A stretch of 64,000 nt of DNA from Bryoerythrophyllum caledonicum (taxonomy: Eukaryota; Streptophyta; Bryopsida; Pottiales; Pottiaceae), in NCBI GenBank assembly GCA_963971425.1, contig OZ020524.1, positions 806,001 to 870,000 on the forward strand. Direction: 5' to 3'. Of the stretch, positions 1 to 64,000 are shown in pieces; positions within the stretch are counted from its first letter, which is position 1; each line of letters opens with the position of its first letter. A model generated the notes under the pieces. It was given only the letters and a program-made list of their open reading frames with translations, did no database searches and was not told the DNA's origin. The position numbers and the translations under genes are program-made.

Positions 1-377
1 TTGGTGTCAATTTTTTGCACTACACAAAGTTTGTAAACATTACCAACATGTTAATATGATGTTCTTTCCTTGTACAACAATTTTTAGAGATAGAGAAGGG
101 GTGTAGCGTATTCAAAACAAATGTGCATGGAGGAAAGGTTCCAGAATTGCAAATTCACGTTATATTGTTTTTTGAACTAAATATATTTTAGAATGATAAT
201 CTGAAGGTCAATGTAAAGGTTTAGACCACATCTTGTAGTAGAAAAAATAAAATGTAAGAATATGAAGATATCATAGGTTTATGTGGAAAAGAAGAAGTGT
301 TTTTGGTACCTTGTTCGATGAAGTGTGACAAAGTGTGAAAATGTTTGACTTAGATTATTATGCTATTTTCCACTTCA
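1..377 (+). repeat. Family A AT-rich repeat, fragment
   Basis: AT-rich sequence matching the internal part of the family A unit at 378-1322: the same run of landmarks occurs (TTGGTGTCAA, the AGAGGTAGA..GGGGTGTAGC block, TTTTTGGTACCTTG, TGTTTGACTT). The window starts inside this copy. No credible coding sequence. It abuts the next copy head to tail. Confidence 0.7.
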
Positions 378-1322
378 CCCCTAGGGTACCGTGATAGTTT
401 CACACGAAAAACACTTCAAAATAGTTGATTTCTAGTGCAATGAAAAAGAAGGAAACTAAAACTTTAATTACTAGTTTTGATCGTAGGATCTTAAATACAA
501 CTTATTCAGTAACGTACTCAAAAAAAAATTCAAAATCTTTAACCGCATGGGTTGAAAGATCTACATGTTTCAACTCAAACAAATGGTTCATTTTCTTCCT
601 TGCGTTCAGTGGATCACCAAACTTTGACTTCACTTGGTGTCAAATGTTTGCACTACACAAGGTCTGAATCCATTACCATTCTGTTAAGCGCAATGTTAGT
701 TCCCAACACACCAAATTTTAGAGGTAGAAGAGGGGTGTAGCATATTAAAAACAAATATGCAAGGAGTGGAGGTTAAAAAATAGCCAATTCGCGTTTGAAT
801 TTTTTGTGAGATTAATATGTTTTAGATTGATAATTCAAATGGTCAATAAGAATATTTACACTACATATTGTTGTCGAAAAAAAAGAAGTAAAAAATATGA
901 AAATCTCTAAGCTCTATGTAGAGAAGAAGAATTTTTTCTGGTACCTTGCCCAACAATGTGTGAAAATGTTTGACTTGGGTTTGTATGGTATTTTTCACTA
1001 AAGACAAGAACTTTTTTTTGACACTATGAAGGGAAAAAATATTACTTGCTAGTATAAAAAATTTCACATTCAATAGAGTGACCTAGCAAAAGTTATTGGA
1101 GGTGCCCGACGTGCCCGCTCTCCTTGTTTGATATTCAAAACCCAATAATTTTTTTCAGAGAATGTCGGATTTAGGAAAAAAATGGACTCACACAAAGCTT
1201 TAGCAATTTCCATTTACAGTAAAAATTTATAAGAGGAATGCTACAAATTGACACCATAGGAACTGCCCAAACCTTCAAGAGTCCAGGCCATGGACTGTTT
1301 AGTGTTGTGCCTTTAGAGGTTA
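378..1322 (+). repeat. Family A MITE-like element, near full length
   Basis: Non-coding AT-rich unit of about 0.95 kb. It begins near CACCCCTAGGG, followed by the conserved AAAAACACTTCAAAA block, and ends with ATTGACACCATAGGAACT and CCTTTAGAGGTTAA. The better preserved copies at 40828-41763 and 63063-63846 show that the two ends are inverted versions of TTTAACCCCTAAA, so this is probably a non-autonomous TIR element. Short frames inside it are not conserved between copies. Confidence 0.65.
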
Positions 1323-2459
1323 AACATGTTTTATTCAAAAATATATATAGGACGTCAACAAATGTTGAAATGGGATTTTTTCAAATTTATACGATACATC
1401 ATATAAAATATGAACTGCAAAGACGTTTTGATATTGTCAAAGAAGTTATAAATATTAATCCATAACAAAGCAAAGTCCCAAGGTGGGCTTCTGTAAATCT
1501 AGGTCACAATTTTAGAAAGTGGATTTTAAATTTGAAGTCTTCAAATTATGTGTGAAGATGCGAGTAGGTATGACGTACGTGGGAATGTAATTGTTTTTGA
1601 ATCCTATGGGAGCTTTAGGACAGAAGTTACGCCGAACCAATTTTTTTTTGGAAGAAGGCAATTTAAAGGTGTTGAACCAAAATGTGAGATTTATTACGCA
1701 ACTCAATAACATATTACTATTTGAAATGCTCAAAAAATAGAATGTTTCATAGCGTAAAAAGTGCAATCCAAGAAGAGTCATGTTTGTTGGGCACAATGCA
1801 AAAACACTTATAAACAATTCATTTGTTTCCATAGAAAAAGTGGAGATTTTGATTTTATTCTCATTTTATTTGTTTATACAACAAAAAGAAATCAAAGAAT
1901 TTGTTTTCACCGTTTGGATTTGCAGAATGTAAGAAAATGAATTTGTAAAATATTACAATAGTTTTGGTTATTTCTTGAATCACCACACCTTTCACAATCT
2001 TTTTGGAAATGAAGAAATCCCTAATTACTACAACGGGATCCACCCCGTTTAATTTTAGACACTCTTTCATCTTTATAGTTTTTATTTTAATTTTAAATGA
2101 GAAATGACACAAAATAGGAGGGTATTGCTCCACAAATGGGTGCCCACTTGAGGAGCCCACTCATCTTCAATGCAAGGACTAGATATATTTTCCAAGTCCA
2201 AGGCCTACTAATTGTGCATAAAACCTTCATCACCCAATATACATGAATTTTTTGGATTGATGGTTTGAATGTTAGTACCACACAAAGTTAGAAATGGGGA
2301 CTCCGAGCACCTTCAAGATTTTGGTAGATGTCTCTAATGACATTGAGATTTTCCATACATGGAGAGAATAATACATTTTTCGATGATGTCAATCTCCTTC
2401 TTGTCTTTAGTGTAATTTTTTTTATACATTTTAATACATTTCAAGCAAGCCGGGAAAAA
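1323..2459. other. AT-rich intergenic DNA, no gene seen
   Basis: I see no coding potential, RNA gene or clear repeat boundary here. Short frames are AT-driven and lack recognisable motifs. Confidence 0.5.
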
Positions 2460-3019
2460 AACTTCATCTTTTTAACATAAAACCTAGAGATCTTCATATT
2501 TTTCACTTTTCATTTTTTCTACAACAATATGTGGTATAAACATTCTAATTGACTGTTTAAATTATCATTCTAAAACACAATAAGTTCTCAAAAAATATAA
2601 TTCACTTTCTAACAATTTAAGAACCTCCACTCCTTGCACACCTATTTTGAATATGCTACACCCCTTCTCTACCTCGCAAAATTGATGTGCACGGTACTAA
2701 CATCATGCTCAACACAATGGTAAAAGATTTAGACCTTCTGTAGTACAACAATTTAATACCAAGTGAAGTCAAAATCTTCTGATAATTCCAGGCAAGGAAG
2801 AAAATGAACAATTTTCTTGACTTTTAACAGTGTAATCCTTCAATCCGTGCGGTCAAAGTGAATAAAACTTTGTGAATATGTTACTTAGTAAGTATTTATA
2901 CAGATCCTACGGTCAAAAGAAACAATATAAGGTTTTGTTTCCTTCCGTCCTCATTGCACTAGAATTAACAATTTTGAAATGTTTTTGGTGTGAAATTGTC
3001 ACAAGGTTTGTGGGGTTAA
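2460..3019 (-). repeat. Family A repeat, reverse orientation, truncated
   Basis: Reverse complement of the family A body: GAACCTCCACTCCTTGCA, ATGCTACACCCCTTCTCTAC, AAGTGAAGTCAAA and GGAAGAAAATGAAC are recognisable, and the start-side end lies at GTGGGGTTAAAG (about 3010-3020). The other end is missing near 2460. Confidence 0.65.
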
Positions 3020-3090
3020 AGAAATAAATTGAATAGAATAGAAATACACCCTTGCATAAAAATAACCAAAATGAAAGAAATATATACATG

Positions 3091-3117
3091 CACACACACA
3101 CACACATATATATATAT
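3091..3117. repeat. (CA)n(TA)n microsatellite
   Basis: Simple dinucleotide run CACACA... passing into TATATA.... A second TA run lies at about 3257-3271. The rest of 3020-3537 holds no gene that I can see. Confidence 0.9.
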
Positions 3118-3537
3118 TAGGTTACTACCTAATATCAAGAGTCATGAAGAGTGCATCACCGTGCCTCACCCTTCACATCAAGAGGTCGAAATCAAGAAAG
3201 AGAGGTCACATGGCCGAGAGCGGCGTACGGACAGACTGACGCCTTTTATATAGGTAGGTATATATATATATTAATCTACCATCCAAATTTAAAAAACATG
3301 TTATACGTTTTGAACTAGTACTAAACTTGTAGTTATTACTTATACTTTTACAATACTCTTTGCAATCTACTCGTGCTATAGTAAATCCAACCTCTACATG
3401 CTACTAATAATAGGCGGTCCAAAAATGCTCGCATGGCGTGGGCCAGTTCCATGTGTCGCTGAAGCGTATGATGATATGTGATAGTCATCCAAAGTTCTCT
3501 CCCAGTGGAATCCAATCTACCCATGTATAAGTGAAAG

Positions 3538-4192
3538 CTATATGCAAATTCTTGATTTCTGAAGATTACAGAATTTCCACCCTCCTACTGCAGTCTCTCG
3601 TACTCTGAAGACTTGGTCCTGCCATTGATCCGTTGAGCTATTTGAGCCGTGGCATTCTCCTCTGAAGCCTTTAAGTTTTTTCGGAATCATTTGAACATCA
3701 GCATTGTGTCTGTATAAGTATGCAACTCTAGTATCCACCTACCACCTTTTCTGCAGAGCCTAAGCCATTGTCCCCGCATCGGTGAACGTGTATAGTGACT
3801 GCATAAATTTGCTTGACGCAGTTGTCATGCCCCAATCACATACTCCAATATACACTAGCGATTCATCATCTCGAAATTAGAGGAGGATACTGTCCGGAGA
3901 TAAATCGTTGTGAAGGTGGCCGCTCTAGTGTACTTCGTTCATGATGTGCAATAATGTCCATGCAAGTTCAGTCCGTTTCTTGCGAAATCGTACGAGTTGA
4001 TGAGCACAAATAATCTCATCCTCTAGGTAATTCCCATATGATAGATGTATATGTACGTCATCACCGTACTGGTAATCAGGATTGAGCATCTCTCGTATCG
4101 TCCCCCCATTGCACCAATACGCATATCCTTTGTATTTGGATGGATGGATAGATGGCTGCAAATTGTATGACGCCCGCGTCTGGAATTCTCAT
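3538..4192 (-). pseudogene. Protein kinase-like pseudogene fragment
   Basis: Read on the minus strand, this is one frame broken by in-frame stops at 3927-3925 (TAG), 3879-3877 (TAA), 3762-3760 (TAG) and 3741-3739 (TAG), plus a one-base shift near 4162. Between the first two stops lies HNDLSPDSILL, which matches a kinase catalytic loop (HxDLxxxNILL). It is followed after about 14 residues by VCDWGM in the place of the DFG motif. Upstream, LVRFRKKRTELAWTLLHIMN would be the helix before the loop. The N-lobe with the glycine loop and lysine is absent, so this is a C-lobe remnant. I cannot say whether it came from a host kinase or from a kinase-like gene spread by transposons. Confidence 0.6.
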
Positions 4193-4633
4193 TGCCATCG
4201 ATTCGTTCTAGTGTTTCATTTTGGCTTGGCCCGGCTTGGTTTGCGCTTGGTTGGATAGTTTTTATCGTACCCCAAATTTTAAAATTTTTGTAATTAGTTA
4301 CTTAGGAAGGGTATCACCGTATCACCTTATAAAGTTTAGAGGTAAGTAGCCTCCTAGTAGTGACTCTTAGGAAGAATTAGAATAGGAAAGAAATAGGACC
4401 CTGGGAAAATGCTAAAGTAGACAAGTAGTGGTTTAACACCAAGTACTAACACCCTAGCCTAGAGGGTAATTGAAAGGCTTGGAGGAGGAGGCTCGGCCGT
4501 GTAAAGCTTGCAAGGCCACGGGGATTGGGAGACCTCATCCCAAGGAGGCCCTACCGGCATCGGGAAGGAAGGTCCACCGGCACCGGCAAGGAATCCCCAC
4601 TGGCAACGGCAAGGAAGCTCACCTAGGCCCTAG

Positions 4634-4640
4634 TATAAAG
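4634..4640 (+). promoter_or_regulatory. Possible TATA box of gag-like element
   Basis: TATAAAG in a GC-rich context just after the sequence changes from AT-rich to GC-rich, and followed by GAGCCGGGC. This resembles the TATA/R region of a plant LTR, but I could not match a second LTR copy. Confidence 0.3.
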
Positions 4641-4856
4641 AGCCGGGCATTGGAGAGCTCCACATCACACAACAAGACGGCTAAAAGTAGCTCCGAGCTG
4701 GATAGGTCTGAGCTGGAGAAGAGCTGGATAGGTCCGAGCTGGAGAATAGCTTGGTAGGTCCGAGCTGGGAGGGAGCCACCGAGCCGAGTATACTGCACTG
4801 CCCCCTCACGCTCGCAGCCAACAGTCGAGCGGGAGAACGTATCGTCACCAACAGCA

Positions 4857-5560
4857 GGTCCGAGCACGAAGCTGGTGGTGAGTCCGAGCACGAGCTGTGC
4901 AGGTCTGAGCAAGGCTGGTGGCGATCCCGAGCACGAGCTGTGCAGGTCCGAGCACGAAGCTGGTGGCGATCCCAAGCACGAGCTGTGCAGGTCCGAGCAC
5001 GAGCTATGCAGGTCCAAGCACGAGCTGTGTAAGTCCGAGCACGAGCTGTGTAGGTCCGAGCACGAGCTGTGTAGGTCCGAGCACGAGCTGTGTAAGTCCG
5101 AGCACAAGCTGTGCAGGTCCGAGCACGAAGCTGTGTAGGTCCAAGCACGAAGCTGTGTAGGTCCAAGCTGTGTAGGTGGCAAGCCGAGCGCGAGACCACG
5201 AGCTGTGTAGGTCCAAGCACGAAGCTGGTGGCAATCCCAAGCACAAGCTGTGCAGGTCCGAGTACGAAGCTGGTTGCAGGTCCGAGCTCGAGACCAAATC
5301 ATCAGCCGACAATCGAGCAAGGGAACGTATCAACAGCCAAGCCGAGCCCAAGCACGAGCTGTGTAGGTTCGAGCACGAAGCTGGTGGCAAGCCGGAGCAC
5401 GAGACCACGAGGTGTTGCAGGTCCGAGCACGAAGCTGGTGTCAAGCCCGAGCACGAGATCACGAAGTCGGTGTCAAGCCCGAGCACGAGATCACGAGGCG
5501 GGTGGCAGGTCCGAGCTCGAGGACGTATCTCCCACGACAACCAAGCACGAGCACGAACTC
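4857..5560 (+). repeat. 21-bp minisatellite (GAGCACGA type)
   Basis: Tandem, partly degenerate copies of a 21-bp unit containing AGGTCCGAGCACGAGCTGTG. The array is most regular at 4975-5165, with longer variants (GAAGCTGGTGG) on both sides. Because 21 is divisible by three, every frame is open as a heptapeptide repeat, so the several long frames here are not evidence of protein. It lies just upstream of the gag-like ORF start at 5736. Confidence 0.9.
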
Positions 5561-5735
5561 TGTTCTAGGTCCGAGCCTGGTGCAGAACCAAGCCAGGGAT
5601 CGTATCACCACCGACGACAAGAATGGTGCGGGGAATCCAAAGGTAAGTGAGGTCCAGGCTGAGAGTACCTCTTTCTACCGAGGAGTACGACCTTGGGCAA
5701 GAGAAAAGAAGACCGAGAGAGGAGGTCTTGACAAA

Positions 5736-8492
5736 ATGACCTCCATCACCAAGGAGGTCTCTCCCACAATCCCCAGAAACCTGCTCGAGCTCACTGAATT
5801 GAAGGAAGACCTCCTTCGAATGGGTTGCCTCTCGCTCCTAGACTTCTCCTGGAGTTTTTGTGTAGACTCCACGGTGTAGGAGCTACGACAAGATCCGCTA
5901 TCGGAGCCCGAGGAGAGTAGCATCCGAGCTTGCCCAGATCGTTGGACCATGGAAAGATGGCAGGAGGTGTACGGATTCCCGCAACGGGGGGCGGGCTTCA
6001 CGAGTTTGAAGGAGGAGTACGCCAAGGGGCTCTTTGGTACCAAGGATGCCAAGAATGGCTATGCATTGCAAGATTGCCAAGATCCTCGGGTGAAGAGGGT
6101 TTTCACTTTCCTCGTGCCAATCTTGTACCCGGAGAAACCTACTCAAGTCACGATCACTCTGGCTAACACCCTCTATGGTGCCTATCTGGGACAACGGATG
6201 GTGAATTGGGCGTTTATCATGAAGGAGGTAGTGATGAGGTTGATGAAGAGTGTTGTAGTTATCGTTTTTGGTCGGATTGGAAATAAACCCAAAGCACCAA
6301 ATCAGTATAGGTGGATTCGTTCGCGGGGAAAGACTGTTTATATGAATGCCACTATGTTATTGTCACGATTGATTACACGCTTGCTTCCTAACTTCTCTTA
6401 ACAATTATTATCATTCAATTACTCTCTTGCATCACTCTAAACCTAATTATTCTCCAATTCTCTTTCCTTCATGATCTCATAATCATGTCAATTTCTATTT
6501 TCTTCACTGTAATCACAGTACAATATACTCAATAATACGTGATTATATCCCGTAATCACTTTCAATAACCAATTCTTTCATAGAGATTACAATCTCTTCA
6601 CATTCACAATTCCATTCTCTAACTGTTCTATCTTCACAATTCTCGTATAATACTCATAAACTTCACTTCCACTCACACAGTCACATTTTCTTAACTCAAA
6701 TTCCATTAATACTTCATCTAATTACAATCCTACAAAAGAAAATAACAAAATCAAAAGAAACAAAGAGGTAGCACCAAGCTTCCCTCGGCTTACGACTATC
6801 ACAGTCTGGCCTCGAATCCATCTTCCACAAAGTCTTTATCCAAAAACTGAACCTAACTTCCAGATTCCAAACGTCACATTTGCTTCTTAACCAACTTTTC
6901 ACGTAACTTCCCCATCTTACTACTAAACTACAAAACTAACTTGCTAACTTACGAAACTAACCAATTCTAATCCGCATGTGAACACAAAAACTAATTACAC
7001 ATTCTACAAGTGTCAATAGCACGAGGCGCTCCCCCATTTGCCCATACCTCATCCACCTCTATCACCACTTCAAGGAAACCACTCCGGAGGAGGCTATGGC
7101 GTACAGCACACAGCTGATGATGAAGAAGTTTGAAGGGACGGAATCGGAGCCTGAGCCCGGACCAGAAGGAGGGAGTAGCTCGTCGCAATCAGAGGAAGAA
7201 GCCCTTCTACCTCCCAAGCGCCAACGACCGAGATAGGGAGGAGCACCTTCACCCGGACTAGAGCTGCTGCACGGGCAGCTGCTACGGGATTAGCACAACT
7301 CGGGGGGAAGACTTACCGTGCCTCCGAGTTGGTAGAGGCTCTTCGGGTGTATGTGGACGATGTAGACAAGACCTTGGGCCAGTTGGGCAGCGTGCTCGGC
7401 AATACCTCTTACCAAGGATTAGTCGCGGCGGCCAAGGAGAAGATAGGAGGAGCCGGTGACCTCCGCCATATGGAACAAAAGGTGAACCGACTCACTTTGG
7501 ACATGACCAAGATGAAGAGCCGGGCCTTGGAGGCAGAGCGGAGTTGGAAGGAGGCCCTTCTCCAAGCCAATACATCGACCTCGGCGTTGCAACAGGTGGA
7601 GGAGGCGTTGCACGTTCCGGCGGAGGTAGTGATGAAAGCAAAGATGTTTGATGCGAGGTTGGAGAGGGATGGCCACATTTCGAGCAAAAAGGTAATTGCT
7701 TTCATGATGGAACAAACCGTGAAGATCGAAGCGGCGTATGCTAACATGAGGTTGTTGGTAAGCAACCTCACCCATATCCTACCAAAGTTCCTAGAGGATT
7801 CGGAGGGTTCGGACACGGAGGGCGACTCGGGTTCCGATGCGGATTCGGAGAAGCAGGACTAGGGTGACCAAGGACTTCCGTCGGGCAAGGGAGTGATTGA
7901 CCTCGCTAGCCCTGTCCCCCCTTCTCGAATTCCCTTTGTGGATGTTATCATTTGTCCTTCCCCTTCAAATCTCACTACACAGGTGCAAAGTGGAAGGAAG
8001 GATAACTTGGGTGCTATGATGGAGCCTCCGCGCACGACCCTCATTCATCAGTTTTCCCTTGGACACCCCGTTCGTACCACACCGACTATTGCTCCTTCAC
8101 TAGGTATGTCTCCGTTTGGGAAGAGCACGAGTGAGAGTTTGGCCTACTTACACCTTCCAATACGGGCTGAGGTTAAGTTGGGACACACCTCCGTACCGGA
8201 GACCTTCGTGGGGACCCCGGGCCTCGTACCGACCCTTCCGGCCCGGTCCGAGCCTCATCGAAGCACAACTTCCGTGCTATTCACTCCGGGTGGTCATGAT
8301 GTCTCCTTGACTTCGATGGAGGCCCTACCTCGGTCCTCCATGGCTGGATCGGCACCATCTTTATCTGCCAATCTGCTTTCACCTCTTGTGACACTCGCAA
8401 AGGTTGCGGCGAATCCGACTTTGAGCAAGAGCGCGAAGAAGCGGAAGAGGAGGGAAGAAAAGAGAAGACTTGAGGAGTTGACCCAAAAGTAG
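5736..8492 (+). pseudogene. Gag-like retroelement ORF, broken
   Basis: ATG at 5736 (MTSITKEVSP) opens a frame with a TAG at 5877-5879. It then continues through a conserved-looking core: ERWQEVYGF, GYALQDCQDPRVKRVFTFL and LYPEKPTQVTITLANTLYG. At 6253 the frame is cut by a solo LTR, and across the LTR it resumes in phase at 7014 with ICPYLIHLYHHFK. It runs on to an acidic and basic tail (PPKRQRPR), shifts frame near 7236, continues as a helical coiled-coil-like segment (7329-7860), passes an in-frame TAG at 7860-7862, and ends in a Pro/Ser-rich region closing with KKRKRREEKRRLEEL. The minus-strand relic at 29977-31510 is a distant relative. I infer a capsid/gag-type protein from the context; no zinc knuckle, protease or polymerase is present, so the element was probably non-autonomous. 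Confidence 0.55.
6254..7008. mobile_element. Solo LTR with 5-bp target duplication
   Basis: A 755-bp AT-rich segment beginning TGTAG and ending CTACA (TG..CA type). It is flanked by the direct repeat AGTGT at 6249-6253 and 7009-7013. Deleting the segment plus one AGTGT rejoins the surrounding ORF in phase, which supports both boundaries. A perfect duplication suggests a fairly recent event compared with the decay around it. No internal retroelement genes remain, so it is the usual product of LTR-LTR recombination. Confidence 0.9.
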
Positions 8493-8888
8493 GGTCAAAA
8501 TCATTAGTTGGTAGGTCACTGTTCATTCGCGGACTAGGCCCCACGTTGACTTAGGATTTTGACTTGGTTTTGCCTTGGGTTTTGTGAAATAAGTGACCTC
8601 TGACGGTGCACGTCGTGTGGAGTGGCAGCCACCGCCGCCAAGAGTAGTTAATGTCACCGTTAGAAGGTACCGTTGAGTTTGGACTCTTGTGAGAGTCCTT
8701 GGCAATATAAGAGAGGAGTCTCGTGGCCTCTCTCTTCACTGCTTGATGTGTGTATTTGCTTTCAGTTTAATTCTAAACCTATGCTCTCAGAAGACCTTCG
8801 ATGGTTGGAGAGCTCGGATTGCATACATGATTGTGAGTGCCATTTCAAGTAGTCCACTCCTCAAGTCTATACTAATTGTCTAATCACT

Positions 8889-9045
8889 GTTTCTTTGTTC
8901 CATCAAGTAGATTAGTCCGGGTGGGTGGGAATAACAGGTGAGGTGAGAAGATAGCTAGTAGGGGCGTGACTCCAACTCTAACCGTTACAGTCGTTTCCTT
9001 GTTCCATCAAGTAGATTAGTTGGGTGGATGGGAATAACAGGTGAG
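8889..9045 (+). repeat. Direct repeat, about 55-bp units
   Basis: Two copies containing TTCCATCAAGTAGATTAGT and GGGAATAACAGGTGAG, at about 8889-8943 and 8992-9045 (period about 103 bp). They lie in the non-coding 3' part of the gag-like element, after a TATA-like AATATAAGAG at about 8703. Confidence 0.8.
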
Positions 9046-9533
9046 ATTGTACGTGTCTAGGGAAGGACGAGGGGGGAGTGACGGATGTATAAGGGTCCTA
9101 GCGAGTCTTGAGTGACCTTCCGGCGTACCGGTTGGTGTCGGTTGTGAAGACTCGTATCATTCCCTGAATATCCTACCTCCAGCCGCATCGGATGTGGAGG
9201 GAGACTCAGAGGAGGACGGATAGTAGGCGGGTAGGCCCCTTGCTCACTTACATTACGCCGCTCGTAGCCTCGGAAACACGGGTCTAACACTCCTTCGGGG
9301 GGATCTCAGTGACACCATAACCATCCAAGTGAGTGAGTAGAGTTAGAAGGAGAGAATGGGAGGTAGAATAGCTGTTACTTGTATCCAAGGCTAAAATCTC
9401 TGTGAGTCTACGGACTACCGTCCGTGGTGATATAATCTCTATCTGGGTACTCGTGTACTCCGGATGTCTATAGTGTGCATAGTTGTAAAGATAATCCCCC
9501 CCTCTCTTGACCGGGGCTAAGTTGAAGTAGGCT

Positions 9534-9763
9534 CCTACCCGAAGGTCCCTACCTCGGAGCGAAGTGGCTCCTACACGAAGGTCCCTACCTCCGAGCGAAG
9601 TAGGCTCCTACACGAAGGTCCCTACCTCCGAGTGAAGTAGGCTCCTACCCGAAGGTCCCTACCTTCCGAACGAAGTAGGCTCCTACCGAAAGGTCCCTAT
9701 CTCCAAGCAAAGTAGGCTCCTATCCGAAGGTCCCTATCTCTGAGCGAAGTAGGCTCCTACCCG
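9534..9763 (+). repeat. 37-bp tandem repeat array with palindromic core
   Basis: Six and a half units of about 37 bp. Each has GAAGTAGGCTCCTAC, where GTAGG-CT-CCTAC is an inverted repeat, followed by CGAAGGTCCCTACCTC. It sits near the 3' end of the gag-like element. The remaining DNA at 9046-9533 and 9764-10175 holds no gene that I can support. Confidence 0.9.
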
Positions 9764-10175
9764 GGGGAAAGCACTCGTACGGAGAGCGGGTTGGTGTATG
9801 TAGATAACGCTCAGGCGTTGTAATCTAACCCTTTTCATTTATTTCCTTTGATGTATTTATTGTGGTAGAGGTAACATTGTGTATATCTAGGCTAGTTGTT
9901 AGTCGTTGTAGTTCTCGGTGATTCTCTGTAGGAACGATTACCTTAAGGATATCTTTGTGTTAAGATGTGAATAGTTTCCAACACGTACTACGACAGTTTT
10001 GCAGCAAACTTTCAAAATGATTTAATGCCAAGAGCTCCTTCAATCCGAACTTTCGAATCGTGGCATATCCACCTCTCTTGATCGTGGTGTCCACTTGAAT
10101 GAGTCTCGCCGTTGCAGGAATTGCAATCAGATGGGCCATTTGATCTTGTTCCCCCCGTCTTCCTTTCTCAGAGTT

Positions 10176-10634
10176 TTACGAACCCACAGATCCACGCCGG
10201 TTCTGGTTTTTTGCAAACGCCTTCATTTGAGCGACAATTATATCCGCCTTCAAATCCTTCCCATTAAAAGCTTTGTCACTTCCTCGACGATCTCTATTGT
10301 ATTTTGCCAGCAGGTTCTTCAAATTCCATGGAGCATCGTGCATCCTACGGTCCAGAAACTTCGATTACCCTCGCTTGTTCGTCTCCGCGTACCATACCGG
10401 AGCATGCAACACAACCATCTTGTATTGGGTCAGCTCCACCTTGAATTTGTTAGGGCCCTTGTCACAATATCTCTCGTACTAGCTCTCCAAAGCTCGTATG
10501 GTATTTTCCTCATAGAATTGTACAATCAATTCCATGAAGAAATCCTTGCACTCTTGAGATGGGATGTCTTGAATTGGGTGCAAATTCGGCGCACCAAAGT
10601 CCGCCACCTTCGATTTCTTCTTGTCCCTAGGCAT
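10176..10634 (-). pseudogene. Unidentified broken ORF (MPRDKKKSK...)
   Basis: A 152-codon minus-strand frame from ATG at 10634 to TAA at 10178-10176, with in-frame stops at 10481-10479 (TAG) and 10367-10365 (TAA). It starts with a basic MPRDKKKSK and contains HPIQDIPSQECKDFFMELIV, ERYCDKGPNKFKVEL and MHDAPWNLKNLLAKYN, and ends in a basic NQNRRGS. The composition is protein-like and the frame holds across both stops. I do not recognise the family; an accessory protein of a DNA transposon (a Myb/SANT-like DNA-binding protein) is one possibility, without direct support. Confidence 0.35.
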
Positions 10635-11893
10635 CTTTGTTTGGAATTGAATTTGAGCTTGAAAGTTAAACTCTAAAAAACTTTTTAAAAAACTTTGTAG
10701 AGTCCGACGAAATACAAAGTTTTTAAAAAAACATTGTAAAATTCGACAAAATCTCCCCTCCAAATAAATCACTTTTCAACTCTAAAAAATGAAGAACGAA
10801 TGGATGGATTTTGCCAACCAAAGTCACTCCGCATCCACTCAATGTATGTGAGGGGTAGAAGAAAAGTGAGGAAAACGGAGGAGAGGACGGGCTTTTATAG
10901 GCGCTGATCGGCTTCTTAGTCGTCCACCGATCAGACGGTTGCGTGCACCGTGATTGCCTGATCGGACAGCCGTGAAGCCTTCGACCCTAAACCGACAGCC
11001 ATGATTGATCCACTTCAATTCACTATAATTTTTTTTACACCCTCGTTTTTATTGTATGTCCGCGGTAAACGTTTATAACCGTCAGACTGGACGTCTGAAG
11101 GTTGCCATCAACCGGACGTCTTTTTGGAGGCTCTGACCCTTCAGGACGTTAAAGTGGTAACTCAGGTGTAGGAGTATTCAACCTAAAGTATATATGTTTT
11201 GGATTGTATGTGGCACCTGTTGTGCAGGAACCATTTGCGAAACGTTTCCGCCTCTGCATTCTCTTAGAAAATATCGTTAGAAACAAATGGTCTCCTTCCA
11301 ATCCTATCCGCTGCCACTTGCTGCTTAAATCAAATATTGACGAGGTGCGTAGGCGGGGTTTGCAGTGTCTTCTGGAGAGTCCATTAATGCAAGAGAATCG
11401 GACAACATGGACTTGTAATAGTCAAAGGGCTTTATTGAAGAGGCGTATAGAGACTTATGGTGGAACTCCCTAGACAATTTTATTATTTATAGGTTGGTTG
11501 TGTTTTGCCTCGGAATAAAATGAATGATGTGCGTGATTTTAATTCATGAAGTTTAAAATAAGCATGGATTAATGGAATATGCTTCTATAATCGTGACCAA
11601 TTTTTTGGACGTTTGGCAAATTTGGTCCCTCTATAGAATGAAATATGTTAATCTCGATACATTGACTTTATGCTTTGCACCTACAAATGTTTAGACTCTA
11701 AATCTATTGATATTTCAAAGTCTTATATCTTCAAAGTCATGGAATCTCCCAATATAACGGATATGGTGATAAATGTGCAACAAGCCAGTATGATTCTTTA
11801 TAGTCATACTATTTTTTATTCTATGTCAACTATAGAAAACAAGACTAAGATGACTAAACACCTTTACAACTCAATGATACAACTCATAAGCAC
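10635..11893. other. Intergenic DNA, no gene seen
   Basis: Mixed composition. 10860-11160 is richer in GC and contains short inverted phrases (CCGATCAG, GACGTC), but no coding frame or bounded repeat could be supported. Confidence 0.4.
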
Positions 11894-12960
11894 TCAGAAA
11901 CACTTCCACCGTATGTAGCCACCTTTTGCTTGGTACACATCAAGAGTTCTTCGAGGCATATTGCGGATCAACTTCCCAACAACATCAGGCTCTATATTGT
12001 ACCATATTTCTTGGATCTTCTCCCATAAGTCACTTCTAATAGTGGGTTTACTATTAGACCTTCTCAGACAACGATCTACTTCATTCCAAAGATGTTCTAT
12101 TGGATTGAGGGTAGGTGATTGTGGAGGGTGTCCAATAAGTTGAAGTTCTTGAGCACACGACCAATCTACAACATTATATGCAATATGCTTTGGGTCATTG
12201 TCATGTTGGAAGATAACCTCATCCTCTTCTAAACCTTGCATTTGTATAGAGTCCATAAGTTCCACCTCTAAAATGTTGCTATATACATGTTTATCCATCT
12301 TCTCTTCGATTACATGAAGCTTGCCAATTCCTTCCCATTTCATACAAACTCAAACCATTATGTTTCCTCCTTCATGTTTGATTGTAGATTGCACATGCTG
12401 ATCTAAAGACTAAAAGACATTCTCCACTCTTTCTCCAACAATATTGATGCCCATCTGAGCCAAAAACATTGAATTTGGACTCATAAAAAAAATGACACGA
12501 GTCCAAAACTCCCAATCTGCATGCTTGCACTTCTTTGCCCATTGTAAACGACGTGCTGGATTTTTCTTTGTCAAAACTGGCTTTTTGGTCTTCACACATG
12601 CTCTAAACCCTTGCCCCCAAAAGACTCCTTTTAAATGTGTTATCACTCAATCGCATGCCCTCACATTGTAACACTCTTTTTATAGCTAGTATGTACTAGT
12701 ATTTGGATCATTCAATCTCCTTACAATGTCATGGTCACGGCGTTCATGAAGAATCCTAGGTCTACCGGGTGAAGTTTTGTTTGTTAGGCTCTCTCTCTCT
12801 CACAAAACCTTTGGAATATGTCAGAAGAAGTGCTTTGAGGAATGCCCAAAACTCCTAAAATCTTGCCATATGAATTGCCTCGCTCATACATCACAAGAAT
12901 TGCCCTATGTTTATTTTGAGATCTTCTAAGAGCCTTAACAAATCACCAAAGGCCTCTCCA
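11894..12960 (-). pseudogene. Tc1/mariner-type transposase pseudogene
   Basis: The minus strand reads as a Tc1-like transposase in order. There is an N-terminal helix-turn-helix (RAILVMYERGNSYGKILGVL, about 12935-12870) and a middle part with RLQWAKKCKHADWEFWTRV. A frameshift near 12490 moves the reading to ESKFNVFGSDGHQYCWRK, and the C-terminal part (12343-11894) carries IMVWVCMKWEG, FQHDNDPKH and TLNPIEHLWNEV. The second Asp (HDND) and the Glu (NPIEHLW) are exactly 34 residues apart, the DD34E signature. The first catalytic Asp (normally SDESKFN) reads FYESKFN. The frameshift, upstream stops and lost Asp mean it is inactive. I could not define the element's terminal repeats. Confidence 0.85.
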
Positions 12961-13022
12961 AATCTTACAAAAAGAATCCAAAACAAAAAGCCTCACAAGT
13001 GCACTTGTAATGCGAATATAGT

Positions 13023-13061
13023 GGTGTGTACAACTTATGTGCCTATTAAGTTGTACACACC
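13023..13061. repeat. 15-bp perfect hairpin
   Basis: GGTGTGTACAACTTA and its exact reverse complement are separated by 9 nt. It lies just outside the N-terminal side of the Tc1-like relic and may be part of that element's end structure. Confidence 0.8.
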
Positions 13062-13273
13062 CCTTTATGATTTTGGCATGTATAATCGCTACAAGTGGCA
13101 ATTTTGAGTGAGTCAATGTTAATTAGATGCGATGTGGTGTATTTACTAAAGTCTAAAGCTTGCCCAAAAAAACTCTAATAAATCCATTAACTAAGCTACA
13201 ATGAACATCTATTGGAGCGACGCTTCACCGTCGGCATACTTTTGGTTGCCATTGTACATATGAAGAGCGACAT

Positions 13274-14188
13274 CTTTTGTGAGAGAGTTGTGCCTTTGTC
13301 CTACATATTGACCTCTGAAGGACAAAGACTACGAACTTTCACGAAAACCACCCAAAACTGCCTTTCCAAAATGAGATGTTGGAAGATAATCAAGTTATTT
13401 TTTACTGTTTTCAACCCTATGATCTTCAAGTTAACTACTACAAGAACAAACTTGAACAATTTTGTGAACTTTGATTGCGGGGATTGTAAAATACTTGCGT
13501 TTGAAAAGTGCAGACTTATGGATTTTTTTCTTCCTTGGGCAGACATGGTCACCGTACTTTGACTCAAAATAGTGGCATATTTTTCTACTACACATTGCAT
13601 AAAGCTTATAATTCTATGACATTCTACCTTTCTTTAAAACATTGCACGCCAAAAATTTGCAACAATAAGAAAAATGGACTTGCAATAACAAGGGGTGTAG
13701 AAAGCACCTATTTACATGGAAAGTAATTAATTTTTTCTAGATCTAAAATCCAAACCATAGATAGAGTAATTCACATGCCTTCTTCAATTAGAAAAAGAAT
13801 ATAATTGAAAATAAATCCTTAATTTCTACGTCTTTCTAGTAAAACGAATAGGAGTTGTAAAGAAGTTTCTTTCCTTGCCATCCTCAGAACAATGCTCTAG
13901 TCAATTCTACAATTATAGTACTATTCAAGTTCGATGGTAGTACTATTGAGCTTTATAGTATTTTTGTGCTTGCCCCTGCAAGCTTTCCACATTTGTAATT
14001 CAAATTCATGTAAATTTTCATCAAATGTTGGATTCAAGAAACAAATTGTACCCTCACAAAGGTCTTAGTATTATCTATCTACATAAAAATCACAAAGATG
14101 GATGTTATGATATTGACACCATAGAAACTTGACCAAGCCTTCAAAAAGGCCATTTCCGGGCATTTTGTCCTTTCGCGGTTAAACTTTT
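13274..14188 (+). repeat. Family A-related element, diverged subfamily
   Basis: It starts near TTGTGCCTTTGTCCTACA and GACCTCTGAAGGAC, and runs through TTTTTCTTCCTTG and ACTTTGACT blocks shared with family A. It ends with ATTGACACCATAGAAACTTG and CCTTTCGCGGTTAA. The first 330 bp are repeated in inverted orientation at 18378-18692. Apparent minus-strand peptides are shared by the two copies only because the DNA is. Confidence 0.6.
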
Positions 14189-14389
14189 ATCTTCACCTCC
14201 CGCATTAAATTTTTGCCTCTAGAGTGGTAGCTAGAGTTAAAGGCCTTTTCCAACTCCAAGATATAGCGATTGAGGATTGCATGAAGAAAACTATTATTGA
14301 ATGGTAATTATACGAGTCTATGGGGTTGAATCACCTTATACAATATATCAATCATAAAGTAAAAACTTTGCTTACAGTATTGGTAATAA

Positions 14390-14455
14390 GCAGTAGTAAG
14401 AACTCCGGCCTCCGAGGAGGTCGGCATGAATAAAGTGTTTGTTCGTTCCCGTCAC
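14390..14455 (+). repeat. Dispersed TGAATAAAGTGTTTGTTCGTT motif
   Basis: CAGTAGTAAGAAC..TGAATAAAGTGTTTGTTCG recurs at 61241-61300 (+), 62591-62650 (+) and inverted at 62711-62765. This suggests the terminus of a small transposable element family. Confidence 0.45.
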
Positions 14456-14615
14456 TATTTCTTTGTCAAGAGGACAAGGAAAAGTAGAAAATTGTATTCA
14501 TAATAAAAGCAAGTGCTAAATTGGCAAAAAAATTCTTTTTCAAAACTCAAGAAGTTCACGTCCCAAAATAGATATGGATTTGGAATGTAGCGATTAAGTA
14601 CTTGCACAATGACAC

Positions 14616-14722
14616 AATCCCATCAAGTATTGTTAATCTCATCAAATATTGTTCATCCCATCAAGTATTGTTCATCTCATCAAGTATCGTTAATCTCATC
14701 AAATATTTCTGTTCATCCCATC
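14616..14722 (+). repeat. 19-bp tandem repeat, five copies
   Basis: Units of the type CATCCCATCAAGTATTGTT alternating with AATCTCATCAAATATTGTT. Non-coding; it marks the edge between AT-rich DNA and the GC-rich island that holds the BURP gene. Between 14723 and 16198 I see GC-rich upstream DNA but no supported gene. Confidence 0.9.
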
Positions 14723-16198
14723 TTCATCGAAATTTGAAACCCTCTTCGCATCCTTGAAGTTGTGATCCAATTTGCCATCCGACCATGATTTTGCCCGGTA
14801 CTCTCATCCTCCACGTTTGATTGCAATTTGGCTCCACTCCAGGCTGCAATTGCAGATTTGCAAGGAGCTCTGGTGCACTGGACAATCACAATTGCAGGTG
14901 AAGCGGGATAAGCTTATGGTTGATCGGATAAGCTTGAGATGCTGCCCCGACCTCATGAGTGAATGGTCAAACAAGGGCAAGGGCCAGCAGGCAGAGTGGG
15001 TGGAGTGGGTGGAGCAGCGGGCGCTGCGTCGCCATCGCAGTGTTGCTCTCGCATTGGCACCTGCGCCTTCCACGCACGCAACGTAGACGGCCAAACCACG
15101 AACAGGCCCACGCAGCCGCAGCAGTCGATGTCCATGGCGACCAGCTGCGAACCTTTCTGCAGCCCATGCTCTTCATGCTGCCTGCTCCCGCGACCTGGTG
15201 GGGACGTACGGCGATGCATCCACAGATCCATCCACCAGAATTATCTCATGTCTCGTCCTCACCTCTTCTCCCTGCCATCGCGGTGTTGCAATCGGACACG
15301 GAATCCGTAGCAGCCAAAATGTGACTGATATACATGCAATAGTATGGTCATACTTATCTAATTACCGGATGATACAACGGCGGTCATACAAGAACATAGC
15401 GTCATAAGCCTGTGCCCAGTGTGTTGGACCTCTGTAATTCGCCTCGCACAATACTCCAGGTAGGTGGAATGCTGGTAATCTTCGCAAGTGAAGACACCGG
15501 ATCAGGCTGGCTGACTTCAGTCTCTAGGTAGTCAACGCGCTGAGTAGCAGTAGGCTACGTAATTCTCCGTAACACCTCTTATGAAATTGATGGCTCCTGC
15601 CACTCATTAGCCTAGTCTTCTCCACGCAAATTAGTTAATCCGAACTAAGGCTCATGCACGCTACTGATTGCTGCAAGATATATATATATACAGTCACAAT
15701 TCAGTGTGTCACTAGTTAACTAGTACTTCAGTGCACTTGGATCATCATCACGAATGAAGAGATTCGCATGCTCGATCTTCATCCGAAACCGTGCGAATGA
15801 ATTTCTGAGAAATAAAAGATTTCAAGTGCTACTGAGAAACCAGCTATTTGTATAATTCATGCAGCGAAACCTATGAAGAAAATAAATTGCCCGAGAAAAG
15901 AAGAAAATACAATTTCGATCATTATCCTGACTCGGAGTCCGATCCAGCAGATGAGCCAAGGAGACATTCATTGTTGTCAAAGGTGCAGGTATGCATCGCC
16001 ATCGCCTGCAGCAGCTGGAACCAAGCAAAGGGTCCCTCGCCCGCCCTAGCGGTCATGCTCATGGACCAACTAAAGCGAAGGTGGGGGCGACGAGACTCAG
16101 CCCAGCTGTGACACTCCTCCTCCCCAGATGCCCCACATGGGCAGGGCTGCTCAGTGGGCAGCCCCAAAGTAGCTGCCCAAGCAGCACAAACGTAAGCG

Positions 16199-16206
16199 TA
16201 TAAAAA
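16199..16206 (+). promoter_or_regulatory. TATA box of BURP gene
   Basis: TATAAAAA follows GTAAGCG and precedes a C-rich stretch, 129 bp upstream of the BURP start codon. This leaves room for a 5' leader of about 100 bases. A clean match to the plant TATA consensus in a GC-rich context. Confidence 0.6.
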
Positions 16207-16334
16207 GACCCCCCCTCCCCAGATTCTCTTATCCGCTCTCTCGTTCGCAGTGTCCAGCTAGCTCATGAGCCTCAGCTGTCTCTCAGTTGCCTCCGACTCC
16301 TCGTTTGAGTACTGTAGTCCCAGCTCGTTTCACG

Positions 16335-17370
16335 ATGGTGCGTCACATGCTCAACATGGTCCTGATCCTCATGGCTTCGACGGTTCTGGTAAGTCCTGGA
16401 AGTCCATTTCTGACACAAAATGATATTTTCTCTGAAATGAGTCTAGACATGCTCCATGTATATCCATGCCAGTGACTTTTCTTAAATATTTGTGCTCTGA
16501 TGTTGGTGCAAGCAGGACGTCGAGGCAGTGTTTGCGGCGGCCAGCTCATCAACGGAGTTGATCTCAGCCGTGTGCTCGGGGAGCACACTACACTGCGTCA
16601 ACAGCGATCATCTTGCTCTTCCCTTGAAGACGAGCTCGGATGAAGTCGATGATCTGCGTGACGCGTCCATTGAGACGATCAATGATCTTCAGCGTGACTT
16701 CTTTCTGGAGGCCGCACTGGTGGAGGGCGGATCCCTGACGCTGGACGAGAACCTGCGCGACCCCGCCCCTCGACGCCCCTTCCTGACCTCCGTTGACTCC
16801 GCCGCCATGCCTACCACCGCGCGCGACATTATCCGCTACTTCGGCCTTGCGCGCGGCTCCACTGTAGCCAAGGACGTCGCCACAACCGCATACCTGTGCG
16901 GCAACCCCGCGCTGCCCGGGGAAGCTTTCCGGTGCGCGGCGTCCGTGGACGCAGTGGGCGCCTTCGTGGCCGCAGAGCTGGGCCGCAGCGTGAAAGTTTA
17001 CAAGACCACCGGCGCGCCCTCCTCCGCCCCCGCTGTGAAGGCCCCTGTCAGGATCATGCAAGTCGTCAAGCGCTCTGTTGCCGAGGGCAGAAAGATTGTG
17101 GTGTGCCACCACATAGCATTTCCAGCAGTGATGTACTACTGCCATCGGGTGACGGGCACCAAGGTCATCCAGGCTGCTCTAAAGTCGGAGGCGGGGCTGG
17201 GGTTGGTGCGCACAATCAACGCTGTCGGAGTTTGCCATTTGGACACGTCCATGTGGCTGTCTAGGCACCCGGCGTTCAAGGCGCTCAAGATCGCCCACGG
17301 TGACGCCGCCTGTCATTTCCTGGTTGAGAATGACCTGGTGTTCACTCCGGCTGCGCCGGAGAGAGCGTAA
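16335..17370 (+). CDS. BURP-domain secreted protein, two exons
   Basis: Exon 1 is 16335-16388 (18 codons) and exon 2 is 16516-17370; the 127-bp intron (GTAAGT..GCAAGCAG) is phase 0. The product is 302 aa. Exon 1 plus the first residues of exon 2 form a hydrophobic signal peptide (LNMVLILMAST). The BURP domain covers about residues 79-302: an N-terminal FFLEAAL segment, GEAFRCAASVD, then the four CH pairs C215-H216, C227-H228, C258-H259 and C284-H285. Spacings are 10, 29 and 24 residues; the middle gap is slightly longer than the usual CHX10CHX23-27CHX23-26CH. It ends HFLVENDLVFTP, as BURP proteins do. BURP proteins act in the apoplast or cell wall (the BNM2, USP, RD22 and PG1-beta families). 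The region before the domain is short and lacks the tandem repeats of RD22 types, so I give no subfamily. The gene is intact and GC-rich. Confidence 0.92.
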
Positions 17371-17874
17371 CTTGGCAGGGATGGAGGTCCCCGAAACCAT
17401 GCAGACGTCGTACAGCTGGTCCTGGCCGGACTAACTGTTATGTGGCGGTCGGTCTGCATGAGGCTTGTCACTGCAGCTACTGGTTCTGTTTGAGGATTTG
17501 TGTGAGCGCTGCAGTTTGTTAAAGCAGCCCCGCATAGCAACTAGCTGATCATGCGAATTAGCCAGTGTGTGTGGCAATGTGTGGTAATCTTGTGTGTTGC
17601 GTCTGAATCTTGGCACGGCTGATAACTTGAGAGCTTGACCTGCTGGTTAGAGTTCTCGTCGATGCAGACAGGCCGATTCTACAGAGTAAGAGGCTTATGA
17701 CGTCTAGGCAGCGCGAACTAGCTGGATTAATGTGATGTCCAGATCAGTAGATGTGCAACGATGGTAATTGCACGTTAGCAGCTGAACCTTGACAAGCTCA
17801 GCTTGTTGTGAATCTACGTCATCTGGCCGGAATATTGGTGGCAGATCACCTGTTTTACATGAATACGTGTTTAC

Positions 17875-17880
17875 AATAAA
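17875..17880 (+). terminator. Poly(A) signal of BURP gene
   Basis: AATAAA about 500 bp after the stop codon, within TTTACAATAAAG. It implies a 3' UTR of roughly 0.5 kb. Confidence 0.45.
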
Positions 17881-18377
17881 GTTTGCTGATCAGCTATTCA
17901 TATTATGATAGATTTTGCAGCAAATGTTGCGTGCCGAGACTCAGGCAGATTGCGTCGTAGTTCCTTGGACATGAGCAGAACTCAGTGCATGAGCAGTCGA
18001 GAGTTTGCACCAACTTGTGATGTCGGGACCATCGATGGGCGTTGCAGCACTGAAAGAGAACCCGGGCCAGCTGCTTCCAGACTCGAGATTATGATATAGG
18101 AATCGTTGTGGTATCACATGCACTGTACATACCCTACACAAAGTGTGCAACTTTTTCTCTAGACAAGAAATTGTTTGTGTCTTTGAAGTCAATGTAGTGT
18201 ATTTTTAGGAACTTGTAGCTTTAGCTCTAAATCTGATTTTGAGTCATTTATTTGATATTTTTGGAAATTGAGTCCAAATAATGAAGTGAAGATTATGAGA
18301 TACTGTTTCCAATCCAATTTGTAGATTTGAAGAATACATAGAATTGAGTAAGTTATTGCAGTTTGAACTTTGGGTTG

Positions 18378-18692
18378 TTATGCAATGTGTAGTTGAAAAA
18401 TATGCCACTATCTTGAGTCAAAGTACGGTGACCATGTCGGGGCAAGGAAGAAATATAGCCATGCTGCACTTTTCAAATGCAAGTATTTTAGAATCAATGC
18501 TTACAAAATTGTTCAAGTTTGTTCTTGTAGTAGTTAACTTGAAGATCATAGCGTTGAAATTAGTAAAAAATAACTTGACTTATCTTCCAACATACCATTT
18601 TGGAAAGGCAGTGTTGGGTGGTTTTGGTGAAACATAGTCTCTGTCCTTTAGAGGTCAATATGTAGGACAAAGGCACAAGTCTCCTACAAAAA
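18378..18692 (-). repeat. Family A-related repeat, inverted partner of 13274-13602
   Basis: Clear reverse-complement match to 13274-13602: TATGCCACTAT..CTTGAGTCAAAG, ACTTGAAGATCATAG and GGACAAAGGCACAA are shared. The matching ends at TTATGCAATGTG on the inner side. With its partner it flanks the BURP gene. Confidence 0.75.
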
Positions 18693-20699
18693 AAATTTGT
18701 TGCACGTCATATATATATGCCAGCTTAGTTCTGCCACATGATGGTGTTGTACTAGTGCTCGGCATTGTGGTTGTTGGCACGTATGGAAGCAAGTAGAGAG
18801 ATAGGGCTAGCTTCAACAATAGAGAAACACTTATAAACGAGAAATAGGGCAATCCTATATCCTTTCCTTTTCTAAAGATGTGGAAGCAAGGAGGTGCGAG
18901 GCACTTATCCCTTCCAAAAAAAATCAATTTCCGCCTTTTCATAAATTTTTAAAATAAAAATTCAACATGATACTTGTAACAAAAGAAACACATTACGGTG
19001 TGATGGAGAGAGTTATGCCCTCTTCAAATCCCATGGCTATAGGGGTTGAAGTAGGCTCCTGGCAATGGAAAGTGAAGGTGGCAATGGATGGCTTGTGGGC
19101 GTAGCCTAACCTCGTACAACCGCAAAAGGTTAGGTATAAACAAGCAATTTGAACTACACAACGGACTAATGTACTATCGTTTTATAAAGAAAAATTCTCA
19201 GAAAAATCCACGATTTTGGCACTTTTATGCTCAATAACCACCACCATAGACAAGTCACACATTTTTTAATTGCAAGGGAAAAATGCTTAATGGCTTGTTC
19301 ATAGTGATGACAACGTACTATGTGAATAGCATACTATGTCAATGAGTAGCATGTGTATTCTAATCTTCACTTAAGATTTTGGAGGACCAGTGCGTCTTAT
19401 ATTGATGGCAACATTCATCTAAACTTTGAACAGTGACATTGTAACATGAGTACATTTCACTTTATTCAAGACCTTGCTTGATGTAAACTTCTTTGCAACA
19501 GTTACTAAAAGAGAAAAGTACATATCTAAAGGCAGAAAAAGAAATCACATAAGAGACCAAAATTTTGCATATTTCAAGTTTGCATCATCTCTCCTACTGA
19601 CAACATATAACTATCTATAGACGCCCTTTGAATTGTCATTTGTCTATTACTATCGATAGATCAACGTTGGACCTCAAGCAATCACCATCATTGGTTCAAA
19701 ATCCACCATCACCAAATCAACGTGAGTACATCACTAGTGGTAAATCACTCTAACCAAAGTCACTCTCACTAGATTTCTCTCAAGCTTCATAGAATCAGCC
19801 TCAAGAGATCACCAAGTTGATGTGAGAATAAATTAATCTGACGTTTTATTGGATAACCATCAATCCAAAGTTGATCACCATTTTATAAGTGACATTGTTA
19901 ATTTTTTATAAGGATGTCACTTTTAAAATTTTAATAAATAACAAGAAATGAAATATGATGTTTTTTATTCTTTAAAGTTAAAATTGTGACATACTTTTGT
20001 CCTAGTATAACCTTATTTCACCATAAAAAATGCAATTATAAATGTATTTGATATGTTTTATAAACAAAGGGAATATCTTCTAAGAACATATTAAAAACAT
20101 TCTTTTGAATCATAGCCCCAAAACATACCTTGTTTTTTCACAGGTGTGTTTTTAAATATAAGACAATGAAAATAAAGAAATGTGAAAGTGTATTCTACTC
20201 AAACATTTAAAATCAACAACATAAGAATATGCCTAAGGTGTCAAAAGTTTATGAAGGGGCAAATAGCCCTTTGAAAATTAAGTTGTAGTATATCTAATAC
20301 TATTCACAAGACAAGTTACTATTTACATCACCAATTTGGATGGAGATAGCTATCCCAAAATCAACTTTTGGCAATAGGACAAATGCTACAATCTGTACTT
20401 TGAAGGAGTTTGGTATGCAACTCAACTAGATGAACAATAATGTAAAGCATATAGTACGTGGACATACCTAGGTGGTACCGTGAAAAATCCTTGAGATAAC
20501 TATGTGATACCTATGTGATACCTACGTGATACCTACAAATATCATCTCCAAACGTGGCTAAATACTTTTAGTGTTGGTTAGCATTCTAACCAAATTTTAT
20601 CATTTTTTTCAATTTTTCATAGTGTATTAGTAGCATCTAGGTTCTTGTAGTTTTTCAGCTACATTTAACCGGTATAGGCATTGTTGTTTAGAGACATGA
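18693..20699. other. AT-rich intergenic DNA, no gene seen
   Basis: Two kilobases without a credible frame. The only local structure is a short tandem of TATGTGATACC-like units at about 20498-20533. Confidence 0.5.
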
Positions 20700-21060
20700 A
20701 AAAGGCTTGTATTACACATCAAAAACACTTCAAAACTGCCAATTCTAGTGTAAAGAGTGGAAATGGAAAAGTAACACTATTATCTAGACTTCTAACCATA
20801 GGACCTTGTTCTAGACTTATCAAATAAAATGCTCTCTTGATTTTGTAAATTCTGACTGCACAGATTGGAAGATTGTAGTGTTCGAAGTGAGAAAAACTGC
20901 ACAGATTGGAAGATTGTAGTGTTCGAAGTGAGAAAAAAAGGTTCGTTTTCTTCCGAGAGAATTTACAAGACTTCACTTGGTATCAAATCATTTGGAAAGT
21001 CTGAATTTTCTACCATCACGTTCTCAATAATGTGAGTTGCTTTTACACCAATTTTTTTAT
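20700..21060 (+). repeat. Family A fragment with internal 41-bp duplication
   Basis: AAAAACACTTCAAAACTG, CTAGTGTAAAG and the ACTGCACAGATTGGAAGATT block belong to the family A start side. A 41-bp segment is exactly duplicated in tandem (20855-20895 and 20896-20936). The copy stops near 21060. Confidence 0.65.
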
Positions 21061-21129
21061 TTAGTGTGAGAGATGCTGGAAAAAGGATTGCATGTTAGCA
21101 AGTCACGTCTACAGAGGTTTTAAGAGAGC

Positions 21130-21340
21130 ATTTTCTAGATGCAAAACTCTAAGTTGGAGGTAGACCACACAAGAGAGATCTACTGTTATTGGTTTTGGTA
21201 GGAAAAAGGTAGGTAATATAAGAGACGCTACAAAACAGGTCAAGGATGTCAATGGAGTAGAAGTGAGTAATGTTACCGTATGTCGTGCACTTCATAGAGC
21301 ATGTTTACACTCTCGTCTAAAAGAAAAGAAACTCTATTCC
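21130..21340 (+). pseudogene. Tc1/mariner transposase N-terminal fragment
   Basis: One plus-strand frame reads QVKDVNGVEVSNVTVCRAL followed by HRACLHSRLKEKKL, typical of the second helix-turn-helix of Tc1-type transposases (VSxxTVxRxLxxxGLxxRxxxxKP). Upstream DNA has stops, and the rest of the transposase is absent. It is directly downstream of a family A fragment. 21341-21580 shows nothing further. Confidence 0.6.
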
Positions 21341-21580
21341 AACTCAAACTGGATTCAATATCTGGACGTCGATACTCAAACTATTTCGCGTTTTTCGAAG
21401 CACGCAAGGTGCTAGTAACTTAGCAAGAACAATCACCAATTGGTTCATACCAGCTATATTGTCTCGAAATGTGATCTCCGTGCATCCGACAAACCAGTTG
21501 GTGCATCCGACAACTCCGACCATGAAGGATAAAGTTGATGAGAGCTTTTGACCTGACTTCAGCCTGAATAACATATACAC

Positions 21581-23939
21581 TCACTGCCCCTTGTCCAGTC
21601 CAGGAGTGAAGGTGCCATACACAATCCAGGTGTCCAACCAAAGGCCTACCAGGAAAGGCCCTGCAAAATCACCAGCAGCGCAGCCTGCGAACATCAGCAC
21701 GATCAGAACACAATCAGTACACCGAGCCCGTAACTGGCATCACAAAGGTGTGCATGGAAATAAAACAAAACAAAACGAAAGAAAAAAGACTCATGAGTAA
21801 ACAAACAAATCAAAAACAGAATACATCGCGTTCACTTGCTGTGGAGATTTACCGATCCAAGTTCCAGTGGAGGGCCTGATCAGGACAGTGCCAAGGCCAG
21901 CACCGACCGAGGCCAGCACAAGCGATGCACTACCCTTGAGTGAGTTTCCCACAGTTTTCCTTGCCAAGCGCTTGAGCTCTTTGGACTCCAGTCCCACACA
22001 TTTGCCCTCCTTCGACCGCACCGTGTAAGAGACACGGATGCTTCTGTAAAAGTCGATGATCAATTGCAACATCCAATTGGCGAGTACTCCTAATGCATGA
22101 GCTGCAGCACCCATCACAAACAAGGACTACCGGTCTTAGCACCAGACAAAGGCCACGCACATCAAATACACGACTCTACATTGTTACACATGGAAGAGAG
22201 ACACGTTGGTCTTGAAGCCACAATCTGAAAGTATTGAGCCTAGACCGACATCAGTATGAAACACATACCTCGAAAAGTTGTTTTGCACACACCCGTGAAC
22301 ATCTCCGCAGGAGTCAGATCCCTCCCTGCCTTGCGGATTGCAGACTTTGGAATGTCTGCAGGTTTTCCAATCAGTTAGTTTCCTCCAAACCCTACTGCAA
22401 ACCGCTACTGTTTCATTGGTAATTCATGGCAAAATCAAACCTGAAACAGTGGGGCCATCACAAAGAACTATACAAAAAAAATAAGGAAACCCTTCCTTGA
22501 CCAACAAGATCCAATGAAGATGCAACCGAAGGTTTATTCAGTGCACGAAACCGATACGATTAAAAGTGACAAAATCACATATTATTAGGAAAAAATACGC
22601 AAGATAAATTACCTTTAAGCAGCTTCCATGCCATGCGATCGGACACATAATGCACGGTAACCCTCTCCAGTACCCGGCGTGTGGTGATGACAGAAACCTG
22701 AAATGAAAGAAGCCGGTACATACCAGTAGATGGTGAGAACCCGTGGAGTCGGAGCTAGGGATGCAAGTGCATTGCATGTGTGCACCACATGCACTGGTAA
22801 CAGCACTCAAGCGTGAACTTCGGCGACCACCACTAAACTAGAGATTGATTTGCGACCTACAAAATGGTAGTAAATGACGCACCTCGCGCAAAATGTGTGT
22901 GATTGATCGCTTCAATGGAACAACCGGATCCATGGGAGGTCGCGGCGGACGATCCAGATCATCCTCCAACTCGTCATCTTCGGGTTGCAAATAAGCCTCG
23001 AGCAAAGGAAGGTAATTGACAAGGATAGCTCTCACAGTCGTTGCTCCGATTGCCCTGGGTCTAAATGCAGAAAACAAAGGTTTCAACTCAATGTCATACT
23101 TCTTCACCGAGTATCTCTGAATCGCCGCGCACTCCCAAGGAGTATCAGCGTCGGCTGCGATTGCCGCATCACAGTGCGCCACGCGCCCTGTCCAGTCCCT
23201 GCAAATGCCAGATACAATACGTCAAAACTGGTTGGATCAAAACCACGTAAACGCGCTGTAGCATGGAATTCCTAAGCGCACACCGTAATACAGCATCCAC
23301 GGCGTTTGGCAAGTCCAACGTATCTACTCACCTATACTCTTACCAGATTTCCTACACCAACCACGGAACGAAAATGGCAACAAGGATCACCTCCCCGCTA
23401 CGCACAGCCACTGAGCAAAAGATCCCACGAGCCTTTGCTCACGTCCATGTGACGAATCGATTCCACAGAAACAATCAACTTCAATATCCTCCAATTCAGG
23501 AGCATTTCACCCCGAGACGACTGCGTCGTTGGTGTAGAAAGTCGACGATCAAGGCAACATACACCTCGTCCCCGGAGAATGGAGCACAATGAAAGCAAAT
23601 GTGTCCGCAACAGACCACCCCGATCGCAACACATCCCGAAACTCGCGCCTCCGACATAGACAACCTCGACCGAACACCGATCACGGAGCAAACGACTGAA
23701 AAAAATGGCGAAACCCTAGGGAAGCGCGTCCGGATCGCAAATTGGATGATGAAAACAATGGAGCGGATCGCGAACCTGGAATCAAAGTGCGCGAAGAGGG
23801 ACGCGGGCGGGGAAGAGACGGCGGCGGCGGCCGCGAGCGCGGTGAGCGAGGAGAAGGAATGCAGGCCCTTGGAGAGCGCCGCCGAATGGTGTTGTTGCTG
23901 CTGCAGCAGCAGATCGAGGGCCAGCGCCAGGCCCGCCAT
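21581..23939 (-). CDS. Conserved plant membrane protein, six exons, function unknown
   Basis: Exons on the minus strand: 23939-23776, 23198-22883, 22697-22613, 22355-22269, 22101-21853 and 21684-21581. All introns are GT-AG with phases that join exactly, giving 1005 bp and 334 aa. Exon 1: MAGLALALDLLLQQQQHHSA, then an Ala/Ser-rich stretch. Exon 2: AHCDAAIAADADTPWEC, YDIELKPLFSAF and an acidic loop (QPEDDELEDDLDRPPRPP) before VVPLKRSITHILRE. Exon 3: RRVLERVTVHYVSDRMAWKL. Exon 4: DIPKSAIRKAGRDLTPAEMF. Exon 5: a hydrophobic LGVLANWMLQLIIDF, a basic loop, and a Gly-rich membrane segment (LVLASVGAGLGTVLI). Exon 6: AGDFAGPFLVGLWLDTW, then the stop. From memory the exon 2-6 blocks match a single-copy-like plant family of unknown function; I assign no symbol. 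The donor of intron 1 (GTTCGC) is weak, but the phase and the upstream coding quality support it. No breaks were seen. Confidence 0.85.
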
Positions 23940-24183
23940 CGCCGGCTCGCGTGTGCGCGTGGATCAGACGTTGGCCATGGCAATGTCACGACGGCGCCGC
24001 AGACTCACACACAAAGAAAATCACAGACGCAGCGGAGCGAGCACGAGACGAGAGAGCGAAGGAGAGATAAGTTGTATTGGCAGCAACAAGACATGTTGTT
24101 GCCGGGCCCGGTCTTGGTGCATCATCGTCCCTTGCACCATTGTTCCTCTACCGTTGTTCCGCTCCTACGACTATCTATACTCT

Positions 24184-24280
24184 GTCCCTCTTTTTCGACG
24201 TATCGTCCCTCTTTTTCGACGCTTCGTCCCAAAGTTTAACTTCGTCCCTGTTCTTCGACGTTTCGTCCCGGAGTTTAAGG
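24184..24280 (+). repeat. Phased GTCCC repeats upstream of the six-exon gene
   Basis: GTCCC occurs at 24184, 24205, 24226, 24244 and 24265 (steps 21, 21, 18, 21), with CTTTTTCGACG or AAGTTTAA between, and once more at 24127. It lies 245-340 bp upstream of the minus-strand start codon at 23939, so it could be promoter DNA or a subterminal transposon array. Confidence 0.7.
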
Positions 24281-24316
24281 GAGCTCGTTGAAATGTGGAC
24301 AACTCAATGTGACTTA

Positions 24317-24755
24317 GAGCACCTCCACCAGGGACGCGCCAGCCCGGTGGAGACTGCCCTGGGTTTTGGCCCTGAACCCTACCCCGTGGTTGGGCTGCAG
24401 GGCGCCTAGCGCAGCTCTAGCCGGGAGGAAGGTTATCCGGCCTGGAAACCTGGCTCTCATAATAAAAGCCCTGCTGTGGGTCCATGCAAAAACGCGTCAG
24501 TGAATGGACTGTCAGTGGCAGCCACTGCCACAGCCATTGTTGCTCCACCACGTGCTAGAACCAAATTGGTGGCCTAGCCCCGGTGAAATTTTGAGTCCCC
24601 CGCCATATTCTCTCTTTTTCCAGGCTTGCTCCCAACTCCCTCCGTCCCGCCTGACCGGTTTGGCGGCCCCGACCAGCGCGGTGGGGGAGCACCTTCCTCC
24701 AGACCCACCAAACCTGACAGGTCTGCCGGGATGGGAGCCTGCGGTGGAGGTGCTC
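24317..24755. mobile_element. PIF/Harbinger-like MITE 1
   Basis: A 439-bp non-coding, GC-rich element with ends GAGCACCTCCACC and GGTGGAGGTGCTC, flanked by TTA target duplications at 24314-24316 and 24756-24758. A 3-bp TTA duplication and GAGCAYCTCCA-type ends are typical of plant PIF/Harbinger-derived MITEs. Frames inside it are GC-driven and not supported as genes. Confidence 0.85.
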
Positions 24756-24809
24756 TTACGCCTCCAAATTCTGTTGAGCAACTTACGCCTCCAAAATCCA
24801 CCTCATTTA

Positions 24810-25209
24810 GAGCATCTTCACTTGGGCCCGCCGTTCCGGCTAAAATGCCCTAGCTCGTTGGACCAAGCCGTCCCATAGGAGCCATCACAAGCACCATTCC
24901 GCTCTACCTTGCCATACCGGTCTGGCAGAGAAACGGGGAGTGGGGGACATTTGGCGGGCCTCAGCCAAATTTTCACCGATTCCCGGGACCAATTGCATGT
25001 GGACAAGAAGAACTCAATTTTGTTGCCGGTTCACTTCCACTTTGCTCCCACGTTGACGTCACCTTGCATCACCGTATTCTTTGTTTTCCTTGTACTTTTT
25101 GTGCGTCGGTGCACTTTAGCCCCGGAAGCCGTCCCGCGAGCCTCTCCCCATCCAGAAGTCTTCCACCCAACCACCCCAGACTGGTGGTTTCTAGCGGGTG
25201 GAGATGTTC
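24810..25209. mobile_element. PIF/Harbinger-like MITE 2
   Basis: A 400-bp element with ends GAGCATCTTCAC and GTGGAGATGTTC, flanked by TTA at 24807-24809 and 25210-25212. Its ends resemble those of MITE 1, 55 bp away, but are more diverged. Both sit in related flanks containing TACGCCTCCAAA. Confidence 0.8.
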
Positions 25210-25212
25210 TTA

Positions 25213-27512
25213 GGATTACAAGCGTCTCTCTCAACCTCCAAATTTTACATCATTTAAGGGATAGTGGCTCGCAGGCGACTATAAGATATGTAAAAAAAAT
25301 TCTTGTGCAATTGAGGTTTTAAGGATGTAAATACAAATCATACTCAAGCTTTGGATTGGTCCGAAAATATTTCTAAAATCAGCTGCAAAAAATTTTGGAA
25401 AATCATTTTCAGAAACATCTTATTTTTTACTTGGTAAAAAACACATTTTGAAGGATATTCTATTATAAGACTTTGTCAAACTACTATTTTTAGAGATATA
25501 TCCTTTCTGGCACAAGTGTGTTGAATCCAACCCTTGGGTACGATGGTTAAGAACTTTGCAAAAAGTGAACTATCTATTTGCAAGATTAAACAACATTAGC
25601 ATCAAGAACAAATGGTTTTAATGAACCATTAATAACTTTGTTACAATGTTTTAGTGTGAATGAATAAGAATAACTAACTAAACCTTTGAAGCATTACACA
25701 TGGCCTATATTTTGTGAAAAAATAAAAACTAGGTTGGCATTACATTTTATTCTATTTGTGAATTTCATTCATACACTTATGTGTGATTTAAATATCTTTT
25801 GGCATGTGTATATATAAACTTTTTGCAAAATTGGTAAAAGTGGGTCTTAAATTTTCTATGTAATATATGGAGACATGCTGAAATAGTTGTGTAAGTCATG
25901 AAAATAAGCATTCAAAATTTTAAGATTATGAAACTAAATGATTAAGAAGAGGTAGTCAACTTCAGTATTCATTTTCTTGTAAACTACAATCATACATTTT
26001 TAGGCAAGTTATAGCATATTGGTATGTTCCAAACTCCAATTTCTAAATTTCAATCCTTAGACTTAATTAATTAAGCTTGTATTGATTTGAACATCATAAT
26101 AGTAATCAACTCTTCGAAATTATCTAGTAAATTCAACTTATAATGTATATTCTAGTCTAATATTATAACGTAACAAATGCATGCAAGGAAGAGCACAATC
26201 TTAAAAATGAAGAACAAAAAGTTATTAATAGAGAATATTAGGTATGTGAGACTTTTGGTTTTCTATTTTTTTCAACAACAATATGTGGTGAGAACCGGAT
26301 TTTTTTCTAGAATGAACTGCTAAATCGCTCTGAAATTTCAAGTCATAGGCTCCGCTGCGAGTTAGCCGCATTTCTACAAGCTGAGGGTAGGAAAAAGTGT
26401 TGGGCTTCCTGCTAATTCCACTCACCCTCTAGATTTGCGATAGGTGTGTGCTTGCTGAGGAACACTCAAATTTAGAAAGTGGTTTCAAATCTAGATCTTG
26501 AGTGCACTAGATTGAACTTCGGAGGCGAGACAAGTGTGAGCAAGTATTGTGGAGCCAAGTGCTTGTGTGTTATTTATGAGATCCGGGCCTTACACACCTA
26601 GAGCGGACTGCACAGTCTTACGTCACTATGATCAAGATTGGAAGTTAGGTCACGTTGAGAGTGTGTCTATAAAAATGAATATTCATGAGTTGCGTGCCGC
26701 CTGGACTAGCATCCCCACCATCGGCGTTAGGACCGAGATCTAGTGAAACCATACGTGGAACAATAGCGCTAGCAAGTCCACGCACTACTCTAATAGCATC
26801 CTTGACCTAGGAACACCTATCTCAATAATCATGAGAAAGACCTAGAAAGCGCGCAACCATTGTGCACAATGCTACATGTTGGAGATCAGCCATTCTTAAC
26901 CTCCGCGCCGACCAACACTAGGAACCATATTTCACCCTATTCTCTCCATCATAATAGATCTCTACTCCTTTGCTCACTTCTTGTTTTTCTTCAAGTCCTT
27001 ATTTGCATCTCTACAACACACACACATTCATGAAGGCACCTTACTAAGCATAAGTGCTACTCCCTCGTGCTTCACTACTAACAACTACATGTCTAGAACC
27101 TGTCAAAGAAATTTCAGGTTCACACACACCTCGTGGAAGCATTGCAGAATTTTCAGCAAGAAACATAGAAAAGACGTTAACCTACATCAACACCTACCTT
27201 TCAGAATGCCAAGGACTCCGCCGAAGCAATTCATACCATCTATGTCGCAATTAGCTGCTACAACTACAAAACCTACATAGATCAGTTCTTTTATCCCACT
27301 CTCTCATTTCAAGCCCTTCTTCTAATTCACACACAAGATAAACACAAAATTCATTCCAACCCTAAAGCACAAGCTCATCATTCTATATCAGATAACGTAG
27401 TAAAGCATAACAACCAAACCCTAAAATTCACTCAAAACACAAAGAAATATATATAAAACAAGAAAACCTAAATAAAAAACATAAAAACACTAGTATAGAA
27501 AATACCTTTATC
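25213..27512. other. AT-rich then A/C-rich intergenic DNA, no gene seen
   Basis: 25213-26540 is strongly AT-rich without a coding frame. Around 26250-26300 there is a short family A-like phrase (TTTTTTTCAACAACAATATG). From about 26900 the plus strand becomes rich in A and C. Confidence 0.4.
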
Positions 27513-27971
27513 TTGCGTAAGAGAGCCCATCTTTTTCTTGCAGGGCAAGCTGTGACACTGATACGAGACGTCAAACAACCAGCGATTGCTCCCTCCTACA
27601 GTCAAGACCACACTTATGGTCTGCCCACGCTCTCACACTCCCGGCTTGCCCAAGCTATCACCCCCGCCTACCCACGCCTCCTTTATACCATGAAAAAAAA
27701 CACCAGGATCAAAGATAAAGCGCTGTGGGTTACCGAAAGTGGGGGCACAGAGCAAAGTGTCGCACTCAGTTACCGCGGAATACTAGACTCTGTCCTAGAC
27801 CACAAGAGATTGTACGGCATCGTCTCCAAAACTCTTATCGCTAAAGTGGACGGCTACTCAATAGGCAGTCAATGGATAGCACCACTGATACAAGAAAAGC
27901 GGAGGTGTGGACGGCCTCTCCCGACCCGAGCTTGTCAACCTATGCATTTCTGTACAAGTGCTCATTACTAA
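27513..27971 (+). other. Unrecognised open frame, doubtful
   Basis: A 152-codon open frame. A possible 3' splice site (TTTTTCTTGCAG) lies at its beginning, before GQAVTLIRDVKQPA. The middle (GGTEQSVALSYRGILDSVLD) is protein-like in composition, but I recognise no domain, and nothing upstream makes a convincing partner exon. It may be a decayed transposon ORF or chance. The A/C-rich stretch that follows to about 28700 has only low-complexity frames. Confidence 0.2.
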
Positions 27972-28699
27972 ACCCACTGCAACACCTGTAGCGGCCCAAC
28001 ACAGATGCAATTTTGGGACACAAGTCCAAAACACTATACATGACGACAATATGACGAGGTGCCCATCTCATGAACCCAACCTTATCCGACCATGAAATCC
28101 AAACCTAGCTCTGCCGTGGCACAAAACAAGAGCGCTCTTCTCCCCAAGGAAACACAATGCAACAAGTCGGCACCCCAACTTGGACCAAACTTGTAGGCTA
28201 AGAAGACCACCAACCACAGAGGCAAGCAACAAGGAGCTTTTGGAGACACCAAGGTACAACTTGTACCTTCCCAAAACACCATCAAGCAGGACAAAGAATG
28301 GAAGCCTAGCGAGCACTATAAAGGTGAAAGCAAGGACTAGACCGGCAACCACTCTAAAAAAACATAACTTACTATACCGTAAGACCTTGCAATGGACCCC
28401 GACTCAAGCCCAATCATCCTCTCTGACGATCAGAAAAAAGAGCTTCCCGACGACCACAAACGAGTAGCCGCAACGAAGGTGTAGGACAATAGAAACAAGC
28501 GCCACCTCCCCTGTCACCTCCACAGACAACACCCCTTTGATGACACCTCGAGCTACCTCACGCTAGACGATGAGATCACAATAACAGACAAGGACGGAAG
28601 AGAAGGCCAATATCAACGCCATCGACATAGAAAACGGCAAAACTAGCGTTAAGCAGCTTAGCATTGAGATAGCCTCCACCTCTGTTGTTGTAGTCTAAT

Positions 28700-29976
28700 A
28701 GTTTGTAATTCCCAACGTTAACCGAAATTAACCTTAACCGAGCCCACCTAACGAGATCGTTTCCAGGGATTTTTATCGTGTGTCAAACTTTCTAAATCTA
28801 AAGACAATTCATATCCTAGAGGATGGCTTCCCGGATACCTCAGTAACCAGTAACAAGTAACCACAATTGTTTAGTTTAAACTCTATTGAGCGTCAGAGTA
28901 GTTTTCCGGTAAGTTTTACAGTGCCCGGAAAGTCACTACTCTCCGTTCTCATTGCCCAGAGGCCATAATATCCACAACCTAACTCTACACCGTGAAAGAG
29001 TTAAAAGGTTGTAGCTAGTTCACCGGCCTTCACAATCTACCGGAAAATAGTCTTGGTAAACCACTCACGCAAAGTCACGTTCCAACTACAACCACACCCA
29101 CTAAATCAAACAAAGAATATACAAGAATCACAACACTCTAATGCTTAGTAATTCACATAAGCAAGACAACCTTCCATAGGGATCAAGGGATCTCATCCAC
29201 TGTAACCGTAGAAAATTAGGAATACTTCACACGCAAGCTTAGCCGAGATTTCTTCTGGTGTACCAAGAGGAGGGATGTCACCCCTCCTCTCCACCAATTC
29301 AAACACTTTCCACTTAAGGAATGCTATCATAAATAGCAGTGGCTTTCCGGATCCCATCTGATAAGCACCTCTTCCTGGTCCCACCGGTGAAGGGCTTGAA
29401 GTAGATCCCGGATCTTGCTCTACCTATCTAACTTGGATATCCTACACCCTCCAAAAGCCTCTACTCGTGCATTCAATAACATAACATTCAACAAGCCACA
29501 ATCTTGCACATCTTAGCAAAGACCCACTAGGAGGACTAAACTTCCTCCCTCTCTACTCTCACAAGCTCAACTATAACTCTAGACACAAGAAATGAAGGCA
29601 AGACACAAGCAAAGCAACAAAGAGAAGAGTACTTAAATCAAGAGCCCAAGGCTTTTTAAGTATACAAAGATCACTAGCTACCCTCTAAAAACTAGGTCCC
29701 TAAAAGGTGGGAAACGGCATCTAGATCCTAAAATTGAGGGTTGCCTAGTCATCGGCATATTACCAGTTAGACAAATAAACTGGAAGACCTCGGGTTTGAG
29801 TTCAGTAAAACATTCTCTAACAAAAGTAGGTAGCCGGAGAAAATACTCAAGTGGTAGTGACCGGGTGCACAATGGGGCCTCATCGACATCACTAATCTCA
29901 CCCTAGCGTTAATCTAGCAACCAAGCAACATCCCATCAATCGATAGGATAAATCCACAATAACATATAATATAGGC
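28700..29976. other. Non-coding flank of the minus-strand gag-like relic
   Basis: No coding frame supported. It is rich in CCGG-containing phrases, like the relic that follows, so it is probably the 3' non-coding part of that element. Confidence 0.35.
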
Positions 29977-31510
29977 TCAACTGGAAGACTCATCCGGAAA
30001 AGGGGAATTATCTTCTGGTTGATCCATGGGAGGGTTGATTGGAAGATTGGGAGTATCAACGGGTACATCGTCAAGAAAATCTACCGGAAGGTTGGAAGTC
30101 TCAACCGGCAGGTCTACCGGTGGATTAGGAGTATCCAGTGGAACATAGGAAGTCTCCACCAGATCAACAAGCATAGCTACCATAGACTCAATCAACAAAT
30201 CTGTTTGTAAGAAAAAGAGATCAATCGGTTCCTTCACGAGAGGTTTACCTGGGAGACCTCGTTGTCTCTTATAGACTTTTACACCCCACTCCTTAGAAGC
30301 TAGAGAATTTGTTCTACTCACGATACATTAAGTGGGTGGATCATCAACTCTTGAAGAAAGAGAACTGGTGTAGACAAACCTTCTCTTCTTTTGAATTGGG
30401 CTCCGATCTTGCATTGATACGGTGGCACTCGTCTGTCCAGCAAGTAATTTGGTTAGTGCCACCATAGTCTCTTGTGCCTTGACTTTTATGTCAAAGTGTC
30501 CTTCTTGGATGTCCGAAGATTTTTCTTCACCTTGGTCAATTGTTCTCGGTCCTCCCGGGCTGCAACCAAAATGTCTCCCGTGTTTTCTACTCCAAATACC
30601 TTCTAGGAAGCCCTCTGAAGACTCCTTGCCTCCAGCAGCTCCATCTCCATTTGTTGGATATCTCGAGTCACATTCCAGAAAAACTTGGCTATGTTCTCCA
30701 CCAGTTTGAGATTCTTTGATGGCTTAGGAATTGGTGGTGATTTTTCCCGGTAAGACCAAGATGACCTACTCACGTTTGGGAGTCTCTAAGATGATGAGGC
30801 CTCCGGTGAGATTGCCAATAACACCAACCATTGCTCAGTATGTTGGGGAAAGGCTTAGGGAGCATGGTCTTGATGAGCCATCCCTTGTCTCCAAACTCTC
30901 TTCTTTTCCAATTCTAGACAGTCATAAAACTCATACCAGTGCATGAGTTATGGAGTGAAGAAGGTCTTGGAACATCCACCTTGTTGAATTGCCCGGAGCT
31001 GTGGCAAAATTGCTTCTTCCAACAAAAATCCCTAGTTCGGAAAGGAATCCTCAAAGAATGCTTGTATGTAGGTGGTGGCCATCCACGTTGTGATTCTTTC
31101 ACGTTAGTTGGGGTGGAAGATTGGGTTTAAAAACTCAACCACCCTCCTCAACCGGTTGTTTATGAATTGATCACTCCGGTAGCACTCCAATACATCATAG
31201 GAGTTTGATAAGTGTTTATCCAGCAACTCCCGGTTGACCCTAGGTATCCATCCCTCCTCTTCCAGAAAAGAATACACCTTTTGCCATACTTCTATGGTCC
31301 ATATCCGGGGATTAGTCCAATATACTCCCCGGGTGTTCTGGGAGGTAACAACTCTGCACCCGCATATCCGTTCTGGAAGACCCATGGCTTCTCGTATAAT
31401 CCCATGCAGCCCATCCGGGCGAGGTCTTCCTCCAATTCTCCTCCTTGTTTTGTCCCCTCCCACTTGTTAGAATCAATCTTGGAAAGCTTCAATGTCTCCG
31501 GTAGAGTCAT
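29977..31510 (-). pseudogene. Second gag-like relic, diverged
   Basis: Minus-strand start at 31510 (MTLPETLKLSKIDSNKW). Next comes ELEEDLARMGCMGLYEKP, resembling ELKEDLLRMGCLSLL of the ORF at 5736. A frameshift near 31300 leads to VWQKVYSFLEEEGWIPRVN and RLRRVVEFLNPIFHPN, which parallel ERWQEVYGF and RVKRVFTFLVPILYP of the first copy. Stops and shifts follow through 31100-30330. The last open part (30321-29977) is a Pro-rich tail with repeated DTPNLP/DTPNPP phrases. I infer the same gag-like family in a different subfamily. No polymerase genes are present. Confidence 0.5.
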
Positions 31511-32374
31511 GTTCTCTGGAATGGATTAACTCCGGGATGTGCTTGTACTTCCACCAATCTTCCTACCAACTTATCACAATTTCCGGTCCAGCCCGGAGAA
31601 CACAAGCATATTGGGCAACCGATGTACTTCTCCAGAACACTTTTCTAGATTAACGCGGATGTAGGCATCTCACATATCTAGTAACACAACTAACAAAACA
31701 ACATAACAATTACCCACTTCAAGCAAAAGAGATGACTTAGGAGAACAAGAATTTTTGAAGGGGGTTTTCCGGGTGACTGGAGAGACCAGGAAAAAGATGG
31801 AAAATTTAGGCAAGACTTAGGAAGAAGGGAAGGATAGGAAAAATCATAAAAGAGTTCTTTGCCACAAGGCCGGAAAAGGAAGAAATTGAATAAACGGAAC
31901 AAAAGATAGATGCACAAGTAACAACAACTCAAGGCTTTAAAGCTGTACAAGGTCTAAGTAGAGTCTATCGGGAAACTTTTCCTAGATTGGAAGGAAGGCA
32001 ACCGGATTTCATCCCGAGAAAAGATGATAAAGGAAACAAGTGAGAGAAGGGGACTTACAAACAAGGGGATTTTACAAACAAGAAAAACCTTAACGATTGG
32101 CAAAAAAATACATTACTCAAAATTTCTTGCCTCCGAGTTGTAGTTGCTACTTCCTTGCAATCGTGGTCTAGTCTCTGAATCTTCTCGCACCACTTCCATG
32201 CCTAGAAATCACCACTTTGTTGCGTAGAAAAATCCTCTCCACGACAATCTTCTCACAAACCCTAGGTTGCAACTTCAAATCCTAGCTCCACAAACCTTAG
32301 GTAGTTGTAATTTAAAAACCCTCCTCTTGCTCTTGGTCTTTTTGCCCCTCTTGTTCCTCTTGCTCGTGAACCAA

Positions 32375-32470
32375 ACCTTCATCGTACTCGTGCACTGAAC
32401 CGTCATTGTCCTCGTGCACCGAACCTTCCTTGTGCTCGTGCACCGAATCCTCCTCGTGCTCGTGCACAAA
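32375..32470 (-). repeat. 24-bp minisatellite, four copies
   Basis: Four 24-bp units; the minus-strand form is of the type TCGGTGCACGAGCACAAGGA. It lies about 0.9 kb upstream, in transcription sense, of the gag-like relic start at 31510. It shares the GAGCACGA core with the 21-bp array at 4857-5560. Confidence 0.9.
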
Positions 32471-32729
32471 ACTCCCTTCGTGGCCGAGTAAAGAACTCTC
32501 CTTGAGGCTCTTTACAAAACTCTCCTCAAGTTCTCTTCCTCACAAGCTTCAACCTCGTGGTTTTCATCCTCGTGGTCTTCATTCTCCTTCCAATCTTCCT
32601 CCTCATAGTTTCTGCTCAAGCAACATGTACCCCTCCCCATTCGCGGTACCCGCCTGTAGAGTGATTTTTCACCACTCTAGGAAAACACCCAAGTGTACCC
32701 ACACCTCATAGGATTCGTTACGGGGATGA

Positions 32730-35376
32730 TCATACGCCTAGTTTTTAAGTAATTGAAGATTAATTGTGTCGTTAAAGCTATCTTTTTGGTTAATTCTTAA
32801 GGTTATCTATGTATTTTTAGGAAATTAGGGCTTTAGCATCACTCTTAACGGATCCACAAACAAAGTCTAAACCCCAAGGATCTCTCATGCCTTAAGACGG
32901 AACATTAGTCCCTTTAAGATTGTGCTTATGCCACTAATCCTTAAACACTTGCCACACTGGGCTAATGGAATTTTCCATTAAGTCTCATTGCATTGGTTCT
33001 TTAATTACAATCTTTAAGAATTCAAATTCTTACCTCATGCAATATTGCTCCACTTTTCACGTCTGTCCACTCGGTCCACGTGATCACGTTCTTAAGACCA
33101 TAGTTAGTCTCAAAAACACACACACAAGTTAATTTAAGTCTTAAGGAGTTCACCTCTTAAGTCTCCACTTAAGTTCACTTATCCACAATTATCCCCTAAA
33201 GACCACGGTGTTCGACACTTACTCGTACCACTTAGTCTTTAAGATGTCTCAATTTTACTTAAGACTTCACTCTCGGCCGACTCCATGTTCTTAAGAACAC
33301 AGTTTCTGTCCTTGAGTTCTTAAGCACTCACTTACTCACTTAGGACTGACTCTTACGAACCTGCACTGTCTAGACCAATTCAACCCCACAGTGTTCTTAA
33401 GTTTCTGTCTTAAGACTTCCAGAATCGGGAGTGCATCTCTCTAAATGCAAATGTTGTCCCGTATTCTCACCCATACAAACCTTAAAGTCCAAGCCCTTAA
33501 GCTTAAAGGTCTCGTGGTACTTAAGGTCTCAACCTTCATAAGCTTATGTATCCAAACTTGGACTTAAGATTCTTAAGTTTCTATGTTTTTTTCTTAAGTC
33601 TTTCTTCGGGATTTGTTCCTTATTTTCTCTCTTATGATAGATTCTTAAATACTCACAACTTAGTCTACCTTAGAGAATCCTTTCTATTAAGGTTAGACTT
33701 AATGCCAATTTTTTGTATGTATAATATGACACTCTTGCCATGCATCAAGGTATGCCACTATTGATGTTTATTGCATAAATTGCATTAACATGAATAAGAA
33801 CTCCACTCTTATTCTTATGATACTCAAGTTATGCTCACTCACACTTGAGATCTTCTTAAGTACTTATGCATCACACACCTTATGCACTAAGTCACTTAAT
33901 TTCACATTATCTCCATTAATCTTTACACTCATGATTAATGCTCCAACACACATACAAGGTCACACACACGACCTTAGTAGTTAGGGTATTTCCCTAACTT
34001 ATTCCATGAAGAATAAATATACAATGCATTCATGCATAGGAATTTTATCCACAATTAATACCTAATGCATGCACTTGCATTTACAACACACAATGTCAAA
34101 TTTATTCAATGAAGGTCACATATTATTGCAATTATACATATGACTCAAGTCACACACAAGACTCTACATATGCAAATTCAATAATTATATATTCATATAT
34201 AAAATTAAATACTCTTACAACATTAAGAGTCATCAACTAGTTCTTTCACCTAAAGTTAGGGCTCACTCCAACCTTCCTCCAAGGAATTTCTATGGTAATG
34301 GCCAAGAATGCTAAAAATTCAAGCTAGTCATTCTACTCAACATCCAAGATGTACACCTCTTGGCAAGAGATTTTCCCTAGTATTAACCATTAAGATTAAT
34401 TCCACTAAATCTTCACATCTCTTCATATCTATTTATGAAAAGATACACTCTACCCAAAGGGTGCGAGTTCAACCCTTTTCCCATTATTTCCTTATTCTTG
34501 GATATGAACAGGTACTTTCCAATTAATTAACTACTTAATGTAAACTTAATCATTAAATATTTAATTCTCCATATATCTACAATCATTTTTACACTTAATT
34601 TTTGGAAAAAAACTATTTTTGTCATTTTGGCTCTACACCGCCTAATACCTAGGCTTGGCCCGGCACCCAACTAATACCTTATCGATATCCAGGTTTAGTC
34701 CGGGTATCAAGCCTTTTAATTTTTATTTTCTTTTTTTCTTTTACTTTTTACTTTTACTTTTACTTTTACTTTTTCTCATTTTTACCTTTATCTTTCATAT
34801 AAAATTAAACTCCTATTATTTTGAATAAGAATTCGAGTTTCTAATAAAACACTAAGCTAAAAAAAGGACCTAAACAATTAGAAAGGAAAACTACAATCAA
34901 TCTATCTATCTAAGGAAAGCTTTAACTAGTTAATCCCTAAAGGACCAGAGTCTCCTTCGGGGGGATTCCTTGATTTTTGGGCAGGTTCCTAAAATTCGGA
35001 AAAAAATCAATTTTCTCTGAAATTTTTATTCTAGATTTCCATTTATTAGAGCTTCGTGGGCATATTTTTATTTTATTTTTTGGATTTGTGGTTTGAAAGT
35101 TAATACCACTTATAGTTTTTGAGGGAAATTGTCAAGGAACTTTAGGGGTTAAGTTAGCCGAAGTGGTGATTGGGATCCTTTTCCCGGAGATTCTTTTAAG
35201 GTTTTACCGGGCATAAAACTTGGTGGTTTTAAGGCCCCATTTTATCACCACTATAACACTAATTAACTAGTTAAGCATTCACCTACTTTTACTAATTACT
35301 ATACAACCTACTTCAATGTAATACTAATTACTTGCCGGTTATCAAAACTAAAAACCACAATTTTAGCTAATTTTTT
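32730..35376. other. Intergenic DNA with CTTAAG cluster and (TTTTAC)n
   Basis: No gene supported. Between about 32885 and 33600, CTTAAG is present at least a dozen times, with many more TTAAG. A (TTTTAC)n microsatellite lies at about 34741-34775. 34900-35370 is AT-rich and unstructured. Confidence 0.6.
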
Positions 35377-36687
35377 TTGGTAGGGGCAACCAAGCGGGAG
35401 TTTCAGACTCCCACATCTGCTCCCCTAGAAGTAGAGCACCTTGCAAAGAAACAAAGACGTAGTTCTCTAGAATCGAACCATAGTGGCAGCACTCCTGATC
35501 CAATCCCACTTCAGCCTCATATTTGTCCACATTCCGCTTTTGGTTGGATTTCCCCAATATGGAGAAGCTTGCAAAGGATGGAGGCCTCGACTCGTTATTC
35601 ATTGGAGAAAGCGTCTTTGATGACTAGAGAAGTACCCAAGCCAGAGGCAGAAGAGGCCCTTAGTGCCACAACAACTTACCTCCAACTTTCATAGAAGGTA
35701 TATTGCTAGGTGAGAGAGGATGGTGTTGTGGGGCAATACTATAACCTCACACAACTCCCCTTCAATATCTCCACTGACCCCAAAACCAGTCTATCACGTG
35801 ACTTCCATGTTGCCATATTTTTTGAGTTGCCTAAAACTCCATTGTTTCATGATGGTTTTGAAAAGCTTGCTAGTGATATGCTTGCTAAAATGAACATTCC
35901 TCTTGGTACCAACCTTTCAAATCTTTTTGCAATCCATTCCAAAGGGGTGAAGAAAGAGGGTCAAAAACATGGTTTTTCAAGCTTGATCAAGTTGCATTTG
36001 CTGAACCTGGCAACAAATGCCACCTTCTTGCTTCGTGGCACTTGATATTTTGTGTTGCAACTTGACCTCATGGAACTAGTGTCCCTAGGAAAAGTTTGCA
36101 AAACATTGCACGCGTTGGCCTAGCAAGGTCTTTCCGTCAACAATAAGAGTGACAATTTTTGTGGTGATCCTACACATACCTTGTTCCATAATGTAGTGCT
36201 CAATGGTTTCTCTTGCCACCTTGAGTTTTAAGTCACCAATGTTGAGAAGCATAAGGAGTTCTTTGCATGGATTGTGGCGCCTACTTCCACACAAGCAAAG
36301 AAATTGGAGATGCACCAAATCACAACCTTCCACGAGATCATACATGCGAAGCCTAGCAACACCAGAGCCCACTCAACTTTTGAGCGAGCCAAAAAAAACA
36401 CGCTTACACTCACCCTATTTCAGCTACCCATTCGGTTGAATGTGTTTGAAACCACACCGGCCATCACCAAGGCTTTTGAGACCAAGAGCTTCGAAAGCAT
36501 TTGGTTCCATTGCCAGATTGACGGCAAGCACAATGGCTCTGCCAATGTGCAAGTCATCAACCCTATTCTTTGTAGACAATATCTCAACAAGACTTTCAAC
36601 ATTGGTTACCACCAAGTTGAAATTAGACCTCACTGTCGGAGTCTTCATGGCATTGATCCATGTAGTAGTAACTTTTCTAATTTTTGA
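35377..36687 (+). pseudogene. Unidentified broken transposon-type ORF
   Basis: One plus-strand frame spans the region with stops at 35692 and 35707 (TAG), 36043 (TGA) and at least two more around 36120-36230. Readable blocks include KKQRRSSLESNHSGSTPDPI, FFELPKTPLFHDGFEKLASD, NLFAIHSKGVKKEG and ESIWFHCQIDGKHNGSANVQ, followed by NPILCRQYLNKTFNIGYHQV. The last block could be an RRM-like part of a LINE ORF1, but the similarity is too weak to claim. It ends 130 bp before the left end of the large TIR element. Confidence 0.35.
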
Positions 36688-36819
36688 TAGTTTCCTTTTG
36701 ATAGTGTGAATAGGTGTTATAAGTTAAGTTACTTCCATTTTGACATGATAATGTGAATCAAATGGAAATATAAAGTAGTTATGGTAGTTAGAATATGAAA
36801 AGGCATGATTGTATAACTA

Positions 36820-36856
36820 CCTAGAACACGCAATTAAACAATTATGCACTTGGCCA
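36820..36856 (+). repeat. Left terminal inverted repeat of giant element
   Basis: Starts CCTAGAACACGCAATTAA and continues ACAATTATGCACTTGGCCA. It is followed by a 22-bp tandem duplication (TTGGCCATATAAAAGTGCAC) not present at the right end. Confidence 0.85.
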
Positions 36857-37417
36857 TATAAAAGTGCACTTGGCCATATAAAAGTGCACTTGGGTACAAC
36901 GGCGGCCATTGCGAACAAAAGTGGCAAAATTGCAAAAAAAAAAAAAAAAATCAATGAAAAAAAATGATTTCCAAAGAAAAAAAATTGAGCTTCTACAACA
37001 ATATTACGTACAATCATGGTTGTTAATATTGAAAGCGGTTTTTTGGCATTTTCAACTAATTTTTGGTGGCCCCTCGTTAATACTAGATAAATCTGTATTT
37101 AATATAGTTTCACAATATTTCAAAGATAGATTTGAAGGATTATAATATACAAACCGGCGTAATCACAGAAAAACATAGTTTATGCAAGGGTTGGCAGTTG
37201 ATTAAAAGATATTCTACGTAGTATATAATGCATACAATGGTGGAAATTAAATATAGATTCTTCTACATCTGGACTTAGCACCAATAGTAAAATTACCTTT
37301 ACTCTATAGGATTAATGACATAACGTCTTACATCACCCTTAGAATATACTACTCTTATACGTACACTATATATCAATTACCATACACAACTAGTATACTC
37401 TCATAAAGGCACACTAT

Positions 37418-40400
37418 CTACTCCACAGAATTTAGGGCTGCTTGCAAACGGTCGTCATCGATAGCTTCGGTTTGCATTGGAATATATTGTAGGATGTGAG
37501 CCTTTGCCGATTGAAGAATGCGAATCCTGCTTTCAACTTGCACTCCAAATACATTGCGCTTTCTCCACCCGCTCGCCCCAGACATGGTTCTTTCCAGTGT
37601 GTCTACCCATGAAAAAATGCATGAATCTTTCTCTACCCAACTATGGCTCTTCCCAGATGGCTCCCAGAATGAATCCATGCAATTTGCATACCGTTGTGCA
37701 GAAGACCCATGTCCATCAGCAACCCCCCTTTGGATAATGGGCCAATACCAACAAACCTTAATCTTAAGTCTCCATCGGTTTTTTCCTTCCTCAATCACTT
37801 TTCCCACATAGAATGGTACACCGCCTTCTATCTCTGCTTGATCAACACTCAAGGCTACAAACTGTCCACAACGGATATCAAGTTGTGGATTAAATGGTGG
37901 AAATGGGTCGTGATTACCTTCATACATTGCTCCTTCTTCGGCGCGTTCCTCAACATAGTTGCGCTCTGTTTGTTGTGCCCTACGCACTGCTTGATTAGAG
38001 GGTCTTCCTCTACGAAGACCGAAGTATCCTCGAGCCTCGGCATTTGGAAGCATGGCCACTACATGCTCTACAACATCTATCTCGCGATTTTCTTCACTTG
38101 CACCATCCATTACATCCAAAGATGCGCTCCCTGTAGGTCCGGTGTTGGATAACTTTGAAGGCCAAAACGGTGAGGAACGATGCTCATTGCTACGGTCTTT
38201 GTGTGGAAATTCAGCTAAATAGAGTTTCAATCTTTCAGCCTCTACTTTTGCCTCACGATTCTTGTCCTCATGCTGCAACCTTTGGATGCACCTTTCTTTA
38301 TATACAATGAAGTCATCCAACGCCTTCAACTCCCGTTCATACGCTCCAAATACTTCCGCAAACGCTGGTCGCTCATCCCTACTTGGCAACGACCTCAAAG
38401 TTTTCGTCCCTGCCTCCGGTCCCCATGGATCCTTGCAATAATGCTTGTGTTGTACTCGAACCACACGAGTCCCTTCTCGATTGTCCATATAGAATCGCAT
38501 GTGGTGCGGAAATGTTATGCCCACCAATGAATCCTGACCTGTCAGTAAGTGAGGAGTTATAAACAATTTCCAATCCCATACATTCTCTAGCAGCCGGGCG
38601 CTAACAAATGCCTCTGTAGGGGATGTTCCTTGTTCTATAAGACTCATCATTTCCTTCAACGAATCCACGTCCGACCTCTTCAACGTATTTGAAATACAAC
38701 TGAAGCGTTGATCAATATATTCGTGTGTATGGCCCACTATAAGAAAAGATAGTTCCACCTCCTGAAAAAACCCCAATCCCACCAATGTAGCACATAGAGC
38801 AAACATATAAATGTTTTTGTTCTCACGCGTGCAGTTGTCGGCCTGAATCCGCAGTGTTGGTGGCAAAAAGCCCCTCCTCCACAGCACATCTCCTATCACG
38901 TACAACAATGTACTCACGACTTGGTTGCTATCGTGTTTGTGGTGAGCCCCGAACCACACGTCGCAATATAAACCAATCCCATCTACAAGAGCACCACACA
39001 GATGGGTCTTCACAAATCGGTGTTCAATATTCTTCACAGTCTGACGCATCCTCGGTACCATGGTCGTGTTTTGGTCCATGCCATCCACGATGATGCACAT
39101 GTACAACTCAGGGCTAATATAACACGACCTCTTGAATATCCAATAATGCCTACGTTCTTCCATCTGGTTGCGTAGATGCAACATAAACAACTCCTTTATC
39201 TTTATCCTTGCATCCGCATTGGTGGTTCCTTCCATGGCACATTTATACTCCCAACAATGATAACACTTTGAGAATCTCGAGAATGGAGGTACCTGAATGT
39301 GGGGATACTTGATGCGCCACAACCTCCGAAACGAACTCATAGAAATGGTTTCTCCATTACAAATTCTCTTGACCTCCTCGTTCACGTAATTGAATACATC
39401 AAATTTGGCTGTATTCATAGGAAGGAGAATGAGAGGCACCACTTCGTTGTCACTCTTACGGCGAATACAACGATGAGGTTGAGGACAACCAGCTTCATCG
39501 ACAAACGATTTGAAACAAGCCTCTGCTGCAGACATTCTAGTACTCTCTCTTATCGGATCTGAAAGGGTATTGCCGTGAATCGATGTCACTCTTCCATATA
39601 TTAGACAATCCTTCTTCAATTGCTTAAAGCGCCTCTGTGAATATCCAACCCCAAGAGCGTAGCAAGCATTGCAAACTTCTTTCCCATCTAACTTTGTTAC
39701 AAACTTGTCTCGACGAGTTCCTTCCGTCCTTGTGTAAAAAGAAACCAGCATCTGTCTCATCCACGTACTTCGAACTGAAAACTCATTACCCCATGCACTA
39801 TCTCGCATGTCCAATAGATACCTTGCTGGAACGTCCCTCAAACAATTGTGTTTGCATCCTCCTTGTGCCATTGCAATTTGCACGCTTCTAAGCGATACCT
39901 TAGCTGGTGCAGCTTCTGTCAATGATGGCTCCCTTGAATCTCTCCTTCTCCTATTTTGCATAGAATATGGACAACGTGTTGGTCTAACATAAGCAAATCC
40001 ATCTATATGGGGCAAATCTTGGATACTCGAGGGAGTAGATTGGGAAAACGGCGAATTTTCATCTATGGCGTTTGAAGCATGACTACTGCGTCGAGACCTC
40101 TGGGTGGATCCTGATGTGTTGATAAACTCAGGAAAATCAAATTCTGTGGCCATCACTTGTGTAGGCGCTATCTGTGATCCAATGTCACCATGGACACCTG
40201 TGATATCGGGTTCTACAACCACTACACGTAGCAAAGACCGATGCCAACGAATGATCAAGCCCACACACATGCCAAGGCGTTCTCCTACAATCTCTCCGGT
40301 CCAATGCAATGCATCATCCACCCTAGTGATACGCACCGCCACCTCGAATGGAAACAACTTTGACCCATTCAACTCCATGCCACTTTTCAATGCATGCTCC

Positions 40401-40471
40401 CTGGTTGCTAAGCCCACCACATCTCCTCTCTCAGAAAGCAATTCTACTACCGTTTCTAATTCAGATGTCAT
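37418..40471 (-). CDS. DUF7869-like protein, candidate transposase
   Basis: Uninterrupted 1017-aa frame. Residues 1-200 are variable. Paired cysteines follow: CKHNC (206-210), CNAC (267-270) and CYHC (403-406). An RNase H-like core covers about 455-600: CIIVDGMDQNT (D463, D466), RIQADNCTRENKN (D545) and IVGHTHEYIDQRF (D587). The xxADNC..NKN and GHTH..D patterns are those I associate with the DUF7869 family found in repeat-rich plant and animal genomes. A basic helix (about 709-750) and a compact C-terminal domain (868-960, with VGKVIE and KVCWYWP) resembling a chromatin-reader fold follow. An in-frame extension to an ATG at 40609 is broken only by TGA at 40525-40523, so the ancestral start may lie there. 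A strand-transfer role is inferred from the acidic pattern and the flanking TIRs; it is not shown. Confidence 0.7.
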   Translation of the reverse strand: MTSELETVVELLSERGDVVGLATREHALKSGMELNGSKLFPFEVAVRITRVDDALHWTGEIVGERLGMCVGLIIRWHRSLLRVVVVEPDITGVHGDIGSQIAPTQVMATEFDFPEFINTSGSTQRSRRSSHASNAIDENSPFSQSTPSSIQDLPHIDGFAYVRPTRCPYSMQNRRRRDSREPSLTEAAPAKVSLRSVQIAMAQGGCKHNCLRDVPARYLLDMRDSAWGNEFSVRSTWMRQMLVSFYTRTEGTRRDKFVTKLDGKEVCNACYALGVGYSQRRFKQLKKDCLIYGRVTSIHGNTLSDPIRESTRMSAAEACFKSFVDEAGCPQPHRCIRRKSDNEVVPLILLPMNTAKFDVFNYVNEEVKRICNGETISMSSFRRLWRIKYPHIQVPPFSRFSKCYHCWEYKCAMEGTTNADARIKIKELFMLHLRNQMEERRHYWIFKRSCYISPELYMCIIVDGMDQNTTMVPRMRQTVKNIEHRFVKTHLCGALVDGIGLYCDVWFGAHHKHDSNQVVSTLLYVIGDVLWRRGFLPPTLRIQADNCTRENKNIYMFALCATLVGLGFFQEVELSFLIVGHTHEYIDQRFSCISNTLKRSDVDSLKEMMSLIEQGTSPTEAFVSARLLENVWDWKLFITPHLLTGQDSLVGITFPHHMRFYMDNREGTRVVRVQHKHYCKDPWGPEAGTKTLRSLPSRDERPAFAEVFGAYERELKALDDFIVYKERCIQRLQHEDKNREAKVEAERLKLYLAEFPHKDRSNEHRSSPFWPSKLSNTGPTGSASLDVMDGASEENREIDVVEHVVAMLPNAEARGYFGLRRGRPSNQAVRRAQQTERNYVEERAEEGAMYEGNHDPFPPFNPQLDIRCGQFVALSVDQAEIEGGVPFYVGKVIEEGKNRWRLKIKVCWYWPIIQRGVADGHGSSAQRYANCMDSFWEPSGKSHSWVEKDSCIFSWVDTLERTMSGASGWRKRNVFGVQVESRIRILQSAKAHILQYIPMQTEAIDDDRLQAALNSVE

Positions 40472-40827
40472 GATATCAACAGATCTCTGTTGAATTTGCC
40501 TTGTGCGTGCTGCTCGTACTAATCAGGCCCCCACAGAGCTATTGGAAAGCATATTATCCCTTTGGATGTGTGGCCGTATCGAAGGAGTCTGAATCGTGCG
40601 GCTCTCCATTATTACTATTCAAAAAATAGGAACATTATGGCTGCACATTAGTCAAAATACATGTACTAATTGTTAACCTTTAAAGCACCATTCATCTGAT
40701 AAAAGATATGTTTCTAAACACATATTTACAGTTCAAAATATGATGATGATGATATTGGACCTTTTGATGAAACAAGTTTGAAATTAAAAAATTAAGAATT
40801 TTTAGAGCATGAACTCCTTGCACAGAG

Positions 40828-41763
40828 TCTTTAACCCTGAAGATACAATGACAGTTTTACACCAAAAACACTTCAAAATTGTTGGATTCCAGCGCAATGA
40901 ATAAAAAAGGAAACAAAAACTTTATCTCTACTTTTGACCGTAGAATCTCAATTAAGACTTATTCAATAAACTTTGACCGCACGGATTGAAAAATTATAGA
41001 GTTTGAAGTCAAGCAAATGGTTCATTTTGTTCCCTGCATGCAGTGGATCAGCAAACTTTGACTTCACTTGGTGTCAATATTTTGCAGTACAGAAGGTCTA
41101 AATCTATAACCATCTTGTTAAGCATGATGTTAGTTCCTTGTACACCAATTTTCAGAGGTAGAGAATGGCTGCAGCATATTCAAAACAACCATGCAAGGAG
41201 TGGAAGTTTGGAAGTTGTTAATTCACAGTGTCATTTTTTGTGAACTTAATATGTTTTAGATTGGTAATTCAAATCGTCAATAAGAAGGTTTACACCACAT
41301 AATGTTGTGGAAAAAATGAAAAGTGAAATATAAAAAATTATCTAGGTTTTAATTGAAAAACAAGAAGTTTTTTTGGTACCTTGTCCAACACCGACTGACA
41401 ATGTGTGAAGTGTTTGACTTGGGTTGGTATGCTATTTTTCGCCAAAAACAAGAACTTATTTTGACAACATCAAGGGAAATTATATTACTTGCAAGTACTG
41501 AAAATCTCACATTCAACAGAGTGTCTTAGCAAAAGTTTTTGGACGTGCTCGACTTGCCTACTCTCCCCATTTGAAATTCAAAACCCTAAATTGTTTTGAT
41601 CAAATGTCCAATTTAGATAAAAAATTGTTTTCCCACTAAAGTCTTCGTAATGCCTTTCTATAGAAAAAATTTCAAAGAGAAATGGTGGAAATTGACACCA
41701 TAGGAACTTGACCGAACTTTCAAAAAGCCCATTTTGGACACTTGATCCTTTAGGGGTTAAATA
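40828..41763 (+). repeat. Family A element, full length, inside giant element
   Basis: Runs from CTTTAACCCTGAAG to CCTTTAGGGGTTAAA and includes all family landmarks. It lies between the divergent genes and is probably a nested insertion. Confidence 0.7.
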
Positions 41764-41935
41764 TGCTACACCTCTTCTGCATCCCTAAACATTGGTGTAA
41801 ATAGAACTTGTGGCTTTTTTTGACATGATGATAACGAATCTAGATCATGTGTGATGCGATTTTTTGAATCCAAGTGAACTGAAACGAAGGGAATCCACTG
41901 AACTTAGGGAAGAAAATGAACCATGTTGTCTACTT
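41764..41935 (-). repeat. Family A fragment, reverse
   Basis: ATGCTACACCTCTTCTGCA..GAAAATGAACC matches the reverse of the family A middle. It directly abuts the forward copy. 41936-42868 holds no supported gene. Confidence 0.55.
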
Positions 41936-42868
41936 GCTATTACCGACACCATTGGAACTTATTACAATCGCTAATGAAAAAAAAGTTTGTACATCCACAT
42001 TAAGGTTATTCTACAAACAACATAGTATAGAAGATCAATCAACAATCAATCTTAAACTTGTATAAAAATAAATGTTTACCTCAAGATACGTTGCAGGTGT
42101 TAGCGGTATACACACAGATGCTTGATGGCGTTCAACATTTAATCACCATTCTGTCGTTATTGAACATGTTTTTTAACCCTTCTCACTTTACCTGCACCAC
42201 ATGCATAAAATTTATACAGTAAACTATGCAATAAAACCTCCTAAGTATCATCGTATTACATATACCCCAAAATTTTAATAAAATATGTAAAAAGTTTAAA
42301 CATAAGGAGGAACAAAGCAAAAGGTCCAAAGTTCAAAAGTCAAACTTTGACTTGTAAACTTGAGGCACAAGGTTCCAACATGGATATAAGGATTCTATGC
42401 AAATCTGGAGGTCATTTCTCTTCTCAGTTTCTAAGGTGAGCTCTCTTGCATTCGAAACCTTAAGCCATGTGCATTTTTACTCCATTCACTAATTTCTGTC
42501 AACTTTGTGTACTGTGTAGATTGAAGGAAATTTGCACATCGAGGAGATAATAGCGAATTTGGTAAGCTTCTAACTTTGTTTCAATTCTGCATAGAGGGAA
42601 CTCAGGGATAGGTACATGATGATTGAAGTTCAGTGAGAGTTACGATAGAGTTAGGTAAATACCAATTTCTGTATACACAAATGAGGACACCAACTTCAGT
42701 ATGTACAAAATTGCAACGTTGAATGAATACACATACAGCAGTCAAGAACTAGTAAGTTAAACCTTCGTTCAACTGAAATAATTACACCAACACCATACAA
42801 ATTGAAGTCAATGTGAAGTTAATAATATGGCACTAAATCCTTAGTACGGCACATCACCGCACAACCTG

Positions 42869-42970
42869 AAACCCTAGCCGCCACACCCAGGCACCCAAAC
42901 CCTAGTCACCGCACACAAAACCTAGCCGCCGCAACTAAACCCTAACTGCCGCAGCCAAACCGTAGCCGCC
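42869..42970 (+). promoter_or_regulatory. Cluster of telo-box-like AAACCCTA motifs
   Basis: Three exact AAACCCTA and two one-off variants, most followed by GCCGCC, in about 100 bp upstream of the plus-strand gene. Telo-boxes occur in plant promoters and 5' leaders. Possible non-coding exon borders are visible nearby (TTTCTAAG/GTGAGC near 42435; TGTGTAG/ATTGAAGG near 42520; TTTG/GTAAGC near 42560), with a 3' splice site GATATACAG about 20 bp before ATG 44045. Confidence 0.35.
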
Positions 42971-43059
42971 GGTCCCACGGAGTTCACGCGACACCTGATG
43001 GAGTAACCGTGGACTGGAGGTGTGCGCGCGCACACCCCCAAGTGCTGCTGCTCCTGCAC

Positions 43060-43259
43060 NNNNNNNNNNNNNNNNNNNNNNNNNNNNNNNNNNNNNNNNN
43101 NNNNNNNNNNNNNNNNNNNNNNNNNNNNNNNNNNNNNNNNNNNNNNNNNNNNNNNNNNNNNNNNNNNNNNNNNNNNNNNNNNNNNNNNNNNNNNNNNNNN
43201 NNNNNNNNNNNNNNNNNNNNNNNNNNNNNNNNNNNNNNNNNNNNNNNNNNNNNNNNNNN
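43060..43259. other. Assembly gap, 200 N
   Basis: Exactly 200 unknown bases, a standard placeholder, so the real length is unknown. Translated frames crossing it are artefacts. The left edge is GC-rich (GTGCGCGCGCACACC), the right edge is family A. Confidence 1.
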
Positions 43260-43260
43260 G

Positions 43261-43985
43261 TTCAAAAATTCTCAATTCACATTATGTTTTTTTGTGAACT
43301 TGATATCGTTTGAAATGAGAATCCAAATGGTCAATACAAAGGTTTACATCACATAATGCCGTAGGAAAAATCAAAAGTGAATCAAACAAAGATCTCAAAG
43401 TTTTATGTGGAAAGGTAGAAGTTTTTTGGTACTCTCCTCAGAAATAAGTGACAATGATTGAAAATTATTGACTTGGATTAATATGCTATTTCACCAAAGA
43501 ACCAAGAACATGCTTAACATGATGGTATTGGATGTAGATCTTGTGTAGTTTAAAAGATTTTAGAGGTAGACAAGGGGTGTTAGCATATTAAAAAAAAAAT
43601 TGCAATGAGTGGAGGTTCAAAAATTCCCAAGTCACGTTATGTTTTTTTTTGAACTTGATATTGTTTGAAATGAGAATCCAAATGGTCAATGAGAAGTTTT
43701 ACATCGCATAATGTTGTAGGCAAAATCAAAAGTGAATCATACGAAGTTCTCAAAGTTTTATGTGGAAAAGTAGAAGTTTTTTGGTACTCTCCTCGAAAAT
43801 GTGTGACAATGTGTGAAAATAATTGACTTGGATTAATATGCTATTTCACCAAAGAACTAACAACATGCTTAACACGATGATATTGGATTTAGATCTTTTG
43901 TGGTGCAAAAGTTTTTAGAGGTAGACAAGGGGTGTAGCATGTTCAAAAAAGTTGTGCAATGAGTGGAGGTTCAAAAATTCTTATT
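43261..43985 (+). repeat. Two family A fragments in tandem
   Basis: Similar blocks at 43261-43560 and 43615-43925 (GTGAACTTGATATCGTTTGA, AAATGGTCAAT, AAGTTTTTTGGTACTCTCCT). They form a local direct duplication of part of the family. Confidence 0.65.
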
Positions 43986-44044
43986 CCATTCTAATAGTGA
44001 CTATCGTTTTGTAATGATATACAGGTTTTTTTGAGTGTTGCGTT

Positions 44045-47000
44045 ATGGCACCACCAAATATTGATAGAATCTGGGAGAGCCACGGCTGGTGGATCGCGGA
44101 AGTGGATGAGTCGAGCGCCTTCTTATGGGTGACGGATTATCCCTTTGAGCTGGGGAACGAACATCGGCGTTGGGGAAGAGTTTTGGCAAAATCCAGGCAA
44201 TCACTCTTCGACGTGATGATATGGTATACGTTACTTGCGCAGTGGGTCCAGGTCAATCGGAGGTGAAGACTTCTCTTTCAAAGAAGTTGCTTCTTGCACT
44301 TGTCCCTTTGAATCTTCTTCAAAATCCAGGTCAGGTGAAATTCCTCAAATCATTGCAGACGTTTTGGTTGAACATCTCTCTTGCGGTACGTATCGCTAGG
44401 CACAACAACGTCTTAGCCTGTTTAGCGTTATCACCGGAGATGGTGCTGAAGGCTAAGAAGATTATGGAGGAACATATTAGATATGAAGCATTTCGGGAGA
44501 GGGACCCATCACGTGCGACAACTCAAGCCCCACCAGCGGAACCAGAAGAAACAGAAGTTTATCGAATTCTTGCTGAGCCGTTGCAACTGGATTGGCGACC
44601 ACTAGAGGGGGGGAGAGGAAGTGGAGGCCAACATCCCACCACAACTTCTGAGGTACAGACATTACCGAATCCTCCATTAACGAGTAGACGTCCTACGAAG
44701 AGGCCACGACGTATTGACAGTGATGTAGCTTCTGGTTCAAGAGAAGGCCCATCAAGTTAGGATCCAAGTGGGAGGAGGTTGATTGGGAGAAGTGCAAGAT
44801 CTGGTGGCAGGATTCCTAGGTCGGGGCTCAGGACGTCTGATGGTTATCATAGGGCCCCTACATCTACACCGGGAGATTCAGCTGATTTGTCAGCCATGGC
44901 GCCGGAGGAAGAAGATTTTCAGAACCTTCCAGACAATATACCAGAGGATTTTGAAGACAATGCAGAGATACCACAAGATGTTCCAACTCCTATGAATTTA
45001 AAAGCACCAGTGCCTACAACAGAGGAGATTGCGAAAGGATCAGTGCGGGGGAATTTTGTGTTTATGGCACACATGGACCGCATTGTCTCTATAGAGAATC
45101 CGGAAACCAACCACCGGGTTTTATCACAGAAGAGGGTCAGAGAAGTATTCAACCGCTTACGAGACCCAGAATCCGCGACTCGGGTGAGTAGATTGGTACT
45201 TCAACCGATCAGATACATCGTGCATACTACCACCGATGATGGTGTCGTTGAGAAGGAAGAGCTACAATTTCCGTTGGTAGGTACCGCACGAGAGTTTGAA
45301 CGCATATTCATTGCACACGGGAGTGCTTCTGCATAGGGTGCCATGAGATCCCAGTATTCTTGGCTTCAAGATCATATCATTTGGGAACCGGTGGATGGGC
45401 AACACATAGTAGCAGCTTGTAAGTTTGCACAGCAGCAGTGGAGAGATGGTACTATGCCTTTAAACGAGTATCTGGACACGTTTGAGGGGCGGGAGGCCTC
45501 TTTTGTGGTGTATGATGATCGTCGCTTTTACATTGAGAAGTCTGCGCGGATCAACGTGGCGGAGTTCCAGAGATATTCATATTCTACCATGGAGGAGAAT
45601 TTGAGGAAGATCCGTCAGATTTGGGATCTATATGGGAGGCCTGATAGCACACTACGTGCGGACGATGCACGCAGGGCAGTTGCTTTGGTGAGTGCGGCAA
45701 GTGCAGTGCATAAGTTGCCCAAGGGAGATGGAGTTGTCACGGTGAAGAGGTTGGCCAAAAACATGGAGGATCTGACCAATCATGCATGGAATCCGAGCAA
45801 TGACTGCTTCGAAGCTATCATTCAAGTATGCAAGGACTACGAAGACGGCATTCTCTTTTACAGCAAGGAGGAAGAGGACAAGTGGAAGGACATGGCGAGG
45901 AAGAAAGAGCTGGATCCAAATGTGGACGTACGACCAACAAGAAAGGAGATGACGCAGAATTGGTTGAGGCCTCTAGGTAGGGTTCCGAATCCATATTATC
46001 TTCGGTTGGCAAAGTCTGCTGCAACGAAGCCGGTGAGGGAGGATAGAGTAAGACCTTCTCAAGCATATTACTTCGACGGTGTAAAAGACAAGAATCCACA
46101 TCCTCGTACGATTGCCGGTGTGGTTGACCGATATCAGAGACGAGAAGCTGTGATGAATTCGATCCGTTGGTTGATGGTGGAGAACAAGGAAAGTACACCT
46201 GATTCCATGGAAGAGTTCTTTCGTATCCGTGTAGCGAAGTATTTTCCGAGGAGTAGTGCACAACTTGATACCTTTGGGAAGCTTTTGAATGCTGCCACGA
46301 AAAAAGCTTGGAGTGCTCCTGTGCGGGGGAAGGTGTCTAAACTGGAAGACATAGGCTACCTCATCCCCCCTTCCATCAGGTTTCATTATGGTGACATTGC
46401 AGCAGGGGGGCGTGGATACATTGAACTGTCCGTGGATGTGAGAGAATTGGCTACTGCTAATTGGGAATGGCAGATGGAAGTCAAGAGGCCAGGGTAGAGC
46501 GACATAGAGAATCTTCTTCCGGTTCGGTATAGAAGAGGATTATTCCGCACCGACTACATAGAGTTGGGGAAACCATGTTTGTGGGTGATTGATTGTCGAC
46601 GTGGCGGTGGGAGGCATTGAGATGGTCATTGGGGAGACGCCCAATTATCCGCAGCTTTTGCACAGCTGACATTATGGATGGCAAATATTGAACGATGGAA
46701 CGTCATCTTCTTGTTACCAGCGGTTGTGTATGCCAATGAGGAGTTTTTCACGAAGGTGAAGCTTCCAGAGGGATGTACTATGCGACGTGGATGTTGGGCT
46801 TTTGATCCCAACTCGGTTAATCCCTATGCTCTTGATTTTACAGAGAATGGGCGTCTTGAGCAAGTAGTACAACCGATTGGCGATGTTGTGATTTGTATGC
46901 AGCACCCTGTGGGTACATCTCCTGGCCCGAACTATGTTTCTGGAGACGTTCCACTTCCACTTGTATTCTTGGATCACTGGAGTGAGGCACGCCAACCCTC

Positions 47001-47988
47001 TGAAGTTGATTCACTTGAGAGATCTCCATCAGAGCTCGCAAGACTAGTGGGCTCATACTTGCCCCGTGGTTGGGGTTTAGTGGCGTGTAACATATCTACG
47101 GCCATTCCCACGATCCTTGAAGGAGATTTCCAGGGATCTGAGGTTTTCATCATTGACGATTGTACAGACAGAGTTTCATTCCTGTACAATGAGTTGTCCG
47201 ACAATTTCCAAGGACAACTGTTGGTCAGGACTGGTGGAACAAGTACTGGTTGCAACATCGTACCTGAGACCGAAGATGCGGTTGGTGGAGTGAGGAATGA
47301 AGAGGACAATGAGGATGGAGGTGGTTTACATGAGAGATTGCCGCGTTCAGGTACCACTGAAGATTTTTCATCTGGCAGTGATTCAGACGCCGATGAGGAT
47401 GGAGAGAGAATTCCATCAACACAGCGGACGGTGGGAGATACTTCAGGGGCGACGTCTGCAACACCTACAGAGAGGATGCAAGATACAGGTGTAGTAGATG
47501 TTAGTTTGGCGGCAAGGGCAGGACGGGGGCGTACATTTGATGGTCCTAGGTTGGAGATGGATGAAGAAGGATTGGATTCATGTGAATTTTTTTCGGTGCA
47601 GAGGAGGATTCGACAGCCTTCGATGCCTCCTCAATCAGAGCTTGTATCGGAGACACAAGAGACGTTCGGAGGTACTCAGAGTGATACCGGACCAGGTTTG
47701 CCTCCCATTCCAAGATCTAACGTATCTGAGGACATCATTGCATTTCAGGGGGCCTTCTCATCAGAGCGAGAGATGTCCTTCAATGCAAAGGATGGCTTTT
47801 TCTATAATGATGACAGGGTAAGGCATACGTGGGAGGGTGTTCCTGGCAATTACCGATTTGTTGAGTGTGCGTCCATTGGCATCGAAGATGTGGGAGATCG
47901 TCCAGTGGAGGATCATGAACTATCCGCTATGGTAGGTAGCGCCATTGGACACGTGGAGGGAGTCGTTCCGCGAGCAGATGAGCTGTGA
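44045..47988 (+). pseudogene. ParB-like plus methyltransferase-like protein, broken
   Basis: ATG 44045 opens MAPPNIDRIWESHGWWIAEV. Between about 44170 and 44266 the reading moves to frame 1 and stays there to TGA at 47986-47988. Inside it are TAG at 44758, 45334 and 46495 and TGA at 46618. N-terminal part: helical segment, then a basic nuclear-type RRPTKRPRR. Middle part (45061-46497): VSIENPETNHRVLSQKRVRE, VLQPIRYIV, EPVDGQHIVAACKFAQQQW, FVVYDDRRFYIEKSARINV and STMEENLRKIRQIW, the layout of a ParB/sulfiredoxin-type domain (position-dependent VDGxHxxxAA). C-terminal part: PCLWVIDCRRGGG, LPAVVYANEEF, ELARLVGSYLPRGWGLVACN and STAIPTILEGDFQGSEVFII, resembling an adenine methyltransferase, although DPPY reads DCRR. 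The tail is acidic and Ser-rich. These domain assignments are inference from motif order. Confidence 0.5.
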
Positions 47989-48553
47989 GCCGTGGAGCTA
48001 TATACTATAGTAGAGCATGCACGCAGTTTAGGTGGCAAGTACGTTAGTATTATGTAGTTTGAGATGTGTCTATCGTTCGGTTGGTGGTATATATTTATAT
48101 ATTGGGTGGTCCATATGATATGTTTGATTTTAGAATTCCTCAGCAATAGTGTGGAATTGCTTGATTATGTATGTTTTTGCATTATAAAATACAGTGAGGT
48201 ACTTTACACTGTCTTAGGAATTTGCATATATATTTTTGTATCTCTTACACATTGTATTTGTAGTGCAGTACTCTAAAATCCTATAATAACTCATAACACA
48301 TTTATAATCTCTTTGGGCACATGATCATAATTTTGTAGCATGATTTGCAAACTAGAGTAGAAATCATATATTTTCTAAAAAAAGGTAGCGAATGTAAAAA
48401 ATATATTACTGATATGAACATAAAGATGCCAATGTATGATACGACAAACACCAAAAAAATTTGACTAAAAACATACTAAAATTTTGCCAAATTTTGATTT
48501 AAAAAAAGTTATGAGCAAATAACTTGCGGCTTTCTACCACCAACCAGTGCACT

Positions 48554-48590
48554 TGGCTAAGTGCATAATTGCTTAATTGCGTGTTCTAGG
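48554..48590 (-). repeat. Right terminal inverted repeat of giant element
   Basis: Ends TTAATTGCGTGTTCTAGG, the inverse of the left end with two mismatches over 37 bp. Preceded by CCAGTGCACTTGG, matching the subterminal motif on the left. Confidence 0.85.
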
Positions 48591-50529
48591 GCTATAAGGT
48601 AGAGAATGAAGAAGAGAGAAAACACTATACACTTAGCATTTTTTGCGATATATCTTACGGTGTTAGTCACCATCTTAGCTTGAATCTATTCGATCATTTT
48701 TGCTATCAATTATAGAACTTAAAGTATCATATAGTAATAGCAGTTACATTGTAATATTCAACTAGACTACCATAAGTATGATATCGAGTCGATGTCGTGA
48801 TCAATTGGATATGAGTCGTGATATTGGATTGGTTAACTGCCACCTGTGAACTATCAACTTGATCATGAAATGCACGCACTGATTTTGGAATCAAATAGAA
48901 GTCAGAGTCAATCTATTGGATGGTAGGTTGAGTTACAGGTTGAAGTGTATGTTGACAAGAGTATGGTAGAATCAACTTGATAGGAGAGGTCAAGTTGATG
49001 TGTAGTATCCAAGTGAGGTCTGTGGTTGTCTGAGAGTTACAGCCATGGCCCATGACTATCCAATGGATCACAGAAGTTAATTGTAGAGACGACGGTCCTA
49101 TAGTAGCTAAGACATGAACTCCTATCAATTGAATATGTGATTGTATCTTGGCAATGATGAGGTCAACATATAATATTCATATCATGGATAGAGTGTATAT
49201 AGTCGAGAGTAAATGTGAATGATTGATTAAATTATGTTCTATTGGATGTGTGTTTGGCCAACCATGTTGATTAGATGATTTACATAATGGTATGATATGT
49301 GAAAACCGTGATCTAATTGATGGTATTTCTTTTGACATAGATCTTATCAATCTTTATTGAATGAAAAATCATCATTAGAGTTGGTAATCACCAAGTGTAT
49401 GCACTTAGAAATATCAGGGTTGTAAATTGACTCATGGGAGTCTATAAGCTGCAATCAATGCATTTGCATACTTAAAAGTAATCTAAATTGGATGTTGAGA
49501 TAAAGTTACAAGAAGTAATGATGGAGTGAAGATGAGCAGGAGAATTGCATGAGCTAAGTATTGAAATCCTAATTTCAATTATGCATCATTACATGACAAA
49601 TATAATAATATAGAATAAAGAATTAAGGAACTTGCATTCATTGGTAATTATCAATTTGATTATGGAAAGCAACAAGAGGTTACTATCAAATTGATGTAAG
49701 TAAGAGTAAAATTGATAATTGCCTTAATTTTCTAAAGAAGAATCCTTGGGTAAAAGTTGGAAAATGATTACATTTATCTTCTTCATATGACCTTAAGCTA
49801 CATTTAACATTGAACGAAAAGACCCATTTCCAATAATGAAATTTTAGAGTTGAAATGCTCGGGGCATTTTGATTAATTTGATATTTTTATACTACAATCC
49901 CCATCCACCACCTTTGTGGTAAAATCGGGATTTAATGACATTGATACCGCCTTAATAGACACGGTTGCGGCCATCAATCCCACCACCAACTCCACCACCA
50001 ACACATGTGAAGAAGTGGCCGCTATTGTGGCGGAAGGCCACAAAAATTCCGTTTGGAGTTGTGAACTCTCAAGAAAGACAACATTCGCAAGACTCGTGTA
50101 TACACCGACACCCGCAACGTCGAAGTGTACACAAGACTTGATGATGTTAAGAAACTAATTAGTGTCGCTATGGCCGTGATGAAAGGTATCAAGTCCAACC
50201 GTGAAGTGCTATTTCTTCTCCCCCCGGATGACCTGTTAAATGTGGATTGACCACGGACTGCCTACAAACTCTTTTACAACTACGTGATCATTGAACTCTC
50301 TCCCATCTAGCGCTATTTTCCTTGAAATGTGCACCTCTTTTCATCATCTTGCTAACCTACCTTATCTCTCCTCCTATTTCTTCTTATCCTACAGTATTAT
50401 TAGTGTCTCTTCTCTCCTTAGACACATATTATTACTTCCCTTTCATCATGATAGTCCTCTATAGTTCTCCCACACTTCCCACCTCTCTAGATCACTCATT
50501 GTATCTCCCACTAGGCATTTATTTGCTAC
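48591..50529. other. AT-rich intergenic DNA, only a doubtful ORF
   Basis: AT-rich with no clear structure up to about 49900. At 49916-50250 there is a short protein-like frame (NSTTNTCEEVAAIVAEGHKN and, after a frame change, VKKLISVAMAVMKGI). It may be a remnant of a transposon ORF; I do not recognise it. Confidence 0.35.
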
Positions 50530-52553
50530 ATGTGTCACCTGTATGAACGAAGACTCATGGAAAGGTTACAACTCTTCACATGGTCTCCTCTACCTCTTAT
50601 GACAATGCTTTGTACTCTATACCACCATTTCAATACACTCTTTATTTGCCAATATCAATGGCATTGGAATACTATCAAAAAAAAATTTACCACACACATA
50701 CCGCACACCAAAAAACAAACAAAATCACTTCTCTTGTGCCAATACCAGCGGCATTTGATCAAAATAAACACTTGCAAGAACTCATACATTATACTACAAA
50801 TACACAACAAAATTCTAACACTACCCAACATACACACACATACACAAAAACCGCACACAATCAAATACCACTCACAAACCACTCCACCATATACACCCTC
50901 CACTCAAATAACTAGTTGCCTCTCCCCACTTACACACTTCTACACATACATTCCTCCAAAATCTCCACATCCTCCTCTACAAAACTCACATATCAACTCT
51001 CTACATTACTCCAATCACACACTCCCACAATCCCACATACAAACTACACGTACGACCCAACTACATATTTCTTCTTCCAACTACACAAACACCTATAAAA
51101 CACACACACACTTCGACGAGCATCCCCACAACCACCCCATACCACCACAATAAAACGCCTTACTATGTCACACCCCCTCCGTCAATACTACGCACAAGAC
51201 CACTCATACGCACACCATCACAACATACATACATTGCCGCATTCCACAGCCATCCACCTAGCCCCACAAATCTTATATGTTCTCATCACAACTCATCACA
51301 ACTCTTGACCCCTTGCCCGAAGAATGTAACAACACTATAAATGAACAAAAACCAAAACAATGATACAACAACATGGACTTAAACACCCCCTACACCCTAT
51401 CTTCAATAAAAAAAACCATCATCATCATCTGAACATGACATGCATATCACTCATCTTTACACCTACCTCTGCACAATTCAGCAACACATATTTCAGCACA
51501 AAAGTACCATACATGACAACTTATACAATCTCACTCACATTCAATCAATTTACTCCAAACCAATTCAAATCCAACAATAAATATCCTTTCTTCCTCCCAC
51601 ATTTATCGCCACAACCTTATAAAACTCTGAAACCACCACGACAGACACCTACCCTTCTCCCAACCTCAGTACCTCCACAACCAATACAAAACACACCACC
51701 TCAAGCATAAAACATGTTACCCCCACGAACAAAGCCCATCCACACCTCTGCCAGCAAAACAATAACAATAATAATAAAAATAAAGAAAAAAAGTATAGAC
51801 AGCCTACCTTTAAAACCTCAAACTCCGCATTATTCTTATCACCAAATGGAAACATCATCCATTGCAAATTATTACGAATTATGTATAGAGATATCAAAAC
51901 TAACCCCCGTCCAATGCCTGACGCCCTCCACAATCACCCAAAAAAACACAAAAAAATAACTATCACATATTATATCCCACATACAATAAAACTCCACCTG
52001 GAATACCAACATCTAGCTTCAATCTATACACCACTATTAAAAACACCCATGTACTATATCAAACATACACCACACTCTACCCCCACCTTTCCCATTTTGT
52101 CCAACAAAAAAAAACAATAATAATAATAACCATCCACCCTCACACATTCTATATGCTCTAATTACCACCCTTCAACCCTCAAAAGACAAATGTAATCACA
52201 TCATTGGCCAACACACTACAAACGCTAACCCTATATATTGGACAAATCTACCACATAACACCCTCTCTACTCTACAAAATCCCCCCAAAAGACATCAAAA
52301 CAAAGCATCTATACACCAAATTCCTAGAAGAAAATTAACACATTTTGCAACACAAAAACTCACTCCACAACAACATATATAATTTCATTCACAACCAAAT
52401 CCCACCTCCTACCCAAGAAACAATACAAAATTAAAACTTCTTTTCTTCTCAAATAATCTTATTTACGAGGCTCTTCAATGCTTTAAACCAATTAATGCAT
52501 ACATACATCCCCCACCACCTACCTACATCCGTCCTCCCCCTCGAAACCTTGAC

Positions 52554-53340
52554 ATGAAAAATAGAAACACCTACTACATAACAACATGGAACGCCTCAAC
52601 ATTAAACACCGCCCTACCATGCATTCACAACCTAGCTTCTCACACTAACATACCCCCAACAATAATCGCGATTCAAGAAATAAAACTATCCGCTACAGAA
52701 TCCACAAAATATATACAAAAATGTTTTTCCAATTACAAACTCATATTCAACAACACATGCACTCAAAAGAAATATTCAACAACGAATGACATATACACCG
52801 GCGAGAGGCGGACTTCTCATGCTCATACAACAATCCTACGTTTACCTCCGAAAAACTACCAAAATTCCTACTCCGGTTAACATGTTGCCATACCTACAAA
52901 TTATTGAAATTGCAAATCGACCACTTCTACCATGGCTTATTTTACATTTGTATATGCACTCATACTTAGAAGACTCTGGACTTATCTCAGATATCTAAAA
53001 CTCCATCACCACTCAAATAAACTCACACATCAATCATATTATAATACTTTGTAGAGACTTTAATCGAGATATTGCCCTTGTCGGAAGACATAACGGCCTC
53101 GTTCTTTCCCCTCCACTTCAAAAAGACTACCAATGGCGTAATCATACAAACAACCTACAACTCTCATATATCCTAACTAAGTCTCCATATTCTAGACAAG
53201 GCGGACTCAACTACACACACACTAGCCTATTGATGGATTTTATGTAAAAACACCAAACCCCGCCGACTACACGGCCACCATTAATATTGGAACTAATTTT
53301 AAACACGGGCCACTTTCCAATCCAACTTAACATCTTCCAT
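52554..53340 (+). pseudogene. LINE AP endonuclease domain, broken
   Basis: Reads TWNASTLNTAL, then PTIIAIQEIKLS (the catalytic-Glu strand, QE), a frame change near 52790 to GGLLMLIQQSYVYL, then ILCRDFNRDIALVGRHNG near 53050 (GDFN-type motif, with R for G). A His-containing GHFPIQLNI near 53310 would be the final catalytic His strand. The first domain of the LINE ORF2. Inactive because of stops and shifts. Confidence 0.65.
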
Positions 53341-54439
53341 AACACCCTCCTTAGCAAACCCTCCATAACCACAAATCCAAAAGATTTAACCCCATCTTTA
53401 AAGAAAACCTGTAAAATTTCAATAGAACATGAAGAAAATTCCATAGAAATTGACAACCTCACAAATACCCTTTCCACCTATGAACACCTCACACAAACAC
53501 AATGGCAAGCAGCTTGCACCACCTTTGATAGCCTAATCAATACAATCTCCAATACCTTAGAGAAGACCTGAAAAGCGCCCCCCATACGACAACTACACCC
53601 AAAACCTTACAACAAGGGGGTTACCTCTCCTACAAACTTGCCGAAAATTGGAAACAACTCCTTGCCACATACCACACCATACGAAAAACAATCTACATAG
53701 CCAAAACTAACATCAACTGGCATACCCATCCTATTCTCTCTAAATTACAAAACCTATGCCATATTCAAATACCACAAATACCACCGACCAACACCCTACA
53801 CAAAGAATGGCTAAAGGACATTGCAGGTATTGCAAAAAAATGCCAATAAACAAGCCCGGAAAATCACTTCAAAACACACCAATGAATGCATAAAAAAGTC
53901 ATTTCCAAGTACCGTCATCCCTATGACACAAGCCCCAAAAATGTTAATAGAAAAGTCTTCAAATGCAATGCTAACATACCCCTACCATGTCATTTTCAAC
54001 CACACTACACATGAACATGCACGTGAGAGTGAGAGAATATCTGTGGCATGACCTTGATGGATTTACCATTGAAAAAAGGGCAAATCAACAATCCCTCTTC
54101 ACGCTTACTACAATTAAAATACGTACAATATTTGCCTAAAAAATGTAGGAAACAACAAAGCCCTCGGTCCAGACCACATACCCAACTCGATCCTAAAAAA
54201 CATGCCCCCAAGATTCCACGACCTATTATCTTTATTCTTCTCCCATTGTTACAAACAAAATTCAATACCCACGTCTAACAAAACAAGTCTAACCATTTTA
54301 CTATAAAAAAAAAGGTAACCCATCCTTATTACCTAACCATTGTCCTATAGCCTTCGCTAATACCATCTACAAACTGTACACCAACACACTAACATCAATA
54401 TTGTCGGCATATGGAGAAAAACATTTTCTACTGCACGAT

Positions 54440-54910
54440 ATCTAAGATGGCTTTAGAGCCGAGAGAAGCACCACTAGGCAACTCCAAACCCTTATCTCCG
54501 CCCTTGAAGAGGCAAAATTTATCAACCAAGACATCTACATACTTTACATCAACTTTAAAAACGCCTTTGGATCCGTTGACCATCCTCGGCTTCTAGCTAT
54601 CATGAGCGACCTAAGGTATCCGAAAGATGTTGTTACCTTGGTCGGTAATATCTACTCACAATCTACCACTACATATGTCAAAAAATACTTTGGTAAAACT
54701 CGACATATCCCCAAACAACATGGTTCTATAGAAGGCAACACATTGAGCCTCTATCTTTTCATTATCTTTCTTAAACCCCTACTTTGCTGGCTCCAAAGGG
54801 ATAACAACAATTACACCTTTGGCACCTTAAAAATCACTATAAACTCAGTTGCGTACGCCGACAACCTAACCGCCATCTCCGGACGCCTTAAAACACTCCA
54901 GATCTAATTA
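54440..54910 (+). pseudogene. LINE reverse transcriptase, broken
   Basis: DGFRAERSTTRQLQTLISAL is RT motif 2; ILYINFKNAFGSVDHPRLLA is the first catalytic motif with Asn in place of Asp; GSIEGNTLSLYLFIIFLKPL corresponds to the GxxQGxPLSPxLF motif; VAYADNLTAIS is the YADD box with the second Asp changed to Asn. Two changed catalytic residues plus frameshifts mean it is dead. Non-LTR type, judging from the spacing and flanks. Confidence 0.8.
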
Positions 54911-55257
54911 GACAAAATATATAAGTTTTGTCTAGACCGGCAGGGAACTCGGAGTTTAGAAATGTGCCATAACCGGGTGTCCCAACAAATTCAAAATAAT
55001 CCAACTGCCTTCAAAGCTCTAATCCAAGCTACCAATATTAACTACCAAAATCAGCCAATCTCGATTCTACACCAAACTCAATCCTACATCTACCTAGGCA
55101 TAAACCTTGTTCCATCCTTAAAATGAAAAATAAAAATCCACCTTACTACCTCAAAACTTATCAAACAATGCAAAAAACTAACGCTATGTCCAACCACAAT
55201 GCAACAAAAAATCAAAATCATTGATATCATTGTTCTGATGAAAATTCTTCCATCATG

Positions 55258-56911
55258 TAGATATATAAATATTAAGCTTGATATGTTTGGATTTTAATAA
55301 GCTAGGAACTGAGGCAAAAGGGGTTGGTTGTGGTGAGAACCACGGTTTGAAGATAACAAAGCGGCCATTAGCATGCGGATGTTACACCGTTGTTGTCACA
55401 TGCGCAGCTCAGGGGGTAGGTAGCGGATTGACTGGTCCAATTTCTTGCCTCACTAGCGAGCCAAACCATGGGCCGCCTAAGGCACTCGACGAGCTCAATC
55501 AGTTTCAACCCGGACGAGCGGGCCACCAATGACCACCACATCTCCAACCAACCAAGTCTACAACTTGGCGACCAAGATTTGGATTTTAACGCTTTTAGGA
55601 ATCCATGAGCAGCCGTGACTACTCTATGGTGGTTTTTCTAAATCGGTCTATTCTATTTTTATTTATCTAGATGTTTGGAAGGCCTATGTATTTTGTCTTT
55701 CAATTAAATAAAATCACTAGGGGATTTAGGTGATTTGAGAAGTGTGTATAGGAAAGAGATAAGCATCTCCAATGGGGCATAGGTAAGGGAGCATGGGCTG
55801 ATGTGCCCCACCTCCACTTCAAATAGGAGAAGAGGCTAGAGAGGAGCTGCCTCAGGGGTAGTTTGTGGTGTGTGTGTGTGTGCAAGTGAGCTTTGAGGGT
55901 TTCAAGCTGAATTTCGACTGGATGTAGCTCATTGAACAAGAATATTTTGGAATTGAAACATAGACTTGATTGTTTGCAAGTTGGATTTGGAGATGTATTA
56001 CAAAAACAATGAAGTTTGAAGATGTGATGACCCGAGGCCATCCATTGCAAAGGCAGAGGTTTTGACAAGTCATAACTTTTGTTGTGTTTTTCATCTTGCA
56101 TTGAGTTTCAGAAGGTGTCTATATCATTGTTATGGCTCTCTAGAAATTTATTACAATTGAGATTTGGATCTTTGTAGAAGAGGTTCTAAGAAGTGAATAT
56201 CTAGAGGACAACGAAAGTTTAACATCTATAACTTTTGGACAATATTTTGGAATGGTTTGAAATTTGAATAGGGTTGGTTGTATTAGCTTTTAAAGTAGCT
56301 AATACATTTAGCATTTGGAGATTTAAGCTATCCGTGGCGTCAGTTTGAAGTTCACAACTAGTGTGTAAATTATTTTATAGAGTTTTTTTTTGTATTTTGA
56401 AAACTTGAAGACCTAAAGACAAAAAGATTTGAAGACTTGAAGATAAGAAGACATAAAAACTCATGTGTTGTGGCTTGTGGCTTGTTATTCTTAACTGGCT
56501 TTGGAAGCTCGTTGTCTTTATTTGTTTTTCCTAGCCGATTTTTTAAGCTAGTTGTTTTCAATTCTGTTTAGTAAACATTGTTGCGGCAAAGATGAAAAAC
56601 ACAACAATGGTGACTCAATGCAAGATGAAAAACATCTTGCAGTGGATCACAATTTGATCACCTACACGGTCGTATTTTATGTTGTTCCCACTAATCAGGC
56701 ACAATTGCTAATCATAGTGGATTTAAAATTTAGAAGCCATCTTTCCGACGATTTCATCTCGTGGTCTGGTCGTCTCCTTTTACATGTCCATAGCCCGTGG
56801 GTTTATTATTACCTCGTCTTTACCATTGAACACATTTTGAACCACTACATGATAGGCCAACGGCGAGCAATTAGAAGACTTGAAGACCAGAAGAATTGAA
56901 GACATGACACA
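55258..56911. other. Block of foreign composition inside the LINE
   Basis: The A/C-rich character stops at about 55258 and returns at about 56912. The block is G- and T-richer and contains no recognised gene. It includes CAAAAGGGGTTGGTTGTGG near 55316 and poly-T/A stretches near 56380. I could not find matching ends or a target duplication. Confidence 0.45.
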
Positions 56912-56914
56912 AAT

Positions 56915-57195
56915 CCGTAGCAATCTATTCCCAGTTGCAGCAGAATTCCCTTAGAATTCTCAAAACGCACTCTTCTCTACTTAACACCGTCATATGGCCA
57001 AGAATTTCATATAATTTTATGCGGTCCCTAATTCAATGTCCGCCATCAAAAAAACTCCGTAGCCATCTATTCCTAATTGCAACCAAATTCCCTTTGATTT
57101 CTCAAAACGCACTCCTCTCTACTTAACACCGTCATATGGCTGGGAATTTCGTATAGTTTCTACGCGGTTCCCTATTCAATGTTTGCCATCAAGAA
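56915..57195 (+). repeat. 142-bp tandem duplication in LINE
   Basis: Two diverged copies beginning CCGTAGC at 56915 and 57057, sharing TTCTCAAAACGCACTC and CTACTTAACACCGTCATATG. The copies differ by many substitutions, so the duplication is old or joins two LINE copies. Confidence 0.8.
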
Positions 57196-57560
57196 ACTTG
57201 ACAAAAAAATTACAGCTATAGGAAAGGAAGTACGTGGCGTTTCTAATTGCACACCCAATGTCACAAGACAACTTCCCCAAGATCTATTTGGACTAGAAGT
57301 TTTTTTCCTAAAAAATGCCTACCTTTGTTGCATTGGAGAGCAACTCCAAAATGCTCTTATGTCAAAGGACAACTAGGTCAAATTTACAAAGGACTTACTT
57401 GTCACATTCTCTTCAAATATGGGGGCGCCAAAAAACTTTAAAAGACTTAAAAAATCCGATTGCATGCGGTCCCCTATCACTCGCACATTCTCTCTACTCA
57501 AAATGGAAGTCAAACATTTCTAAAAAGCAAACGAGAAGATTTCTTACTCGGCCCCGCGCC
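57179..57560 (+). pseudogene. LINE post-RT region, broken
   Basis: The frame reads LDKKITAIGKEVRGVSNCTP, NVTRQLPQDLFGLEVFFLKN and AYLCCIGEQLQNALMSKDN, then a stop, then SNMGAPKNFKRLKKSDCMRS. I recognise this as the conserved region between RT and RNase H in related LINEs, from memory of such sequences. No catalytic residues are known for it. Confidence 0.5.
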
Positions 57561-58407
57561 ACTAGAACAAATCTAGTCAAACGAAATCCATAACCTCTCT
57601 AGATTCAACCAACAACTATCCTCTAAACTTTTATAAAAACTATTCTCGGCAAACATCACCGATCTTAAGCAAATTACACTACCAAACGGTACACACCTCA
57701 TGGACAAAAATAATTATCAAAGGTTTTATGGTACTTCATCAAAGCTCCTAAAAAATGCGCTCAATGTTGCTAAGAACTATTTTGCCTCCCCTCATGCCTT
57801 TCTACATGTCTCCCATGCCCCACTCACGTCCCACCTTGCACACTTAAAAAAGCATACATCACCAATAACAAAGACAACCTACCAAACATTAACCCCCCAC
57901 CAAACCCCTCCAATCTACCATACCCATATTTTCCCTCTCCACTGCCACATATATTAAAAAATCCTACCACATATCCTTTCAAAAACATTTCTGACGACAA
58001 ACACAGAAAATATATAGACTTTAACAAAATAGAGAAAAAAGACACATCATACTGATGCCATTGGCAACATGACAACACCACCTATAGTAAATGGCTCTCA
58101 CAAAGAAATATTTTTCCTCGGCATAACCGAAGCACCACTCTCCATAACACCGAAATCCTTAAACAACACTACAACAAAGTCCAAAACAACTTCTACCTAG
58201 AAATTATAAAACTACATCACCCCTAAAAACAACTTAGAGGTGTAAGATTTGTTACACCATCCATCATCATCCCCCTCCTTAACATTTTCATGACCAAATA
58301 AAGCTCAAAACCGAAATTCTTACACAAACAAACACAATAAAATTACAACAAGATAATGCCTTCATGTACGAAGAAAATGATAGACATCTAATAACTACAT
58401 CTCAAGA

Positions 58408-58498
58408 CACTACAAGAAAATAGGGTGTTTAGAAACGTTTTGAAAATTTCCTAAGCAACGCCTAGGGGCACTTTAAAACACTATGTTTTCTTGTAGTG
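58408..58498. mobile_element. 91-bp CACTA-type MITE
   Basis: Ends CACTACAAGAAAA and TTTTCTTGTAGTG are perfect 13-bp inverted repeats, with similarity continuing inward. The element is flanked by AGA at 58405-58407 and 58499-58501, the 3-bp duplication expected of CACTA (En/Spm) elements. It sits inside the decayed LINE and is therefore younger than it. Confidence 0.9.
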
Positions 58499-59339
58499 AG
58501 ACTCCAATGGTTGTGGAGCCAATACCATAACGCACTACAAACCCACATTAACATGGAACCAACACCTCAATCCTTTGAAAGTGAAATAGTTTGGCTATAC
58601 CAAATATACAAATACTTGCATATCAAAAAATGACCCCCTCAAACATGCACATTATACATTACCTGCCCCTATACTAGATTTCCATATATCATCGTTTAAT
58701 CCAACACAATCATACTTTTCATCCCCCTTTACATGCCTACAAAAATTTCAAAGTTTTACTCTCCATTTGAATGGGAAAAAATATTTGGCTCACTTGGGAA
58801 AGCATTTGACTCTAGGTAGAATGGCATAGGCCTTGCACACCTCCACAATGACGAAGAAACACAATAAGCAATACATTGGGCATGACTAGCGGCACACAAC
58901 GACCCGATCCACACCACCACTATTATTATCACACTTGACACTAATTGGTACAAAAAATGTAATCCACACTCACGCCCATATCCGGATTCCCATATCAAAG
59001 CATTATTTGAAGCGGACTCAATGTTGTATGTAGAACCCACTATACCACCAAAAATTCAAAAACCTCGACTTGAACTAGTAGCCTTACATGTCCTATGTAT
59101 ACATCATAAAAACCAAGAGATTGGCACATTAGAACACCTAGCTCAACTCACACTACTTGCAAAAAATCTCAACATCAACAATGTATATACCGCAATTGCT
59201 CCACCCACACCCACACTAACCTGGATAAAACGCAATAAAAAATGGTCTATGACCCCCTATAAACAGCCCCACACCACTAACCACTCCAACCCCCTCACTT
59301 CTCAGCTACCAAACTCACACCCCTCCAAAATTTGATCCC

Positions 59340-59962
59340 AACTTTAGCTGTTACACTTACGGCTCTTTCAAAAAACCAACCGAAGTAAGTCTGAGCCATT
59401 CGCACCGGGAAAATCCAGCTATGGAATATACAACCCCACCAACCAAATTAAACTCGCCAAAAGACTACGTGGACTCCAAAACATTCTTAGAGCCGAAATG
59501 ATGGCAATTCATAAAACCCTTAGGATAATCACTATGAAATACCCCAACGGCTTGGCACACATTTTCACTGATTACATTAATCTATTTTACCTTCTAAACA
59601 CACACATAAAACACCCTACTCAACACAATAGTCATTTGGACCAAATTATCCTAACATACATGGTCCAAATGCTCCAAAATTGCACGCAAGTCACTATATT
59701 CCATGAAGTTAGAGCTCACGCTAACATTGACGACAATGAACACGCTGGCAAATTAGCAAAGGAAGGTAGAGAGAAAACCTACCAAGATGCCAAATATCTC
59801 TACAACCACGCCTACGCCACCCCATACTACTTTCATAGATATGAATGGCCCCATATGGACAAAACCCACGACAATGGCCGCATAAGATTCTTGGACAAAT
59901 ATCCAAAAAAAATAACCTCAAAAATAACTTGGAAAGAATTATGGAAACATTCCCCTTATTGA
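59340..59962 (+). pseudogene. LINE RNase H domain, broken
   Basis: From 59340: YTYGSFKKPTE, where Tyr replaces the first catalytic Asp (normally DGS); then GKSSYGIYNPTNQIKLAKRL, RAEMMAIHKTLRI (second acid, Glu), HIFTDYINLFYLL (third acid, Asp) and VRAHANIDDNEHAGKLAKEG (the His loop and last Asp). The second half is an open 154-codon frame. The order fits RNase H downstream of RT in the LINE. Confidence 0.75.
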
Positions 59963-60228
59963 TTAATGGACCGGTAACACAAACCTTGACAACAAATTAT
60001 CCACCAATTTTGGAAAAATCCCATAATCACAGACTTTCAATAAACATGCTAAATCAAATTCCACACCGGATAGTATATAAGAAACGCCCAAAAACAATTA
60101 TTTTTTGGTATAGAGAGATTCTCTTCCATAATATGTTTAGTATGCAACACTACGGACCCGGACACATGACTACTTAAATGTAGAATCCCCATATACATTC
60201 TCTAATTGTCAAACACCACAACAAAGCG

Positions 60229-60636
60229 GTGTGGGCAATCCGTAAACTAATTGTGTCATCAACCAAATCATGTTGCTTCATCCTCATGAATGCCGCAACC
60301 TTTAATAACAACCCACAAGAAAACACAGTTCCCCCAAAGCTATTACCATGCACATGCGGTACTCAAAGATGTAACTATAATGCAAGATTTAAACCTGACC
60401 TATTATGTGTCAATGGACTACCATACAATGACTCCCCACCTACCCACATAGACCCAAATCTCACTATTCAATTTATTGAATTCAAATATTGTAATGACAA
60501 ATTTTCACCGGAAGCCATTGCAAACAAAATAAATAAATACCAACCACTCCTCAATGATATTCAAGTACTTGGATGGAAAGTAGATTCCATCATTGTCATT
60601 ACCGCGGGTGCTAAAGCCACTACCATTAGCCACTAA
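60229..60636 (+). pseudogene. PD-(D/E)XK-like endonuclease segment
   Basis: A 135-codon open frame following RNase H. It has a Cys/His cluster (LLPCTCGTQRCNYNARF), then FKPDLLCVNGLP and, about 35 residues on, QFIEFKYCNDKF, followed by ANKINKYQPLLNDIQVLGWK and a hydrophobic strand (SIIVITAG). PD..ExK with a following helix and strand is the restriction-like nuclease core. Together with the upstream AP endonuclease it gives the LINE two nuclease types. The frame itself is intact; the rest of the ORF is not. Confidence 0.5.
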
Positions 60637-60640
60637 ATGA

Positions 60641-63062
60641 CGACCCTTGAAGAAACATTTAAAATCCTATGACCTTAATCACGACCACCTTCACAAATAT
60701 TAACACTATGGCAGTCCAACAGGCATTGTCCGTACTCCTATATTAAAGGAAATTTAAAAACAACCAATTCATGCCAAACACGCTAGAGTTTGCCTAGAGA
60801 GCTTAGAAACACTTAATCGCACTAACCTATATGGCGCATTGTTTCTTTGATCTTGGTTACTTGTTACATAGTGTCTACCCTTGAGAGGGGGAAGTAGTTC
60901 CATAATACTAATTCATGTTTGATGGATATGGACTTAATGGTTGAACGAATAGACACTTTATTCCTAGGTGACCCCTTTCAAGGAACAAAGTTTTTCTTCC
61001 TCTATAAGACTTTTGTATATTCCATCAAGTATCTATGAGATAAGTGTTCCTTAACATGATAACACTTTGTTTTAACTATCTTCAAAACAAACCTTAGAAG
61101 TAATTCAAGTAGATTGCACCTCAGAACCATGTTTTGACTTTCTTTCTCTTCTTCCATGACTTGTAGGATAACTTCATTAGATCATAAAAATGTACATCAC
61201 TCAAATTTTTATGCTAAAAAATAGATGTTTGTGCAGTAGTAGTAAGAACTTTGGATATCAAAAGAGACGGCTGTGAATAAAGCGTTTGTTTGTTTCCATC
61301 ACTATACCGTTGTGCATAGGACAAATATAAGTGGAGGGAACTATTGGCCCCTTGCATTGGTAGACACTGCGGGACCAATAATTGTTGACCAATAATAGAG
61401 AGAGAAGGACCACCCTCTTATTCTTTCTCTTCTCATTTTTTTGTTTAATTTTTTTTAATCTACTCTATATAATAGAAGAGGAAGGGATATACTTGGTGGT
61501 GGAAATTGGCGATACCCGCTTGATACCCCCTTCTCCAAAAAGTCGACACGTGGTTATTTTTTTCACTTTTGTTTTATATACCTAGGCAACCCGGGTATCT
61601 AAATTAAATAACAAGCATACATTTACTTAATTAGGGATTGTCCTTGGCTCGTTGAAGACAACATGGGTTCCACTTATATATATATCTACATGGATGTTTG
61701 TGCACTATAATGTCATGAGTGTAGAATGGCTTGAGATACCTTCTATTCAATGCTAGATTATCTTGTGGTCTTAAAGCATCTCCACATTTGCACCTCAATA
61801 AGGGTGAAGCGCCAAACTTGGATGGAAAAATCTATAACCCCTTTAGAAAACATTGGTCCTCATATTATCCTGAGGAGTGGTGGAAAGACATGTTAAAAGT
61901 ATAAACATGTAAAACTTTTCTTGAAAATATGGTTATTCTGTCTCTTGCTATTCATGTAAACAAATTTTGATTGGTATTCATTCAATTTTTAGTTTGTGTC
62001 TATTGTGGGATACCCGACATGTGTAGAGGAGCTTCGAAAACAAAATTCAATTCTCGTTCGACACGTTACAGTTTCTGTGTAAGCACCAGGCATGGCGACC
62101 CGGGATTAGATATTGTATCATGGATTTGAGTAGTTGCCCTGAATGTGGAGTGCCAAAATTGAGGAACCAAAAGAATTGGGTGACCAGGGGATGTCCGGTT
62201 GAATTTAGAGTGCAAATATTGAATGGAGGAGGCTATATGGGGTTGAACAAATCATGCACATGTGCATGTGGGGCTTAGGCTTAGGAGTCGAGGTGGAGCT
62301 TGTGGATACTGTAGTACTATTTAAGGAATGTCAGCCAATGGTCGAGGAAATACGCATGGTGAGATTTCTAACCCTCCAAAAATTTCGACTTGTAGATCTC
62401 ATACTGAGTTTGTATTGAGAAAAAGACACAGTATCCGCACATCCTGTTTCACCCTCTCTTTTAGCCTGACACAGACCAGCCACCTTGGGAAAACACGACT
62501 TTCAGGAAACCCTATTAATGTCATGATGCTCTTAGTTTTCAGTATAAACTTCATTGTTATTTAAAATTTTATGTCTTTTTGTAAAGAAAAAGAAGGTATA
62601 CTTTGATCTTGAGAGGAGGCTGATGTGAATAAAGTGTGTGTTTGTGTCTTTTAGACATGGATCTAGTGGGGGAACAAAATGAACACTCTATGTAAAATTG
62701 ATATAAATTTAGTGGTAGAATGAACGAACACTCTATTCACGGCAGTCTGGAAGTTCTTCTTCTGCCTACCGAAATTCTTTCTTTCAAAAAACTATTATTT
62801 TAATTACTAAGATTGAATGTGACTCTTGAGGTGAAAGGAGAAAGTGACAAGGCAGGAGGTCAGCGCACATGGGCTGCTTCACGGATTTGCTGCACTATGC
62901 TCCAAGGACGACTCATTATTATTATCCAGACAGTCACCGGATAACTCACCCTCAAACATATTAAATACTTTTCTTCTTCCTTTTCTATGTCACCTTTTCC
63001 TAATGAAAAAGTTCAGAAACATAGTATATGAATTCGGGGTAGATTACAGTTTCCTGAAAGTC
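60641..63062. other. Intergenic DNA with dispersed TIR-like motif
   Basis: No gene supported. The motif GTGAATAAAGTGTTTGTTCGTT occurs at about 61273 and 62625 (+) and inverted at about 62720. The last two face each other over about 180 bp and may be a small MITE (about 62591-62766). Confidence 0.4.
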
Positions 63063-63846
63063 CTTTTAACCCCTAAATTTCTTGGACAATTTCTCACCAA
63101 AAACACTTCAAAACTGCTCGTTTAAGTGCACTGAGTAAGGACAAATCAAAAAACTTTTATTTGTAGTTTTAACCGTGGGATCTCAATTAAGACTTACATA
63201 AAAAAATTCATAAAGTTTGACTGCACGGATTGTAATATTATAGTGTTTGAAGTAGAGAAAAGGGTCAATTTTCTTCCCTCCATTTAGTAGATCAGCAAAC
63301 TTTGACTACACTTGGTGTCAAATTTTTGCACTACACTAGGTCTAAATCCAAATGATCAATAAGAAGGCTAACACCACATAATGCTGTAGAAAAAATAAAA
63401 TGTAAAACATATGATGATCTCAAAGTTTTATGTGAAAAAGAAGAAGTTTTTTTGGTACCTTGCCCGACAATGTGGAATAATGTGTGAAAATGTTTGACAT
63501 GAGTTAATATGCTTTTTTTTTTACTAAAGACAAGATATTTTCTTTGGCAATTTGGAAGGAAATAATATTATTAGCTAGATTTGAGAATTTCACATTCAGT
63601 AGAGTGTCCTAGCAAAAGTTTTTGGAGTTGCCCGACGTGCCTACTCTCCCCATTTGAACTTCAAAACCCTATAATTTTTTCATAAAATGCCGGATTTAGG
63701 ATAAAAATGGACTTACACAAAGCTTTTAGTAATGTCCATCTACATTAAAAATTTCAAAAAATGATGTTGTAAATTGACGCAGGAGGTACCTACCCCAACC
63801 TTGTAGAGTCCCCCAAGGGAATATTTGGAAATTTAGGGGTTAAAAG
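63063..63846 (+). repeat. Family A element with perfect 19-bp terminal inverted repeats
   Basis: A 784-bp copy whose ends are CTTTTAACCCCTAAATTTC and its exact inverse at 63828-63846. This is the best preserved termini of the family in the window. No ORF is shared with other copies. 63847-64000 shows nothing further. Confidence 0.8.
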
Positions 63847-64000
63847 AGGAAAGAAAAGAGAAAGGTAGGATGAGACTTAAGTTCTAAAAGAAAGAGAGCA
63901 TGAGGAATTTCATGTTGTCTATATTTACACCAATGAAATGCATGAGTGGTAATGGCACACTATGTTCTTGGGCTGTCCTCATAATACCCCAAGTTCCCAA

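Follow-up and report, generated by a model that had tools for sequence, protein, structure and literature searches.

The feature at positions 36825-48585 of the window (the whole 64,000-nucleotide stretch of DNA that was analysed) is 11,761 bp long and is probably a decayed copy of a large two-gene DNA transposon, in which a DUF7869 gene most likely encodes the DDD transposase and a divergent partner gene encodes a second factor that the family needs. The family is apparently of the autonomous type and recently active. An autonomous-type element combining a DUF7869 protein that carries a DDD-like triad with a second gene had been proposed in the initial annotation, and the genomic copies, the ends and the pairing of the two genes support this proposal. 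The window copy itself could at best be mobilised in trans, as it has no intact partner and residues of its transposase are altered.

The element is bounded by 32-bp terminal inverted repeats beginning with AACACGC, which lie at 36825..36856 on the plus strand and at 48554..48585 on the minus strand and agree at 30 of 32 positions. Identical copies of CTAG (36821..36824 and 48586..48589) flank them. The ends had been read as 37-bp inverted repeats, and a match of 35/37 is indeed found between 36820-36856 and 48554-48590; however, the five outer positions at either end do not belong to the inverted repeat, and four of them form a target-site duplication. Among other copies, fetched via the DUF7869 gene, the outer bases vary, an A precedes ACACGC in 28/29, and the direct duplication consists of the 4 bp just beyond this A. 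The larger count of 82/84 ends preceded by A is partly circular, since the pattern used to find 40 of the loci already included this A, and the 28/29 was used instead. The subterminal AGTGCACTTGG is present on both sides, as had been noted, and the base before it is A on the left and C on the right. On the left, two perfect 20-bp copies of a direct repeat (TGCACTTGGCCATATAAAAG; 36845..36884, plus strand) are followed by a third, partial copy.

Terminal sequences of this kind are abundant in the 437-Mb host genome. The left-type 29-mer, taken in its family form with one mismatch to the window copy, occurs exactly at 729 places and the right-type 29-mer at 373, while both reversed controls occur at none. 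When the ends listed on C1 and C2 (100 left, 61 right) were paired within 20 kb, 27 inward-facing left/right pairings were obtained (one left end being counted twice), compared with zero outward and zero same-strand pairings. The spacing was 12.5-14.4 kb in 14 of the 27, and all ten full-length pairs sampled from these 14 for both flanks carried exact 4-bp duplications. In another set of 10 pairs that included the window and was judged by eye, duplications were seen in 7 of the 8 readable pairs; at C4:28893344 the flanks are unequal. Examples include CTAG, CATC, TTTC and TAAG. Inward pairs of two left-type ends showed exact duplications in only 5/10. Two of the misses, located 60 kb apart on C2, have mutually reverse complementary flanks and therefore look like one duplicated segment. 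The family thus displays terminal inverted repeats common to dispersed copies and a target-site duplication of fixed length, both of which are characteristic of DDD/E DNA transposons. It had been stated at the outset that the match between the ends would be a coincidence if no other copies with these ends existed or if the two genes never occurred together. Copies were found and the genes are paired. That the inverted repeats match by chance and enclose two unrelated host genes finds no support and is almost certainly wrong, given the hundreds of end copies genome-wide, the 4-bp duplications and the gene pairing.

The DUF7869 gene, a putative DDD transposase gene, occupies 37418..40471 on the minus strand and encodes 1017 aa here, compared with 1063-1076 aa in the majority of intact genomic copies. 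The proposed domain assignment held: the protein matches PF25273 with an E-value of 1.5e-47 and 162.1 bits against a curated cut-off of 26, and the Pfam scan returned no other family. The residues D463, D545 and D587, spaced by 82 and 42 residues, were found where they had been reported and are kept in the aligned columns of 26/26 intact genomic copies examined, window included; three conserved acidic residues are a further hallmark of DDD/E DNA transposons. Their conservation and spacing suggest an RNase H fold, and a search for sequence relatives in the PDB found none. Stop-free frames were present in 36/45 scored places, window included, with identities of 93-100 %. In the set restricted to loci with long frames (26/30), dN/dS is 0.57 in the youngest pairs and declines with divergence, reaching 0.18 in the most diverged ones. 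The window copy has a shortened N-terminus and the substitutions H497 to D and D585 to Y. D585 is invariant in the 14/14 relatives covering that column. The change at this position was considered as a loss of catalysis and rejected, as D585 lies close to D587 but is not itself the named triad residue.

The partner gene lies on the plus strand. Its start (MAPPNID..., 44045..44169) is now out of frame with the remainder (44170..47988), which contains TAG at 44758, 45334 and 46495 and TGA at 46618. The earlier description of two long divergent genes is therefore correct with respect to their orientation but not to the integrity of the plus frame, which is broken by three TAG codons, one TGA and a frameshift. 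Elsewhere the gene is better preserved: from this start, a C2 copy stays open for 1272 codons, and stop-free copies have open frames of 1317-1356 codons; the protein has about 1,345 residues. Recoding of TAG was considered, as this codon accounts for three of the four stops, and was rejected; 19/36 scored partner copies have no stop at all, which makes decay the simpler reading. A prokaryotic or viral origin was likewise set aside: no confirmed relative was found for either protein in viral_contigs, for the DUF7869 protein in genome_contigs or plasmids, or for P0018 in phages.

The two genes do occur together elsewhere in the genome. Using a partner list of 58 distinct places (13 of 71 rows were dropped as repeats), the partner was found head to head with DUF7869 in 37/43 tested subfamily-A copies, window included. 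This count combines 20/45 from the lists, 15/20 from spot checks of the rest and 2/3 more, and C561 and C864 lie outside the tested set. In the remaining six copies, two spots were sampled and neither showed a partner (C2:30211289, C4:32008461, C14:19122185, C2:14787755, C10:13153625 and C14:15595504). In subfamily B, sampled from 14 rows at 77-78 % identity, the arrangement was found in 11/11 copies: in 1/11 the partner was met 6.6-6.9 kb upstream and in the remaining 10/10 at 8.3-8.6 kb, the gap being wider there. The partner is under purifying selection, with dN/dS of 0.19-0.22 when subgroups of B are compared with each other and of 0.33-0.35 when five B copies are compared with a single partial partner from subfamily A; some very close pairs give 0.65-0.67. 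This selection shows that the partner matters to the family, which is not the same as a demonstrated role in transposition itself. The second gene, which had been labelled as cargo, is more than that, because it is retained head to head in two subfamilies and kept by selection.

What the partner does is less easily read. ParB-like and then methyltransferase-like motifs had been reported in it, and by eye VDGQHIV resembles the ParB G.HR box, and methyltransferase motifs X and I have a lookalike in the segment between PSELSRLV and VIDD. From this, the protein could be derived from a ParB-methyltransferase fusion and mark the element DNA, shielding it from silencing or restoring its expression. 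Profile searches do not bear this out. Neither Pfam nor NCBIfam supports such an assignment: Pfam gave nothing at E<=1 for the window's four plus-strand ORFs and, at E<=10, only matches at E 0.1 or worse for five relatives, and the ParB N-terminal domain was matched in none of these sequences. The best of six chance-like matches in PHROGs, phrog_35330, has no named function (E 0.0018, 1/8 members). When aligned with methyltransferases by hhalign, the partner reached the background level, with a probability of 0.5-1.2 % compared with 99.4 % for a real methyltransferase, although the shallow partner profile limits the power of this comparison. At least this score was attained in 7/100 and 3/60 column shuffles and by other stretches of the partner (up to 21.4 versus 18.2), and no DPPY-type catalytic motif is visible by eye. 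The corresponding ParB comparison, which scored all 60 shuffles alike and whose positive control reached only 6.9 %, was left out of the evidence. Epigenetic modifiers carried by transposons are known (PMC12730594, available text), but this derivation of the partner is improbable.

Alternatively, the partner might be an anti-silencing factor like that of the Arabidopsis VANDAL elements, a precedent cited in the available text of PMC12730594, acting sequence-specifically on element DNA, perhaps via repeats between the genes. Its purifying selection and close pairing with the transposase gene agree with this, as do the variable-number repeats in the intergenic region (40472..44044). This region contains units of about 355 bp, variable in number, at 43260-43970, with a diverged copy at 41206-41505, and a 20-bp minisatellite at 42869-42990. 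However, the ~355-bp repeat is also present beyond the borders of the element, at window positions 138-368, 772-1004 and 63345-63517, and is thus not element-specific. A factor of exactly this kind is rather unlikely.

In the preferred reading of a two-gene DNA transposon, the DUF7869 protein, most probably a DDD transposase with an RNase H fold, would recognise the AACACGC ends and perhaps also the subterminal TGCACTTGG repeats, excise the element and insert it with 4-bp staggered cuts. The partner would act as a second element-encoded factor needed for the persistence of the family, most likely as a transposition subunit for DNA binding or assembly, of the sort known from other two-protein DNA transposons, or as an anti-silencing factor. 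The name given by Pfam assigns no function to DUF7869, and no paper in the CC0, CC BY and CC BY-SA literature searched names DUF7869 or PF25273. Now that it is tied to precise ends, 4-bp duplications and hundreds of copies, it can be tested as a transposase family. Alongside DUF7869, selection maintains another large protein with no convincing match among curated families, which raises the question of why the element needs a partner, and the many stop-free, closely related copies provide a good candidate system for activity tests. It can be proposed, tentatively and with more doubt than belief, that DUF7869 represents its own eukaryotic transposase superfamily, with 4-bp duplications and, in this lineage, AACACG ends, obligately paired with a new-fold protein of about 1,345 residues that possibly serves DNA modification or anti-silencing; this would be a new two-protein class.

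The comparison with known systems is based on published descriptions, in the portions of the cited texts that were available. In the CMCT clade (CACTA/EnSpm etc.), termini are CA..TG in most cases (PMC12730594), whereas the element ends in AACACG..CGTGTT; the C(2)C motif that lies in this clade between the second D and the last acidic residue is absent from the DUF7869 protein, in whose alignment no CxxC is seen by eye between residues 545 and 587. The TET/JBP-carrying fungal DNA transposons, including Zisupton/Dileera (KDZ) and IS3EU, likewise encode an additional conserved protein (PMC12730594), but in IS3EU the duplications are 6 bp long and the ends read TAYGG, neither of which is found here, and no TET/JBP model matched the partner in Pfam scans of the window ORFs and five relatives. 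VANDAL/MuDR elements with a self-regulating protein similarly combine a transposase with a second element-encoded protein (PMC12730594); MULE duplications, however, are 7-12 bp long (PMC10741241), compared with 4 bp here, and PF25273 is the only Pfam family of our putative transposase. Kolobok elements (KolX, other accessory proteins) share the 4-bp duplication and, in several lineages, the combination of a transposase and a second protein (PMC9587614). Unlike the element, they duplicate TTAA, which was found in 0/17 confirmed duplications of left/right pairs; duplications such as CTAG, CATC and TAAG set the element apart from Kolobok and piggyBac alike.

The element also resembles Sola, and the earlier view, which makes no mention of Sola, that it is not one of the recognised superfamilies is not supported, as its 4-bp duplications and DDD triad match published Sola descriptions, with which it was compared by description only. 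The element could be a Sola transposon, with DUF7869 as the Sola transposase and the partner as a lineage-specific extra protein; this may well be so, even if we lean slightly against it, and the element may possibly form its own superfamily. A Sola identity would specify the explanation given above and does not contradict it. No partner protein of this kind is described for Sola in the available texts, and the AT-rich AWWT sites of some Sola2 families (PMC3627910) are neither seen nor preferred here, as CATC, TTTC and TAAG illustrate. Sola2 also has 4-bp duplications, and some of its members carry a captured Fanzor1 protein (PMC3627910). The descriptions of Sola1, Sola2 and Sola3 (PMC10741241, PMC3627910) agree with the element in the 4-bp duplications, in a DDD transposase if the triad here is catalytic as predicted, in the very variable ends and in a size range that allows for large elements (mostly 2-9 kb, but above 15 kb in some cases), and Sola has been reported in a moss, Physcomitrella (PMC10741241).

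The host genome comprises 437 Mb in 894 contigs, and the window corresponds to positions 806001-870000 of contig C12. The transposon occupies 36825-48585 of the window (11,761 bp) and is bounded by terminal inverted repeats of 32 bp, in which 30/32 positions match. The inverted ends reported in the initial annotation are genuine, but the element is slightly smaller than had been proposed. The outer five bases on each side of the window copy (CCTAG/CTAGG) also pair, because its target duplication is by chance the palindrome CTAG, together with one base that pairs by chance. They do not belong to the inverted repeat, since the sequence is variable beyond A-ACACGC in 29 further copies fetched through the DUF7869 gene: A precedes ACACGC in 28 of the 29, and the bases farther out differ between copies.

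The same ends recur in further copies. The left-type 29-mer (..CTTGG) has 729 exact matches in the host genome and the right-type 29-mer (..CTTAG) has 373, against 0 for the reversed patterns of both; copy numbers are exact-match counts here and otherwise minimum figures from the matches listed. Pairing was analyzed with the first 100 of the 729 left ends, all on contigs C1 and C2, and the 61 of the first 100 of the 373 right ends that lie on these contigs. Within 20 kb, these listed ends gave 27 inward-facing left/right pairings (one left end being counted twice), 0 outward-facing and 0 same-strand ones. Spacing was 12.5-14.4 kb in 14 of the 27, and an exact 4-bp direct duplication was present in all ten of these 14 pairs for which both flanks were fetched. 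In an earlier set of ten copies that includes the window, with flanks read by eye, 7/8 readable pairs had a matching 4-bp duplication, the exception being C4:28893344; the other two were unreadable (one end mutated, one end not found). Exact duplications also flank 5/10 inward left/left pairs, eight of which are short (2.2-6.0 kb) and therefore perhaps internally deleted. Two left/left copies on C2 (3103772-3109788 and 3164168-3170178), about 60 kb apart, have mutually reverse-complementary outer flanks, which suggests that a segment was duplicated in inverted orientation. Immediately beyond the duplicated 4 bp there is a weak C-A-C preference (C 0.47, A 0.66, C 0.52; raw values without a background model, both sides of 79 ends of fetched loci pooled).

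The minus-strand gene (37418-40471) is a DUF7869 gene, as had been proposed, with a PF25273 match at E 1.5e-47. Among about 5.8 billion database proteins, its product has 17 relatives, five of them full length at 73-82 % identity. The host genome gave 45 scored copies at 93-100 % (from 4252 first-look candidates), 36 of them stop-free; the family model placed 150/150 scored places above the cut-off (of 3611 first-look candidates) and matched 0/14 control genomes. The frame is 1063-1076 residues long in 25/29 other fetched copies. The aspartates D463, D545 and D587, already singled out by eye, are kept in all 26 loci, window included, with frames of at least 1010 residues (4/30 loci with shortened frames were left out), and their spacing of 82 and 42 residues plausibly fits a DDD transposase. 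In the same set, dN/dS falls from 0.57 in the youngest pairs to 0.18-0.27 in older ones, which points to a gene selected for function through successive moves.

The divergent plus-strand frame, the partner gene (44045-47988), is broken in the window by three TAG, one TGA and one frameshift. The three TAG stops (44758, 45334 and 46495) would be expected if CAG codons had decayed by losing a methylated C. A genome search with the window's own frame found 19/36 scored partner copies stop-free. In a second group of elements, subfamily B, the eight fetched partner copies are 78 % identical to metagenome protein P0018, and five of them, counted from the first ATG, code for proteins of 1344-1345 residues. 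Partner dN/dS is 0.19-0.22 between subgroups of B, 0.33-0.35 between B and one partial copy of subfamily A (the group of the window copy), and 0.65-0.67 in some very close pairs. Both genes are single uninterrupted frames in intact copies, and therefore no intron needs assuming.

The partner had been named a ParB/methyltransferase-like protein, from motifs that can be imagined by eye and that Pfam and NCBIfam do not support. Database searches, each scoring the 7999 candidates sharing most words, gave seven relatives with the window frame and seven with the profile, eight distinct proteins that carry no precomputed Pfam domain. PHROGs matches were scattered, the best being to a functionally unannotated family (E 0.0018, 1/8 members). 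Ten Pfam-checked methyltransferases of phages or plasmids, drawn from nine loci, were compared with the partner profile; a further locus that had been fetched was left out. The ten include a genuine ParB-methyltransferase fusion encoded by a Vibrio phage. The probability was 0.5-1.2 %, the score was equalled in 7/100 and 3/60 shuffles, and other partner stretches scored as high as, or above, the methyltransferase-like one; the Vibrio-phage fusion reached 99.4 % against the other methyltransferases. Judged from these comparisons, the methyltransferase name should not be used for the partner; a very distant relation would be possible, its profile being shallow.

The co-occurrence of the two genes was followed in both subfamilies. 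In A, at least 20 of the 45 DUF7869 copies, the window among them, have a partner among the matches listed, head to head and 3.7-6.4 kb away. Spot samples of 301 bp at the expected place found it in 15/20 of the other 25 copies (two matches partial and interrupted) and in 2/3 sampled additionally; second samples of the six misses were likewise without it. In total, 37/43 copies examined are paired, the remaining two of 45 lying on short contigs. In B, DUF7869 lies upstream and divergent, across a wider gap than in A, in 11/11 partner copies sampled from the 14 listed at 77-78 % identity. The genes therefore stay together in both subfamilies, and about 0.22 non-synonymous changes per site separate the partners of A from those of B.

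Between the genes lie a tandem repeat with units of about 355 bp (41206-41505 and 43260-43970), variable in number (one copy on C2, L040, has three complete units), and a 20-bp minisatellite of AAACCCTAG-like units (42869-42990). The 355-bp repeat also occurs outside the element at 138-368, 772-1004 and 63345-63517. Elsewhere in the window, a frame at 59498-59962 resembles, by eye, the RNase H region of LINE-type retrotransposons.

In the best reading, a putative DDD transposase, whose fold and catalysis we infer, would cut and paste the element at its AACACG ends and insert it with a 4-bp stagger, and the partner, as a second element-encoded protein, would help transposition. What the data show directly are the ends, the duplications, the copies, the conserved aspartates, the pairing of the genes and the selection on them. 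The window copy itself is dead or trans-dependent, because its partner is broken, the N-terminus of its DUF7869 protein is shortened, and H497 and D585 are changed relative to the relatives covering them (16 and 14, respectively).

Among the DDD/E superfamilies enumerated in PMC9587614, Kolobok and piggyBac fail on their TTAA duplication and IS3EU on its duplication of 6 bp, against 4 bp here. Membership of the CMCT clade, which differs in its ends and its C(2)C motif, is disfavoured. Decisive for the classification is whether DUF7869 is a Sola transposase; a bolder reading would make the element a separate superfamily. Of the superfamilies compared from that enumeration, Sola fits best by description: according to PMC10741241 and PMC3627910, its members can exceed 15 kb, encode a DDD transposase, duplicate 4 bp of target and occur in a moss. 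The element shares the 4-bp duplications, the large size and the occurrence in a moss, and its three conserved aspartates would suit a transposase of this type.
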